Shown: one piece after another, positions 1 to 40,199 of the stretch
How positions within the stretch are numbered: position 1 is the first letter of the stretch
How the letters are laid out: every line of letters starts with the position of its first letter
Origin: an uncultured bacterium
GTDB lineage: Bacteria; Verrucomicrobiota; Kiritimatiellia; RFP12; UBA1067
Length of the DNA stretch: 40,199 nucleotides
Direction: 5' to 3'
Assembly: GCA_902788415.1 (NCBI GenBank)
Contig: CADAKF010000008.1
Span: 1 to 40,199 of the forward strand
Translations under genes and position numbers: made by a program
Notes under the pieces: generated by a model
Seen by the model: only the letters and a program-made list of their open reading frames with translations
Database searches by the model: none
Told to the model about the DNA's origin: nothing

Positions 1-149
1 AATCTTGCATGCCGCAGGCCCGGTCCGGACGGTTCTCGATATTCTAGCCGTCTCTCAGCATCAATTCCCGAGAACACTCGTATTATATCATATTTCGCCA
101 CGTCACTTTCGCACATCGACCCGTGCAAAACAAATGTTATAATACGGAC

Positions 150-1037
150 ATGTACCACGAAGATGATTTCGCCTTTGTCGAAGGATTACTCAATGAGCAA
201 CCTTTGGACGACTTCTGCGGCTTGAGCGCAGATCAAATGTCCAAGCTGTTGCGCAATCCGTTTGAAGCGGATTGCATGACGATTTCCTATCCTGCCGACA
301 TCACGACCGACGAAGTCCCCCTGCTCAAGTTGCTCAAGCGCCTGGATGAACTGGCAACTCCTGCGCCTTTGAAGCTCTACGCATCCGGCAATCTCGCACC
401 CGAGGTTTGGTCCATGTTGCTGAAAGAGTTGCATCCCGAAGAGCACAAGCGCTGGTTTGAAATCTACAAGCGTCCGCCCTATCGTCTGTTTCTGGAACTG
501 ACCGCACTTCAGGATTTGTTGGGAATGGCCAAATTGCTCATTCCGAAACGGAAAGGATTTGCCTTAAGGACCCCTTACGACAAACGCAAGCCATGCGACT
601 GGTTCCAGCGGCTGATCGTCCCCGCCATGGATTGCTACAACTGGAACCACAGGAACCTCTACACATTCGAAGGTGACGAGGTGCAATACGAGTATGAATT
701 CTACATCATCTATCTCGTCTCGTTGACCAAGGGTGAATTCCAAGCGGGCGAGATTTCGGAGCAATGGAAGACTGCTTTTGAAACTGGTTCAAAAATATAT
801 GACCCCTACGCGATCTTACGCATGCTTGAATTCTTTGGCCTGACAAAATCGATGCACGACGGCATCATCAGAGGTCCCTATGTGAAAACACCTCTCTTTG
901 ATCGCGTGTTCAAATTCACACCCGCCGCACCTTTCGATCCGATGGTTCGCATCAAAAATCACGCGCAGAACCCCGCCCGCCAGAAGGAGCTTGCCAACTT
1001 ATACAGGCAGCTCAACGAGACTCGCGGCCTTCGCTAA
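150..1037 (+). CDS. Hypothetical protein of the pRiA4b-associated type
   Basis: This cytoplasmic protein of about 295 residues has no signal peptide or membrane segment. The N-terminal part (GLSADQMSKLLRNPF, then a PLLKLLKRL stretch and a KLYASGNLAPEVW stretch) resembles the helical region found beside pRiA4b/SEC-C type domains in other bacteria; that match is from memory and only moderately firm. No catalytic motif is visible and no function is assigned. The start is uncertain: a GTG at 123 is in frame, but a TATAAT box at 138-143 lies inside that extension and would start the mRNA at about the ATG at 150, so a leaderless message from the ATG is preferred. It is convergent with the ribosomal operon and shares its terminator. 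Confidence 0.6.
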   Translation: MYHEDDFAFVEGLLNEQPLDDFCGLSADQMSKLLRNPFEADCMTISYPADITTDEVPLLKLLKRLDELATPAPLKLYASGNLAPEVWSMLLKELHPEEHKRWFEIYKRPPYRLFLELTALQDLLGMAKLLIPKRKGFALRTPYDKRKPCDWFQRLIVPAMDCYNWNHRNLYTFEGDEVQYEYEFYIIYLVSLTKGEFQAGEISEQWKTAFETGSKIYDPYAILRMLEFFGLTKSMHDGIIRGPYVKTPLFDRVFKFTPAAPFDPMVRIKNHAQNPARQKELANLYRQLNETRGLR

Positions 1038-1095
1038 CATGTTCCAATAAATCTTGCAACGGAAGGTCTGACCTTCTGTTGCATGTTCAAAAGAA

Positions 1096-1119
1096 AGCCG
1101 CGGCAAAACTGCCGCGGCT
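1096..1119. terminator. Shared bidirectional terminator
   Basis: A perfect 10-bp stem (AGCCGCGGCA with TGCCGCGGCT) encloses a 4-nt loop. The minus strand continues into TTCTTTT and the plus strand into TCTTTAT. It lies between the convergent unknown gene and rplO and can stop transcription in both directions. Its place right after rplO marks the end of the ribosomal operon. Confidence 0.85.
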
Positions 1120-1145
1120 TCTTTATAGGCTGTTCAGCCAAAGGG

Positions 1146-1583
1146 TTAGGCGACGGAGCCGCCGGCCTTCTCGATCTTCGCCTTGGCGGAGGCCGAACAG
1201 GGGACCTTCACGGTGAACTTCTTCGTGAGCTCGCCGTTGCCGAGGATCTTGATCTTCGGCTGCTTGTTGTCCGTGAAGCCCGCCTTCGCGAGCGTCTCGA
1301 CCGTAATCTCGGCGCCGGCTTCGAACTTCTTCTCGAGGTCCGAAACATTGACGGCGAGAGCCTTAGCATTGAACGCGGCGTTGTTGAAGCCGCGCTTGGG
1401 CAAGCGGCGGACCAAAGGCATCTGACCACCTTCGAACAGCAGCTTATGCTTATGGCCTTTACGGGACTGCTGGCCCTTCTGGCCCTTGCAGGACGTCTTG
1501 CCCATGCCCGAGCCACAGCCGCGGCCGACGCGCTTCCGGCGCTCGCGGGCGCCAGGGGTGTTAGTAAGAGAATTGAGTTCCAT
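1146..1583 (-). CDS. rplO: 50S ribosomal protein L15
   Basis: L15 is a late-assembly protein of the large subunit. The 145-residue length is typical. The glycine/arginine-rich N-terminus (GRGCGSGMGKTSCKGQKGQ) and the following KLLFEGGQMPLVRRLPKRGF segment are diagnostic. It is the last gene of the operon, 54 bp after rpsE, a wider gap than between most neighbours. L30 (rpmD), which often sits between S5 and L15, does not fit in this gap, and no secY follows: a terminator comes about 25 bp after the stop. Confidence 0.97.
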   Translation of the reverse strand: MELNSLTNTPGARERRKRVGRGCGSGMGKTSCKGQKGQQSRKGHKHKLLFEGGQMPLVRRLPKRGFNNAAFNAKALAVNVSDLEKKFEAGAEITVETLAKAGFTDNKQPKIKILGNGELTKKFTVKVPCSASAKAKIEKAGGSVA

Positions 1584-1637
1584 GATGGAAATTTCCTTTC
1601 TTCTTATTGAAGCGGAAAGGATTCCGCTTCTCCACTG

Positions 1638-2129
1638 TTACGCACGGACCGCGGCGATCTCTTCCGCCGAGCGGAGCTTCGAGAGCGCGTTCAGCGTGGC
1701 CTTGACCACGTTGAGGCGGTTCTTGGAGCCGAGCGACTTGCCGACCGCGTCACGGATGCCGACCGCCTCGAGGACGGGGCGCATGCCGCCGCCGACGATC
1801 AGGCCCTTACCATCCGGGGCCGGCTTCAGAATCACGCGACCACCGTCGCAGACGCCTTCGACGTCGTGCGGAATGGTCTTGCCCTTGAGAGTGACCTTGT
1901 GCATGTCCTTGCGGGCCGCCTCGCCACCCTTGCGGATCGCATCGGCGACTTCGTTGGCCTTGCCGAATCCGAGGCCGACCTTGCCCTCCTTGTCACCGAC
2001 GACGATGACGGCGGAGAAGCTCATGCGGCGGCCGCCCTTGACGGTCTTGGCGCAGCGGTTGATGAACACTGTGTGTTCGTCGAGATCGTCTCCCTGGTCC
2101 TGGGGGCGCTTGTCACGATTGAAAGCCAT
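1638..2129 (-). CDS. rpsE: 30S ribosomal protein S5
   Basis: S5 helps keep decoding accurate and sits at the mRNA entry region of the small subunit. At 163 residues it has the usual length. The N-terminal dsRBD-like domain (VFINRCAKTVKGGRRMSFSA) and the C-terminal half with GGGMRPVLEAVGIRD are clear. It starts 2 bp after the rplR stop, so translation is probably coupled. Confidence 0.97.
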   Translation of the reverse strand: MAFNRDKRPQDQGDDLDEHTVFINRCAKTVKGGRRMSFSAVIVVGDKEGKVGLGFGKANEVADAIRKGGEAARKDMHKVTLKGKTIPHDVEGVCDGGRVILKPAPDGKGLIVGGGMRPVLEAVGIRDAVGKSLGSKNRLNVVKATLNALSKLRSAEEIAAVRA

Positions 2130-2131
2130 GA

Positions 2132-2491
2132 TTACTTATCCTCCTTCTTCGCGCTGATGGCGAGGCCCGCTTCAACGGCTGCTTCGACGATGGCCGCGAC
2201 GCGGCCCGTGTACTTGTTGCCGCCGCGGTCGACGACCACGATCGAGATGCCCGCGGCCTTCGCGGCCTCGGCAGCCTTCGCGCCGAGAGCCTTGGCAACC
2301 GCGAGGTTGGCCTTCTCGTCCTTGAGGCTGTTCGCCTGGGCGAGGGTCTTCTGCGCGTCGTCGTCGATGAACTGGACGTACATGTTCTTGTTCGTGACGC
2401 AGATCGACATGCGCGGACGCGCCGCGGTGCCGATCACGCGCTGACGGAGGCGAAGATGCCTCTTCTGACGCTGAACTTTGCGATTGAACAT
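2132..2491 (-). CDS. rplR: 50S ribosomal protein L18
   Basis: L18 binds 5S rRNA together with L5. The 119-residue protein has the basic N-terminus (RKVQRQKRHLRLRQRVIG), then RPRMSICVTNKNMYVQFIDD, and the C-terminal VVVDRGGNKYTGRV signature. It lies between rplF (23 bp gap) and rpsE (2 bp gap), the standard spc order. Confidence 0.97.
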   Translation of the reverse strand: MFNRKVQRQKRHLRLRQRVIGTAARPRMSICVTNKNMYVQFIDDDAQKTLAQANSLKDEKANLAVAKALGAKAAEAAKAAGISIVVVDRGGNKYTGRVAAIVEAAVEAGLAISAKKEDK

Positions 2492-2514
2492 AATTCGTTC
2501 TCCTTACGCCGCGA

Positions 2515-3051
2515 TTAGGCGACCTTCTTGCCCTGTTTGCGGCGGATGTGCTCGCCGACGTACTTGATGCCCTTGCCCTTGTAGGGTTCGGCCGGATAGT
2601 ACGAGCGGATGCGGGCGGCGGCTTCGCCGACCATCTGCTTGTCGATGCCCTTGACGGTCACCTGAAGTCCGTCGTTCTCGACCGTCACCGTCAGACCCTC
2701 GGGGATCGTGAAGATCTTCGGGGAGGCGAAGCCCAGCGTCAGCGCGAGCTCCTTGCCCTTGACGACGGCCTTGAAGCCGGTGCCCTCAATGGAGAGCTGC
2801 TTCTGGTAGCCAGCGGACACGCCGATCACATTGGCGTTGATCAGCGCGCGGGCGAGGCCGTGGAAGTTGCCGAGATTGTAGTCGTCGGCGCACTCGACGA
2901 TAATGTTACCGTCCTCCACCTTCGCCGTGATGCCGTCATGCATCGTATAGGAAAGCTCGCCGAGCTTCCCCTTGACCGTCACCTTCTGACCCGCGATCGT
3001 GGCCGTGACGCCATCCGCGAGCTTGACGGGTTCTTTACCGATTCGAGACAT
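2515..3051 (-). CDS. rplF: 50S ribosomal protein L6
   Basis: L6 lies near the factor-binding region of the large subunit. The 178-residue protein has the two repeated L6 domains: the first starts MSRIGKEPVKL, the second contains the KQMVGEAAARIRSYYPAEPYKGKGI signature in an intact form near residues 138-162. The gap to rpsH upstream is 15 bp. Confidence 0.97.
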   Translation of the reverse strand: MSRIGKEPVKLADGVTATIAGQKVTVKGKLGELSYTMHDGITAKVEDGNIIVECADDYNLGNFHGLARALINANVIGVSAGYQKQLSIEGTGFKAVVKGKELALTLGFASPKIFTIPEGLTVTVENDGLQVTVKGIDKQMVGEAAARIRSYYPAEPYKGKGIKYVGEHIRRKQGKKVA

Positions 3052-3066
3052 TGTCCTTGCTCCTAA

Positions 3067-3459
3067 TTAAGCGACAGTGCAAATGAGTTCTCCGCCGACC
3101 TTCGCCTTCTTCGCCTCCGCGCCGGACATAATGCCCTTGGAGGTGGAGAGGATGGCGAGGCCCATGCCGTCGAGGACGGCCGGGATCTCGGGGACCGAAA
3201 CGAATTTCCGGAGACCGGGCTTCGAGATGCGCTTCAACTCGGTGATGGCGGGAACCGCCTTCGCCGTGTACTTGAGCGTGATCACGAGCTTCTTCGGGAA
3301 TTCGGACGTCGTGACGCAGTCGGCGATGTAGCCGGCTTCCTTCATGACGCGGGCGATCTCGCCCTTGAGATTGCTGGCAGGCGTCTGCACGGAGAAAAGG
3401 CGAGCCTTCAGTCCGTTGCGGATCGTCGTGAGCATATCGGAAATGGGATCGATAGTCAT
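3067..3459 (-). CDS. rpsH: 30S ribosomal protein S8
   Basis: S8 is a primary 16S rRNA-binding protein and, in E. coli, the translational repressor of the spc operon through a site near the L5 start. The 130 residues begin TIDPISDMLTTIRNGLKA, a classic S8 start. The C-terminal STSKGIMSGAEAKKAKVGGE contains the S8 family signature. It follows rpsN by 21 bp. Confidence 0.97.
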   Translation of the reverse strand: MTIDPISDMLTTIRNGLKARLFSVQTPASNLKGEIARVMKEAGYIADCVTTSEFPKKLVITLKYTAKAVPAITELKRISKPGLRKFVSVPEIPAVLDGMGLAILSTSKGIMSGAEAKKAKVGGELICTVA

Positions 3460-3480
3460 TTCGTTGATTCCTTTCCTAGA

Positions 3481-3666
3481 TTACCACGAGGCCTTGGTGA
3501 CGCCGGGGATGAGGCCGGCGACCGCGAGTTCGCGGAAGCAGAGACGGCAGACGCCGAACTTGCGCAGATACGCGTGACGGCGGCCGCAACGCTGGCAGCG
3601 GTTGTAGGCACGCACCTTGAACTTGGGCGTCTTGTGCTGCTTTTCGATAAGACACTGCTTAGCCAT
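3481..3666 (-). CDS. rpsN: 30S ribosomal protein S14, zinc-binding type
   Basis: At 61 residues this is the short S14 form with a zinc ribbon: Cys24, Cys27, Cys40 and Cys43 form two CxxC pairs around [12 protein letters not shown]. The long zinc-free form of about 100 residues is not seen here. It sits 2 bp after rplE and is probably translated by coupling. Zinc dependence suggests that a zinc-free paralogue could exist elsewhere, which the window cannot show. Confidence 0.97.
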
Positions 3667-3668
3667 GA

Positions 3669-4202
3669 TTAGTTCCTCCCTGCGAACGGCATGCCCATGG
3701 AGTTCAAGAGCTCCTTGCAGGCCTTGTTGTCAGACGAGCTGGTCACGAACGTGATGTCCATGCCGGAATGAGCGGACGACTCCACGAGTTCCGGAAAGAT
3801 CGTGTGCTCCTTGATGCCGAGCGTGTAGTTGCCGGCGCCGTCGAAGCCACGGTTCGGAACGCCGCGGAAGTCGCGGATGCGGGGGAGCGCGGCGCTGATG
3901 AGGCGCTCGGCGAATTCCCACATGCGGTCGCCGCGGAGGGTCACCTTCGCGCCGATCACCATGCCTTCGCGCAGCTTGAAGTTCGAGATGGACTTCTTCG
4001 CCTTGCAGAGCATGGGCTTCTGGCCGGTGATCGCCGCCAGGTCGTCGACGAGGGTCTTCTGCTCGTCCTTGGTGACGATGCCGAAGCCCATGTTGATGAC
4101 GATCTTCTGAAGGCGGGGAACGAGCATCTTGTTGGTGATTCCGAGCTTCTTCTCAAGCTCGGCCACCATGCGGCTCGCGTATTCGTCTTTGAGTCTTGCC
4201 AT
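3669..4202 (-). CDS. rplE: 50S ribosomal protein L5
   Basis: L5 binds 5S rRNA in the central protuberance and contacts P-site tRNA. The 177-residue protein starts [12 protein letters not shown] and contains KIVINMGFG and the [16 protein letters not shown] region. An open frame extends upstream of this ATG, but that extension overlaps rplX in another frame and has no L5 similarity. The gap to rplX is 17 bp. Confidence 0.96.
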
Positions 4203-4219
4203 GATGTTTCGTTCCTTCC

Positions 4220-4531
4220 TTAGAGGGCCTTGCCGCTCTTGACCGAGACGCGAGCTTTCTTGCCGTCCTTCTCGCCCGTCTTGACACGGGTGCCGCACTT
4301 CTTGTCGGCGTCGTAGGGCATCAGCTTGCAGAGACGAATCGGGAGCTCCTTGTCAATCAGGCCGCCGGCCGTCTTCTCGGTGCGGCGCATCGCCTTCTTG
4401 TGGACGTTCAGGCCGCCTACGATCGCGGTGCCCTTCTTCGGGTTCACGCTCATCACCGTACCCGTCTTGCCCGCGTCATTGCCGCAGGTGACGATCACGG
4501 CGTCGTTCTTCTTGATTCTTGCGATAGCCAT
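4220..4531 (-). CDS. rplX: 50S ribosomal protein L24
   Basis: L24 is an assembly initiator of the large subunit. The 103-residue protein carries a KOW motif near the N-terminus (KKNDAVIVTCGNDAGKTGTV), followed by VGGLNVHKKAMRRTEKTAGG. Spacing to rplN is 15 bp. The C-terminus is lysine-rich (GEKDGKKARVSVKSGKAL), as is usual. Confidence 0.96.
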   Translation of the reverse strand: MAIARIKKNDAVIVTCGNDAGKTGTVMSVNPKKGTAIVGGLNVHKKAMRRTEKTAGGLIDKELPIRLCKLMPYDADKKCGTRVKTGEKDGKKARVSVKSGKAL

Positions 4532-4546
4532 TTTCAGTACTCCTTA

Positions 4547-4912
4547 TCAGACCACTTCCGGGGCCATCGAGAGGATCTTCATGTAGTTCTTGTCGCGGAG
4601 CTCGCGGGCGACCGGTCCGAACACGCGGGTGCCGATCGGGTTGAGCTTCGAGTCGACCAGGACGCACGCGTTCTGGTCGAAGTGAACCGTGGAGCCGTCC
4701 GCACGCCGGATCGGATTGCCCGTCCGGATGATGACGGCCGTCGCGACCGAACCCTTCTTGATGTTGGAGGTCGGCGACGCTTCCTTGATGGCGACGCGGA
4801 TGACGTCACCGAGGTGAGCGTACTCCTTGCGCTGCTTCAGGATGCGGAAGCACATGGCGCGCTTGGCGCCCGTGTTATCCGCGACAACGAGATTCGAGAG
4901 TTCTTGCAACAT
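4547..4912 (-). CDS. rplN: 50S ribosomal protein L14
   Basis: L14 sits at the subunit interface and contacts 16S rRNA. The 121 residues match full length. The N-terminus LSNLVVADNTGAKRAMCFRI and the GSTVHFDQNACVLVDSKLNP segment are the family signatures. It begins 12 bp after the rpsQ stop. Confidence 0.97.
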   Translation of the reverse strand: MLQELSNLVVADNTGAKRAMCFRILKQRKEYAHLGDVIRVAIKEASPTSNIKKGSVATAVIIRTGNPIRRADGSTVHFDQNACVLVDSKLNPIGTRVFGPVARELRDKNYMKILSMAPEVV

Positions 4913-4924
4913 GTTCGAGTCTCC

Positions 4925-5179
4925 TTACTTCGCGACGATGCGCCAGCGCTTGGTGGCGCTCATCGGACGGGTTTCCATGATGGAGACCGTGTCTCCGACC
5001 TTCGCCGTGTCGGCCTCGTCGTGCACATGATACTTCTTCGTGCGCGTGACGACCTTGCCGTACACGGGGTGGATCTCGCGGTACGAGACCACGACGACCA
5101 CGCTCTTCGCGCCCATCTTGGACGCGACGACGCCCTTGCGCACCTTGCGCGCGCCGCGATTATTGGTTTCCGTGCTCAT
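4925..5179 (-). CDS. rpsQ: 30S ribosomal protein S17
   Basis: S17 is a primary 16S rRNA-binding OB-fold protein. The 84-residue sequence has the signature region KYHVHDEADTAKVGDTVSIM and a C-terminal RPMSATKRW. The start ATG shares one base with the rplP stop codon (TAATG). This one-base overlap leaves no room for rpmC (L29), which normally lies between rplP and rpsQ. Confidence 0.96.
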   Translation of the reverse strand: MSTETNNRGARKVRKGVVASKMGAKSVVVVVSYREIHPVYGKVVTRTKKYHVHDEADTAKVGDTVSIMETRPMSATKRWRIVAK

Positions 5180-5601
5180 TAGATCTTAACTCCTGCGCGG
5201 GTGACAAACTTCGTGTGAATGCCGATCTTGGTCGCCGCGAGACGGAGGCACTCCTTCGCGACTTCCTCGCTGACACCGCCGACCTCGAAGAGCATCTTGC
5301 CGGGGAGGATGACGGCCGCCCAGAACTCCGGGTTACCCTTTCCTCCGCCCATACGCACTTCGATCGGCTTGCGCGTGACGGGGCGGTCGGGGAAGATGCG
5401 GATCCAGAGCTTTCCCTTGCGCTTCATCTCGCGGTTGATCGCCACACGGCACGCCTCAATCTGGGTGGCCGTCAGAAGACCGCGCGTCAGCGCCTTCAGG
5501 CCGAACTCGCCGTACGCGAGCTCCGCGCCCGAAGTGGCGTAACCGGAACGGTTACCCTTGGAGACCTTGCGGTGCTTGACTCTCTTAGGCATCAAAGGCA
5601 T
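5179..5601 (-). CDS. rplP: 50S ribosomal protein L16
   Basis: L16 lies near the peptidyl-transferase centre and helps position the A-site tRNA. The 140 residues include [12 protein letters not shown], the [18 protein letters not shown] signature and a C-terminal [16 protein letters not shown]. Two ATGs are close together; the first is preferred because GAGG lies 6 bp before it. The gap to rpsC is 3 bp. Confidence 0.96.
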
Positions 5602-5604
5602 ATC

Positions 5605-6303
5605 TTACCTCGCTTCCTTGCGGTCTCCGCGCTCGCGGCGCTCGCCGCGACGGCCCTCGCTCCGGGGAGCGCGCGCCTGGAAACCTTCCTTCTTGCAGAT
5701 CCACACCTTGATGCCGATCTTGCCGGCCGTGGTGTTGGCTTCTGCGAAACCGTAATCGATGTTCGCACGGAGCGTGTGCAGCGGCACCTTGCCCTCGCGA
5801 GCCCACTCGACGCGCGCGATTTCCGCGCCGTTGATGCGGCCGCCCGCCTTGACCTTGATGCCGTCGACACCCATGTCCATCGCCACCTTCATGGCGCGCT
5901 TCATCGCGCGCTTGAGCATGATGCGGCGCTCGAGTTGCTGGGCAATCGACTCGGCGACGAGCTGCGCGTCGGCATCGGCACCCTGAACCTCCTTGATCTC
6001 GAGATAGACTTCCTTCTTGGTCATCTTCTCGAGCTTGGCGCGAATCGCCTCAACGTCATCGCCCTTGCGGCCGATGATCACGCCCGGACGGGCGCTGAAC
6101 AGCGTGACGCGCACGCGGTTCGCATAGCGCTCGATCAGGATCTTCGAGATTCCCGCCTCGGCGAGCTGCTTCTTGCAGGTCTCGCGGATCTTCTGGTCCT
6201 CAACGAGGAGGGCCCCGAAGGTCTTCTTGGGCGCGAACCAACGGCTGCCCCAGGCGTGATTCACGCCGACGCGGAAGCCGATCGGATTAACTTTCTGTCC
6301 CAT
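5605..6303 (-). CDS. rpsC: 30S ribosomal protein S3
   Basis: S3 forms part of the mRNA entry channel. The 232-residue protein has the N-terminal [20 protein letters not shown], a KH domain with [20 protein letters not shown], and the C-terminal domain ([19 protein letters not shown]-like region). The last 25 or so residues are an Arg/Glu/Gly-rich tail after [10 protein letters not shown]. It starts 1 bp after rplV. Confidence 0.97.
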
Positions 6304-6304
6304 A

Positions 6305-6670
6305 TTACTTTGCTCCCTTCTTGGCCTTCTTCTGGACCTCGTCAGTCAGAACGACCTTGCAATGGCACATGCGACGGGCGATTGGATGGGCCGAACCGCG
6401 GGCCGTGGGCCAGTAGCGCTTCATGCGGACGGACTCGTCGAGGACGCAGAGCTTGACCGTGAGGTCGCCCGCTTCCTTGACGCCGTTGTTGTTGGCCGCG
6501 TTCGCGACCGCGCTCAGGATCGTCTTCTTGATGATCACCGCCGCTTTCTTCGGCGAGAACTCGACGACCTTCAGCGCCTCCGAGGCCTTAAGGCCCTGGC
6601 AGGAACGCGCGAGCGGACGGCCCTTGGCCGCCGACATGCGTGCGTTACGGGTGATGGCTGTAACTTCCAT
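6305..6670 (-). CDS. rplV: 50S ribosomal protein L22
   Basis: L22 lines the nascent-peptide exit tunnel. The 121-residue protein shows [19 protein letters not shown] at the N-terminus and the tunnel-loop and signature region [20 protein letters not shown] near residues 84-103. The start follows rpsS by 11 bp with a purine-rich ribosome binding site. Confidence 0.96.
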
Positions 6671-6681
6671 TGTCTATCCCC

Positions 6682-6963
6682 TTACTTGGCCGCGACCTTG
6701 GCGGCGGAGTTGCCGTGCGCCTTGAACGTGCGCGTCGGGGCGAATTCGCCGAGACGGTGGCCGACCATGTTTTCCGTGATGAAGATCGGCATGTGCTGCC
6801 GTCCATTGTGAATCGCGAACGTGAGCCCGACGAAGTCCGGGAGGACCATCGAACGACGGCTCCACGTCTTGATCGGCTGCTTCTTGCCGCTCGCCTGCAT
6901 CTTCTCGACCTTGCGGAGGAGGCTCTCCTCGACATAAGGTCCCTTCTTGAGAGAACGTGCCAT
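6682..6963 (-). CDS. rpsS: 30S ribosomal protein S19
   Basis: S19 works with S13 in the head of the small subunit. The 93 residues start [16 protein letters not shown], with [20 protein letters not shown] and the signature [20 protein letters not shown]. It starts 3 bp after the rplB stop. Confidence 0.97.
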
Positions 6964-6966
6964 CTG

Positions 6967-7791
6967 TTATTTCCTCCGCTTGACAATGACCTTGTTCGAG
7001 GCCTTCCGCTTCGCGCGGGTCTTGCCGCCCTTCGCGAGCTGGCCCCACGGCGAGCACGGATTGGTGCCGCCGGACGTACGGCCTTCGCCGCCGCCCATCG
7101 GGTGGTCGACCGGGTTCATCGCCACGCCGCGCACCGTCGGGCGAATGCCCATGTAGCGCTTGCGTCCGGCCTTGCCGAGCTTGATCGAAGCCCAGTCCTT
7201 GTTGCCGACCGAGCCGACGACCGCGAGACAGCGCCCGTCAAACTGGCGGACTTCGCCCGAGGGCATCTTCAGCGTCACGACGTTGCCGTCGCGCGCCATG
7301 ACCTGGCAGGCGTTGCCGGCCGAACGGCCGATCTTCGCGCCCTGGCCCGGAACGAGCTCGATTGCGTGCACGAACAGCCCGAGCGGAATCTGGACGAGCG
7401 GAAGGCAGTTGCCCACCGTCGCCTCGGCCTTCGGCCCGTTCATCACCTTCATGCCCTGTTTGAGGCCTTCCGGCGCGAGGATGTAGCTCTTCTGCCCGTC
7501 GGCGTACTCGATGAGGGCGAGGTAGGCGCTGCGGGTCGGATCATAGGCGATGTCCTTGACGGTCGCCTCGACGCCAAACTTGTTGCGCTTGAAGTCGACG
7601 ATGCGCATGCGCTGCTTCACGCCGCCGCCGTGATGACGGCAGGTGATCTTGCCCTGGTTGTTGCGGCCCGCGGTCTTGCGGACGGCCTTCGTCAGGGACT
7701 TCACCGGCTTCTTCTCGGTGATCTCCTCGAACGTGGCGGACTCGCGGAAGCGCATGCCGCACGAACGGGCTTTGTAAGTCTTCAGTGCCAT
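6967..7791 (-). CDS. rplB: 50S ribosomal protein L2
   Basis: L2 is needed for subunit association and peptidyl transfer. The 274-residue protein has the N-terminal OB-like region (GRNNQGKITCRHHGGGVKQR), a KOW-like middle, and the C-terminal RGVAMNPVDHPMGGGEGRTS motif holding the functionally important histidine. The length is normal and the order rplW-rplB-rpsS is standard. Confidence 0.98.
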   Translation of the reverse strand: MALKTYKARSCGMRFRESATFEEITEKKPVKSLTKAVRKTAGRNNQGKITCRHHGGGVKQRMRIVDFKRNKFGVEATVKDIAYDPTRSAYLALIEYADGQKSYILAPEGLKQGMKVMNGPKAEATVGNCLPLVQIPLGLFVHAIELVPGQGAKIGRSAGNACQVMARDGNVVTLKMPSGEVRQFDGRCLAVVGSVGNKDWASIKLGKAGRKRYMGIRPTVRGVAMNPVDHPMGGGEGRTSGGTNPCSPWGQLAKGGKTRAKRKASNKVIVKRRK

Positions 7792-7805
7792 AGTGATCAG
7801 TCTCC

Positions 7806-8108
7806 TTACGCGAGCTCGATGCGCTCGCCTTCCTTGACGGTGACGACCGCCTTCTTCCAGGTCGCCTCAGTCGTCGCACGGCGCGTACCGCGGACATACT
7901 TGAGACCACCCTTCATGTTGGCGGTGCGGACGGCGAGGACGTGGACGCCGAAGGCCTTCTCGGCCATCGCCGCGATCTGCGGCTTGCGGGCGTCGGGAGC
8001 GACCTCGAGGAGATAGCGGTTCTCCGTGGAGAGACGCGATCCCTTTTCGGTAATCAGCACGTTCAGGATGACCCCGTTCGTGTTCTTCTTCAGTTCTGCT
8101 TTCGTCAT
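7806..8108 (-). CDS. rplW: 50S ribosomal protein L23
   Basis: L23 sits beside the tunnel exit and docks trigger factor and SRP. The 100-residue protein contains VLITEKGSRLSTENRYLLEV and the AFGVHVLAVRTANMKGGLK region. The family's usual basic loop is short here. The gaps are 13 bp after rplD and 14 bp before rplB. Confidence 0.95.
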   Translation of the reverse strand: MTKAELKKNTNGVILNVLITEKGSRLSTENRYLLEVAPDARKPQIAAMAEKAFGVHVLAVRTANMKGGLKYVRGTRRATTEATWKKAVVTVKEGERIELA

Positions 8109-8121
8109 GGCTTACCTCTCC

Positions 8122-8715
8122 TTACTTGGCAATGCGCGCCATGAGGGCGTCAAAACCGGCCTTGTCGCAGACGAGCTTACGGTTCGCGAGAACCATATAG
8201 ACATCCATCGCCTGGGCCGTCGAATAATCGACCTTCGGAAGGTTCGAGGTGACGAGGACGACCGTGTCGTCAACGTCCTTCTGGACGATGCACGCCGTGC
8301 GGTCGACGCCGAGCTCCTTGAGGAGCTTCGCCATCAGCTTCGTCTTCGGCGCCTCGAACTCGAACTTGTCGACGACAATCACGTCACCGGCGACGAGCTT
8401 GTCGGAAAACGCACGCGCGAACGCGAGCGACCAGACCTTCTTGTTGAGCTTCGTCTCGTAGGAGCGCGGCTTCGGGCCGTGCGCCACGCCGCCGCCGCGC
8501 CACACCGGGCTCTGGCGGAAACCGGCACGGGCGTTACCCGTCCCCTTCTGCTTCCACGGCTTCTTGTTGGAGCCGGCGACCTCGCCCTTGCCCTTCGTGC
8601 ACGCCGTGCCGGCGCGCATCGCGTTGCGAATGGCGGTCACCGCATCCTTGACGGCCTGCGCGCCCTTGTCAAGCGTCAGCTGGGCCTTGTCAAAGGTAGC
8701 TTCGATCTTCTTCAT
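8122..8715 (-). CDS. rplD: 50S ribosomal protein L4
   Basis: L4 lines the exit tunnel and, in E. coli, represses its own operon through the S10 leader RNA. The 197 residues include the tunnel-loop region (KKPWKQKGTGNARAGFRQSP, GGGVAHGPKPRSY) and a C-terminal Rossmann-like domain. It starts 2 bp after rplC. The hairpins in the leader upstream of rpsJ are the obvious place to look for L4 control here. Confidence 0.97.
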   Translation of the reverse strand: MKKIEATFDKAQLTLDKGAQAVKDAVTAIRNAMRAGTACTKGKGEVAGSNKKPWKQKGTGNARAGFRQSPVWRGGGVAHGPKPRSYETKLNKKVWSLAFARAFSDKLVAGDVIVVDKFEFEAPKTKLMAKLLKELGVDRTACIVQKDVDDTVVLVTSNLPKVDYSTAQAMDVYMVLANRKLVCDKAGFDALMARIAK

Positions 8716-8717
8716 AA

Positions 8718-9368
8718 TTACTTAGCCCCCTTCTTCACGTTGTTCTTGAGGGACTTGCGGACAATCACGATGCCGTTGCGGGCACCCGGAATCGAGCCCT
8801 TGACGAGGAGCGCATTGTCCTCCTCGCGGACCGCCACGACCTCAAGGTTCATCGCCTTGCGGTTGACGTCACCCATGTGGCCAGGCATCTTCTTGCCCTT
8901 CTCGATCCAACCCGGGAGGTCACGCGCGGCAAGACCGCCGGTGCGACGCTTCGAGTGGCCGCCGTGCGTCATGTTGCCGCCCGCGAAGAGGTAACGCTTC
9001 AGCACACCGGCGAAGCCCTTGCCCTTCGTGACGCCCGTGACGTCGACGTACTTGACGCCTTCGAAATTCTTGACCGTGACCTTGTCGCCCACCTTGAGCT
9101 CCTTGTCACCGTCCTCCAGCGCGAACTCCTTCAGGACCTTCATCGTCTCGACGCCGGCCTTCTCGAAATGCTTCTGCTGGGCCTTGGCGAGACGCTGCTT
9201 CTTCTGCGCGCCGAAACCGACCTGAGCCGCGACGTAGCCGTCGTTCTCGAGGGTCTTGAGCTGAACGACCGGGCACGGGCCGACCTCGATAACCGTCACG
9301 CAGGTGCGGTTACCCTCGGCGTCGAACACCTGGGTCATTCCGATCTTCTTACCGATCAAACCTTCCAT
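8718..9368 (-). CDS. rplC: 50S ribosomal protein L3
   Basis: L3 initiates large-subunit assembly. The 216-residue protein starts MEGLIGKKIGMTQVFDAEGN and carries the KGKGFAGVLKRYLFAGGNMT signature and KMPGHMGDVNRKAMNLEVV. The glutamine that PrmB-type enzymes methylate in proteobacteria is in the central loop and was not checked. It lies 12 bp after rpsJ. Confidence 0.97.
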   Translation of the reverse strand: MEGLIGKKIGMTQVFDAEGNRTCVTVIEVGPCPVVQLKTLENDGYVAAQVGFGAQKKQRLAKAQQKHFEKAGVETMKVLKEFALEDGDKELKVGDKVTVKNFEGVKYVDVTGVTKGKGFAGVLKRYLFAGGNMTHGGHSKRRTGGLAARDLPGWIEKGKKMPGHMGDVNRKAMNLEVVAVREEDNALLVKGSIPGARNGIVIVRKSLKNNVKKGAK

Positions 9369-9380
9369 GACACCCTCCTA

Positions 9381-9689
9381 TCAGACCTTGATGGTGATGT
9401 CGACGCCAGCCGGAAGGTTGAGCTTCTTGAGCTCATCGATCGTCTGCGCGGTCGGATTGACGATGTCGAGAAGACGCTTGTGCGTGCGCATCTCAAACTG
9501 GTCCATGGACTTCTTGTCGACGTTCGGCGAACGGTTCACCGTGAAACGCTCGACGCGGGTCGGCAGCGGGATCGGGCCCACCACCTGCGCACCCGTGCCC
9601 CGGGCCGTGTCGATGATGCCACCGACGGCCTGATCCAGCACACGATGATCGTATGCCTGGAGGCGGATGCGGACTCTCTGCTGTTGCAT
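9381..9689 (-). CDS. rpsJ: 30S ribosomal protein S10 (NusE)
   Basis: S10 is both a small-subunit protein and the NusE partner of NusB/NusG in transcription. The 102 residues include [40 protein letters not shown] and the C-terminal [13 protein letters not shown]. It is the first gene of the operon, with a purine-rich site (AAAAAGGAAAAAGGTAA) before the ATG and a leader of about 260 nt. Neither fusA nor tuf precedes it. Confidence 0.97.
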
Positions 9690-9850
9690 TTACCTTTTTC
9701 CTTTTTGTGTTTCAGTTTGAACTGTGCCTCTACGGTCGCGATATCCGCGCGCAAGGCTCACCTTTTCGAGTCTTGTTGGCGCGGGAGGCCCGTGTTGCAG
9801 CACCTCGCTCGCGACTGGGTTTCGGCCCAGTAACCCTCGCAAAATGAAGC

Positions 9851-9877
9851 CGCTCGCGGTCGTCGTAACCGCGAGCG
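9851..9877 (-). promoter_or_regulatory. Leader hairpin of the S10 operon
   Basis: A perfect 10-bp stem (CGCTCGCGGT with ACCGCGAGCG) with a 7-nt loop lies in the untranslated leader about 160 nt before rpsJ. A second small stem (ACTGGG/CCCAGT) follows. No clear T-run follows, so a plain terminator is less likely than a protein-binding leader or attenuator. Autoregulation by L4 is the family precedent in gammaproteobacteria; whether it applies here is inference. Confidence 0.5.
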
Positions 9878-9953
9878 ATTTTCACTCAACAGTCACGACG
9901 CGGCAAGATCTACCTGCCCGTATCGCAACCTCTTCTTGCGAAGATTGGAGCAT

Positions 9954-9983
9954 AGTATATCAAAAATTGCGGTTATCGTGCAA
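9954..9983 (-). promoter_or_regulatory. Promoter of the ribosomal operon
   Basis: Read on the minus strand, TTGCAC and TATACT are separated by 18 bp, and TGA directly before the -10 makes it an extended -10 type. This is the best sigma-70-like promoter in the window. Transcription would start near 9947. Confidence 0.8.
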
Positions 9984-10000
9984 GGGTGTATTTTAACGTT

Positions 10001-10045
10001 TGAAGTTTTGGGGTTAGAAGTAAGAAGTTTTGGAGACCAAAACTC
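10001..10045. repeat. Low-complexity intergenic repeat
   Basis: GAAGTTTTGG occurs twice, separated by purine-rich GTTAGAAGTAA-like sequence, in the space between the S10 promoter and the region downstream of hcp. No gene is seen here. Similar purine-rich filler occurs before prmC and accD, so this may be a habit of the genome's intergenic DNA. Confidence 0.45.
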
Positions 10046-10088
10046 GCCGCGCGGACATTCATGAGGCCCACAATCTGTCGGCTCTCCT

Positions 10089-10237
10089 TCAAAAACTTCG
10101 CCACATCACATCATCCCGCCATCCGCTGTTCTTGATCCGCAGCATGTCGCCGTCAAGCGAATAAGCGACGGAATCGACGTACAGCCGATCCCGCCGCAGA
10201 CGACGAGGAGCGCAAGGGATCCGAAGACAACAGACAT
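10089..10237 (-). pseudogene. Small lipoprotein, apparently frameshifted
   Basis: Starting at an ATG about 40 bp after the hcp stop, the first frame encodes a lipoprotein-like signal (MSVVFGSLALLVVCGGIGC, lipobox GIGC) and then loses protein-like character and stops at 10106. The next frame over the same DNA continues with LYVDSVAYSLDGDMLRI and ends at 10089. The two halves together look like a small envelope lipoprotein of about 48 residues broken by one indel near 10180. A sequencing or assembly error cannot be excluded. It would be co-transcribed with hcp. Confidence 0.4.
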
Positions 10238-10275
10238 CAGGATAGTGTTCAGCTTGCACCTCTCTTTCCGGACTT

Positions 10276-11823
10276 TCAGCCCATGATTGACTTGATGTCT
10301 CCGTCGACGCCGCCAATTCCGCACAGGCCGAACCGCTCGAGTAGCGTCCGCGCGACACCCGGCGAGACGAACGCCGGCAACGTGGGCCCAAGACGGATGT
10401 TGCGGAAGCCGAGCGACAGCAGCGCCAGCAGGACTGCGACCGCCTTCTGCTCGTACCAGGCGATGTCGAAGGCGAGCGGCAGCTTGTTGACATCGTCAAG
10501 TCCAAACGCATCCTTAAGCGCGAGTGCGATTCGCACCAGCGAATACGAGTCGTTGCACTGGCCGGCGTCAAGAACGCGCGGAATGCCGGCGATCTCGCCC
10601 TTCACGTCCTTGATGTACCGGTATTTGGCGCATCCGGCCGTGAGGATCACCGTGTCGTGCGGCAGCTCGAGGGCGAGACGCGTGTAATACTCGCGCGTCG
10701 CGTGGCGTCCGTCACAGCCGGCCATCACAACAAACTTGCGGATCTGGCCGGACTTGACCGCGGCGACGATCTTCTCCGTAAGCGCCAGCACCTGGTCGTG
10801 CGCAAAGCCCCCGACGACCTCGCCCGACTCGAGGGACTTCGGGGGCGGACACTTCTTCGCGCACGCGACGACGGACGAGAAGTCCTTCGGCCGCCCCTCC
10901 TTGCGGTCCGCGACATGCGGCACGCCCGGATAGCCCGCGACGCCAGTCGTAAAGATACGGCCGCGGTAGGCATCCATCACCGGCACGATGCAGTTCGTCG
11001 TCATCAGGATCGCCCCGCCGAAATCGGCGAAGTCCTTCTGCTGACGATGCCATGCGCCGCCGTAGTTGCCCTTGAGGTGCGGATACTTCCGAAACGCCGG
11101 ATAGGCGTGGGCCGGCAGCATCTCCCCGTGCGTATAGACGTCGACGCCCGCATCCTTCGTCTGCTCAAGGAGCTCGGCGAGATCGCGGAGGTCGTGTCCC
11201 GACACGAGAATGCCCGGACGGTTACCGACGCCGAGGTTCACGCGCGTCATCTTCGGGTTTCCATAAGCGGCCGTATTGGCCGCGTCCAGAAGCGCCATCG
11301 CGCTGACGGCGTTCTTGCCGCAGTCGAGGACGAGCTGCGTCAGCTCCTCCGCCGTGCGTTTCTCGCCAAGTTCCCGCAAGGCCCGGAGGATGAAAGCGTA
11401 GACCGCCTCGTCCTCGCGCCCAAGCATCGCGGCATGATGGCAATAGGCGGCGACACCCTTCAGCCCGAACAGCGTCAGCTCCTTCAGGCTGCGCAAATCG
11501 GCGTTCGGTTCGTCAAACGCCCCCGGTCTCTTGCGCGCGCAGACACGCCCGAGACGATGCTCGGCTTCGGCAATCGCCGTCTTGAGGCGTTCGTCGTCGA
11601 AGTTTGCGTTCGTGAGCGTCAGGAAAAGCGACAATGTGACGAAGCGTCCGAGTTCAAGCGACGGTTCCTTCTCCGCCGCCAAGTCCTCAAGCCGCGCCAC
11701 GAGCTCGTCCATTAGCCCTGCTGTGGCGGGACGCTTTCCGCACACGCCTCCCCGCGTGCAGCCGGAGTTCCCGAAGGCCTCCTGGCACTGGCGGCAAAAC
11801 ATGGTCTTCTCGCTGTTGTTCAT
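10276..11823 (-). CDS. hcp: Hydroxylamine reductase / hybrid cluster protein
   Basis: Hcp is a cytoplasmic iron-sulfur enzyme that reduces nitric oxide or hydroxylamine and protects anaerobes against nitrosative stress. The 515-residue product has the N-terminal Cys cluster (Cys10, Cys13, Cys22, Cys28) and the hybrid-cluster ligand regions: YTHGEMLPAHAYP, TTNCIVP, GVAGYPGVPHV, GCDGRHATREYYT, ILTAGCAKYRY and DAGQCNDSYS. The start is the ATG before NNSEKTMFCRQCQ, with AAGGAT 8 bp upstream; the longer open frame would run through the promoter. It has its own promoter with a GTTG-N6-CAAC dyad, shared with three other genes, which points to Crp/Fnr control. Confidence 0.96.
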   Translation of the reverse strand: MNNSEKTMFCRQCQEAFGNSGCTRGGVCGKRPATAGLMDELVARLEDLAAEKEPSLELGRFVTLSLFLTLTNANFDDERLKTAIAEAEHRLGRVCARKRPGAFDEPNADLRSLKELTLFGLKGVAAYCHHAAMLGREDEAVYAFILRALRELGEKRTAEELTQLVLDCGKNAVSAMALLDAANTAAYGNPKMTRVNLGVGNRPGILVSGHDLRDLAELLEQTKDAGVDVYTHGEMLPAHAYPAFRKYPHLKGNYGGAWHRQQKDFADFGGAILMTTNCIVPVMDAYRGRIFTTGVAGYPGVPHVADRKEGRPKDFSSVVACAKKCPPPKSLESGEVVGGFAHDQVLALTEKIVAAVKSGQIRKFVVMAGCDGRHATREYYTRLALELPHDTVILTAGCAKYRYIKDVKGEIAGIPRVLDAGQCNDSYSLVRIALALKDAFGLDDVNKLPLAFDIAWYEQKAVAVLLALLSLGFRNIRLGPTLPAFVSPGVARTLLERFGLCGIGGVDGDIKSIMG

Positions 11824-11835
11824 GTCACACCATCC

Positions 11836-11973
11836 TTTCTCCTTTGTCGTTCGGAACCCCTTGGCGTCCCGGCCACTCGGCCGAACCCGCCTTTCCTCCC
11901 GACGGTGCACATTATGCACCATTCCGGCCTCCTTGTCCGTTGTAGTTACAACGGAATTGCAAATCTTCAGTTT
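11836..11973. repeat. 138-bp direct repeat, copy A (hcp promoter and leader)
   Basis: This segment matches 16617-16754 at all but three of 138 positions. It holds the whole hcp promoter, the dyad and the untranslated leader up to just before the ribosome binding site. Its upstream edge overlaps the last 7 bp of the RAYT-type transposase gene. The leader includes a GTTCGG...CCGAAC stem conserved in both copies. Confidence 0.9.
11911..11954 (-). promoter_or_regulatory. hcp promoter with GTTG-N6-CAAC operator
   Basis: On the minus strand a CATAAT -10 box lies 22 bp from a 14-bp dyad GTTG-N6-CAAC, here within the perfect 18-bp inverted repeat CCGTTGTAACTACAACGG. With a start 7 bp past the -10, the dyad is centred at about -41.5, the position of class II Crp/Fnr activation. 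No good -35 box is present, as expected for an activator-dependent promoter. Confidence 0.75.
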
Positions 11974-12974
11974 CCGCCAATCCAGATGGAGCCTAACCTT
12001 ATCAGCCCCTCGGGCCGCCAGTAGACCGCCAGCCCTTCGCCAGCCGTCGCGATTTTAACGATTTCTTCGTTATACTCAAGGCAAGCCGCCCGACCAAACT
12101 CAACCTCTTCGTTACCTTTAGCTAGCTCTAAATAGCGATTTTCGAGAAAAGCTTCAACATACACGCTTTCAGGCTTGTAGTTGAGCGGCATCATACTTGG
12201 CAATATTCGAATAAATTTCGCTTTTTTATTGCGACAACAGAGGTCTCTCACCAGCTTCTCGCCAGGGCTGATGAAGCCGCTAAGTATCGTAAATCCCCTC
12301 TCAATTGCGCTTTCCATTCGTTTTACGACTTCTTCAAGGTGTTTCCCTTTAACCTGCCGCGAAATACGAAGCGAGACAATCTTATTCTCTTCGTCTAATA
12401 GCGCGACGGTACCAACGCCTTTCCAATAATCGGCTCGGTCAAGCCGCGGCGAATCGAGTGGTTCAACAATGCGAAGCGCCTCTGGGCGATTCTTCATCAA
12501 CTCCCATTTCGCGACGTTGTAGGCGATATAACGCTCGGTTGAGGCAATTTTCTGCTCGTTTGGCAGCAAATGGTCGTGATAGCCCTGCCGCCAGCCGAAC
12601 TTGGCAGTTAGGCCAAACGCTGTTTGGCCATCGCGACTTACTTTAGAAATATGATTCTTCAGCCGCCTCACCGCGTTACCCAAAAACTTCAGTGGCTCGT
12701 TAAGCCCTGGTACGATATGGCAGTTGAAATGAAGATGATCTGGCATCACCACGCGACCGAAAAGCGACAGGCCCGGGTTGTAAAGTGGCAACGCCTCAAG
12801 CGACCTCAGCGCCTCTTCTCCAAGCGGCGTCAGTTTCAGCTTGCCGTCGACAATCGACCCAAACGCTGGTTGCCGCGGTTCAGTCACCAGCGTAATGAAA
12901 AGCGACGCCCCCCGGCTGTAATCCCAGCCCATAAATCGCCGATAGCGCTTTATCTCCTTGTGGGGCGAGGTCAT
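11967..12974 (-). CDS. RAYT/Y1-type HUH transposase with extra C-terminal domain
   Basis: REP-associated tyrosine transposases are single-strand endonucleases of the IS200/IS605 (Y1) superfamily. Residues 20-165 show the core: FITLVTEPRQPAFGSI, the HUH pair in MPDHLHF (His80, His82), and the helix ERYIAYNVAKWEL with the likely catalytic Tyr149. The protein is about 335 residues, roughly twice the core. The remainder (about 185-335) contains ERGFTILSGFISPGEKLVRD followed by a beta-strand-like KFIRILP, which resembles a Rossmann-type DprA/LOG-like fold; this is a pattern impression, not a proven match. No recognisable insertion-sequence ends were found, so it may be a domesticated single-copy gene. 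A TTG at 12981 is an alternative start. Confidence 0.8.
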   Translation of the reverse strand: MTSPHKEIKRYRRFMGWDYSRGASLFITLVTEPRQPAFGSIVDGKLKLTPLGEEALRSLEALPLYNPGLSLFGRVVMPDHLHFNCHIVPGLNEPLKFLGNAVRRLKNHISKVSRDGQTAFGLTAKFGWRQGYHDHLLPNEQKIASTERYIAYNVAKWELMKNRPEALRIVEPLDSPRLDRADYWKGVGTVALLDEENKIVSLRISRQVKGKHLEEVVKRMESAIERGFTILSGFISPGEKLVRDLCCRNKKAKFIRILPSMMPLNYKPESVYVEAFLENRYLELAKGNEEVEFGRAACLEYNEEIVKIATAGEGLAVYWRPEGLIRLGSIWIGGN

Positions 12975-12975
12975 C

Positions 12976-13335
12976 TCAATCAAACGGTCTCGCGCTTTTT
13001 TCTCCTGGGTGTCGCTTCAAATCTCGCGCCGCCAACCCGAAGCACGTTATAAGCATCAACGGACACCAGACCGCAAGAGTTCCTATCAGAAGCCCACAAA
13101 TCATTTCTCGCGCAGTTTGATCATAAGAGGCGAAGCAGTCACGGAAGATCCATTTCGCTCCCCATTGACAAACAAACAACGAGCCAATGAGCAGCGCCAA
13201 CCAAACCCGCGCAGCTGTTTTGGCGAAATTCAAAGTCACCCCAACAGCCTTGTACTTATCGTGGCGATAGACCCAAACGCGCGGGTCGTTTCGATTGTAA
13301 TAGACGCCGAACTTCAACAAACTCTCAGGCTTCAT
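12976..13335 (-). CDS. DUF5808-like membrane protein
   Basis: The 119-residue product begins with KFGVYYNRNDPRVWVYRHD and VGVTLNFAKTAARVW, resembling the short DUF5808 motif (YYNPxDPRxxVPKR...GWTLNF). Two hydrophobic segments follow (WLALLIGSLFVC and ICGLLIGTLAVWCPLMLI), so it is probably an inner-membrane protein. The chosen ATG is the second of two adjacent ATGs because GGAGG lies 5 bp before it. The stop abuts the transposase start. Function is unknown. Confidence 0.6.
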   Translation of the reverse strand: MKPESLLKFGVYYNRNDPRVWVYRHDKYKAVGVTLNFAKTAARVWLALLIGSLFVCQWGAKWIFRDCFASYDQTAREMICGLLIGTLAVWCPLMLITCFGLAARDLKRHPGEKSARPFD

Positions 13336-13428
13336 CATCACCTCCCGAACCGTATCACACCAAACCAACCGCCTCTCTAACCGCTCCAACCCAACCAGTT
13401 CAATCCAGATGGTCGAGCTGTGCTCGAC

Positions 13429-13642
13429 CTATCCTTCGTACACCCCTTCGATCTCGACGACGTAGACATCGTGGAGCGAGCCGCCAGGCTGGTTGCCGTA
13501 CCACTTCTCGAGAATCGACTTGTCGATGAAGTTGGCAGCGGGTAAGGCGTACCTGCTCGAAGGTCATCGCACCGCTGTCAAGCGCCACGCCGAGCGCAGC
13601 AACCCCTTCTACAAACTCCTTGCGATCGATCTTTTGCATCAT
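13429..13642 (-). pseudogene. Small gene with an apparent frameshift
   Basis: The first frame reads MMQKIDRKEFVEGVAALGVA and onward to about FEQVRLT, then turns into arginine-rich nonsense. In a neighbouring frame the same DNA continues as NFIDKSILEKWYGNQPGG and ends DVYVVEIEGVYEG before a stop at 13429. The joined product would be about 70 residues. The family was not recognised. A TATACT box lies 9 bp before the ATG. A small GGTCGAGC/GCTCGACC hairpin follows the stop. Confidence 0.4.
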
Positions 13643-13651
13643 TCGAGTTTT

Positions 13652-13657
13652 AGTATA
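13652..13657 (-). promoter_or_regulatory. Extended -10 close to a start codon
   Basis: TGA-TATACT on the minus strand lies only 9 bp before the ATG at 13642. The predicted transcript would have a leader of about 3 nt and no ribosome binding site. Confidence 0.5.
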
Positions 13658-13742
13658 TCACAAACCTCCACTTGAGGTCCTGATCAAGGCTCATGGCGCA
13701 GGCAATGCCGATGCGCGAGGTCTCCACAAAGTCCCTGAAAAG

Positions 13743-13775
13743 CGAAGGACCCGGAGAACTCACTCCGGGCCCTTG
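13743..13775 (-). terminator. Terminator-like hairpin after eamA, repeat copy 1
   Basis: A stem of about 10 bp (GGACCCGGAG with CTCCGGGCCC, one mismatch) encloses a 6-nt loop and is followed on the minus strand by CTTCGCTTTTC. It is nearly identical to the hairpin at 14829-14860 on the other side of the transporter gene. Between it and the transporter stop, the transporter frame continues past its TAA for 29 further codons to a TAG. Confidence 0.6.
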
Positions 13776-13873
13776 GGGAAGATCTACGCCTGAAACTCGA
13801 ACTTGGAGCCGCTACCATCTCCTTTCTTTTTTGGCCCGCGGACATGATCTTCAACCGTTGCGCTGGCGTAAAC

Positions 13874-14764
13874 TTATCCATCCCGACCTCTCGTCTCGAT
13901 GGCGGCGGAACCGACGATGAACGCCGTGCCAAGCCATTGCAGCCAAGTCACCCCTTCGCCTAGAAAGGCAATGCCCATTGCCATCGCAATGACCGGCGTG
14001 AAGTAGGCCGTCATCGCCAACGTCGAGGTCCGAAGATACTTTTGCGCCGCGTTCCACGTCCAGAACGACATCAGCGTCGAGATGAGTCCGAGTCCGCCGA
14101 CCAGTGCCCACGACTTCGGCGCCGACGGCCAGGCAAAGTCGCCGAACGGAAGGACGAGCCCGATCATGCCCGCCCCAAGCAGCATCGTCCAAGTCGTGAA
14201 GACGGACGAGCCCAGCTTCCGGTTGAGCCGCTTGCCGAAGACCGTATAGACACCCCACGTGGCCGCCGACAGGAGAATGTACACGTCGCCCATTGAATAG
14301 GCATTCAGCTTGAGACCGTTCCCATCGACAATCTGAATCACCAGCACGGCACCGATGAAACCGCTCGCAAGCCCGCACAACCCCTTCACGTCGACACGGC
14401 GACGAACCAGTGCGTCGACGAGATAGATCATGAGCGGCGTCAGGGCGTCGGCCATCGACGCGTTGGCCGTGCTGACGCGGGCGCAGCCCTTGAAGACGCA
14501 CCACGCCATGATACAAGTTCCGACCGGAGCGAGCCATGCCATCTCCAGCCAATCACCACGCGTCGGGGATGCGAGCCGCGCACGCCCCTTCGCCGTCGCC
14601 GCCCCGGCCGCCAGCATCGCGCCGCCAGCAATCGCAAAACGCAGAAACGACAACACCTCCGGCGAGACGCCGCACTCCTTCGTCAGTGCCCCGCCAAACA
14701 CAAATGTCGCCGCAAAGCCCGTGATGGACAGCGCAGCAAGAAAGAATCCGAGCAGAATCCTCAT
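13874..14764 (-). CDS. EamA/DMT-family transporter
   Basis: The 296-residue product has ten hydrophobic segments in two EamA repeats, typical of inner-membrane drug/metabolite transporters that export small metabolites. The start is the ATG before RILLGFFLAAL, with GAGAAGGGG just upstream; a longer frame would run into the promoter (TGG-TATACT near 14790). The family signature around GFIGAVLVIQIVDGN and the second-repeat GEGVTWLQWLGTAFIVGS are present. The substrate cannot be predicted. A near-identical hairpin flanks it on each side. Confidence 0.88.
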   Translation of the reverse strand: MRILLGFFLAALSITGFAATFVFGGALTKECGVSPEVLSFLRFAIAGGAMLAAGAATAKGRARLASPTRGDWLEMAWLAPVGTCIMAWCVFKGCARVSTANASMADALTPLMIYLVDALVRRRVDVKGLCGLASGFIGAVLVIQIVDGNGLKLNAYSMGDVYILLSAATWGVYTVFGKRLNRKLGSSVFTTWTMLLGAGMIGLVLPFGDFAWPSAPKSWALVGGLGLISTLMSFWTWNAAQKYLRTSTLAMTAYFTPVIAMAMGIAFLGEGVTWLQWLGTAFIVGSAAIETRGRDG

Positions 14765-14828
14765 ATCCCCTTCTCCCTTTTGCTGCATCAGTATACCACA
14801 AATCGGCATTTGCGGCCCTCAGACAACA

Positions 14829-14860
14829 CGAAGGCCCGGAGAACTCGCTCCGGGCCCTTG
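14829..14860 (-). terminator. Terminator-like hairpin after desulfoferrodoxin, repeat copy 2
   Basis: An 11-bp perfect stem (AAGGCCCGGAG with CTCCGGGCCTT apart from one extra C) lies just downstream of the desulfoferrodoxin stop. It differs from the hairpin at 13743 by one substitution in the loop and one indel in the stem. Confidence 0.7.
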
Positions 14861-14876
14861 TCAAGAGTCGCGTCCT

Positions 14877-15254
14877 TCAGTTCGCCAGGGCCTTCCACAG
14901 GCCATGCAGGTTGCAGTATTCGTAAACGGACTTCACCTTGTCACGCGGCACGAGCGCAAAAGTCGCTTCGGGCTTGTCCCCGGCCTTGAGCTCCTTGCGC
15001 TGATTGCCGTTCTCGGTCTCGATGGCGATCCACTCGATGCGGTGGGCATCCATCATCGGATGCTCCGCCGAACCGACCTTCACCGTGACCGTGCCGCCCG
15101 CCACCGTGTAGACTGGGACGTGCTTTTCCTTCGCGCCGTCGGTCGTCCCCGGGACGAGCTCGCGCATCGGCTTGCCGCAGCAGACCGTATCAACAGCCGT
15201 TGCCTTGACCATTGCAACGATCTTGCCGCAAATGTCGCACTTGTAGAATTTCAT
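14877..15254 (-). CDS. dfx: Desulfoferrodoxin (superoxide reductase)
   Basis: This cytoplasmic enzyme reduces superoxide to peroxide without making oxygen, taking electrons from rubredoxin. The 125-residue class I form has an N-terminal desulforedoxin domain (Cys6, Cys9, Cys25, Cys26) and a C-terminal centre II with HVPVY, EHPMMDAHRIEWI and the closing CNLHGLWKA that supply the His4Cys iron ligands. Rubredoxin is encoded about 2.2 kb away in the same orientation. It follows the QueD-like gene by 27 bp and is probably in its transcript. The ribosome binding site is GGAGG. Confidence 0.96.
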   Translation of the reverse strand: MKFYKCDICGKIVAMVKATAVDTVCCGKPMRELVPGTTDGAKEKHVPVYTVAGGTVTVKVGSAEHPMMDAHRIEWIAIETENGNQRKELKAGDKPEATFALVPRDKVKSVYEYCNLHGLWKALAN

Positions 15255-15281
15255 AGCAACACCTCCGTTTCGTTTGATTGA

Positions 15282-15887
15282 TTATTCGCCTTCCGGACGA
15301 TGATAGCCGCACTTCGGACAAGCCCCGTCCTTCAGCGCGATGCCGCACCACGGACACCGGTCCATCGTCATGCGGGACGGGAACTCGGCCGTCGCCACAT
15401 TGACGCCACTCGTGAAGGTGATCTTCACGATGTTGAGCTTGTCCTTCAGGAGCTCGTACACCATCTTGATGAACCCCTCGACGGTCATGGTCTCCTTTGT
15501 GACCACGAGTCGGCACTCGGGATAAGCGGTGCAGAGGTCCGTCTTGAACGCAGGGCCCTTCATCGTGTTCGTGGGCGCGCCGTTCCGAATCCCCTGCTTC
15601 TCGTACACAGCAAGAATCGCCGGGAGGAGCGGATCGTCCTCGCGCAAGACAAGCGCGTGGTCGAAGTTCTTCAGGACGTTCCACGCCGTCTTCTGGATCT
15701 CGTTACACGGGAAAACCATGTTGACGCCGGGATTGACCGAGTCCTCGACCTCAAGCGTCAGCCCGCCGGTGTGACCGTGCAGGTACTGCGCCTCGCCCTT
15801 GAACCCGTAGAACCGGTGAGCGTACTGGATGTCGAGATGAGCGACGGACCGAATCGTCTTGCAGCAGCAGTTGGTGCTCTTGTTCAT
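15282..15887 (-). CDS. QueD-like 6-pyruvoyl-tetrahydropterin synthase family protein with zinc ribbon
   Basis: The family makes 6-carboxytetrahydropterin for queuosine or related pterins. The 201-residue protein has the core HLDIQYAHRFYGFKGEAQYL and the LHGHTGGLTLEVE metal-ligand motif, with a NFDHALVLREDDPLL segment. The C-terminus adds a zinc ribbon, CPWCGIALKDGACPKCGYH (two CxxC pairs), and the N-terminus carries an odd triple Cys (NKSTNCCCKTI). The start is chosen at the ATG with AAAGGA upstream. Its place beside desulfoferrodoxin rather than beside queuosine genes leaves its true substrate open. Confidence 0.85.
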   Translation of the reverse strand: MNKSTNCCCKTIRSVAHLDIQYAHRFYGFKGEAQYLHGHTGGLTLEVEDSVNPGVNMVFPCNEIQKTAWNVLKNFDHALVLREDDPLLPAILAVYEKQGIRNGAPTNTMKGPAFKTDLCTAYPECRLVVTKETMTVEGFIKMVYELLKDKLNIVKITFTSGVNVATAEFPSRMTMDRCPWCGIALKDGACPKCGYHRPEGE

Positions 15888-15952
15888 AGTCGTGATCCTT
15901 TCGTTATACGTTTGATTGGTAGGGCGCGCAACCCCTGCGCGCCGCAGTTCTT

Positions 15953-15990
15953 CTTCGGCGCAAGGCAAACTGTCTGACCTTGCGCCGAAG
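15953..15990 (-). terminator. Terminator after the Cys-rich lipoprotein
   Basis: A perfect 13-bp inverted repeat (CTTCGGCGCAAGG with CCTTGCGCCGAAG) with a 12-nt loop begins 11 bp past the lipoprotein stop. A second GC-rich hairpin lies at 15922-15943. Confidence 0.7.
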
Positions 15991-16000
15991 AGCGGAGGGC

Positions 16001-16300
16001 TTAGTTGACGCCTCCTCCGGCACCTGCCGTCACGCCGTCAGCGCCAGCGCCGACGTTCGCGTTCGCGGACATGCTGCGGCTCCCGACGTTCGAGTCGCTG
16101 CCGACACGAATGCCGTCCGTGCCAACCCCGACGGTCATCGAGGTGTTGACGCCGCTCGTTTTCTTCCCGCAGCACTCTTTCTTGCAGCAAGGATCCTTGC
16201 AGCAGTCCTTCGAGCCGAACATGCAGCAGCCCGTAAGAGCAACCGCCAGTGCGCCTGCCGTCACCGCAACCTTAACCGACTTCGTGATGATCTTGTTCAT
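16001..16300 (-). CDS. Cys-rich lipoprotein, unknown function
   Basis: The 99-residue product has a lipoprotein signal peptide ending in lipobox LTGC (Cys25), so it should be anchored to an envelope membrane. Directly after it come paired cysteines CC-x6-CC-x3-CC-x3-CC (Cys25-Cys44), a plausible metal- or thiol-reactive patch, and then a Gly/Ser/Val-rich tail without cysteines (SMTVGVGTDGIRVG and similar). The family was not recognised. The ATG preceding NKIITKSVK has GGAGG about 10 bp upstream; an upstream in-frame start lies in the promoter. Its promoter carries the same dyad as hcp and rubredoxin. Confidence 0.8.
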   Translation of the reverse strand: MNKIITKSVKVAVTAGALAVALTGCCMFGSKDCCKDPCCKKECCGKKTSGVNTSMTVGVGTDGIRVGSDSNVGSRSMSANANVGAGADGVTAGAGGGVN

Positions 16301-16356
16301 AAATCGTGCACCTCCGTTTTGTTTCGCGGGAAGAACCATTCCTCCCGACGCCGCAC

Positions 16357-16398
16357 ATTATGCACCATTTCGCTTTCGTTGTATGTTGGAAAAACAAC
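16357..16398 (-). promoter_or_regulatory. Lipoprotein promoter with GTTG-N6-CAAC operator
   Basis: A CATAAT -10 box and the dyad GTTGGAAAAACAAC are separated by 22 bp, the same geometry as at hcp although most of the surrounding sequence differs. This makes shared regulation more convincing than shared ancestry alone. Confidence 0.7.
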
Positions 16399-16432
16399 GA
16401 AAATGAAATTTGGCCGAATCGACGAAACGAAA

Positions 16433-16454
16433 GGCGCGGCATTTCTGCCGCGCC
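16433..16454 (-). terminator. Terminator after the 36-residue membrane protein
   Basis: A perfect 9-bp stem (GGCGCGGCA with TGCCGCGCC) has a 4-nt loop and is followed on the minus strand by TTTCGTTTCG. It separates the small gene from the lipoprotein promoter. Confidence 0.75.
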
Positions 16455-16494
16455 TGAGTCGACTCTGCTTTTGCATTACTTCGTCGCGGATTCT

Positions 16495-16605
16495 TCAGGT
16501 CGCGCAATCGCGACGGCGGCGGCAACGGCAGCAGTAGCCGATGAATCCGCACACGATCAGGAATCCGACAATTCCGACAGCAGCCCAGATCAGGATATTC
16601 GTCAT
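16495..16605 (-). CDS. 36-residue Cys/Arg-rich membrane microprotein
   Basis: The product starts MTNILIWAAVGIVGFLIVCG, a single transmembrane helix, and ends in a short cytoplasmic or periplasmic tail YCCRCRRRRDCAT, with four cysteines among arginines. GAGGTG lies 4 bp before the ATG. The gene has a dedicated promoter nearly identical to that of hcp and a strong terminator just after it, which supports a real gene despite its size. No family is recognised. A membrane-anchored thiol or metal site is possible but is inference. Confidence 0.7.
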   Translation of the reverse strand: MTNILIWAAVGIVGFLIVCGFIGYCCRCRRRRDCAT

Positions 16606-16616
16606 AGCGCACCTCG

Positions 16617-16754
16617 TTTCTCCTTTGTCGTTCGGAACCCCTTGGCGTCCCAGCCACTCGGCCGAACCCGCCTTTCCTCCCGACGGCGCACATTATGCAC
16701 CATTCCGGTCTCCTTGTCCGTTGTAGTTACAACGGAATTGCAAATCTTCAGTTT
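16617..16754. repeat. 138-bp direct repeat, copy B
   Basis: This is the second copy of the hcp promoter-leader segment, with three substitutions. It drives the 36-residue membrane protein. Both copies are in the same orientation, 4.8 kb apart, so recombination between them would delete the transposase, transporter, desulfoferrodoxin, QueD-like and lipoprotein genes. Confidence 0.9.
16692..16735 (-). promoter_or_regulatory. Microprotein promoter with GTTG-N6-CAAC operator
   Basis: The CATAAT -10 box, 22-bp spacing and perfect 18-bp inverted repeat are the same as at hcp. Confidence 0.75.
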
Positions 16755-16798
16755 TCGTATCTGCCGCCGAAAGACGCTTCATCTGCTCTTCAGCCTGA

Positions 16799-17413
16799 TC
16801 AGATGAAGTTCGTCTGCACCAGCTGTTCCTTCTCGGGCAGTCCATATTTCTCCTTGCCGAGGGCAATCGACTTCATGAGAAAAACCATGTTCTTCGCGAG
16901 GGTACGCATCGTTTGCAGGCCCTCGGCGTCTTCCTCCGCCTCGCCGGGCGTACAGCCGTGGACGCTGTTCCAGTACTGGCTCGAGGCGATCGGCATGCCG
17001 GAGATCGTGAAGTACTTGTTCAGGACATCGAACGTCGCCGAACAACCGCCGCGGCGAGCGACCGCCACCGACGCGCCCACCTTCATCCGCTTGTCGAACG
17101 GAGTGGAGAAGAACAGCCGATCGAGAAAGGAGACGAGGGTCCCGTTCGGCGAGGCGTAATAGACCGGCGAGGCAACGACCAAGCCGTCGGCCTCCTTGAA
17201 CTTGTCCGCCGCCTCGTTAACGACATCCTCGACCACGCACTTGCCGAGTTTCTTGCACGTGTAGCAGCCGAGGCAGCCGGGAACGCGCTTGATGCCGAGC
17301 TCCACGTTTTCGACTTCGACGCCTTCTGCGGCGAAGACCTTCTTCAGTTCACCAATCGCCACGGACACGTTCCCGTCACGATGCGGACTTCCATTTACAA
17401 TCAGAACCTTCAT
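16799..17413 (-). CDS. Flavodoxin-fold NAD(P)H-dependent reductase / iron-sulfur flavoprotein family
   Basis: The 204-residue protein begins KVLIVNGSPHRDGNVSVAI, the FMN phosphate-binding loop of the NADPH-dependent FMN reductase family. A compact Cys motif CLGCYTCKKLGKC near residues 47-59 is typical of iron-sulfur flavoproteins and related reductases of anaerobes, and SPVYYASPNGTLVSFLDRL is the second flavin loop. It probably transfers electrons in redox stress defence. It lies downstream of rubredoxin in the same direction, but a terminator separates them. Confidence 0.88.
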   Translation of the reverse strand: MKVLIVNGSPHRDGNVSVAIGELKKVFAAEGVEVENVELGIKRVPGCLGCYTCKKLGKCVVEDVVNEAADKFKEADGLVVASPVYYASPNGTLVSFLDRLFFSTPFDKRMKVGASVAVARRGGCSATFDVLNKYFTISGMPIASSQYWNSVHGCTPGEAEEDAEGLQTMRTLAKNMVFLMKSIALGKEKYGLPEKEQLVQTNFI

Positions 17414-17441
17414 TTTCCGTTTCCCTAAAACAGTCCGGAAA

Positions 17442-17481
17442 AAGCGACGGGACGCGACTTTTTCGCCGCACCCCGTCGCTT
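17442..17481 (-). terminator. Rubredoxin terminator
   Basis: A perfect 10-bp stem (AAGCGACGGG with CCCGTCGCTT) is followed on the minus strand by TTTTTCC, starting 16 bp after the rubredoxin stop. Confidence 0.85.
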
Positions 17482-17496
17482 GAGTCTCAGACCTGC

Positions 17497-17646
17497 TCAG
17501 TTGTAGGCCGGCTCAAAGTCGTTCTTGCCGACGCCGCAGAGCGGACAATGCCAGTCCGCCGGCAGGTCTTCGAACGCCACATTGTTGTTCTCCGCCGGAT
17601 CGTAGATCCAGCCGCAGATCTTGCACACGTACTTTGTCTTGTTCAT
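17497..17646 (-). CDS. rub: Rubredoxin
   Basis: Rubredoxin is a small one-iron electron carrier that feeds superoxide reductase and rubrerythrins. The 49-residue product has the two ligand loops [14 protein letters not shown] (Cys8, Cys11) and [15 protein letters not shown] (Cys34, Cys37). AAGGAAGGTG lies just upstream of the ATG. It has its own promoter with TATAAT and the same dyad as hcp, so it is probably induced together with hcp and supplies electrons to desulfoferrodoxin. Confidence 0.95.
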
Positions 17647-17695
17647 ATCACACCTTCCTTTCTCTTAAAGTCGCTCGTTTCGTTTGACGCCCTAT

Positions 17696-17737
17696 ATTAT
17701 ACACTATTTCGCTTCCGCTGCATGTTGGAGATACAAC
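17696..17737 (-). promoter_or_regulatory. Rubredoxin promoter with GTTG-N6-CAAC operator
   Basis: A consensus extended -10 (TG directly before TATAAT) and the dyad GTTGGAGATACAAC are again 22 bp apart, centring the dyad at about -41.5. The flanks resemble the lipoprotein promoter (AGCGAAAT between the elements) more than the hcp one. Confidence 0.75.
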
Positions 17738-17854
17738 GAAAACGGGAAAGTTCCAACAGCCACGCCTCACCCTGTTCTTGCGACACTTTTTCGCATTATG
17801 TCACACTGACGTAGCAGAATATGCTATACTCTCTCTATCTAACAAGGAACAACA

Positions 17855-18313
17855 TTGGTGAATGATATGGACATAAAGGGCATCGACTTTTTGCCGCATC
17901 GAGAACCGTTTCTTTTTCTGGATAGGCTCATCAGCTATTCCAAGGAAGACTCGGTTGGACAGGTAACCTTTGGCGTCGAACGTGATTTCTTTCGCGGACA
18001 CTTTCCCGGCCATCCGATTGTGCCCGGCGTCATTCTTCTTGAGGCCATGTGCCAGTCGGCGGCCGCAGGCGTTCTGGCCTGGCGACGCGACCAAAATGAA
18101 AAGGCCGCTCCCGAGATTCTGCTTTTCGCCGGCGCGGACAACGTCAGATTCCGCCGACAAGTTCACCCGGGTGAAACGTTAGTGACACAGGCCACGGTCT
18201 TGCGTCTCGGACATGGCATCGGAAAGTTTCATGTCCGCGGATCGGTCGACGGCGTCTTATCCGCCGAAGCCGACCTGACTTGCATGGAGCAGAAGGAACC
18301 GACGAGATGCTGA
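17855..18313 (+). CDS. FabZ-like 3-hydroxyacyl-ACP dehydratase
   Basis: This hotdog-fold enzyme family dehydrates 3-hydroxyacyl-ACP. The 152-residue product has DFLPHREPFLFLDRL and the active-site stretch GHFPGHPIVPGVILLEAMCQ with His49 and Glu63. Start choice is open: TTG (used here) is 6 bp after AAGGA, GTG three bases later is also well placed, and the ATG at 17867 is too far. A TGC-TATACT extended -10 at 17822-17830 drives the cluster. Its stop overlaps the fabH-like start (ATGCTGA), so the two are coupled and probably serve one acyl chain. Confidence 0.88.
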   Translation: MVNDMDIKGIDFLPHREPFLFLDRLISYSKEDSVGQVTFGVERDFFRGHFPGHPIVPGVILLEAMCQSAAAGVLAWRRDQNEKAAPEILLFAGADNVRFRRQVHPGETLVTQATVLRLGHGIGKFHVRGSVDGVLSAEADLTCMEQKEPTRC

Positions 18314-19314
18314 CCGTCAAAATCAGCGGAACGGGGTCGTATTTGCCGACTCGCGTCGTAACGAACGAGGAAATGTCCGTGCGCATCGGTTCCACCCCCG
18401 AATGGATCTATTCGCACACAGGCATTGCCAGCCGGCATGTCGCCGACGCGACTGAAAGCGCCGCGACCATGGGAGCCGAAGCGGCGCGCCGCGCGCTTGA
18501 ATCAGCACAGGTGAAGCCAGGCGACATCTCCATCATTGCCCTGACGACAACCACCCCAGATTACTGCAACTACCCTTCAACGGCCTGTCTGGTGCAAAAG
18601 GCGCTTGGATGCAGGCCTGCGGCAGCATTTGACCTCTCGGCCGCATGTTCAGGATTCGTGTACGGACTTGAAATGGTGAAGAGCTACCTTCTCTGCCATC
18701 CGGGCCACAAGGCGCTGGTGATCGGGTCGGAGGTTCTCTCGCGGCATGTCGATTGGGCAGACCGTTCGAGCGCAATGCTATTTGGCGACGGTGCTGCCGC
18801 CGTGGTTCTGGAGACGGTCGACTGCCCTACCCCGCACCTGTCAGCTTCGCTTTTGGGCGCAGACGGCGGCGGATCGGACCTCATTGCGCGTGAAGGAGGC
18901 GCACGCAAGCCACTCAGCGCAAATCTCTTGCAGGAAACGGTGACGAGAATGGATGTCCCGTATTTGCAAATGGATGGACACGCGGTCTATGCCTTTGCAG
19001 TCCGCAAGCTGTCAGAAGTCGTGACCGCCCTCTGCAACCAAGCGCCGACTTCGTTGGAGTCACTTGACCTAATAATTCCGCATCAGGCCAACTACCGTAT
19101 CCTCGAGGCCGTCGCCCGGAGGATGTCCGTTCCTCTCGAAAAGTTCTACTTCAACCTGCAAGACGTCGGCAACACATCCTCGGCATCAATCCCACTTTGC
19201 CTGGACAAGGCAGTCCGGGAAGGATCGCTTAAGCCCGGTATGCGGCTGGCACTTGCCGGCTTTGGCTCGGGGCTGACCTGGGCAGGGATGCTTGCAGAGT
19301 GGCCGTATTTATGA
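18307..19314 (+). CDS. fabH: FabH-like 3-oxoacyl-ACP synthase III
   Basis: KAS III condenses a short acyl-CoA with malonyl-ACP to start fatty acid or related chains. The 335-residue protein has the full Cys-His-Asn triad: Cys114 in DLSAACSGF, His259 in LIIPHQAN and Asn289 in DVGNTSSAS, plus the C-terminal GFGSGLTWAGMLAEW. Paired only with a FabZ-like dehydratase and away from other fab genes, it may be a second, specialised KAS III rather than the housekeeping one. A longer in-frame start inside the upstream gene is less likely. Confidence 0.93.
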   Translation: MLTVKISGTGSYLPTRVVTNEEMSVRIGSTPEWIYSHTGIASRHVADATESAATMGAEAARRALESAQVKPGDISIIALTTTTPDYCNYPSTACLVQKALGCRPAAAFDLSAACSGFVYGLEMVKSYLLCHPGHKALVIGSEVLSRHVDWADRSSAMLFGDGAAAVVLETVDCPTPHLSASLLGADGGGSDLIAREGGARKPLSANLLQETVTRMDVPYLQMDGHAVYAFAVRKLSEVVTALCNQAPTSLESLDLIIPHQANYRILEAVARRMSVPLEKFYFNLQDVGNTSSASIPLCLDKAVREGSLKPGMRLALAGFGSGLTWAGMLAEWPYL

Positions 19315-19317
19315 GTC

Positions 19318-20007
19318 GTGGAAACGCAGAAATTTGACAATCGACTCAAGATGAAAAATAAACGTCCGCAGACAACGGGCGAAGAGATTGCCAATATGGT
19401 GACGCACGTCATTGGCTCGCACCTTGGAGCGGCAATGCTGACCTTACTCGTTTGGCAAGGATTTTCAAGCGGAAACCTAATCGCATGGAAAGTAACAAGC
19501 GCGGCGGTTTTCGGGGCAAGCGTGATTCTCCTTTACGCCGTCTCGTCGACTTATCATGCCGTTTCGCATGCGCCCGCCAAACGCATCCTGCATATTCTGG
19601 ACCACATGGCGATCTTCTTCTTGATTGCAGGTAGCTACACTCCATTCTGCCTTGTGTCGCTTCGTCCGGAGCATCCCGCATTGGCGTGGTCCATCTTCGG
19701 GATCGAATGGGGCCTCACCTTGGTCGGAGTGGCCTTCAAGATCCTGACGACGGGCCGCTACCGCTTCGTCTCGACGTTTTCATACATCATCATGGGCTGG
19801 GTGGCAATCCTTGCGATAATCCCTTTGGCCCATGCGCTTCAAGATCTAGGAACGATGTGGCTGGTGCTGGGCGGAGGACTTTACACGCTCGGCTGCGTCT
19901 TCTACCTCTGGACATCCCTGCCCTATTCGCACACGGCCTGGCACCTTTTCGTCCTGGCCGGCACGATTTGCCACTTCTTCTGCCTTCTCTGGTACGTCAT
20001 GGCATAG
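19318..20007 (+). CDS. HlyIII/YqfA-family (PAQR) membrane protein
   Basis: The 229-residue protein has seven hydrophobic segments. The family's metal-site residues appear in STYHAVSHA, HILDHMAIFFLIAGSYTPF and SHTAWHLFVLAGTICHFF. The fold is that of PAQR receptors, probably with zinc-dependent hydrolase-like chemistry; in bacteria the role is unclear and the hemolysin name is historical. The GTG start is 4 bp after the fabH-like stop, so it is the third gene of that operon; an ATG at 19351 is an alternative. Confidence 0.9.
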   Translation: METQKFDNRLKMKNKRPQTTGEEIANMVTHVIGSHLGAAMLTLLVWQGFSSGNLIAWKVTSAAVFGASVILLYAVSSTYHAVSHAPAKRILHILDHMAIFFLIAGSYTPFCLVSLRPEHPALAWSIFGIEWGLTLVGVAFKILTTGRYRFVSTFSYIIMGWVAILAIIPLAHALQDLGTMWLVLGGGLYTLGCVFYLWTSLPYSHTAWHLFVLAGTICHFFCLLWYVMA

Positions 20008-20039
20008 TCAATACACATCGACCTTGCCCTCGCGAACTC

Positions 20040-20315
20040 CTACGGATTGCGCTGTTTGATCTTTTGGTGTTGCCGACAAAGCTTCCCGCCCGAGATCGAA
20101 TTGCGCTTGCAACGGTTGCCAGATTTCGTGACGGCTTCGCACTGATGTCTCAACTGCTTGTCCGCCGCAGCATTGGCGAAGGTTGATTTCACTGCTGGCG
20201 CGTTTGTCGCCACAGTGACGGACACCACGTCTGGAACGGCGTTAGTGACCGCAGGCACAGCAATGCAGGAAAGCGCCACTGATAGCGCAAAAACAAGCAA
20301 GGCAAGTCCTCTCAT
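20040..20315 (-). CDS. Small exported protein with DUF5763-like Cys motif
   Basis: The 91-residue product has an N-terminal signal peptide (MRGLALLVFALSVALSCIAV) and a C-terminal HQCEAVTKSGNRCKRNSISG followed by GKLCRQHQK. This C-x8-C-x9-C-x2-H pattern matches the short DUF5763 motif seen in many small bacterial proteins and is likely a zinc site. The ATG overlaps the stop of the upstream transporter gene (AATGA), so translation is coupled. Function unknown. Confidence 0.7.
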   Translation of the reverse strand: MRGLALLVFALSVALSCIAVPAVTNAVPDVVSVTVATNAPAVKSTFANAAADKQLRHQCEAVTKSGNRCKRNSISGGKLCRQHQKIKQRNP

Positions 20316-21268
20316 TTCTTCCTCCAATTCGCAATTGCAACCCCGATGATGATGCAAAGTCCACCGAACGTCGACATTGGCGTCGGGCGCTCGCCCAGAA
20401 AGACCGCAGCGAAAACAACGCCCACAATCGGCGTAAGGTAAAGCCCGACGGTCGCCCGAACGACCCCAAGCTCCTTGCAGGCATAATTCCACATCGCAAA
20501 GCAAGCCGCCGACGCAAGCAACCCGAGAAATCCAAGGTTCATCCAGTTCAGCCAACCGGAGAATCGCTCGACATTCGCCGTCCAATCCAGCGTCACCGAA
20601 AACGATCCGTCAAGCGCACAATATCCGGTGTCGGTCACACCCCAAACGCAAAACGGCAACATCATCACCAGCGCCCATCCAAATGCCTTGCGAATTGCCA
20701 ATCCCGGCGGATAGCCCTTCTCATTCGCCTTGCCAACCAAGATGGAGTAAACGCCCCACGACACCATCGCCCCAAGCGCCATCAAATCGCCAAGCGGACG
20801 AAGATGCAGATTGACAACACCGTTCATGCTCACCAGCGCGACACCGACCACGGCAATCAGCGAACCGACCACAAGTGCCGCGGACAGCGATCGGTCCTTC
20901 GTAAACATCCGCGCAAGTGCCGCAGTCACGATCGGCCCGAACGAAACAAAGATCGCGACATTGCTTGCATTCGTGTAATAGATCGCGCAGTTCTCCAGAA
21001 ACTGATAGCAAAATATTCCGCAGAATCCCATCGCGGCAAACAGCCACTCGTCGCGCCACGAGCGCCCATCACCGTACCGTCGGCGTCTCGCGCCGTGGCG
21101 TTGTACGGCACCCACGATCCACAGCGCCGCCCACGCCAAGCCAAACCGCACGACCAGAATCTCCAGCGCCGAAAAGTCCTCCAGCAGCGCCCGCGTATTG
21201 GCGAACGTCATTCCCCAAATGAGGATGACAACCGCCGCGACCGCCCATGCCCTAAAAACCACACTCAT
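20312..21268 (-). CDS. EamA/DMT-family transporter (second)
   Basis: The 318-residue product has ten membrane segments in two EamA repeats (WGMTFANTRALLEDFSALEI at the first repeat start, SWGVYSILVGKANEKGYPP at the second, GERPTPMSTFGGLCIIIGVA near the end). It is not a close copy of the other transporter in the window. The start chosen has GGAG 6 bp upstream; earlier ATGs in frame lie inside the DpnD-like gene. The substrate is unknown. Confidence 0.85.
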   Translation of the reverse strand: MSVVFRAWAVAAVVILIWGMTFANTRALLEDFSALEILVVRFGLAWAALWIVGAVQRHGARRRRYGDGRSWRDEWLFAAMGFCGIFCYQFLENCAIYYTNASNVAIFVSFGPIVTAALARMFTKDRSLSAALVVGSLIAVVGVALVSMNGVVNLHLRPLGDLMALGAMVSWGVYSILVGKANEKGYPPGLAIRKAFGWALVMMLPFCVWGVTDTGYCALDGSFSVTLDWTANVERFSGWLNWMNLGFLGLLASAACFAMWNYACKELGVVRATVGLYLTPIVGVVFAAVFLGERPTPMSTFGGLCIIIGVAIANWRKK

Positions 21269-21449
21269 CGCGCACTCCATCACATTGCGCAACTGGCGCA
21301 ATCTCCGTCTCCACATAATCGGAAGCATCAAGTATTGGTTCGCCAGAGTAATACCGTCGTCGAACGATCATTTCAGCGTCTTCGGCAGAACTCGCCTCAA
21401 CCTCAATCACCCTTTGCAGGGTTTCTGTAATCTGAATTGCAAACCTCAT
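21252..21449 (-). CDS. DpnD/PcfM-like small protein
   Basis: The 65-residue product MRFAIQITETLQRVIEVEAS followed by AEDAEMIVRRRYYSGEPILD and a YVETEI ending matches the DpnD/PcfM-like family as I remember it. The family is common in gut bacteria and named after a gene in the pneumococcal DpnI locus; its function is unknown. It has its own TATAAT box at 21482-21487 and overlaps the transporter start by 17 bp. Its position just after a DpnII system may be coincidence, since the family is widespread. An in-frame ATG at 21461 is an alternative start. Confidence 0.75.
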   Translation of the reverse strand: MRFAIQITETLQRVIEVEASSAEDAEMIVRRRYYSGEPILDASDYVETEIAPVAQCDGVRDECGF

Positions 21450-21595
21450 CTTGCAGACCATACATCACGGACATGCAAGATATTATACAAAATAAGACGG
21501 CGCCGATCCATTGCACTTCAGAAACCTCGCGCAGAACAAAGAGCGTCTATTTTTCCCCACCGCATGCCGCGCATAATGTTTGCAGCGTCCAGCAA

Positions 21596-22450
21596 TCACC
21601 GAACTATTTGCATAGTTCGATCCTTTCCTTTATCGCTGTCACGAAGCCTTGTAAGATCTGGAATCCGGCGGCACCATACATCGTAATCTTTCTCGTATTC
21701 AATCCTTCTCCTCTTGGACAACTCCAGAAACGCCTTAGTTGAATCGACACCAACAAACTTACGCCCAATCAGATTTGCCGCAATTCCTGTAGTTGAACTA
21801 CCCGCGAACGGGTCAAGCACAAGCGCATTTGCCTCCGTACTTGCAAGTAGTGCTCGAACAACCAATGATAGCGGCTTTTGAGTCGGATGCTTCCCACACG
21901 ATTTCTCCCAGCGACCGATAGCCGGCAGTCGCCAGACATCCGTCATCTGCCGATCCCCTGCCAATCGGCGCATAAGATCGTAGTTGTAGTAATGCGGAAC
22001 TCTCTTTTGCTTTCGAGCCCAAAGCAATATCTCCGTGGAATGCGTAAAGAAACGGCAACTCAAATTTGGCGGCGGATTCGTTTTCTGCCAAATGACTGAA
22101 TTGAGAATTCTAAAATCCAACTCCGATAGGACAGTTGCAATAGAAAAAATGTTATGGAACGTACCACAAACCCAAATCGTGCCGGATTCCGAAAGCCGCT
22201 CCCGGCAGGATTTTATCCATTGAAAGTTAAATTCCGTATCCGCTTTCAAGCCACGAGACTTATCCCATGCTCCTTTGTTCACAGACACCTGCTTGCCCGC
22301 TTGGACCGAAAAACCGTCATTCGACAGAAAGTATGGTGGATCGGCAAAAACCACGTCAAACAAGCAAGACGACAATCTCGGGACAACCTCCCGACAATCT
22401 CCCTTGTAAAGACTAAAGTCCCCCTTCGTCGTCCTGTAATACGGTCTCAT
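21596..22450 (-). CDS. dpnA: DpnA-type adenine methyltransferase (second GATC methylase)
   Basis: This is a beta-class N6-adenine methyltransferase: the catalytic DPPY (residues 37-40) precedes the SAM-binding LDPFAGSSTTG (212-222), and GKHPTQKPLSLVVRAL lies before it. Its 284 residues and its place in a DpnII operon match DpnA, which in pneumococcus methylates GATC also on single strands and protects incoming DNA. It starts 6 bp after the endonuclease stop and has no clear ribosome binding site; a GATC site lies in this short gap, so coupling to the upstream gene is likely. Confidence 0.92.
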   Translation of the reverse strand: MRPYYRTTKGDFSLYKGDCREVVPRLSSCLFDVVFADPPYFLSNDGFSVQAGKQVSVNKGAWDKSRGLKADTEFNFQWIKSCRERLSESGTIWVCGTFHNIFSIATVLSELDFRILNSVIWQKTNPPPNLSCRFFTHSTEILLWARKQKRVPHYYNYDLMRRLAGDRQMTDVWRLPAIGRWEKSCGKHPTQKPLSLVVRALLASTEANALVLDPFAGSSTTGIAANLIGRKFVGVDSTKAFLELSKRRRIEYEKDYDVWCRRIPDLTRLRDSDKGKDRTMQIVR

Positions 22451-22456
22451 GAGAGA

Positions 22457-23302
22457 TCACACAAAAAGTGTGGCTGCAATTCCGCCTTCAAGTTCTTTAA
22501 TGTTGTAGAGGGTAGGAAGAACTTCAAATGTTTCACGTAGATTTTGCCTCGCGCTTCTCCACCCAGCACCATCCGTAAACCAAACGAACTTGAATCCCGC
22601 AATATCACGTGCCTCAATTGCCAGCATCTTATAACTACGTGCCGTCTCGTTCAACTTCGACCCGCTGCTTCCGTAGAAATTCGTTTCAATCGCATAAACG
22701 CATGTTGATGTATGCACAACAAAATCAAAGCGCTTTTCCGTTCGTCCAGTGTTTGTCAACGACGACAAGTCAATACCCCAACGGTAACGAACCTCGCTGG
22801 CATACATTTCTTTGTAGTATTCCAATCGTGCCTTCTGAAGATACGACTCGACAAGATCTTCCATCAAATGCCCGCCACGATTCTTGCGCCCGTTTGAATC
22901 CAAGCCGGTTTCAACCCCCAAAACATAATCATAGAGATTATTGACTATATGACGCGACATCAAATCAAACAACCCCGTCTTTCGCATGAAGAGACAGTAT
23001 TCATCCGCACTATGCCGTATACGATCAAAACGATAAAGCCCGCCCGTTTCATTATCGACAGCGTATATTTCATGTTCCCGAACAGCAATCAAAATCGGAA
23101 CAACGGATATTATCGACGGATAGCGTGTCAGCAATGCCTTAAATTCCAATTCAACATCTTGACGTCCAATAAGCGAATTTAACAGATGCAACTCCGCCCT
23201 GTAACGTTCTGCGTTTGCCACGACCTTGTCGAAATCAATGTAATAGTCATAACTTGAAATGCTGTCACGGAATTGCGCCAGCCAAGTGTCGAAATCTCTC
23301 AT
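22457..23302 (-). CDS. dpnB: Type II restriction endonuclease, DpnII/MboI family (GATC)
   Basis: The 281-residue enzyme cleaves unmethylated GATC. The DpnII-family core is unmistakable: GRKNRGGHLMEDLVESYL, then KRFDFVV and CVYAIETNFYGSSGSKLNE, with Asp193 and Glu206 of the nuclease fold. AAGGAG, overlapping the methylase stop, is 7 bp before the ATG. The gene lies between the two methylases; in pneumococcus the order is methylase, methylase, endonuclease, so the order differs here. No frameshift or truncation is seen. Confidence 0.94.
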   Translation of the reverse strand: MRDFDTWLAQFRDSISSYDYYIDFDKVVANAERYRAELHLLNSLIGRQDVELEFKALLTRYPSIISVVPILIAVREHEIYAVDNETGGLYRFDRIRHSADEYCLFMRKTGLFDLMSRHIVNNLYDYVLGVETGLDSNGRKNRGGHLMEDLVESYLQKARLEYYKEMYASEVRYRWGIDLSSLTNTGRTEKRFDFVVHTSTCVYAIETNFYGSSGSKLNETARSYKMLAIEARDIAGFKFVWFTDGAGWRSARQNLRETFEVLPTLYNIKELEGGIAATLFV

Positions 23303-23306
23303 ACAA

Positions 23307-24197
23307 CTACTCCTTATAATTTCGAATGGCCAGCTCTGAGATCTTACCGCGGCCGTCGGACTTTGAATTGATCATCCGACTCGCCGAGACACGATGAATG
23401 TCAAACCCTTTGAATATCTCCTCGAAAAACATATCGTTCGGGTTAGCATTATGCGGATCCGAGTTGGACAGCAACCACTGATGTCCGTCCTTATCTAACA
23501 GCCGACAAAAATCGGCCAGCCGCTTCTGCTGTTCGTCACCAAAACCTTCTTTTGAATAAGCCGTAAAACTCGCCGTCTGCGTCAAAGGTCGGTATGGTGG
23601 ATCGAAGTAATAGAAGGCACGCCCCTTTACATGCTTCCCGACTTCTTCAAAATCACCATTCAGAATCTCAACCTTTTGAAGAAGTTTACTATCTGCGCGA
23701 ATCGTCTCCTCATCACAAATCAGGGGCTTCACCGCCTTCCCGAACGGGACATTGTAAAATCCTTTTGAATTCACACGATAAAGCCCATTAAAACACGTTC
23801 GATTCAAAAAGATGAACAGTGCCGCCGTTTCAACATCCCCTGCGTTCCTTGTGTTGTAGCGTTCTCGTTTCGCCAGAAAAAACTGCTTGCGTCCATCTTC
23901 GGTCAGGCATGCGTAAAACGCTTTCTGCATTTTAGACAGTTCATGGATCAATTCATCGGGACAATCGCGAATCGCCTTATAGGTTTTGACTAGATCGCCA
24001 TTCAAGTCATTCACGACTGCATGCGTTATATTCGTGTAATTCGACAACATGTAGAAGAGCATTGCTCCACCGCCAACGAACGGCTCGACATAGACGAGGC
24101 CCTGCCGATCTTTAAGGCCATTGGGCAACAACGCCGATAGTTGCTCCAGCAACTGCCCCTTGCCACCGGCCCACTTAATAAACGGCTTCGCCTGCAC
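23307..24197 (-). CDS. dpnM: DpnM/Dam-type GATC adenine methyltransferase
   Basis: This alpha-class D12 methylase protects GATC by N6-adenine methylation. The 296-residue form begins with the SAM-binding PFIKWAGGKGQLLEQL, then YVEPFVGGGAMLFYML, and has the catalytic DPPYRPL. The GTG start has GGAAGGTG about 6 bp upstream. However, the frame stays open to an ATG at 24302 that has an even better ribosome binding site (GGAGGG). The extra 35 residues form a lipoprotein-like signal (RSLAHILCFVGITLASC), which makes no sense for a DNA methylase. The GTG product is taken as the functional one. Confidence 0.9.
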   Translation of the reverse strand: MQAKPFIKWAGGKGQLLEQLSALLPNGLKDRQGLVYVEPFVGGGAMLFYMLSNYTNITHAVVNDLNGDLVKTYKAIRDCPDELIHELSKMQKAFYACLTEDGRKQFFLAKRERYNTRNAGDVETAALFIFLNRTCFNGLYRVNSKGFYNVPFGKAVKPLICDEETIRADSKLLQKVEILNGDFEEVGKHVKGRAFYYFDPPYRPLTQTASFTAYSKEGFGDEQQKRLADFCRLLDKDGHQWLLSNSDPHNANPNDMFFEEIFKGFDIHRVSASRMINSKSDGRGKISELAIRNYKE

Positions 24198-24376
24198 CTT
24201 CTCACCTTCCGCACACAAACAGGAGGCAAGTGTTATTCCGACAAAGCAAAGGATATGTGCCAAGCTTCGCAAGAAGCGACACGAATTACCTCTGTCTTTC
24301 ATCACCATTCCCTCCAGACGCGAATCGCCGCCGGGGAATTCCGATACAGAAAAAGGCGCGCCCCTTCCCCTGTACT

Positions 24377-24507
24377 CAGCGGTAGCCCTTGCAGAGGCCT
24401 GTCAGAATACAGGAAGAAGGAACGCGCCTTGTGCATTACTGCACATCGGCGCGTTCCCGCAACCATGCCGTTCTGACAGTGAAAAACCTGCAAGTATTTC
24501 CGCTGAA
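24377..24507 (-). repeat. Nested inverted repeat, about 131 bp
   Basis: Five arm pairs share almost one centre (about 24440): TCAGCGG/CCGCTGA, CTTGCAG/CTGCAAG, CTGTCAGAA/TTCTGACAG, GGAACGCGCC/GGCGCGTTCC and TGTGCA/TGCACA with a TTAC loop. All five are perfect and are separated by short unpaired bulges. An alternative pairing competes: GGCGCG and CCTGTA at 24356-24375 can pair with TACAGG and CGCGCC at 24409-24429. In the operon leader this could act as an attenuator or a structured RNA; as DNA it could be a REPIN-like or miniature element. Confidence 0.7.
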
Positions 24508-24669
24508 CGTCGTGTTTGCGTAAACGCAAAAATCAACTGATGCGGTCGGGGGTGGAGCGGGGACGGAGTCGCTTGCGGCTTGTATGCGGCAGGCGTTCCG
24601 CCTGTCCCGTCAGTTCCCAACCTATGGTCCCTACTCACCCGCCCGAAGAATGGGTTTCAGGATGGGAAT

Positions 24670-24675
24670 AGTATA
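24670..24675 (-). promoter_or_regulatory. Extended -10 of the restriction-modification operon
   Basis: TGG-TATACT on the minus strand, with only a weak -35 (CCGACA region), would give a leader of about 460 nt before the methylase GTG, containing the long hairpin. Confidence 0.5.
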
Positions 24676-24739
24676 CCAAAAGTTGTCGCGGGGTGTCGGA
24701 CACGCTGCGCCAATTTTTTGCGCGTGTCGTTTCGCTCAG

Positions 24740-25306
24740 CTACTTCGCCCGACCGTAGGGCGTGGCCGAAGTTTCGCCGGGCATCGCGCCAAAGCCAATC
24801 TTGCGGCGAGGAGTGTCGGGTACAGAAAGCTGCTTGACCAGATAATTCATGCCGCCTTTGATCTGCTTGATGTTGCCTTCCGCGACATCCATGCGACGCT
24901 TCAGCATGGCAATCTCCCGCACATCCTCAACACGCTTCAGGAGCATTTCCCGCAACACACGCGTCGCCCATTGGCGGAAACGAGTGCCCTCAAAAGACTT
25001 CACGCGGTAGCCGACTGAAATGACGACATCAAGATTATAAAGCGCAACCGGTCTGCCACCAACTTCAGAGGTTTTATGCAAAATTTGCATAAAACCCTCT
25101 TTCGGCAATTCTCCTTCCTTGAACACATTACTGATATGTCTCGCGATGACCGACTGATCTCTTCCGAACAATCGACACATTTGGTCTTGGGTCAGCCAGA
25201 CGGTCTCACCGTCGGTCTTGACTTCCATCTTGACGTTCTCACTCTGCTTGTATACTACTATCCGCTTCTGCTCGCAGATTCGATTGACTCTCATTTCATC
25301 TTTCAT
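24740..25306 (-). CDS. RhuM family protein
   Basis: The 188-residue product has the RhuM pattern: VKTDGETVWLTQDQMCRLFG, RDQSVIARHISNVFKEGEL, YNLDVVISVGYRVKS and GTRFRQWATRVLREM. The N-terminal part is a DNA-binding-like helix-turn-helix; the family is frequent on genomic islands beside restriction or toxin genes, with unclear function. The C-terminus is probably a short coiled coil (VEDVREIAMLKRRMDVAEGN). The ATG is 22 bp after the helicase stop; the longer frame runs back through the helicase gene and is not real. Confidence 0.85.
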   Translation of the reverse strand: MKDEMRVNRICEQKRIVVYKQSENVKMEVKTDGETVWLTQDQMCRLFGRDQSVIARHISNVFKEGELPKEGFMQILHKTSEVGGRPVALYNLDVVISVGYRVKSFEGTRFRQWATRVLREMLLKRVEDVREIAMLKRRMDVAEGNIKQIKGGMNYLVKQLSVPDTPRRKIGFGAMPGETSATPYGRAK

Positions 25307-25328
25307 AACAGCCCTTTCTTTCGTCTTA

Positions 25329-28079
25329 TCAGATCTTCGTCGTTCGCCTTGCCCTCGCGAAGAGAATCGCACGCAACCGCCTTTCGTATTCGTCCGGCAA
25401 ATCCCTTTTCTCGAGAATCGCACGGATCGTCTCCTCGTGCTCATCGTCGGCAACGAACTGCAACCGGATAAAATCGGTCGACGCACCTCGAACGACGCCG
25501 TTCCAGCGCGTAATTCCCTGCGAGTCAAGGCAGGTCGCCGCATCAAGGCGGAACGTTCCCGAGCGATGATAGACAAAATCGCCAATCGCCGCACGAAGTT
25601 CCAATTGTCTTTCAGGCGCACCCAGATGTCCTGACTTGAAGTACTCCAGGGCGGCACGATGGTCGCGCTTTTTCCGAGAGGTGTGCGCCGCCTGTCGGAC
25701 ACATTCGATTGTCTCACTGTCGTAGACGCAGGCATTTTGCAAACAGCCGATCGCCGTCTCGGCATAATCGCCTTTGGCAAAAGCGAGCCACCGTCCCCTC
25801 GCTTCGTCTCGACTCGGATGATGCCGAAGCGTCTTGAGCGCCATGCGCACGACCGGACCTACCTTTGAAGCGAGCGCCGACTCGACAACTTCCATTGGAC
25901 ATCGCCCTTCGGCCTTCGCCTCGGCCAGCACCTCCCATTGATTCAACCAATCTGACGACAGGTCTTCTCCCCGCGCACGACGAAGATAGTAACCCGAATA
26001 GCCAAAGCGAAAGCATTCGCCCAATCCCCGCCAAATGCCACCCATCCCGCATCCCAGCAGCGTCAGATGCCGTTTCGCTCGGCTCATCGCCACATATAAA
26101 AGGCGTTGCGCTTCATCCCGATCCGCACCAGGCCCCCCTTCGGACATCTCCCCCGCGCCAGGAATGACCACGGCATCAAACTGACGCCCCTTCGCCTTGT
26201 GGACGGTCGAGATGACGATCTTCTCGTCTCCGGCCAGCAAATCGGCTTCCTTCAACTTGGACAGCTTCTGTCCGTCTTCGGAAAGGACTTGTGCAAACGG
26301 CCTTTCCTCCTTCACATAGATCACGTCGACATAGCGGAAGAAAATCTCCATGCGCCGCAAGGCATACAGCCGAGCCTCATCCGCCGTCAACTCGCGATGG
26401 AGTTCCTCTTCCATCGCCCTTTTCTCCGGAACTAACTCGCGGATGGAATACCGCAGGACCTTGCCGAGCGCCGCTTCGGCAAAAACGGAAAACAACACGC
26501 GAAAATCAACCCTGCCGCCGAGGCGAGGCAAAACCGCATCAACAGCGGGCTTGAGCCGTCTGCGCAGCGAAGACAGCACAGGACGATTCCACCACGCCCA
26601 CTGACGCGCGCGATTCCACGGATGCGGAACGCTCGGTACGGGATCCTTCAACCCGAAAAGCGACATCGGATTCCATCCCGACGCAAACATGCCGCGGACA
26701 AAATACCGCGCCGCCGAACTGCGGTAGACGCCGTCCGCAAACCGCCGCACGAGCGACGCCCAGGCCGTCCGCGGCGGCTTTTCGGCAAAGATCGAGACGA
26801 AGGCCAGGAAGTCGCGCATCGGCGGATAGGAGAACAGATCAAGGCCCGAGACCTTGACCGTCCGATAGCCGAGTCTGCGCACAAGCCTTTCGCATGCATC
26901 GGCCTCACGGTTCGTGCGGACGAGAATCGCCACGTTTTCGGCGACCTCGTCCCCCAGCAGATGACGGACGCGCTCCAAGACGGCTTTCGGTCCGTCCGCA
27001 GGCGACAACGTCACTTCACCGTTCGCACGGGCGACGTCGGAAGGTGCCGGCAGGAACTCCCAGTTAGAACGCAACACGTCCAGCGAATATCGCATCAGGA
27101 TCTCCAACAGCAGCGGCGCTGCGCGGAAGTTCGTCCTGAAGTAATGACGCTCGCAATCGGCGACAGCCGTCGCAAACGAACTCGCCGAAGCTCCGAGAAA
27201 AGAGAAGATCGACTGTTCGACGTCGCCGAAGTAAACGCTGACTGCACGGGACGACGTCAACTCCTTGACGATCCGCCACTGAAGCGGATTCAAGTCCTGC
27301 ACTTCGTCGATCTGGATCCAGTCAAAGCGTCGATCGTCTTCAATCGGATTCTGCGTCAGATACAGGAACGTCTCGTTGATGAGATCGTCGAAGTCGACCG
27401 ACCGAAACTTGCGCTTAAGTCCCGAATAGGCCAGCTCAAGCGCCGCGACAATTCCACGGTCAAGAAAGACGGACATCGTCATCGGCACCTGCCGGAGATA
27501 GCACGACGGAATGCCCAGTTTCCACTGATGCGCGATCAGCACCGCGGAAAGGATGTCCGGGTACGGACTTCTGTCGTCCTTCTCGCAATCCGCAAAGTAC
27601 TCCTCGACAATCTCCGAAAGCGCAATACACATCGGTTCGCAAATACCCTTGACCGTCGCCACGACGCTGACACCATGCGTTTTCTTCAAATCGGCAGTTC
27701 TCCCCTCTCGCAACTCCTCGCGCAACACATCTGTCACCTCTCGGATGAAATCAAGCTGCTGCGACTCGTCCAGCACATACTTGCCAGGATGGATCCGCCG
27801 AACCGACAGCAAGAACCGATGGCAGATGTGATGGAGATTGCCGACATCGGGGAGCGCGCAGTCGGGTCCCGCCGCGCCGGAGACCCGATCGCGCATCTCG
27901 AACGCCGCGCGGTTCGTGAACGTCGCACACAGCATCCGCTTTGGATCGACGCCCGACGAAAGCGCACGGAGAATCCGCTGCGACAGCATCTCCGTCTTCC
28001 CCGATCCCGGCGGAGCCAGCACGAGGTGGCGCCCCGCGACGAGATCAACGACGGCGAGCTGTTCGTCCGTAAGCGTCAT
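25329..28079 (-). CDS. UvrD/PcrA-like superfamily 1 DNA helicase
   Basis: The 916-residue protein has the SF1A motifs in order: Walker A APPGSGKT (22-29), motif Ia ATFTNRAAFEMRDRV, motif II QIDEVQDLNPLQW, motif III YFGDVEQSIFSFLGA, motif IV FRTNFRAAPLLLE, motif V ISTVHKAKGRQFDAVVIPGA and motif VI LLYVAMSRAKRHL. The 1B/2B insertions are large. About 200 residues after motif VI form a C-terminal region not recognised (GDYAETAIGCLQNACVYDSE and KSGHLGAPERQLELRAAIGD), perhaps helical repeats. It translocates 3'-5' on ssDNA and probably acts in repair or in defence, given the neighbouring RhuM and restriction genes. It starts 10 bp after the small secreted protein gene. Confidence 0.92.
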   Translation of the reverse strand: MTLTDEQLAVVDLVAGRHLVLAPPGSGKTEMLSQRILRALSSGVDPKRMLCATFTNRAAFEMRDRVSGAAGPDCALPDVGNLHHICHRFLLSVRRIHPGKYVLDESQQLDFIREVTDVLREELREGRTADLKKTHGVSVVATVKGICEPMCIALSEIVEEYFADCEKDDRSPYPDILSAVLIAHQWKLGIPSCYLRQVPMTMSVFLDRGIVAALELAYSGLKRKFRSVDFDDLINETFLYLTQNPIEDDRRFDWIQIDEVQDLNPLQWRIVKELTSSRAVSVYFGDVEQSIFSFLGASASSFATAVADCERHYFRTNFRAAPLLLEILMRYSLDVLRSNWEFLPAPSDVARANGEVTLSPADGPKAVLERVRHLLGDEVAENVAILVRTNREADACERLVRRLGYRTVKVSGLDLFSYPPMRDFLAFVSIFAEKPPRTAWASLVRRFADGVYRSSAARYFVRGMFASGWNPMSLFGLKDPVPSVPHPWNRARQWAWWNRPVLSSLRRRLKPAVDAVLPRLGGRVDFRVLFSVFAEAALGKVLRYSIRELVPEKRAMEEELHRELTADEARLYALRRMEIFFRYVDVIYVKEERPFAQVLSEDGQKLSKLKEADLLAGDEKIVISTVHKAKGRQFDAVVIPGAGEMSEGGPGADRDEAQRLLYVAMSRAKRHLTLLGCGMGGIWRGLGECFRFGYSGYYLRRARGEDLSSDWLNQWEVLAEAKAEGRCPMEVVESALASKVGPVVRMALKTLRHHPSRDEARGRWLAFAKGDYAETAIGCLQNACVYDSETIECVRQAAHTSRKKRDHRAALEYFKSGHLGAPERQLELRAAIGDFVYHRSGTFRLDAATCLDSQGITRWNGVVRGASTDFIRLQFVADDEHEETIRAILEKRDLPDEYERRLRAILFARARRTTKI

Positions 28080-28089
28080 GACCGGCGCG

Positions 28090-28437
28090 TCACTCCGCCT
28101 TCGCGGCGTCCTTGGCCTGTGCCTTCGCTTTGCGGAAGGTGCAGCGTTCCTTGACGGACATCTTCGCCCACCTCTCGGGATCGCACCCCGCCTTCTCGGC
28201 CGCCTTCTTGTTGTTCGCGGCCTTCATTTCGGCGACGGTCATGCCGAGCGCCTTGGCCTTCGCTTCCTGTTTCGCTTCCTTGCGCGCCTTCTTGGTCATG
28301 GTCTTCCACTGCTCGACCGCAATGCCGCAGCGCTCGGCGTCCTTCCGTTCGCGCACGGTCAGTTCCGCAGGTTCCGCTGCAAATGCCGCCGTACCGATTG
28401 TCAGGGCCGCCGCAAGAGTGATGATGAGTTTGTTCAT
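28090..28437 (-). CDS. Small exported Lys/Ala-rich protein
   Basis: The 115-residue product has a clear signal peptide (MNKLIITLAAALTIGTAAFA) and then a highly charged, probably helical domain with two similar halves, each containing a Cys-x(5-6)-W: RCGIAVEQWKTMTKKAR and GCDPERWAKMSVKER. This internal repeat suggests duplication. No family is recognised. AAGGA lies 9 bp before the ATG; a longer frame upstream is less likely. It sits between the DUF3127 and helicase genes. Confidence 0.65.
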   Translation of the reverse strand: MNKLIITLAAALTIGTAAFAAEPAELTVRERKDAERCGIAVEQWKTMTKKARKEAKQEAKAKALGMTVAEMKAANNKKAAEKAGCDPERWAKMSVKERCTFRKAKAQAKDAAKAE

Positions 28438-28482
28438 AGTTTGTTTTCCTTTGTTTTTTGTTTGCATATACCGCTTATTCAC

Positions 28483-28836
28483 TCAAAACGGCATCTCTCC
28501 GTCTTCGGCTCCGTCGACGGTCCCCGCGAGTTCCTCGGCCGTCGGCGCAGCTGCGGTCACCTCGACCTTATGCGCCGTCAGATCGCAGAAACAACGAATC
28601 TTGTTTGTTTTCGGATCCTGCCAGTCGCGGCCTTCAATCGAGAAGGCAACTTTGATCTCGGCGCCGACGGCCAGCGTGTCGACAAGCGAGACGTCATCGT
28701 TCTTGAAGACGACTGGCACCGGAACCGGTCCCCGCTCGCCGCCGGGCTGTTCGACGACAACCTCACGCTTGGTGAAACCGCTCGCGAACGTCTGCTGTTC
28801 GCCAAGGCGTCTGATCCTTCCACTCAGTTCGTACAT
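28483..28836 (-). CDS. DUF3127 OB-fold protein with SSB-like tail (first copy)
   Basis: The 117-residue protein has the DUF3127 pattern MYELSGRIRRLGEQQTFASG, FTKREVVVEQ, then NDDVSLVDTLAVGAEIKVAF and GRDWQDPKTNKIRCFCDLTA. It ends in an acidic stretch closing with DGEMPF, like the SSB C-terminal tip (DDxPF) that docks repair proteins. It is therefore probably a ssDNA-binding protein. It heads a run with a small secreted protein, the UvrD-like helicase and RhuM. A tandem direct repeat upstream may be a response-regulator site. Confidence 0.8.
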   Translation of the reverse strand: MYELSGRIRRLGEQQTFASGFTKREVVVEQPGGERGPVPVPVVFKNDDVSLVDTLAVGAEIKVAFSIEGRDWQDPKTNKIRCFCDLTAHKVEVTAAAPTAEELAGTVDGAEDGEMPF

Positions 28837-28872
28837 GATGTGATTTCCTTTCTGCCCCTTCGGACAGAAGGA

Positions 28873-28916
28873 ATAATATCACATCCGCGGAAAAGAAAAA
28901 TTACAGGAAAATTACA
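28873..28916 (-). promoter_or_regulatory. Promoter with PhoB-like tandem repeat
   Basis: On the minus strand TGTAAT occurs twice, 11 bp apart (28911-28916 and 28900-28905), 21 bp upstream of a TGA-TATTAT extended -10. The 11-bp periodicity and position next to the -35 are those of OmpR/PhoB-type boxes. The gene for such a regulator ends about 7 bp upstream. Confidence 0.5.
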
Positions 28917-28922
28917 AGCGGA

Positions 28923-29597
28923 TCAGGGGCGCCAGACGTAACCGGTACCGCGGACAGCCTTCAGGCCAGCCGCCGATTCGCCCAGCTTCTCGCGCAAACG
29001 CAGAATGGCGATGCTGAGCGTCGAGTCATTGCCGTCAAAAGAAACTCCCCAAAACTTGGCGAAGAGGAAGTCTCGTGTGAAGACCTCTCCCGGGTGCCCG
29101 GCAAACCAGCGCAAGAGCGCCACTTCGCGTTCGCGCAGCGCTACGACATCGCCCGCACCGTGCCGCATCGACTGTCTCGCCGGCTCAACGCGCCAATCGG
29201 CAAAGTCAAAGTCGCCCGTCGGTTCTTCATGCCGATGCCGCCGCACCGCCGCGGCAATGCGCGCGAGCAAGATTTCGTTCGAAGCCGTCTTGGAAATGTA
29301 ATCGTCAGCGCCGACACCAAGTCCCTTCAGTTCGTCGACGTCCGAATCGAGCGCCGTGAGGAAGAGAACCGGTGTCTCGACATCTGTCTTGCGAATTGTC
29401 CCGCAAACGTCATAGCCGTTCATCTTCGGCATCATCACGTCGAGAAGCAGGAGGTCGGGACGTCGCTCGCGGTAGAGCCGCAACGCCTCCTCACCGTTCT
29501 TGCCCGCTCGCACGTCATAGCCGTTCGTCTCCAGCAGTCCTACGAGTGACTGGCGAATCAAGCGCTCGTCATCGGCGAGAATGACGGTTGCGTTCAT
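28923..29597 (-). CDS. OmpR/PhoB-family response regulator
   Basis: The 224-residue protein has a receiver domain with the acid pocket Asp9-Asp10, phosphoacceptor Asp53 (LLLLDVMMPKMNGYD), Thr81 and Lys103, then a winged-helix domain (ALREREVALLRWFAGHPGEV through DSTLSIAILRLREKL and VRGTGYVWRP). No histidine kinase is in the window, so its partner is elsewhere. It is 7 bp after the Crp/Fnr gene and surely in the same operon, an unusual pairing. Confidence 0.94.
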   Translation of the reverse strand: MNATVILADDERLIRQSLVGLLETNGYDVRAGKNGEEALRLYRERRPDLLLLDVMMPKMNGYDVCGTIRKTDVETPVLFLTALDSDVDELKGLGVGADDYISKTASNEILLARIAAAVRRHRHEEPTGDFDFADWRVEPARQSMRHGAGDVVALREREVALLRWFAGHPGEVFTRDFLFAKFWGVSFDGNDSTLSIAILRLREKLGESAAGLKAVRGTGYVWRP

Positions 29598-29604
29598 AGG
29601 ACCG

Positions 29605-30273
29605 TCATCCGAGCAGCTTGAAGTGGTTCTTCACCGATTCGACCTTGCGTTCGCGACGGAGCTTCGAAAGCTCGGCCGAAAGCGCGCTCCGGTCGACACA
29701 CAGGAAATCGGCAAGCTCCTGACGGTCGAACGGAATGTCGAACTCCTTCGCCTGCTTACGCTTCGCAAGAATCCGCAGGAACAGCAACAGGCGTCCGCGG
29801 ATCGTCCGCTGCGACAGGATACGAAGCTTCCGCTTGATCTGGAAGGTCGTCTGGCTCATCACCGTCAGGAGATTGTGCAGAAAATGGAGATGCGCTGAGC
29901 AGACCTTGTGACAAGGGCGCAGGATGCGGTCCGTGCCGAAGAGAAGGACGACCGCCTCGCCGACGGCGCTCATGCTGATGCCCATCGTCTTCGCATCGCG
30001 GAAGACATAGGTCATACCGAACGCACCGTTCTCGGAAATCGTCTCGAGGACGGCGCGAGAGCCGTCAAGCTGCTGGCACGAGAGCTGCACCGCTCCCGTC
30101 GCAACGACGCCAATGCACGTGCAGGGATCCGACTCGCGCACAAACGTCTCCTTGTTCTTCAGCCGCAGTTCCCTCACGTTCATGCATTCGCAGATCTGGC
30201 GAAAGCCCGCCTCGTCGAGGTCCTTCAGGAGCCGGCAGGCACGCGGAAAGATGATCTTCGGACTTTTCTTCAC
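29605..30273 (-). CDS. Crp/Fnr-family transcription regulator, HcpR-like
   Basis: The 222-residue protein has an N-terminal cyclic-nucleotide-binding-like sensor fold (FVRESDPCTCIGVVATGAVQ) and a C-terminal helix-turn-helix FDRQELADFLCVDRSALSAE typical of Crp/Fnr proteins found near hcp in anaerobes. It lacks an Fnr-like N-terminal Cys cluster; a few cysteines (Cys10, Cys26-Cys30 region) do not form that motif. The GTG start overlaps the stop of the preceding small gene. It is the natural candidate to bind the GTTG-N6-CAAC sites upstream of hcp and rubredoxin; that link is inference. Confidence 0.9.
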   Translation of the reverse strand: MKKSPKIIFPRACRLLKDLDEAGFRQICECMNVRELRLKNKETFVRESDPCTCIGVVATGAVQLSCQQLDGSRAVLETISENGAFGMTYVFRDAKTMGISMSAVGEAVVLLFGTDRILRPCHKVCSAHLHFLHNLLTVMSQTTFQIKRKLRILSQRTIRGRLLLFLRILAKRKQAKEFDIPFDRQELADFLCVDRSALSAELSKLRRERKVESVKNHFKLLG

Positions 30274-30590
30274 TTCTTCTGCGGATACTGACGATTTGAA
30301 AGACGGCGAAGCAGATGAACGGCGACGGGCGTCACGTTCGTCCCGCGCCAGTACCAGCAGCCGTCCTTCTGTGAGGAAATCAGCGAAATCGCCTGCGCCG
30401 TCGCGCTCATCCCGTTCGTCGCGTAAAGGTGCGCAAAATCGCGCGCCGCCGTCGAAAGGGGGACGGCGTTCGTCGACGCGACGTTCAGCGCATGGTCGAC
30501 TTCGTTCTGAACGCTGGGTTCAAGAACCTCCTCGTTGACGAGCGGCTGCGCCGTAATCACTGCGGATAGGAATAGTCCGGTCAGAACCAT
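30270..30590 (-). CDS. Small exported protein upstream of the Crp/Fnr gene
   Basis: The 106-residue product has a signal-like start (MVLTGLFLSAVITAQ) and then a polar domain with DHALNVASTNAVPLSTAARD and KDGCWYWRGTNVTPVAV. No family is recognised. A TGA-TATAAT box lies only 7 bp before the ATG, so the message is probably leaderless. The stop overlaps the start of the Crp/Fnr gene (GTGA), so it could be a sensor or just a co-translated partner. Confidence 0.65.
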   Translation of the reverse strand: MVLTGLFLSAVITAQPLVNEEVLEPSVQNEVDHALNVASTNAVPLSTAARDFAHLYATNGMSATAQAISLISSQKDGCWYWRGTNVTPVAVHLLRRLSNRQYPQKK

Positions 30591-30597
30591 CACGCCA

Positions 30598-30606
30598 ATT
30601 ATATCA
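30598..30606 (-). promoter_or_regulatory. Extended -10 at a leaderless start
   Basis: TGA-TATAAT on the minus strand ends 7 bp before the ATG at 30590. It drives the three-gene unit of exported protein, Crp/Fnr and response regulator, and begins only a few bases after the tRNA CCA end. Confidence 0.6.
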
Positions 30607-30610
30607 CATC

Positions 30611-30687
30611 TGGTGGAGACTGAGGGACTCGAACCCCCGACCTTGACCGTGTAAAGGTCCTGCTCTAACCAACTGAGCTAATCGTCC
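30611..30687 (-). tRNA. tRNA-Val (anticodon TAC) with an irregular acceptor stem
   Basis: D stem GCTC/GAGC, anticodon loop TTTACAC, variable AGGTC, T stem GGGGG/CCCTC and an encoded CCA all fit tRNA-Val(TAC). The acceptor arms do not fit each other: GGACGAT at the 5' end faces AGTCTCC at the 3' end, giving two mismatches and a G-T pair, and the top pair of the anticodon stem is G-A. The 5' arm would expect ATCGTCC and the 3' arm GGAGACT. It may be a hybrid of two genes or a degraded tRNA. Confidence 0.75.
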
Positions 30688-30697
30688 GAAATCGGAA

Positions 30698-30736
30698 TCA
30701 GTCGGCCAGCAGGGTGATAATCATCATGGGGTTCAT
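30698..30736 (-). CDS. 12-codon open frame between paaK and the tRNA
   Basis: MNPMMIITLLAD follows AAAGGGAA at a proper distance and ends 11 bp before the tRNA. Too short to judge by composition. It could be the cut-off start of a membrane protein gene lost when the tRNA region was rearranged, or a chance frame. Confidence 0.25.
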   Translation of the reverse strand: MNPMMIITLLAD

Positions 30737-30756
30737 GTTCGCTTCCCTTTCTGAAA

Positions 30757-32037
30757 TCAGTCGAGCTTCTTGCGGATGACGCGCTTGGCCTTGCCCTCCG
30801 TCCGCGGCAAGGCGCCGATCGGAAAGACATCGCCTTTCGGCAGAAAGCCGAGGCGCTCGCGGAGATGCTTCGCGACGGTATGGCCCGTGACGCCCGGCGC
30901 CGCCTCAACGTTGACCGTCACGTCCGTCATCCCGTTCCTCTCCTCGAGAATAATCTGGAATTCGTCAGCCACGCCGGGAATCTCCTTCAGCGCCTGCTCG
31001 ACCTGGCGCGGATAGAAGTTGACGCCCTTCACGATCAGCATGTCGTCCGTTCGCCCCGTAATGCGGTCGATTCGAAGCGAGGTCCGTCCGCACGCACATT
31101 TCTCACGCGAGAGGATGCGGGTAATGTCGTGCGTGCGGTAGCGGATGATCGGCATCGCCTCGCGCGTAAGCGACGTGAAGACGATCTCGCCGTACTCGCC
31201 GTCGGGAAGCACCTTGCCGGTTGCGGGATCGATGATCTCGGTGATGTACTGGTCCTCCCAGACGTGAAGGCCGCAATGCGCCTTGCAGTCCTGTCCCGTC
31301 GTGCCGATGCCGCCGGTCTCGGTCATACCGTAGATGTCGAAGCACTCAATGCCGAGACGGGATTCGATGCGCTTGCGGGTCTCGTCCGAGAACGTCTCGG
31401 ACCCGAAGATGCCGACCTTCAGGTACGGCAGGTCGCGCTCGCCTTCCGGACACTCGTCCAGCTTCTCAATGAGCCGCGGCACATAGGAGACGACGGAGAC
31501 GAAACCCTTCGTCTTAAAGTCCTTCATCAGCTTGATCTGACGCTCCGTATTGCCCGAGGACGCGGGGATCGTGAAGAGCTGCGCCTTGCGCGCGCCGTGG
31601 TAGCAGCCAAAGCCGCCGTTGAAAAGACCGAACGTCGGCATGATCTGCACGGCGTCGCCCTTCTCCATCCCCGCCATCGCGTAACACCGCGCCATACACT
31701 CCGCCCACTGAAGAAGGTCGTTCTTCGTGTACGCCATCACGACCGGCGTGCCCGTCGAACCGGAGGACATGTGGAACTCCATCAGGTCCTGGCGGTCGAC
31801 ACAGTTCATCTTAAGGGGATACGCCTCGCGGAAATCGTCCTTCGTGAAGAATGGAAGGTTCGCGAGATCGTCGAGCGACTTCACGTCTTCGGGCGAGCCG
31901 ACGCCGCCCTTCTGCAGACGCGTGCGGTAGAATTCGTTCCCCCACACGCGCTTCAGGGATTTCCGCAGCCCTTCGAGCTGGATCTTCGCGTACTCGTCGC
32001 GGCTGAGCGTTTCCGCCGTTCTGTTCCACATCGCCAT
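30757..32037 (-). CDS. paaK: Phenylacetate-CoA ligase family, AMP-forming
   Basis: The 426-residue enzyme activates an aryl acid with ATP and CoA. It has the P-loop-like SSGSTGTPVVMAYTK, the adenylate-binding CFDIYGMTETGG, then IRYRTHDITRI and the C-terminal GRTDDMLIVKGVNFYPRQVE. In anaerobes this gene lies with indolepyruvate oxidoreductase, where aryl-CoA made from aromatic amino acids is converted to the acid with ATP gain, or the reverse for aromatic amino acid synthesis. Here iorB and a small membrane protein precede it, 4 bp away. Confidence 0.93.
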   Translation of the reverse strand: MAMWNRTAETLSRDEYAKIQLEGLRKSLKRVWGNEFYRTRLQKGGVGSPEDVKSLDDLANLPFFTKDDFREAYPLKMNCVDRQDLMEFHMSSGSTGTPVVMAYTKNDLLQWAECMARCYAMAGMEKGDAVQIMPTFGLFNGGFGCYHGARKAQLFTIPASSGNTERQIKLMKDFKTKGFVSVVSYVPRLIEKLDECPEGERDLPYLKVGIFGSETFSDETRKRIESRLGIECFDIYGMTETGGIGTTGQDCKAHCGLHVWEDQYITEIIDPATGKVLPDGEYGEIVFTSLTREAMPIIRYRTHDITRILSREKCACGRTSLRIDRITGRTDDMLIVKGVNFYPRQVEQALKEIPGVADEFQIILEERNGMTDVTVNVEAAPGVTGHTVAKHLRERLGFLPKGDVFPIGALPRTEGKAKRVIRKKLD

Positions 32038-32041
32038 AACG

Positions 32042-32326
32042 TCACCTCGTCAGATTCAACGGACCGCCCCTCTGCTCCAAACACCAGTTGCGGCAGTAGA
32101 TGAGAATGTCGACCAACACCACGAAGAAAAGCACGACATACATCCAGATCACCCAATTGTAGCTGTACAGGATCTTGTGGATGATGCCGAAGACATAGCC
32201 GAACTCAATCAGGACCATGAACATCAGGCTCTTGCCCCGCGTCGAGCGGGACCGGATTGACTTCGCAATCGAAAACGGCCAGGAGAAGCCGAAGCAGAAC
32301 AGCATCAAAAACTCGAAGAGTCCCAT
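32042..32326 (-). CDS. Small PQ-loop-like membrane protein of ior-paaK clusters
   Basis: The 94-residue product has three hydrophobic segments and the pattern FCFGFSWPFSIAKSIRSRST then GKSLMFMVLIEFGYVFGIIH, which resembles PQ-loop/SemiSWEET-type half transporters. Similar small proteins recur beside phenylacetate-CoA ligase genes in gut bacteria, from memory. Its ATG overlaps the iorB stop (TAATG). A role in moving the aryl acid is a guess. Confidence 0.7.
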   Translation of the reverse strand: MGLFEFLMLFCFGFSWPFSIAKSIRSRSTRGKSLMFMVLIEFGYVFGIIHKILYSYNWVIWMYVVLFFVVLVDILIYCRNWCLEQRGGPLNLTR

Positions 32327-32919
32327 TACTTCGCCGCTGCAGCGCGCCCGAGGAGGAACGCCTTCTTGTTGACCTCGAGAAGCGTCGCCTTCGGTCCCGT
32401 CAGCATCTCGGTCATCGCCTGGATCCACTCGGCTTCCTTAAACGGACAGAACACCGACAGCGCACCGGCGATCACCATGTTCATCGTGCGCGCGTTGCCG
32501 ACTTCCTCCGTCGCGATCTTCATCGCGTCAACGAGGACGAGCTTCCTAAACGCCTTCTTGACCTTGCCGTCCAGATCGGCGACCGGGGCCTGCTGGCCGG
32601 ACGACACCGTCACCGGAACGAGATAAAGGTCATTCACGAACGCCACGCCGTCCTTCGCGAGAATGCCCTGGTTTCGGAGGGCCTCGACCTTGTCGAAGCT
32701 GACGAGGATGTCGGCCGTTCCCTCCTGGATGATCGGCGAGGAAACTTCCTTCCCGAAACGCACCTGAGAAGTCACGCTGCCGCCACGCTGGGACATGCCG
32801 TGGATTTCGGACTTCTTGACGTCGTAACCCGCAATCGCCGCGGTCTTCGCGAGAATGTCCGCCGTGAGAATGATTCCCTGCCCGCCGACACCGACGAGAG
32901 AGACGTTAACCGTCTTCAT
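32326..32919 (-). CDS. iorB: Indolepyruvate oxidoreductase subunit beta
   Basis: IorB is the gamma-domain subunit of the ferredoxin-dependent enzyme that converts aryl-pyruvates to aryl-acetyl-CoA. The 197 residues show VGVGGQGIILTADILAKTA and KSEIHGMSQRGGSVTSQVRF, both diagnostic. The partner IorA, which holds the thiamine and Fe-S sites, is not in the window. The ATG overlaps the NifU-like stop (ATGA), so the four genes from nifU-like to paaK form one tight operon. Confidence 0.93.
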   Translation of the reverse strand: MKTVNVSLVGVGGQGIILTADILAKTAAIAGYDVKKSEIHGMSQRGGSVTSQVRFGKEVSSPIIQEGTADILVSFDKVEALRNQGILAKDGVAFVNDLYLVPVTVSSGQQAPVADLDGKVKKAFRKLVLVDAMKIATEEVGNARTMNMVIAGALSVFCPFKEAEWIQAMTEMLTGPKATLLEVNKKAFLLGRAAAAK

Positions 32920-33137
32920 GCCTCAACCCTTTCAACCGTAATCTCGGGATCAATCTCCTGCAGACCGACCTCAATGCCCTGCTTGAGGGTCATCATCGCG
33001 AACGGGCAACTGCCGCAATGGCCGACGAGCTTCAGGTACACGACCTTGCCCTCGATCTTCACCAGCTCCAGATCTCCACCATCGGCCTGAAGGCCGCTGC
33101 GAAGCTCCTCCAGTTTCGCCTTGATTTTCTCTTCCAT
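32916..33137 (-). CDS. NifU-like C-terminal domain protein
   Basis: The 73-residue protein is a stand-alone Nfu domain with the CxxC motif GHCGSCPFAMMTLKQGIE (Cys41, Cys44) that carries a [4Fe-4S] cluster between two subunits. It likely delivers clusters to the indolepyruvate oxidoreductase. AGGAGG precedes the ATG, and a TGC-TATAAT promoter at 33164-33172 starts the operon with a leader of about 20 nt. Confidence 0.92.
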   Translation of the reverse strand: MEEKIKAKLEELRSGLQADGGDLELVKIEGKVVYLKLVGHCGSCPFAMMTLKQGIEVGLQEIDPEITVERVEA

Positions 33138-33163
33138 CTGCTGTCCTCCTGAAATTTGTGGTT

Positions 33164-33172
33164 ATTATAGCA
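33164..33172 (-). promoter_or_regulatory. Promoter of the nifU-like, iorB, paaK operon
   Basis: An extended -10 (TGC-TATAAT, minus strand) lies 26 bp before the ATG. It sits just past the end of the cysK remnant. Confidence 0.65.
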
Positions 33173-33184
33173 TATTTTGCCGGA

Positions 33185-33326
33185 TTACCGGACGAACAGC
33201 GGCGTCGAGAAATAGCGCTCGGCCCTCGTACTTGACGAGGACCTGCGCCATGTCCGACGTGACCATCCGCTGAAGCCGCACGAGCGGCGTATGGCCGAGA
33301 GCCTCGAGAATGTTGTCGCAGATCAT
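33185..33326 (-). pseudogene. cysK: Internally deleted cysteine synthase gene
   Basis: The first 36 or so codons read MICDNILEALGHTPLVRLQR then DMAQVLVKYEG, the N-terminus of cysteine synthase. In another frame the DNA goes directly to ERYFSTPLFVR and a stop, which is the typical C-terminus (ERYLSTPLF). About 260 internal codons, including the pyridoxal-phosphate lysine, are missing, and the junction near 33220 is out of frame (142 bp in all). A TGA-TATAAT box remains 9 bp before the ATG. It lies between clpB and the nifU-like gene. Confidence 0.75.
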
Positions 33327-33336
33327 AGTCTGCGTA

Positions 33337-35412
<2,076 letters not shown>

Positions 35413-35543
35413 GGTTTGTCCTCCTTTAAATCTCCACAAAACATGTAGCAAAAGCCATGCCAGTAATCAAAAAGGAACGACATTGGGACGTTTTGTCTCA
35501 CAATGTCGCTCTCTCGCTGCTTTGCCCAGTTGCCGCGGCGTTC

Positions 35544-35981
35544 TTATTGCACGATGACTCGTTGCTCGTAATGACCAGGCTGCCAGACACGGACTGTCGA
35601 GCCATTCGACTGTACCTGATCGACATAGCGCCCTTCGACCCAAACGTTCTGCGTCTGCTGGACCGGTTGCTGAACGACGACTGGCTGCTGAACGACGACA
35701 GGCTGCTGAACGACCGTCGGCGTCGTCACGACTGTCGCAGCGGGCTGAACAACCACGGTTTCCGTGTAGTACGGACGCGTAATCGCAGTTCCAACCACGC
35801 CACCGACGAAGCCGCCGACAAAGCCCGGCCAGAAAGAACGACCGCCATGATGATGGTGCTGCCATCCATGATGGACAGGCGGGGGACGATGGAAGCCGCC
35901 GTGATGTCCGAACGGCCGCGCGAAGCACGCCCCGGCGCACAAGGTAACTGTGCAAGCAATCGCAATTGTCTTCATTTTCAT
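35544..35981 (-). CDS. His-rich exported protein with VVVQQP repeats
   Basis: The 145-residue product has a signal peptide (MKMKTIAIACTVTLCAGACFA), a His/Pro/Gly-rich stretch (FGHHGGFHRPPPVHHGW, QHHHHGG) that could bind metal, a glycine-zipper-like GFVGGFVGGVVGTAI, then tandem VVVQQP repeats and a C-terminal NVWVEGRYVDQVQSNG domain ending WQPGHYEQRVIVQ. It is probably an envelope protein. A TGA-TATAAT box at 36107-36116 gives a leader of about 120 nt containing GACAAA direct repeats 10 bp apart. Confidence 0.7.
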   Translation of the reverse strand: MKMKTIAIACTVTLCAGACFARPFGHHGGFHRPPPVHHGWQHHHHGGRSFWPGFVGGFVGGVVGTAITRPYYTETVVVQPAATVVTTPTVVQQPVVVQQPVVVQQPVQQTQNVWVEGRYVDQVQSNGSTVRVWQPGHYEQRVIVQ

Positions 35982-36104
35982 GTCTTTTCCTTTCCGGACT
36001 GTTTGTCCTTACGAAAGGATAGGCAATCAATCGGACAAAACCTGACAAAGTTTCTTACAATAATCCACCTTGATCTCATCCCAGATGTCGCACATCGAAT
36101 CCAA

Positions 36105-36587
36105 TTATATCATAAGCCGCTCGACCGCCTTGCGGAAATCCTTGTCGTTCGTACGAACGGAAAGGTTGGCGGTGAGGCCGAGATAGGCGGCCATACGGAC
36201 AAAATCAATGATGAACTTGTCGGCGCGGTGTTCACCTTGTCCGCCGGTGTAGGAGATGCGGACATTGCCGTCGAGCGTGACGTTCTCGTCGTGCCCGTCG
36301 AAAACGATCCAAACGCGCTTGCCGGAAGCCTTCGCCTGCGCGATGAGGTCGGCACGGTCCTTCGCCTCCTTCGGCGAGCCGAGGACAAGGTTCCAGCCGT
36401 CCCAGATCTCGAGCGGCTCGCCGCCCTTCAGGTCCATCGCCGCGAGAAGCGCCAGGTCGAAGTGCGCTTTCAGGGAGTCGAGCTCATTTCGCAGCGCGGC
36501 GTTTTCCGCCGCCGCCTTCGTGAGCGCGGTCTGCAGTTCGCGCACATGCGTCAGCTGCGAACTCCTAATGATGTCCTGCGCATTCAT
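36105..36587 (-). CDS. NYN/YacP-like PIN-fold nuclease with N-terminal coiled coil
   Basis: The 160-residue protein begins with a helical coiled coil (RELQTALTKAAAENAALRNE) and continues with a NYN (DUF901-like) domain: WDGWNLVLGSPKEAKDRADL, VWIVFDGHDENV, RISYTGGQGEHRADKFIIDF and SVRTNDKDF. These hold the acidic residues of PIN-type ribonucleases. YacP/Rae1 relatives cleave mRNA on the ribosome; that function is not proven here. The ATG overlaps the prmC stop (ATGA). Confidence 0.8.
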   Translation of the reverse strand: MNAQDIIRSSQLTHVRELQTALTKAAAENAALRNELDSLKAHFDLALLAAMDLKGGEPLEIWDGWNLVLGSPKEAKDRADLIAQAKASGKRVWIVFDGHDENVTLDGNVRISYTGGQGEHRADKFIIDFVRMAAYLGLTANLSVRTNDKDFRKAVERLMI

Positions 36588-37450
36588 TTCAGAATCGCGG
36601 ACGCATACCGGTCGTGACCAGCATAGTCCTTCTCAGTCTTGATGTCATCGAAGCCGCAGTCGAACATCAGCTGCCGGACGGACTCGCCCTGGCTCTCGCC
36701 GATCTCGAAGAAGACCGCACCGCCCGGCTTCAGGAGATTGACGGCGTCCGAAAGATAGCGCTCGTAGAAGTCGAGTCCGGACGTCCCGCCGTCCAGCGCA
36801 AGACGCGGCTCGAAGTCCTTCACGCGCGAATCCAGCGTCTCGCAGACCGCGGTCTCAATGTAAGGCGGATTGGAGACAATCACGTCCACGCACTGCGGCT
36901 CGTCAAATTCGTCAAGTCCGTCCATCACCGCAAACTTCACCTTGTCCGCCAACCCACACTTCGCGGCATTCTCCTTCGCGAGCACAATCGCATCCTCGCT
37001 CACGTCCGTTCCGAGAAAGGCGGCTTCGCCCTTCCATTCGCGAGCCAAAGACAAGATGATGGCGCCGGTTCCCGTTCCGACGTCGACGACGAGAGGACGT
37101 GAGACGGGAGACGGAAGACGCGAGTGAAGATGGGACAATACCCGCGTGACGAGTTCTTCGGTCTCTGGCCGCGGAATGAGCGCCCGCCTGTCGCACTTCA
37201 GCGTCAGCGTGCGGAAGTCCCATTCGCCCAGCACATACTGGATCGGTTCGCCCTTGACAAGCCGCGCCATGCCGCGGCGCATCGCCTCGACACACTTTTC
37301 GGGAACATTTTTCTCCAATTCCCCCGCAAGCAGCCCTCGCCCCACACGAAGCAAGCGCGCGGCGAGCAGTTCGCTCGCCACGCGCGCATCGGGAACACTC
37401 TTCCCCTCAAGGTAGTCAGACGATTTGGAAATGATCTCTTTCCAGATCAT
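36584..37450 (-). CDS. prmC: Peptide chain release factor N5-glutamine methyltransferase
   Basis: PrmC methylates the GGQ glutamine of release factors. The 288-residue protein has the N-terminal helical domain, the SAM-binding VVDVGTGTGAIILSLA and the catalytic NPPY in IVSNPPYIET. A short insertion (HLHSRLPSPVSRP) before the SAM motif is encoded by purine-rich low-complexity DNA. Four tandem octamers lie directly before the ATG and provide its ribosome binding site. Confidence 0.93.
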   Translation of the reverse strand: MIWKEIISKSSDYLEGKSVPDARVASELLAARLLRVGRGLLAGELEKNVPEKCVEAMRRGMARLVKGEPIQYVLGEWDFRTLTLKCDRRALIPRPETEELVTRVLSHLHSRLPSPVSRPLVVDVGTGTGAIILSLAREWKGEAAFLGTDVSEDAIVLAKENAAKCGLADKVKFAVMDGLDEFDEPQCVDVIVSNPPYIETAVCETLDSRVKDFEPRLALDGGTSGLDFYERYLSDAVNLLKPGGAVFFEIGESQGESVRQLMFDCGFDDIKTEKDYAGHDRYASAILK

Positions 37451-37482
37451 CTCACCCTCTCACCCTCTTACCCTCTCACCTT
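37451..37482 (-). repeat. Four tandem octamers at the prmC ribosome binding site
   Basis: On the minus strand the 32 bp before the prmC ATG are four copies of AGGGTGAG (two with one or two changes). Each contains a Shine-Dalgarno-like AGGG/AAGG, so a change in copy number would keep a site near the ATG. Confidence 0.6.
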
Positions 37483-37507
37483 CTGATCGCGCGCCGCGCG
37501 ATCAGAA
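37481..37507. repeat. Perfect 27-bp palindrome at the end of the DUF3127 gene
   Basis: TTCTGATCGCGCG and CGCGCGATCAGAA flank a single central C. The palindrome includes the stop codon of the DUF3127 gene and two GATC sites. No T-run follows, so it is a weak terminator candidate or an mRNA 3' end stabiliser. Confidence 0.6.
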
Positions 37508-37885
37508 CGGCATGTCATCCACGTCTCCGGCGTCGACCGGCATGTCCGGCTCGGCCGGGGCGGGAACGGGCTCGGTGGACGTGCCGTCCGCATTGAGGAC
37601 CTCGATCTTGAGCGCCGTGAGGTCGACGAAGTACTGCGTGCCCTTCGGACCGTCCCAGCGACGGCCGTCGACAACAAAATGAACCTGGACGCGCTGGCCC
37701 TTCTGGATGCCGTCGAGAAGCGAGCAGTTGTCCTTCTTGAAGGTGAACTTGACTGGATTCGGATACTTCGCCGGCGAGTCAACGTCGTTGCCGACGATCA
37801 CGTCGCGCTTGGTGAATCCGCTCGCGAAGGTCTGCACGGGAAGAACGTCTTCCACAACACCGGTATAGTCAAAGAACTGGGACAT
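37502..37885 (-). CDS. DUF3127 OB-fold protein with SSB-like tail (second copy)
   Basis: The 127-residue protein shares VLPVQTFASGFTKRDVIVGN, NCSLLDGIQKGQRVQVHFVV and the DLTALKIEVL region with the copy at 28.5 kb, and ends DVDDMPF, an exact SSB-type acidic tip. The two paralogues differ clearly in the loops. No Shine-Dalgarno sequence is seen before the ATG; the upstream sequence is rich in AAC repeats. It lies 35 bp after accA. Confidence 0.82.
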   Translation of the reverse strand: MSQFFDYTGVVEDVLPVQTFASGFTKRDVIVGNDVDSPAKYPNPVKFTFKKDNCSLLDGIQKGQRVQVHFVVDGRRWDGPKGTQYFVDLTALKIEVLNADGTSTEPVPAPAEPDMPVDAGDVDDMPF

Positions 37886-37920
37886 GGTCAGTTGTTCGTT
37901 GGTAGATGATAGTTGGGAGT

Positions 37921-38724
37921 TTACTTGTAGAAATTGCCGAGCGCGCGGAGCTTGTCGTAGCGCTTTTCGAGCAGTTCGTCGAGATCGAGCTTCTTCAGCT
38001 CCTCGAGTGCCTTAAGGACCGCCGTCTTCACGGCCGCACAAGCCGCCTTGTGATCCTTCTGCGCGCCGCCCGCGGGCTCCTTGACGATCTCGTCGATCGC
38101 ACCGAGCTTCTTGAGGTCCGGCGCGGTGATCTTGAGCGCGGCGGCCGCCTCGGGGGCCTTCGTGCCGTCCCTCCAAAGGATGCCTGCGCAGCCCTCGGGG
38201 GAGATGACGGAATAGACCGCGTTCTCCATCATGAGAACCTTGTCGCCGACCGCAATCGCAAGCGCACCGCCCGAACCGCCTTCGCCTGTGATGACCACGA
38301 CGACGGGAGTCTTCAGGAGCGCGAAGAACTCGAGCGACTTCGCAATGGCCTCGGCCTGTCCACGCTCCTCGGCCTCGCGCCCTGGATACGCGCCGGGCGT
38401 GTCGACGAACGTGACGATCGGCAGGTGGAACTTCTCCGCGAGCTTCGCGAGGCGCATCGCCTTGCGGTAACCGTCCGGATTCGCCATACCGAAGTTGGCC
38501 TCCATATTCTCCTCGACCGTCGCGCCCTTGTGGTGGCCGAGAATGAGCAGCTTCTCCTTCCCGATCGTGGCAAAGCCGCCGATCAGGCCCCGGTCGTCGT
38601 TCGCGAGCCGGTCGCCATGAAGCTCCTCGAAGTCGGAGCAGAGGTACTTGATGAAATCCTTCAGATGCGGACGCTTCGGGTCTCGCGCCAGCTTCACACA
38701 ATCCATTGCCGTCTTCTTCGCCAT
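37921..38724 (-). CDS. accA: Acetyl-CoA carboxylase carboxyltransferase subunit alpha
   Basis: AccA and AccD form the carboxyltransferase that makes malonyl-CoA. The 267-residue product has HGDRLANDDRGLIGGFATIG, VTFVDTPGAYPGREAEERGQ and VVVITGEGGSGGALAIAVGD. It is about 50 residues shorter than the E. coli enzyme, lacking most of the N-terminal helical extension. It follows accD by 2 bp, so the two subunits are made together. Confidence 0.95.
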   Translation of the reverse strand: MAKKTAMDCVKLARDPKRPHLKDFIKYLCSDFEELHGDRLANDDRGLIGGFATIGKEKLLILGHHKGATVEENMEANFGMANPDGYRKAMRLAKLAEKFHLPIVTFVDTPGAYPGREAEERGQAEAIAKSLEFFALLKTPVVVVITGEGGSGGALAIAVGDKVLMMENAVYSVISPEGCAGILWRDGTKAPEAAAALKITAPDLKKLGAIDEIVKEPAGGAQKDHKAACAAVKTAVLKALEELKKLDLDELLEKRYDKLRALGNFYK

Positions 38725-38726
38725 GA

Positions 38727-39557
38727 TCAGAACCCCCAGTAGTTAAGCATCTTCGCGATGAACGCCTTCAAGTCCTTGCGCTCAACGATCTTGTCGATGA
38801 AGCCGTGCTTCTCCAGGTACTCGGCGGACTGGAAGTCTGCCGGCAGCTTCTGATGGATTGTGTTCTCGATCACGCGACGGCCCGCAAAGCCGATGAGCGC
38901 CTTCGGCTCGGTGATGTTGATGTCGCCGAGCATCGCGTAGCTGGCGCTCACGCCGCCCGTCGTCGGATCGGTGAGGACGGAGATGTAGGGAAGTCCCGCC
39001 TCCTTCAGGTAGCCGATCGCCGCGGACGTCTTCGCCATCTGCATGAGCGAAAGGATGCCCTCGTGCATACGCGCGCCGCCCGAGGCGGAAAAAAGGACGA
39101 GCGGACGCCGCTCGCGGATCGCCTGCTCGCAGGCCCGCGCGATGCGCTCGCCCGTGCCAGTGCCGAGGCTGCCGCCCATGAACGCAAAGTCCATCACGCC
39201 CAGCATCGCGGGGTGCCCGCCGATTTCGCAGGTACCCATCACGACGGACTCTGTCTCTCCCGACTTGGCGATCGTCGCCTCGACCTTGGCCTTGTAGGGA
39301 CCTGTCGCGTCGTGGAACGCGAGGTGGTCGGAGTAGGAGACTGCGCGAAAGACCTCCGCGAAGGTTCCCTCATCCGCGACTTGCGCGATGCGCTCGCGGG
39401 CGGAGAGCCGCCCGTGGTAGTTGCACTTCGGACAAATCGCGTTGTTCTTCTTCCAGGCCGCCTTCTCAAAATGGCTCTTGCACTTCGGGCAAATCGCCCA
39501 CAGCGCCTTCGCCGGCGGAATCTTCGGCTTCTCCGATTTTGCGACGAACCAACTCAT
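38727..39557 (-). CDS. accD: Acetyl-CoA carboxylase carboxyltransferase subunit beta
   Basis: The 276-residue protein carries the N-terminal zinc ribbon (Cys23, Cys26, Cys42, Cys45 in AICPKCKSHF and ICPKCNYHGR) and the carboxyltransferase core with FSASGGARMHEGILSLMQMA and LTDPTTGGVSASYAMLGDI. GGGGGTAAGAG precedes the ATG, within a purine-rich stretch with repeated AAGGTC. The regulator gene ends 40 bp upstream. Confidence 0.96.
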   Translation of the reverse strand: MSWFVAKSEKPKIPPAKALWAICPKCKSHFEKAAWKKNNAICPKCNYHGRLSARERIAQVADEGTFAEVFRAVSYSDHLAFHDATGPYKAKVEATIAKSGETESVVMGTCEIGGHPAMLGVMDFAFMGGSLGTGTGERIARACEQAIRERRPLVLFSASGGARMHEGILSLMQMAKTSAAIGYLKEAGLPYISVLTDPTTGGVSASYAMLGDINITEPKALIGFAGRRVIENTIHQKLPADFQSAEYLEKHGFIDKIVERKDLKAFIAKMLNYWGF

Positions 39558-39565
39558 CTCTTACC

Positions 39566-39593
39566 CCCTAAACCTAGACCTTCGACCTTGACC
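39566..39593 (-). repeat. Short AAGGTC tandem repeat before accD
   Basis: On the minus strand the spacer reads AGGTCAAGGTCGAAGGTC and then TAGGTT, a degenerate tandem repeat ending in the accD ribosome binding region. It resembles the octamer array before prmC in style. Confidence 0.4.
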
Positions 39594-39597
39594 TATT

Positions 39598-40161
39598 TCA
39601 GAACGGCATAAACACGATTCCATAGATGGAGGCCGGCTTGCCGCCGAGCGCCCGGAGCCCGTGCTTCACGACGGAATTGTAGTAGGCCGTGTCGCCCGGG
39701 TTCAGGACAGACTTCTCGTTGCCGTAGGTCAGCTCCACCTCGCCGGCGATGCAGATGATCAGTTCCTCTCCCTCGTGGGAAGAGACTTCGTCCACGCCGT
39801 CCGCGGCGAACTCGATGCGGAACGGGTCCATATGCCGGTCGGGCTTGCCGAGCGCGAGCGAATGCGAGGCATAGCCGAGGACGTTCGTCCCCTCCTTCGC
39901 GACCTTCTTCGCCGCAAGATCCTTCGCGCGGGTGATGATCGGATCGGGCTTGAACTGGTCGTCCATGAACGTGCCGAGACGCTGCCCGAGCGCGCGGGAA
40001 AGCTTCGTGAGGACGCCGAGGGCCGGAAGGACCTGCCCTTTTTCAATCGAATTGATAACCTTCTCGTCGATCCCGCTCTTCTGGGCGAGGTCGTAGACGC
40101 TCATGTCGAGCTTTGTGCGGTAAGTCTGGATGCGCTTACCAACGCTGGATTCCTTGGACAT
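39598..40161 (-). CDS. XRE-family regulator with C-terminal cupin domain
   Basis: The 187-residue protein has an N-terminal helix-turn-helix (RTKLDMSVYDLAQKSGIDEK then SIEKGQVLPALGVLTKLSRA) and a C-terminal cupin domain (HEGEELIICIAGEVELTYGN, LNPGDTAYYNSVVKHGLRAL). Such proteins sense a small ligand and control nearby metabolic genes. Its place directly before accD-accA suggests a role in lipid or carboxylate metabolism, but that is context only. A TATAAT box at 40187-40192 and AAGGAG give it a normal leader. Confidence 0.9.
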   Translation of the reverse strand: MSKESSVGKRIQTYRTKLDMSVYDLAQKSGIDEKVINSIEKGQVLPALGVLTKLSRALGQRLGTFMDDQFKPDPIITRAKDLAAKKVAKEGTNVLGYASHSLALGKPDRHMDPFRIEFAADGVDEVSSHEGEELIICIAGEVELTYGNEKSVLNPGDTAYYNSVVKHGLRALGGKPASIYGIVFMPF

Positions 40162-40199
40162 CTTCCGTTTCTCCTTTGAGACGGATATTATAGCACAAT

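What the first reader, a model, noticed from the sequence alone, without database searches (positions are those of the whole stretch)
11911..17737. Four promoters share GTTG-N6-CAAC exactly 22 bp upstream of the -10: a candidate nitrosative/oxidative stress regulon
Seen directly: at 11939-11952, 16720-16733, 16385-16398 and 17724-17737 the dyad GTTG-N6-CAAC occurs, each with 22 bp to a CATAAT or TATAAT -10 box on the minus strand. This centres the dyad at about -41.5. Known: class II Crp/Fnr activators bind at -41.5, and HcpR-type Crp/Fnr proteins control hcp in many anaerobes. The genes driven are hcp, a 36-residue Cys/Arg-rich membrane protein, a Cys-rich lipoprotein and rubredoxin. An HcpR-like Crp/Fnr gene lies at 29605-30273. 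Inference: this protein binds the dyad and the two small proteins belong to the stress response.
Basis: partly seen in the sequence, partly recalled or inferred. Interest (0 to 1): 0.75.

Follow-up and report, generated by a model that had tools for sequence, protein, structure and literature searches.

The report
Crp/Fnr switch for anaerobic redox-stress genes
Four promoters in an uncultured gut bacterium share what is very likely the binding site of a Crp/Fnr-type switch protein, and the same site recurs beside related switch genes in many other anaerobes, where it faces genes that handle nitric oxide, nitrite or electron transfer.

Summary
All four GTTG-N6-CAAC dyads lie exactly 22 bp from CATAAT/TATAAT, the only such matches in the 1.9-Mb assembly. 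The promoters are partly copies of each other, so the window alone is weak evidence. Relatives decide it: among 80 named loci with relatives of the window's Crp/Fnr protein (mostly gut Clostridia), 67 have an exact dyad within 450 bp upstream of that gene, against 7 dyads in the other 449 kb. In 55 of 67, all Bacillota or Kiritimatiellae, a near-consensus -10 lies exactly 22 bp away on the divergent strand. Divergent genes include ferredoxin, hcp, D-lactate-type dehydrogenase, flavodiiron protein, rubredoxin and an NrfA-like nitrite reductase.

Best reading: an HcpR-like class II Crp/Fnr regulon with operator GTTG-N6-CAAC. The likely regulator is 29605-30273, the only full Crp/Fnr gene found in the assembly. 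By operon, superoxide reductase and an FMN reductase probably join. Binding, signal and the two small proteins' roles are untested. The closest orthologue's genome shows neither hcp nor such promoters. Most novel hint: C30/C121/C125/H128, possibly a new metal or Fe-S sensor.

The parts
11939..11952 (-). dyad GTTGTAACTACAAC, operator of hcp promoter
   Evidence: a similar dyad GTTGTAAGTACAAC precedes the superoxide reductase-hcp operon of relative G034
11911..11916 (-). -10 box CATAAT of hcp, 22 bp from dyad
10276..11823 (-). hcp, hybrid cluster protein / hydroxylamine reductase
   Evidence: PF03063 1.5e-148; PRK05290 2e-212
16720..16733 (-). dyad GTTGTAACTACAAC before the 36-aa gene; promoter and leader are a near-identical copy of the hcp one
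16692..16697 (-). -10 box CATAAT of the 36-aa gene
16495..16605 (-). 36-aa Cys/Arg-rich protein, one membrane segment by eye; no family; followed by a terminator-like stem at 16455-16432
16385..16398 (-). dyad GTTGTTTTTCCAAC before the lipoprotein operon
16357..16362 (-). -10 box CATAAT of the lipoprotein operon
16001..16300 (-). Cys-rich lipoprotein-like protein, 99 aa, no family
15282..15887 (-). 6-pyruvoyl tetrahydropterin synthase/QueD-like protein, probably same operon as the lipoprotein
   Evidence: PF01242 4.5e-10; operon inferred from order
14877..15254 (-). superoxide reductase (desulfoferrodoxin), probably last gene of the lipoprotein operon; terminator-like stem at 14858-14831
   Evidence: PF01880 and PF06397 over cut-off; TIGR00320 131.4 bits, below its cut-off of 146.9
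17724..17737 (-). dyad GTTGTATCTCCAAC before rubredoxin
17696..17701 (-). -10 box TATAAT of rubredoxin
17497..17646 (-). rubredoxin
   Evidence: PF00301 5e-15
16799..17413 (-). NADPH-dependent FMN reductase/flavodoxin-fold protein, probably co-transcribed with rubredoxin
   Evidence: PF03358 8.6e-26; operon inferred from order
29605..30273 (-). Crp/Fnr-family regulator proposed to bind the dyad; the only full Crp/Fnr gene found in the assembly

Best explanation
The four dyads are operators of an HcpR-like Crp/Fnr transcription activator, most likely the protein of 29605-30273, acting in class II position (centre -41.5) at promoters whose -35 is poor or absent. Shown by comparison: relatives of this protein, with a strongly conserved recognition helix (in the genus C-V-E/D-R-S-A-L-S), sit beside exactly this dyad in five phyla (Bacillota, Kiritimatiellota, Synergistota, Actinomycetota, Chloroflexota), and at exactly this distance from a good -10 in the first two. 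Inferred: on a redox or nitrosative signal the dimer binds GTTG-N6-CAAC and recruits RNA polymerase to transcribe hcp, rubredoxin-FMN reductase, lipoprotein-QueD-like-superoxide reductase, and the 36-aa gene. Not shown: binding, which signal, and what the two small proteins do.
For: (1) Only 4 dyad+22+YATAAT sites in the assembly, control 0. (2) In 61 genomes of the genus, 25 of 55 dyad+8-38+TATAAT sites have gap 22, where 31 gaps were possible; the sites are not independent of ancestry. (3) Genomes with a gap-22 site are almost all genomes with a close Crp relative (E 1e-15 or better, 26 of 61): 16 of 17, against 10 of 44 without such a site, Fisher p 3.5e-7; for dyads at other gaps, p 0.012 with all of them and p 0.32 with a list, made by hand, that leaves out dyads shared with a gap-22 site or a Crp gene; hcp and Crp: 12 of 13 hcp genomes, p 5e-5. 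Shared ancestry is not corrected for. (4) Of 30 genus Crp loci scanned (30 of the 54 matches; they include the window, four fragments and four distant paralogues), 16 have an exact dyad within 700 bp upstream; 14 of these 16 have a 5/6 or 6/6 -10 at gap 22, 12 on the divergent strand and 2 towards the Crp gene itself. (5) In 80 named loci, 67 dyads in 35.2 kb upstream of the Crp gene against 7 in 449 kb, and this dyad ranks first among all 4-base dyads with gaps 4, 6, 8 (67 of 80 loci; best unrelated 23). (6) 55 of 67 have a -10 of at least 5/6 at gap 22 on the divergent strand. (7) Divergent genes by signature: 45 ferredoxin, 10 D-lactate-type dehydrogenase, 5 hcp, 2 flavodiiron, 1 rubredoxin, 4 other (one NrfA-like, L190; one ferritin-like, L170), of 67. 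(8) Recognition helix kept at about 35% overall identity. (9) The dyad is in the register of CRP GTGA-N6-TCAC and HcpR2 GTAAC-N4-GTTAC, and R kept but E replaced by S at CRP positions 180/181 fits the published rule R180-G3, E181-A6 (passages of PMC1274295; the register and residue alignments are mine).
Against: No dyad lies within 700 bp upstream of the window's own Crp gene (L052), unlike many relatives. The closest orthologue (L118, 68% identical, same helix) is in a genome G084 where I found no hcp, no dyad with 20-24+NATANT, and where none of 12 dyads has a hexamer of 5 of 6 at 21-23 bp. Three of 11 genus hcp genes with readable upstream sequence have no exact dyad (G080, G003, G032). G034 has gap 23 and TACAAT. 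G078 has a good gap-22 site without a close Crp. In 23 genomes of the same order but other families, 3 have dyad+20-24+NATAAT sites (5 sites) and none is at gap 22. In the four dyad loci outside Bacillota and Kiritimatiellae (L168, L180, L182, L192) no hexamer of 5/6 is at gap 22. No binding or expression data exist here. The four promoters are partly duplicates.
Confidence: 0.82

Rival explanations
1. The dyad is bound by a different family of regulator (for example MarR or Rrf2 type) that co-occurs with these genes; the Crp/Fnr gene is a bystander.
For: A paper on a MarR regulator, AcsR of Corynebacterium glutamicum, contains the string GTTG-N6-CAAC (listing only). In the window the Crp gene is 12 kb from the cluster, and G084 has the Crp orthologue without such promoters.
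Against: The dyad lies in the control region beside relatives of the Crp gene in 67 of 80 named loci and 16 of 30 genus loci; centre -41.5 is the Crp/Fnr class II position.
Confidence: 0.1
2. The window's four sites are merely copies of one promoter spread by duplication, with the dyad kept by recent descent and not by function.
For: hcp and 36-aa promoter+leader align over about 149 bp; lipoprotein and rubredoxin promoters over 57 bp.
Against: Between the more diverged pairs the dyad arms, the gap and the -10 are kept while bases inside and between change; such sites recur in other genomes and phyla.
Confidence: 0.05
3. Same operator, but the protein represses instead of activates, or mainly controls fermentation/electron balance (ferredoxin, D-lactate dehydrogenase) and not nitrosative stress.
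For: 45 of 67 divergent genes are ferredoxins and 10 are D-lactate-type dehydrogenases, only 5 hcp; HydG is a target in G009 and G061.
Against: -41.5 is an activator position and -35 boxes are poor; hcp, flavodiiron, NrfA-like, rubredoxin and superoxide reductase targets point to NO, nitrite or oxygen products.
Confidence: 0.25

Closest known systems
HcpR regulons of anaerobes (HcpR1/HcpR2; passages of PMC1274295 and PMC545781)
   Same: Crp/Fnr regulator, often beside hcp and a ferredoxin gene (frdX), operator upstream of a promoter, targets hcp, ferredoxins and, in Geobacter/Desulfuromonas, nitrite reductase nrfHA.
   Different: Operator here is GTTG-N6-CAAC, not wTGTGA-N6-TCACAw, TTGAC-N4-GTCAA or GTAAC-N4-GTTAC. 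The paper says that HcpR2 of C. thermocellum and C. difficile have Ser at position 181 and other motifs, shown only in a figure I could not read; those may be this operator. That the ferredoxins here are orthologues of frdX was not tested.
HcpR of Porphyromonas gingivalis (PDB 9DAY; passages of PMC12750200)
   Same: Highest-ranked solved structure for the predicted model: Z 17.1, rmsd 3.7, 217 aligned, 18% identity, tied with CAP, FNR and GlxR rows at 16.9-16.1; activates hcp.
   Different: Its heme residue Met68 aligns with Cys66 of the window protein (my mapping from the primers and the alignment); the six commonest residues there (90 of 104 rows) do not include Met.
FNR of Gram-negatives and of Bacillus ([4Fe-4S] at the N- or C-terminus; passages of PMC12937710)
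   Same: Fold and DNA-binding class; possible Fe-S chemistry.
   Different: Conserved set here is C30, C121, C125, H128, a different arrangement.
DNR NO regulator of Pseudomonas
   Same: Crp/Fnr family, without the FNR cysteine motif by PMC1274295; second best sequence match among solved structures (6.5e-17).
   Different: Binds an FNR-like TTGAT-N4-ATCAA box and controls denitrification (PMC1274295).

Membership tests
HcpR | Crp/Fnr two-domain architecture | tested here: met
   PF00027 and PF13545 over cut-off; model pLDDT 91.7
HcpR | candidate operator upstream of hcp | tested here: met
   window hcp and relatives G016, G001, G025, G034; 3 of 11 readable genus hcp genes lack an exact dyad
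HcpR | regulator gene beside hcp or a ferredoxin gene | tested here: inconclusive
   met in many relatives; in the window the gene is about 18 kb from hcp and 12 kb from rubredoxin
HcpR | operator equal to a published HcpR consensus | tested here: not met
   GTTG-N6-CAAC differs from the three consensus sequences; motifs of the Ser181 HcpR2 proteins could not be read
HcpR | falls in HcpR1 or HcpR2 branch of a tree | not tested
   no reference HcpR sequences were placed in the tree
HcpR | heme ligand Met68 of P. gingivalis HcpR | tested here: not met
   Cys66 in the window protein at the aligned position; that paper shows Met68 conservation for Porphyromonas/Prevotella, so it may not define all HcpR
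HcpR | response to NO or nitrite | not testable with these tools
   needs expression data
FNR ([4Fe-4S], Gram-negative type) | N-terminal cysteine triplet plus a central cysteine (C20, C23, C29, C122 in E. coli: recalled) | tested here: not met
   window protein has C13, C28, C30 in the N-terminal part, no CX2C
Class II Crp/Fnr-dependent promoter | operator centred at -41.5, weak -35 | tested here: met
   22-bp gap in all four; -35-like CGGACA, 9 of 12 with the -10, in two promoters, none listed for the others; start sites not measured

The most novel reading that the evidence does not exclude
The regulator belongs to a cross-phylum Crp/Fnr subfamily with its own operator (GTTG-N6-CAAC) and a third kind of cysteine-based sensor: C30, C121, C125 and H128 ligate an Fe-S cluster or metal between the N-terminal helix and the start of the dimer helix. 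The three cysteines are present together in 91 of 104 rows and absent together in 10 (8 distinct sequences; the other 3 rows are two with gaps there and one with a single change), including G061, whose sister in the tree, G080, has them. One operator and DNA-binding helix would thus serve two sensor chemistries.
Probability: 0.35. Interest if true: 0.72.

Novelty: new variant of a known kind. Interest (0 to 1): 0.55.

Why it matters
It gives a checkable operator, with exact spacing in Clostridia and Kiritimatiellae, for a Crp/Fnr subfamily that also has the dyad in a few loci of Eggerthellaceae, Synergistota and Chloroflexota, and so a way to list nitrosative/redox regulons in uncultured gut anaerobes from sequence alone. 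It also points to a testable sensor site that matches neither of the two Fe-S FNR arrangements described in the passages read (PMC12937710), nor the Met68 heme ligand of P. gingivalis HcpR.

Tried and rejected
Rejected: chance; a plain sigma-70 -35 role for the dyad (only CGGACA, 4 of 6, overlaps its edge in two promoters).

Considered and left: the bases GCGCCGTC just after the -10 recur in many regulon promoters of the genus. In the own genome 5 sites with up to 1 mismatch (control 1) include 3 of the 4 promoters. Genus-wide there are 28 exact TATAATNYGCGCCGTC sites in 16 of 61 genomes, and only 6 of the 28 coincide with gap-22 sites, so I treat it as a promoter habit of the group, not as part of the operator.

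The search for relatives of the 36-aa protein and the lipoprotein was only against loci held, and found none but themselves. Of the 80 named loci, 13 have no exact dyad within 450 bp: L118, L122, L129, L130, L137, L139, L140, L158, L159, L179, L181, L186, L188; both spirochaete loci (L122, L188) are among them. L139 and L181 have under 120 bp of upstream sequence, and L130 (identical protein to G001) has its dyads further out (L059). The 80 are the best of 553 confirmed stretches, ranked by likeness to the window protein, so cysteine conservation in them is partly a result of that ranking; some rows are duplicates of genus rows. Dropped before the 104-row alignment: 11 of 35 genus rows (fragments, distant paralogues, fused frames). 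At gap 17 there is also a -10-like hexamer in 53 of 67, a tandem TATACTATAAT; I did not resolve which is used. Several genus gap-22 sites (G064:C5, G064:C37, G001:C96, G073:C8) show no known redox gene downstream. L123 and L152 count as ferredoxin on ORF calls with an uncertain start. The flavodiiron, NrfA-like, ferritin-like and HydG names rest on matches below the NCBIfam cut-offs (HydG was given only in part). Coordinates of the model were not available, so distances between C30, C121, C125 and H128 were not measured. A search for six spellings of the operator in the paper library found one paper, on another regulator family; RegPrecise itself was not searchable, so the operator may already be listed there.
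Full report
What is there. The minus strand carries rubredoxin (17497-17646) and an FMN reductase (16799-17413); a 36-aa gene (16495-16605) with a terminator-like stem after it; a lipoprotein-like gene (16001-16300), a QueD-like gene (15282-15887) and superoxide reductase (14877-15254) with a terminator-like stem after it; an EamA transporter; a REP-associated-transposase-like gene; and hcp (10276-11823). The terminator scan as a whole finds no more stems than shuffles do (6 against 7.8), so the operon ends are guesses. The four dyads precede rubredoxin, the 36-aa gene, the lipoprotein gene and hcp, each with exactly 22 bases to CATAAT or TATAAT.

Is it more than chance. In the window there are 5 dyads where shuffles give 0.63. 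In the assembly the dyad itself is not enriched (14 places; control 18), but dyad+22+YATAAT occurs exactly four times, all here, with 0 in the control. The other ten dyads lie in open frames of at least 100 aa without a good -10 at 21-23 bp (the same mechanical frame test also covers two of the four). The four are not independent: the hcp and 36-aa promoters are about 149-bp copies, and lipoprotein and rubredoxin promoters align over 57 bp.

The genus. Among 61 genomes, dyad+8-38+TATAAT gives 55 sites in 31 genomes, 25 of them at gap 22. Genes behind gap-22 sites include a ferredoxin, hcp, D-lactate-type dehydrogenase, HydG, a C-GCAxxG-C-C protein, and Crp/Fnr genes themselves; a few have no known redox gene. 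Of 17 genomes with such a site, 16 have a close relative of the window's Crp/Fnr protein (26 of 61 have one at E 1e-15 or better); of 13 genomes with hcp, 12 have it. Of 14 hcp matches, 11 have readable upstream sequence: 4 have a dyad directly upstream (window, G016, G001, G025), 1 via a superoxide reductase-hcp operon with gap 23 (G034), 3 lie behind a ferredoxin gene and were not judged (G004, G030, G062), and 3 have no exact dyad in the 300-500 bp looked at (G080, G003, G032). G025's -10 at gap 22 matches only 4 of 6. In 23 genomes of other families of the order no site is at gap 22.

Across phyla. A scan of named genomes with the Crp alignment returned 80 loci. Upstream of the Crp gene (450 bp, 35.2 kb in all) there are 67 exact dyads, one in each of 67 loci, against 7 in the remaining 449 kb. 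Without assuming a sequence, GTTG-N6-CAAC is the commonest of all 4-base dyads with gaps 4, 6 or 8 (67 of 80; TGTT-8 and TTGA-4 are nested in it; best unrelated 23). In 55 of 67 a hexamer matching TATAAT at 5 or 6 of 6 lies exactly 22 bp away on the divergent strand; these are Bacillota and Kiritimatiellae, while the four dyad loci of Synergistota, Eggerthellaceae and Chloroflexota (L168, L180, L182, L192) do not reach 5 of 6 there. The divergent genes are, by signature, 45 ferredoxins, 10 D-lactate-type dehydrogenases, 5 hcp, 2 flavodiiron proteins, 1 rubredoxin and 4 others, of which one is NrfA-like and one ferritin-like.

The regulator. The window protein is the only full Crp/Fnr found in the assembly; a second HTH match is below cut-off in a 92-aa frame. 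Overall identity to ten relatives of the genus is 27-35%, but the recognition helix CVDRSALSAELSKL is almost letter for letter that of dyad-neighbouring relatives, such as CVERSALSAEISRL, while distant paralogues in the genus read GVTRPALSRALSQL. In the 80 named loci it varies more (31 read DRSGLSA), but R-S at the two specificity positions holds in 99 of 104 rows. Rodionov and colleagues correlate R180 with G3 and E181 with A6 of the site (passages); R kept and E lost fits an operator that keeps GT and loses the A. In the tree the window protein groups with L118 (100/100) and, weakly and with long branches, G034 (80/72).

Against. The gene has no dyad of its own. Its closest orthologue's genome shows neither hcp nor a dyad promoter. 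That genome may be incomplete, or its sites weaker; I could not tell. So the step from the family to this one protein rests on the shared helix and on the lack of another candidate in an 83% complete assembly.

Sensor. C30, C121, C125 and H128 are conserved together in 91 of 104 rows; 10 rows (8 distinct) lack all three cysteines, 8 of the 10 keeping the histidine. In the model (pLDDT 91.7) C30 ends the first helix and C121-H128 lead into the dimer helix. Met68, the heme residue of P. gingivalis HcpR, is not kept. I infer a metal or Fe-S site; nothing here shows a cluster.

Verdict. Its kind is known; the operator may already be recorded for Ser181 HcpR2 proteins, whose motif I could not read. 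The sensor idea is the most novel part. Papers used: PMC1274295, PMC545781, PMC12915319, PMC12750200, PMC12937710, passages only; PMC13118786, listing only.

Noticed in passing
window Crp 29605-30273 and 103 further rows: Co-conserved C30, C121, C125, H128: candidate metal or Fe-S site; the three cysteines are present or absent together in 101 of 104 rows.
   Followed up: partly
11823-11990 and 16606-16771: About 149 bp of promoter plus leader duplicated nearly intact upstream of hcp and of the 36-aa gene; the leader could form a GTTCGG/CCGAAC hairpin by eye.
   Followed up: partly
11967-12983: REP-associated tyrosine transposase-like gene (NF047646, 3.3e-10, below its cut-off) between hcp and the rest of the cluster.
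   Followed up: no
genus promoters, e.g. L096, L112; G000:C2:28476-28490: GCGCCGTC follows the -10 in many regulon promoters, and a ferredoxin promoter of the own genome with no dyad in the 90 bp shown (L116) has nearly the same bases.
   Followed up: partly
80 named loci, divergent strand: A second -10-like hexamer at gap 17 in 53 of 67, overlapping the one at 22 as TATACTATAAT.
   Followed up: no
L190: NrfA-like cytochrome c nitrite reductase gene divergent from a Crp gene with the dyad in a Clostridia MAG.
   Followed up: no

What the first reader, a model, noticed from the sequence alone, without database searches (positions are those of the whole stretch)
24356..24507. Large nested hairpin with competing alternative pairings in the restriction-modification leader
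Five perfect arm pairs around one centre form a stem of about 130 bp with bulges. An upstream segment (24356-24375) can instead pair with part of the left arm (24409-24429). Mutually exclusive structures are the mark of attenuators and riboswitches. The element lies between the operon's extended -10 and the methylase start. Restriction-modification operons often need delayed or controlled expression, usually by C proteins; none is present here. It could also be a REPIN-like element moved by the RAYT-type transposase.
Basis: partly seen in the sequence, partly recalled or inferred. Interest (0 to 1): 0.6.

Follow-up and report, generated by a model that had tools for sequence, protein, structure and literature searches.

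The report
RNA switch before restriction-modification operons
A stretch of RNA at the start of this bacterium's DNA-defence operon can fold in two mutually exclusive ways, one of which looks like a transcription stop signal; the same RNA recurs across the bacterial phylum in front of many unrelated defence and cell-surface genes, so it looks like an undescribed genetic switch.

Summary
The hairpin is real, and its competing pairing is a conserved terminator. The element (24344-24533, minus strand) lies between an extended -10 and a DpnII-type operon (D12 methylase, DpnII endonuclease, second methylase). A covariance model found it in 84 of 115 genomes of the family and 160 of 346 of the class, and in other classes of the phylum. 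The own genome has five copies, all before restriction-modification or related helicase genes. Downstream genes of 124 family copies include EcoRI-type (38), D12 (11), Eco57I, HsdM, type III and C5 methylases; most of the rest are secreted or envelope proteins.

A sequence-only alignment of 110 copies supports two exclusive folds. The readthrough-type fold has hypervariable but compensating stems and an inferred loop-loop kissing helix (95% of pairs kept; covariation 0.357 against 0.149 shuffled). The terminator fold is stem plus U-tract (18 doubly changed pairs against 8.5 shuffled). Nearly all nucleotides conserved but unpaired in the first fold pair in the second. Rfam 15 has no match, and two reviews of restriction-modification regulation mention no such leader.

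Most likely a transcription-attenuation leader RNA, apparently undescribed. Its trigger is unknown and no transcript data exist. A REPIN-type mobile element is not supported.

The parts
24670..24678 (-). extended -10 promoter TGGTATACT of the operon; predicted start near 24663
   Evidence: sequence; a TGnTAyAmT motif lies within 260 nt upstream of 75 of 128 homologous copies, 1.0 expected from shuffles
24344..24533 (-). conserved two-state leader RNA (whole element)
   Evidence: covariance models R1 and R2; homologues across the phylum
24515..24530 (-). P1 hairpin TTTGCG...CGCAAA
   Evidence: 98.7% of cells paired over 110 copies, with compensatory changes
24505..24527 (-). T1 5' strand: pairs with 24451-24473 in the terminator state
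   Evidence: T1 helices 96-99% paired, 8 pairs with changes on both sides
24451..24473 (-). T1 3' strand; overlaps the 5' arms of P5/P6 of the readthrough state
24500..24507 (-). P2 5' strand (partner 24375-24382); hypervariable, fully compensating
   Evidence: 98% paired; all four Watson-Crick pairs at similar frequency at three positions
24375..24382 (-). P2 3' strand
24481..24500 (-). hairpin P3g, whose loop CTTGCAG (24488-24494) pairs with the loop of P3h; the P3g stem is weak in this copy
   Evidence: loop-loop helix 97.7% paired, all 6 pairs with compensatory changes; in register in 37 of 39 copies outside the family by inspection
24383..24400 (-). hairpin P3h AGGCCT[CTGCAA]GGGCTA; loop strand CTGCAAG 24388-24394
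   Evidence: 96.2% paired in the family; across the phylum one pair flips CG 24 / GC 20 / UA 3
24471..24479 (-). P4 5' strand CTGTCAGAA (partner 24399-24407)
24399..24407 (-). P4 3' strand TTCTGACAG
24419..24457 (-). P6 and the apical hairpin (GGAACGCGCC...GGCGCGTTCC)
   Evidence: 98.9% paired over 110 copies
24405..24428 (-). terminator stem, 5' strand (also the 3' arms of P4-P6)
   Evidence: T2 helices 93-94% paired
24355..24377 (-). terminator stem, 3' strand GAGTACAGGGGAAGGGGCGCGCC
   Evidence: nucleotides that are conserved but unpaired in state A pair here
24350..24354 (-). U-tract TTTTT directly after the terminator stem
   Evidence: longest T run in the last 24 nt is 4 or more in 105 of 110 copies
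23307..24308 (-). D12-class adenine methylase (DpnM-like) with an in-frame hydrophobic N-terminus
   Evidence: PF02086 E 1.9e-59
22457..23302 (-). DpnII restriction endonuclease
   Evidence: PF04556 E 4e-104
21596..22450 (-). second DNA methylase (N6_N4_Mtase, DpnA-like position)
   Evidence: PF01555 E 5.4e-48

Best explanation
The element is a cis-acting leader RNA that gates transcription into the downstream operon by attenuation. RNA polymerase starts near 24663 (minus strand) and transcribes the leader before the methylase. The RNA has two exclusive states. In state T, an early helix (24505-24527 with 24451-24473) takes up the 5' arm of the big hairpin, leaving its 3' arm (24405-24428) free to pair with 24355-24377; that stem plus UUUUU is an intrinsic terminator. 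In state A, P2-P6 form the big hairpin, held by a P3 pairing that can be drawn as two small hairpins with kissing loops; the terminator strand is then unpaired or in a small hairpin (P7), and polymerase reads on into the operon. The same module stands before unrelated restriction-modification, helicase and envelope genes, so it most likely gives accessory loci a common control signal. Shown by sequence: the element, both structures, promoter association, gene context. Inferred: that state T terminates in vivo, that the two states are regulated, and the kissing geometry. Not known: the signal. Rough guess: small molecule 0.35, protein or modified polymerase 0.35, unregulated partial attenuation 0.2, other 0.1.
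For: Covariation on a sequence-only alignment of 110 copies. State A: 95.4% of cells paired, 617 doubly changed cells against 172 +- 13 shuffled, covariation score 0.357 against 0.149, at most 0.071 when slid. State T: 18 pairs changed on both sides against 8.5 +- 1.8, 0 of 500 shuffles. Phylum-wide alignment (fitted to the model): 0.621 against 0.222. Nearly all nucleotides that are conserved yet unpaired in A are those that pair in T. T run of 4 or more in 105 of 110 copies. Extended -10 upstream in 75 of 128 copies against 1.0 expected. ORF of 150 aa or more within 200 nt on the same strand in 113 of 120, against 45% at random points. Downstream genes in this genome: D12 MTase, EcoRI-type MTase, N6_N4 (type III-like) MTase, ResIII, SNF2/ResIII helicase. 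Of 124 family copies, at least 66 precede a DNA methylase by Pfam. 39 of 59 EcoRI-type MTase loci have a strong leader and 4 more a weak one. In 217 kb searched with R2, all 47 matches are at the expected places.
Against: No transcript, termination or probing data. Nested state A is more stable than T in 103 of 110 copies (median 12.8 kcal/mol), so termination must rely on co-transcriptional folding or a factor. State T covaries less than A, partly because its strands are doubly constrained. 'Downstream first gene' is the longest nearby ORF, assigned automatically. Outside the family some copies precede lipoproteins or unknown genes, so the regulon is not only defence.
Confidence: 0.8

Rival explanations
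1. A classical metabolite riboswitch: P2/P3g/P4/P3h with kissing loops form an aptamer for a small molecule (for example a second messenger), which decides between readthrough and termination.
For: A multi-helix junction with loop-loop pairing, an expression platform with a terminator, and many copies per genome before diverse genes, as seen for second-messenger riboswitches (general knowledge).
Against: Phylum-wide, very few unpaired nucleotides are conserved, and in the family the conserved unpaired ones are explained by state T, so no obvious ligand pocket. The downstream genes share no metabolic pathway. No Rfam match.
Confidence: 0.3
2. A processive-antitermination or specialised elongation-factor element (working like EAR, JUMPstart/ops with RfaH, or LoaP sites) that modifies RNA polymerase for long, horizontally acquired operons; the terminator is the first barrier.
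For: The gene set (surface, glycan, restriction-modification) resembles that of known antitermination systems; a second, divergent NusG-like protein is common in these genomes.
Against: Presence of the second NusG does not follow presence of the RNA: some genomes with leaders show only one NusG (e.g. G061, 100% complete, 4 leaders), and some without leaders have two (G075, G145, G147, G080). The RNA has a terminator/antiterminator design of its own.
Confidence: 0.2
3. A dispersed mobile or repetitive element (REPIN-like, moved by a RAYT) that happens to lie upstream of restriction-modification genes.
For: Several copies per genome; an ORF with a RAYT-like HxH motif (MPDHLHF) at 11967-12983 (sequence).
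Against: Copies are strongly orientation- and position-specific relative to genes, many carry a promoter, they keep a terminator U-tract, and paralogues differ throughout while keeping pairing. blastn with the window element finds only itself in its own genome. The RAYT-like ORF has no Pfam match at E 0.001. No match in phages or plasmids, none of the exact pattern in viral contigs.
Confidence: 0.03
4. A DNA-level site (integron-attC-like folded single strand or recombination site) used to exchange cassettes behind a common promoter; the covarying stems serve recombination.
For: Structured, hypervariable palindromic stems; the same upstream cassette before unrelated genes; in some loci the methylase is fused in frame behind a signal-peptide-like stretch.
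Against: Two exclusive structures with a strand-specific U-tract and an upstream promoter are an RNA signature. No arrays of cassettes were seen, and attC core sites were not noticed by eye. No recombinase was searched for.
Confidence: 0.07

Closest known systems
Transcription attenuators of the trp type (strands 1:2 and 3:4 against 2:3)
   Same: Four-strand exchange between terminator and antiterminator in an operon leader.
   Different: No conserved leader peptide was noticed (not tested systematically); strands 2:3 sit inside a larger branched structure with loop-loop pairing; controls unrelated genes, not a biosynthetic operon.
Orphan riboswitch candidates with terminator platforms
   Same: Covarying branched domain followed by an alternative terminator; several copies per genome.
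   Different: Few conserved unpaired nucleotides; defence and envelope regulon; no Rfam 15 match at the thresholds used.
Known restriction-modification control: C proteins, methylase autorepression, antisense RNAs (EcoRI, Eco29kI)
   Same: Controls expression of restriction-modification genes.
   Different: Acts in cis by leader RNA structure. Neither 'riboswitch' nor a leader attenuator is reported in the reviews PMC3874152 and PMC12707154.
Processive antitermination elements (EAR, ops/RfaH, LoaP sites)
   Same: Similar kinds of target genes.
   Different: No link to NusG paralogues found; own terminator; different structure (general knowledge).

Membership tests
Transcription attenuator (terminator/antiterminator leader) | Two mutually exclusive conserved structures, one a stem followed by a U-tract, in a leader | tested here: met
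Transcription attenuator (terminator/antiterminator leader) | Transcribed from a promoter upstream, same strand as the regulated gene | tested here: met
   by sequence only: extended -10 in 75 of 128 copies; ORF just downstream on the same strand in 113 of 120
Transcription attenuator (terminator/antiterminator leader) | Measured premature termination that changes with a signal | not testable with these tools
   no transcript data available
Riboswitch | Covarying aptamer-like domain plus expression platform | tested here: met
   terminator platform
Riboswitch | Conserved unpaired ligand-binding nucleotides | tested here: inconclusive
   few conserved unpaired positions across the phylum; those in the family are explained by the alternative state
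Riboswitch | Binds a ligand | not testable with these tools
   needs probing with ligands
Any described Rfam family | Match at or above the gathering score | tested here: not met
   window and 12 other loci, no relevant match
REPIN / REP element with RAYT | Near-identical short copies dispersed without fixed relation to gene starts | tested here: not met
NusG-paralogue-dependent antitermination | Specialised NusG paralogue present where the element is present | tested here: inconclusive
   presence does not track the leader, but MAGs are incomplete and paralogues diverge
Integron attC site | Cassette array with integrase and attC core sites | not tested
   no array noticed; integrase not searched

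The most novel reading that the evidence does not exclude
A phylum-wide, undescribed RNA switch of Verrucomicrobiota/Kiritimatiellota gives restriction-modification and other defence operons, together with phage-exposed surface genes, a shared signal-responsive transcription gate, so that anti-phage defence and envelope display are turned on together by one RNA-sensed cue.
Probability: 0.35. Interest if true: 0.88.

Novelty: new variant of a known kind. Interest (0 to 1): 0.74.

Why it matters
Control of restriction-modification genes is known through C proteins, methylase autorepression and antisense RNA; the reviews consulted report no structured leader that attenuates them. Here one RNA architecture precedes many unrelated restriction-modification types, including five such loci in one genome, and recurs across a phylum with very little genetics. 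It makes a direct question testable: what cue do these bacteria sense with RNA to switch defence and surface genes? It also gives covariance models, structures and copies for probing, and a way to find co-regulated defence loci.

Tried and rejected
The repeat finder with default settings missed the hairpin because no single arm reaches 12 bp. Rfam at gathering and at permissive E-values: only chance microRNA-type hits. blastn of the leader in the own genome found one copy; the covariance models found three, then five, so DNA similarity is the wrong test. The RNAalifold consensus of seven sequences chose the terminator state, which showed that both states must be tested. NusG-paralogue dependence: no tracking. 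Phage and plasmid collections and viral contigs: no match. Literature on structured RNA discovery (PMC11109978, PMC8632094, PMC2864571) has no matching motif by taxon or gene terms; the 2017 paper with 224 candidates is not held. A sequence-only alignment of the divergent outside copies was not used for counting; a model-fitted one was, which leans towards the structure.

Full report
What was checked. The finding describes a nested hairpin at 24356-24507 with a competing pairing. Both are present. On the minus strand, the strand of the methylase at 24308-23307, the hairpin arms are P2, P3, P4 and P6 plus an apical stem. The competing arm 24355-24377 is followed at once by UUUUU, so on that strand it reads as an intrinsic terminator. 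The stem is about 45-50 bp over a span of 132 nt, not 130 bp. Folding energy is far below shuffles (z = -6.4 and -7.0).

Homologues. blastn against 145 relatives gave partial matches in several genomes. Locally aligned, five genomes hold the whole element, the copies standing before different DNA methylase genes. A covariance model (R1) then found the element in 84 of 115 genomes of the family, 160 of 346 of the class and 78 of 388 drawn from the phylum. A second model (R2) found five copies in the window's own genome and matches in further classes. Named records with a strict pattern are all gut or rumen MAGs labelled Kiritimatiellae, Verrucomicrobia, Lentisphaerae or unnamed. No match appears in Rfam 15, in phage or plasmid records or, for the exact pattern, in viral contigs.

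Two structures, both conserved. A sequence-only alignment of 110 distinct copies (A5) was scored against two hand-named structures. State A (P1, P2, P3g, P4, P5, P6, P3h, P7 and a loop-loop helix between P3g and P3h): 95.4% of cells paired, 617 doubly changed cells against 172 shuffled, covariation score 0.357 against 0.149, at most 0.071 when slid. P2 uses all four Watson-Crick pairs almost equally at three positions, 96-98% paired. State T (5' strand with the 5' arm of the hairpin; 3' arm with the terminator strand): 95.3% paired, 18 pairs changed on both sides against 8.5 +- 1.8, none of 500 shuffles as high. The nucleotides conserved above 90% but unpaired in state A are almost exactly those that pair in state T, which independently supports the alternative. 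Across the phylum (A8, fitted to R2 and so leaning to it) state A scores 0.621 against 0.222, with P3h flipping CG/GC. In 39 copies outside the family the two P3 loops are complementary over 6-9 bases, in register in 37 by inspection; single copies are mostly not significant by shuffling, the strength lies in the recurrence. P3 may be a kissing interaction between two hairpins or may replace them; the sequences do not decide. RNAalifold on the first seven copies had already chosen state T.

Transcription context. A TGnTAyAmT motif lies upstream of 75 of 128 copies against 1.0 expected, mostly 60-170 nt before the element; in the window it is at 24670-24678. A T run of four or more ends 105 of 110 copies. 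An ORF of at least 150 aa begins within 200 nt on the same strand in 113 of 120 family copies, median 46 nt (45% at random points). Nested state A is more stable than T in 103 of 110 copies (median 12.8 kcal/mol). The 5' T1 helix can form before the 3' arms are made, so the outcome is plausibly decided during transcription; this is inference.

What it controls. First genes after 124 family copies: EcoRI-type MTase 38, D12 MTase 11, Eco57I 8, N6_Mtase 7, N6_N4 MTase 7, ResIII 5, Mrr_cat_2 3, UvrD 3, C5 MTase 2, SacI endonuclease 2; also BspA-type LRR 9, LRR_8 8 and others (some families overlap). At least 66 of 124 precede a DNA methylase. A DUF6079 gene (PglY-like, name from memory), acyltransferases and a glycosyltransferase also occur. 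In the own genome: D12 MTase with DpnII (window), EcoRI-type MTase, N6_N4 MTase, ResIII and an SNF2/ResIII helicase. Outside the family: ResIII/Mrr helicases, N6_N4 MTases, SNF2, glycosyltransferases, secreted proteins. Conversely, 39 of 59 EcoRI-type MTase loci in the family have a strong leader and 4 a weak one (comparison of coordinates by eye; in at least two of the rest the contig is cut close upstream).

Mechanism and rivals. The best-supported account is a cis-acting attenuator that gates transcription of accessory operons. That it terminates and is regulated is inferred. A metabolite riboswitch is possible, but no conserved unpaired pocket is visible and the genes share no pathway. Processive antitermination is possible, but a second NusG does not track the RNA. 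A REPIN-type element is disfavoured by orientation, promoters and divergence. A DNA recombination site is not excluded but has no direct support.

Novelty. Two reviews of restriction-modification regulation contain neither 'riboswitch' nor a leader attenuator (PMC3874152; PMC12707154). Three RNA-discovery papers show no matching motif by taxon or gene terms, but a key 2017 survey was not available, so a previous description cannot be fully excluded. Filed as a new variant of a known kind: attenuator-like in logic, new in architecture and regulon.

Noticed in passing
window 24308-24210 (-); L050, L053, L059, L065, L072, L078, L098, L100, L040, L148, L150: Many methylases behind the leader have an in-frame hydrophobic, signal-peptide-like N-terminal stretch. 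Among 41 EcoRI-type cases, 11 have a hydrophobic segment (mean hydropathy 2.16 or more) in the methylase frame; of the 29 with a long enough gap, 10 reach 2.2 in frame and none in the other two frames. The window's own D12 methylase begins with such a stretch.
   Followed up: partly
family genomes, e.g. G067:C274:8762-9001, G085:C57:12072-12275: A second, divergent NusG-like protein (about 45-50 bits) beside canonical NusG in most genomes of the family.
   Followed up: partly
window 11967-12983 (-): ORF with a RAYT-like HxH motif (MPDHLHF) that has no Pfam match at E 0.001.
   Followed up: no
window 24740-25780 (-): RhuM-family protein (partial match, PF13310 E 1.8e-13) directly upstream of the restriction-modification operon.
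   Followed up: no
G017:C15:26777-26956 (-) and 27405-27584 (+) (L098, L110): Two leader copies back to back about 450 nt apart, one before an acyltransferase, the other before an EcoRI-type methylase fragment.
   Followed up: no
L226 and L227 (G221:C43:448-626 and 13270-13448): Two identical leaders, with identical starts of the downstream secreted protein, 12.8 kb apart in one contig: a recent duplication of a surface-protein locus.
   Followed up: no
L253, L254, L245, L243: Weaker, shortened relatives of the leader before EcoRI-type methylases (38-59 bits with R2 for L253, L254 and L243): a possible subfamily.
   Followed up: partly
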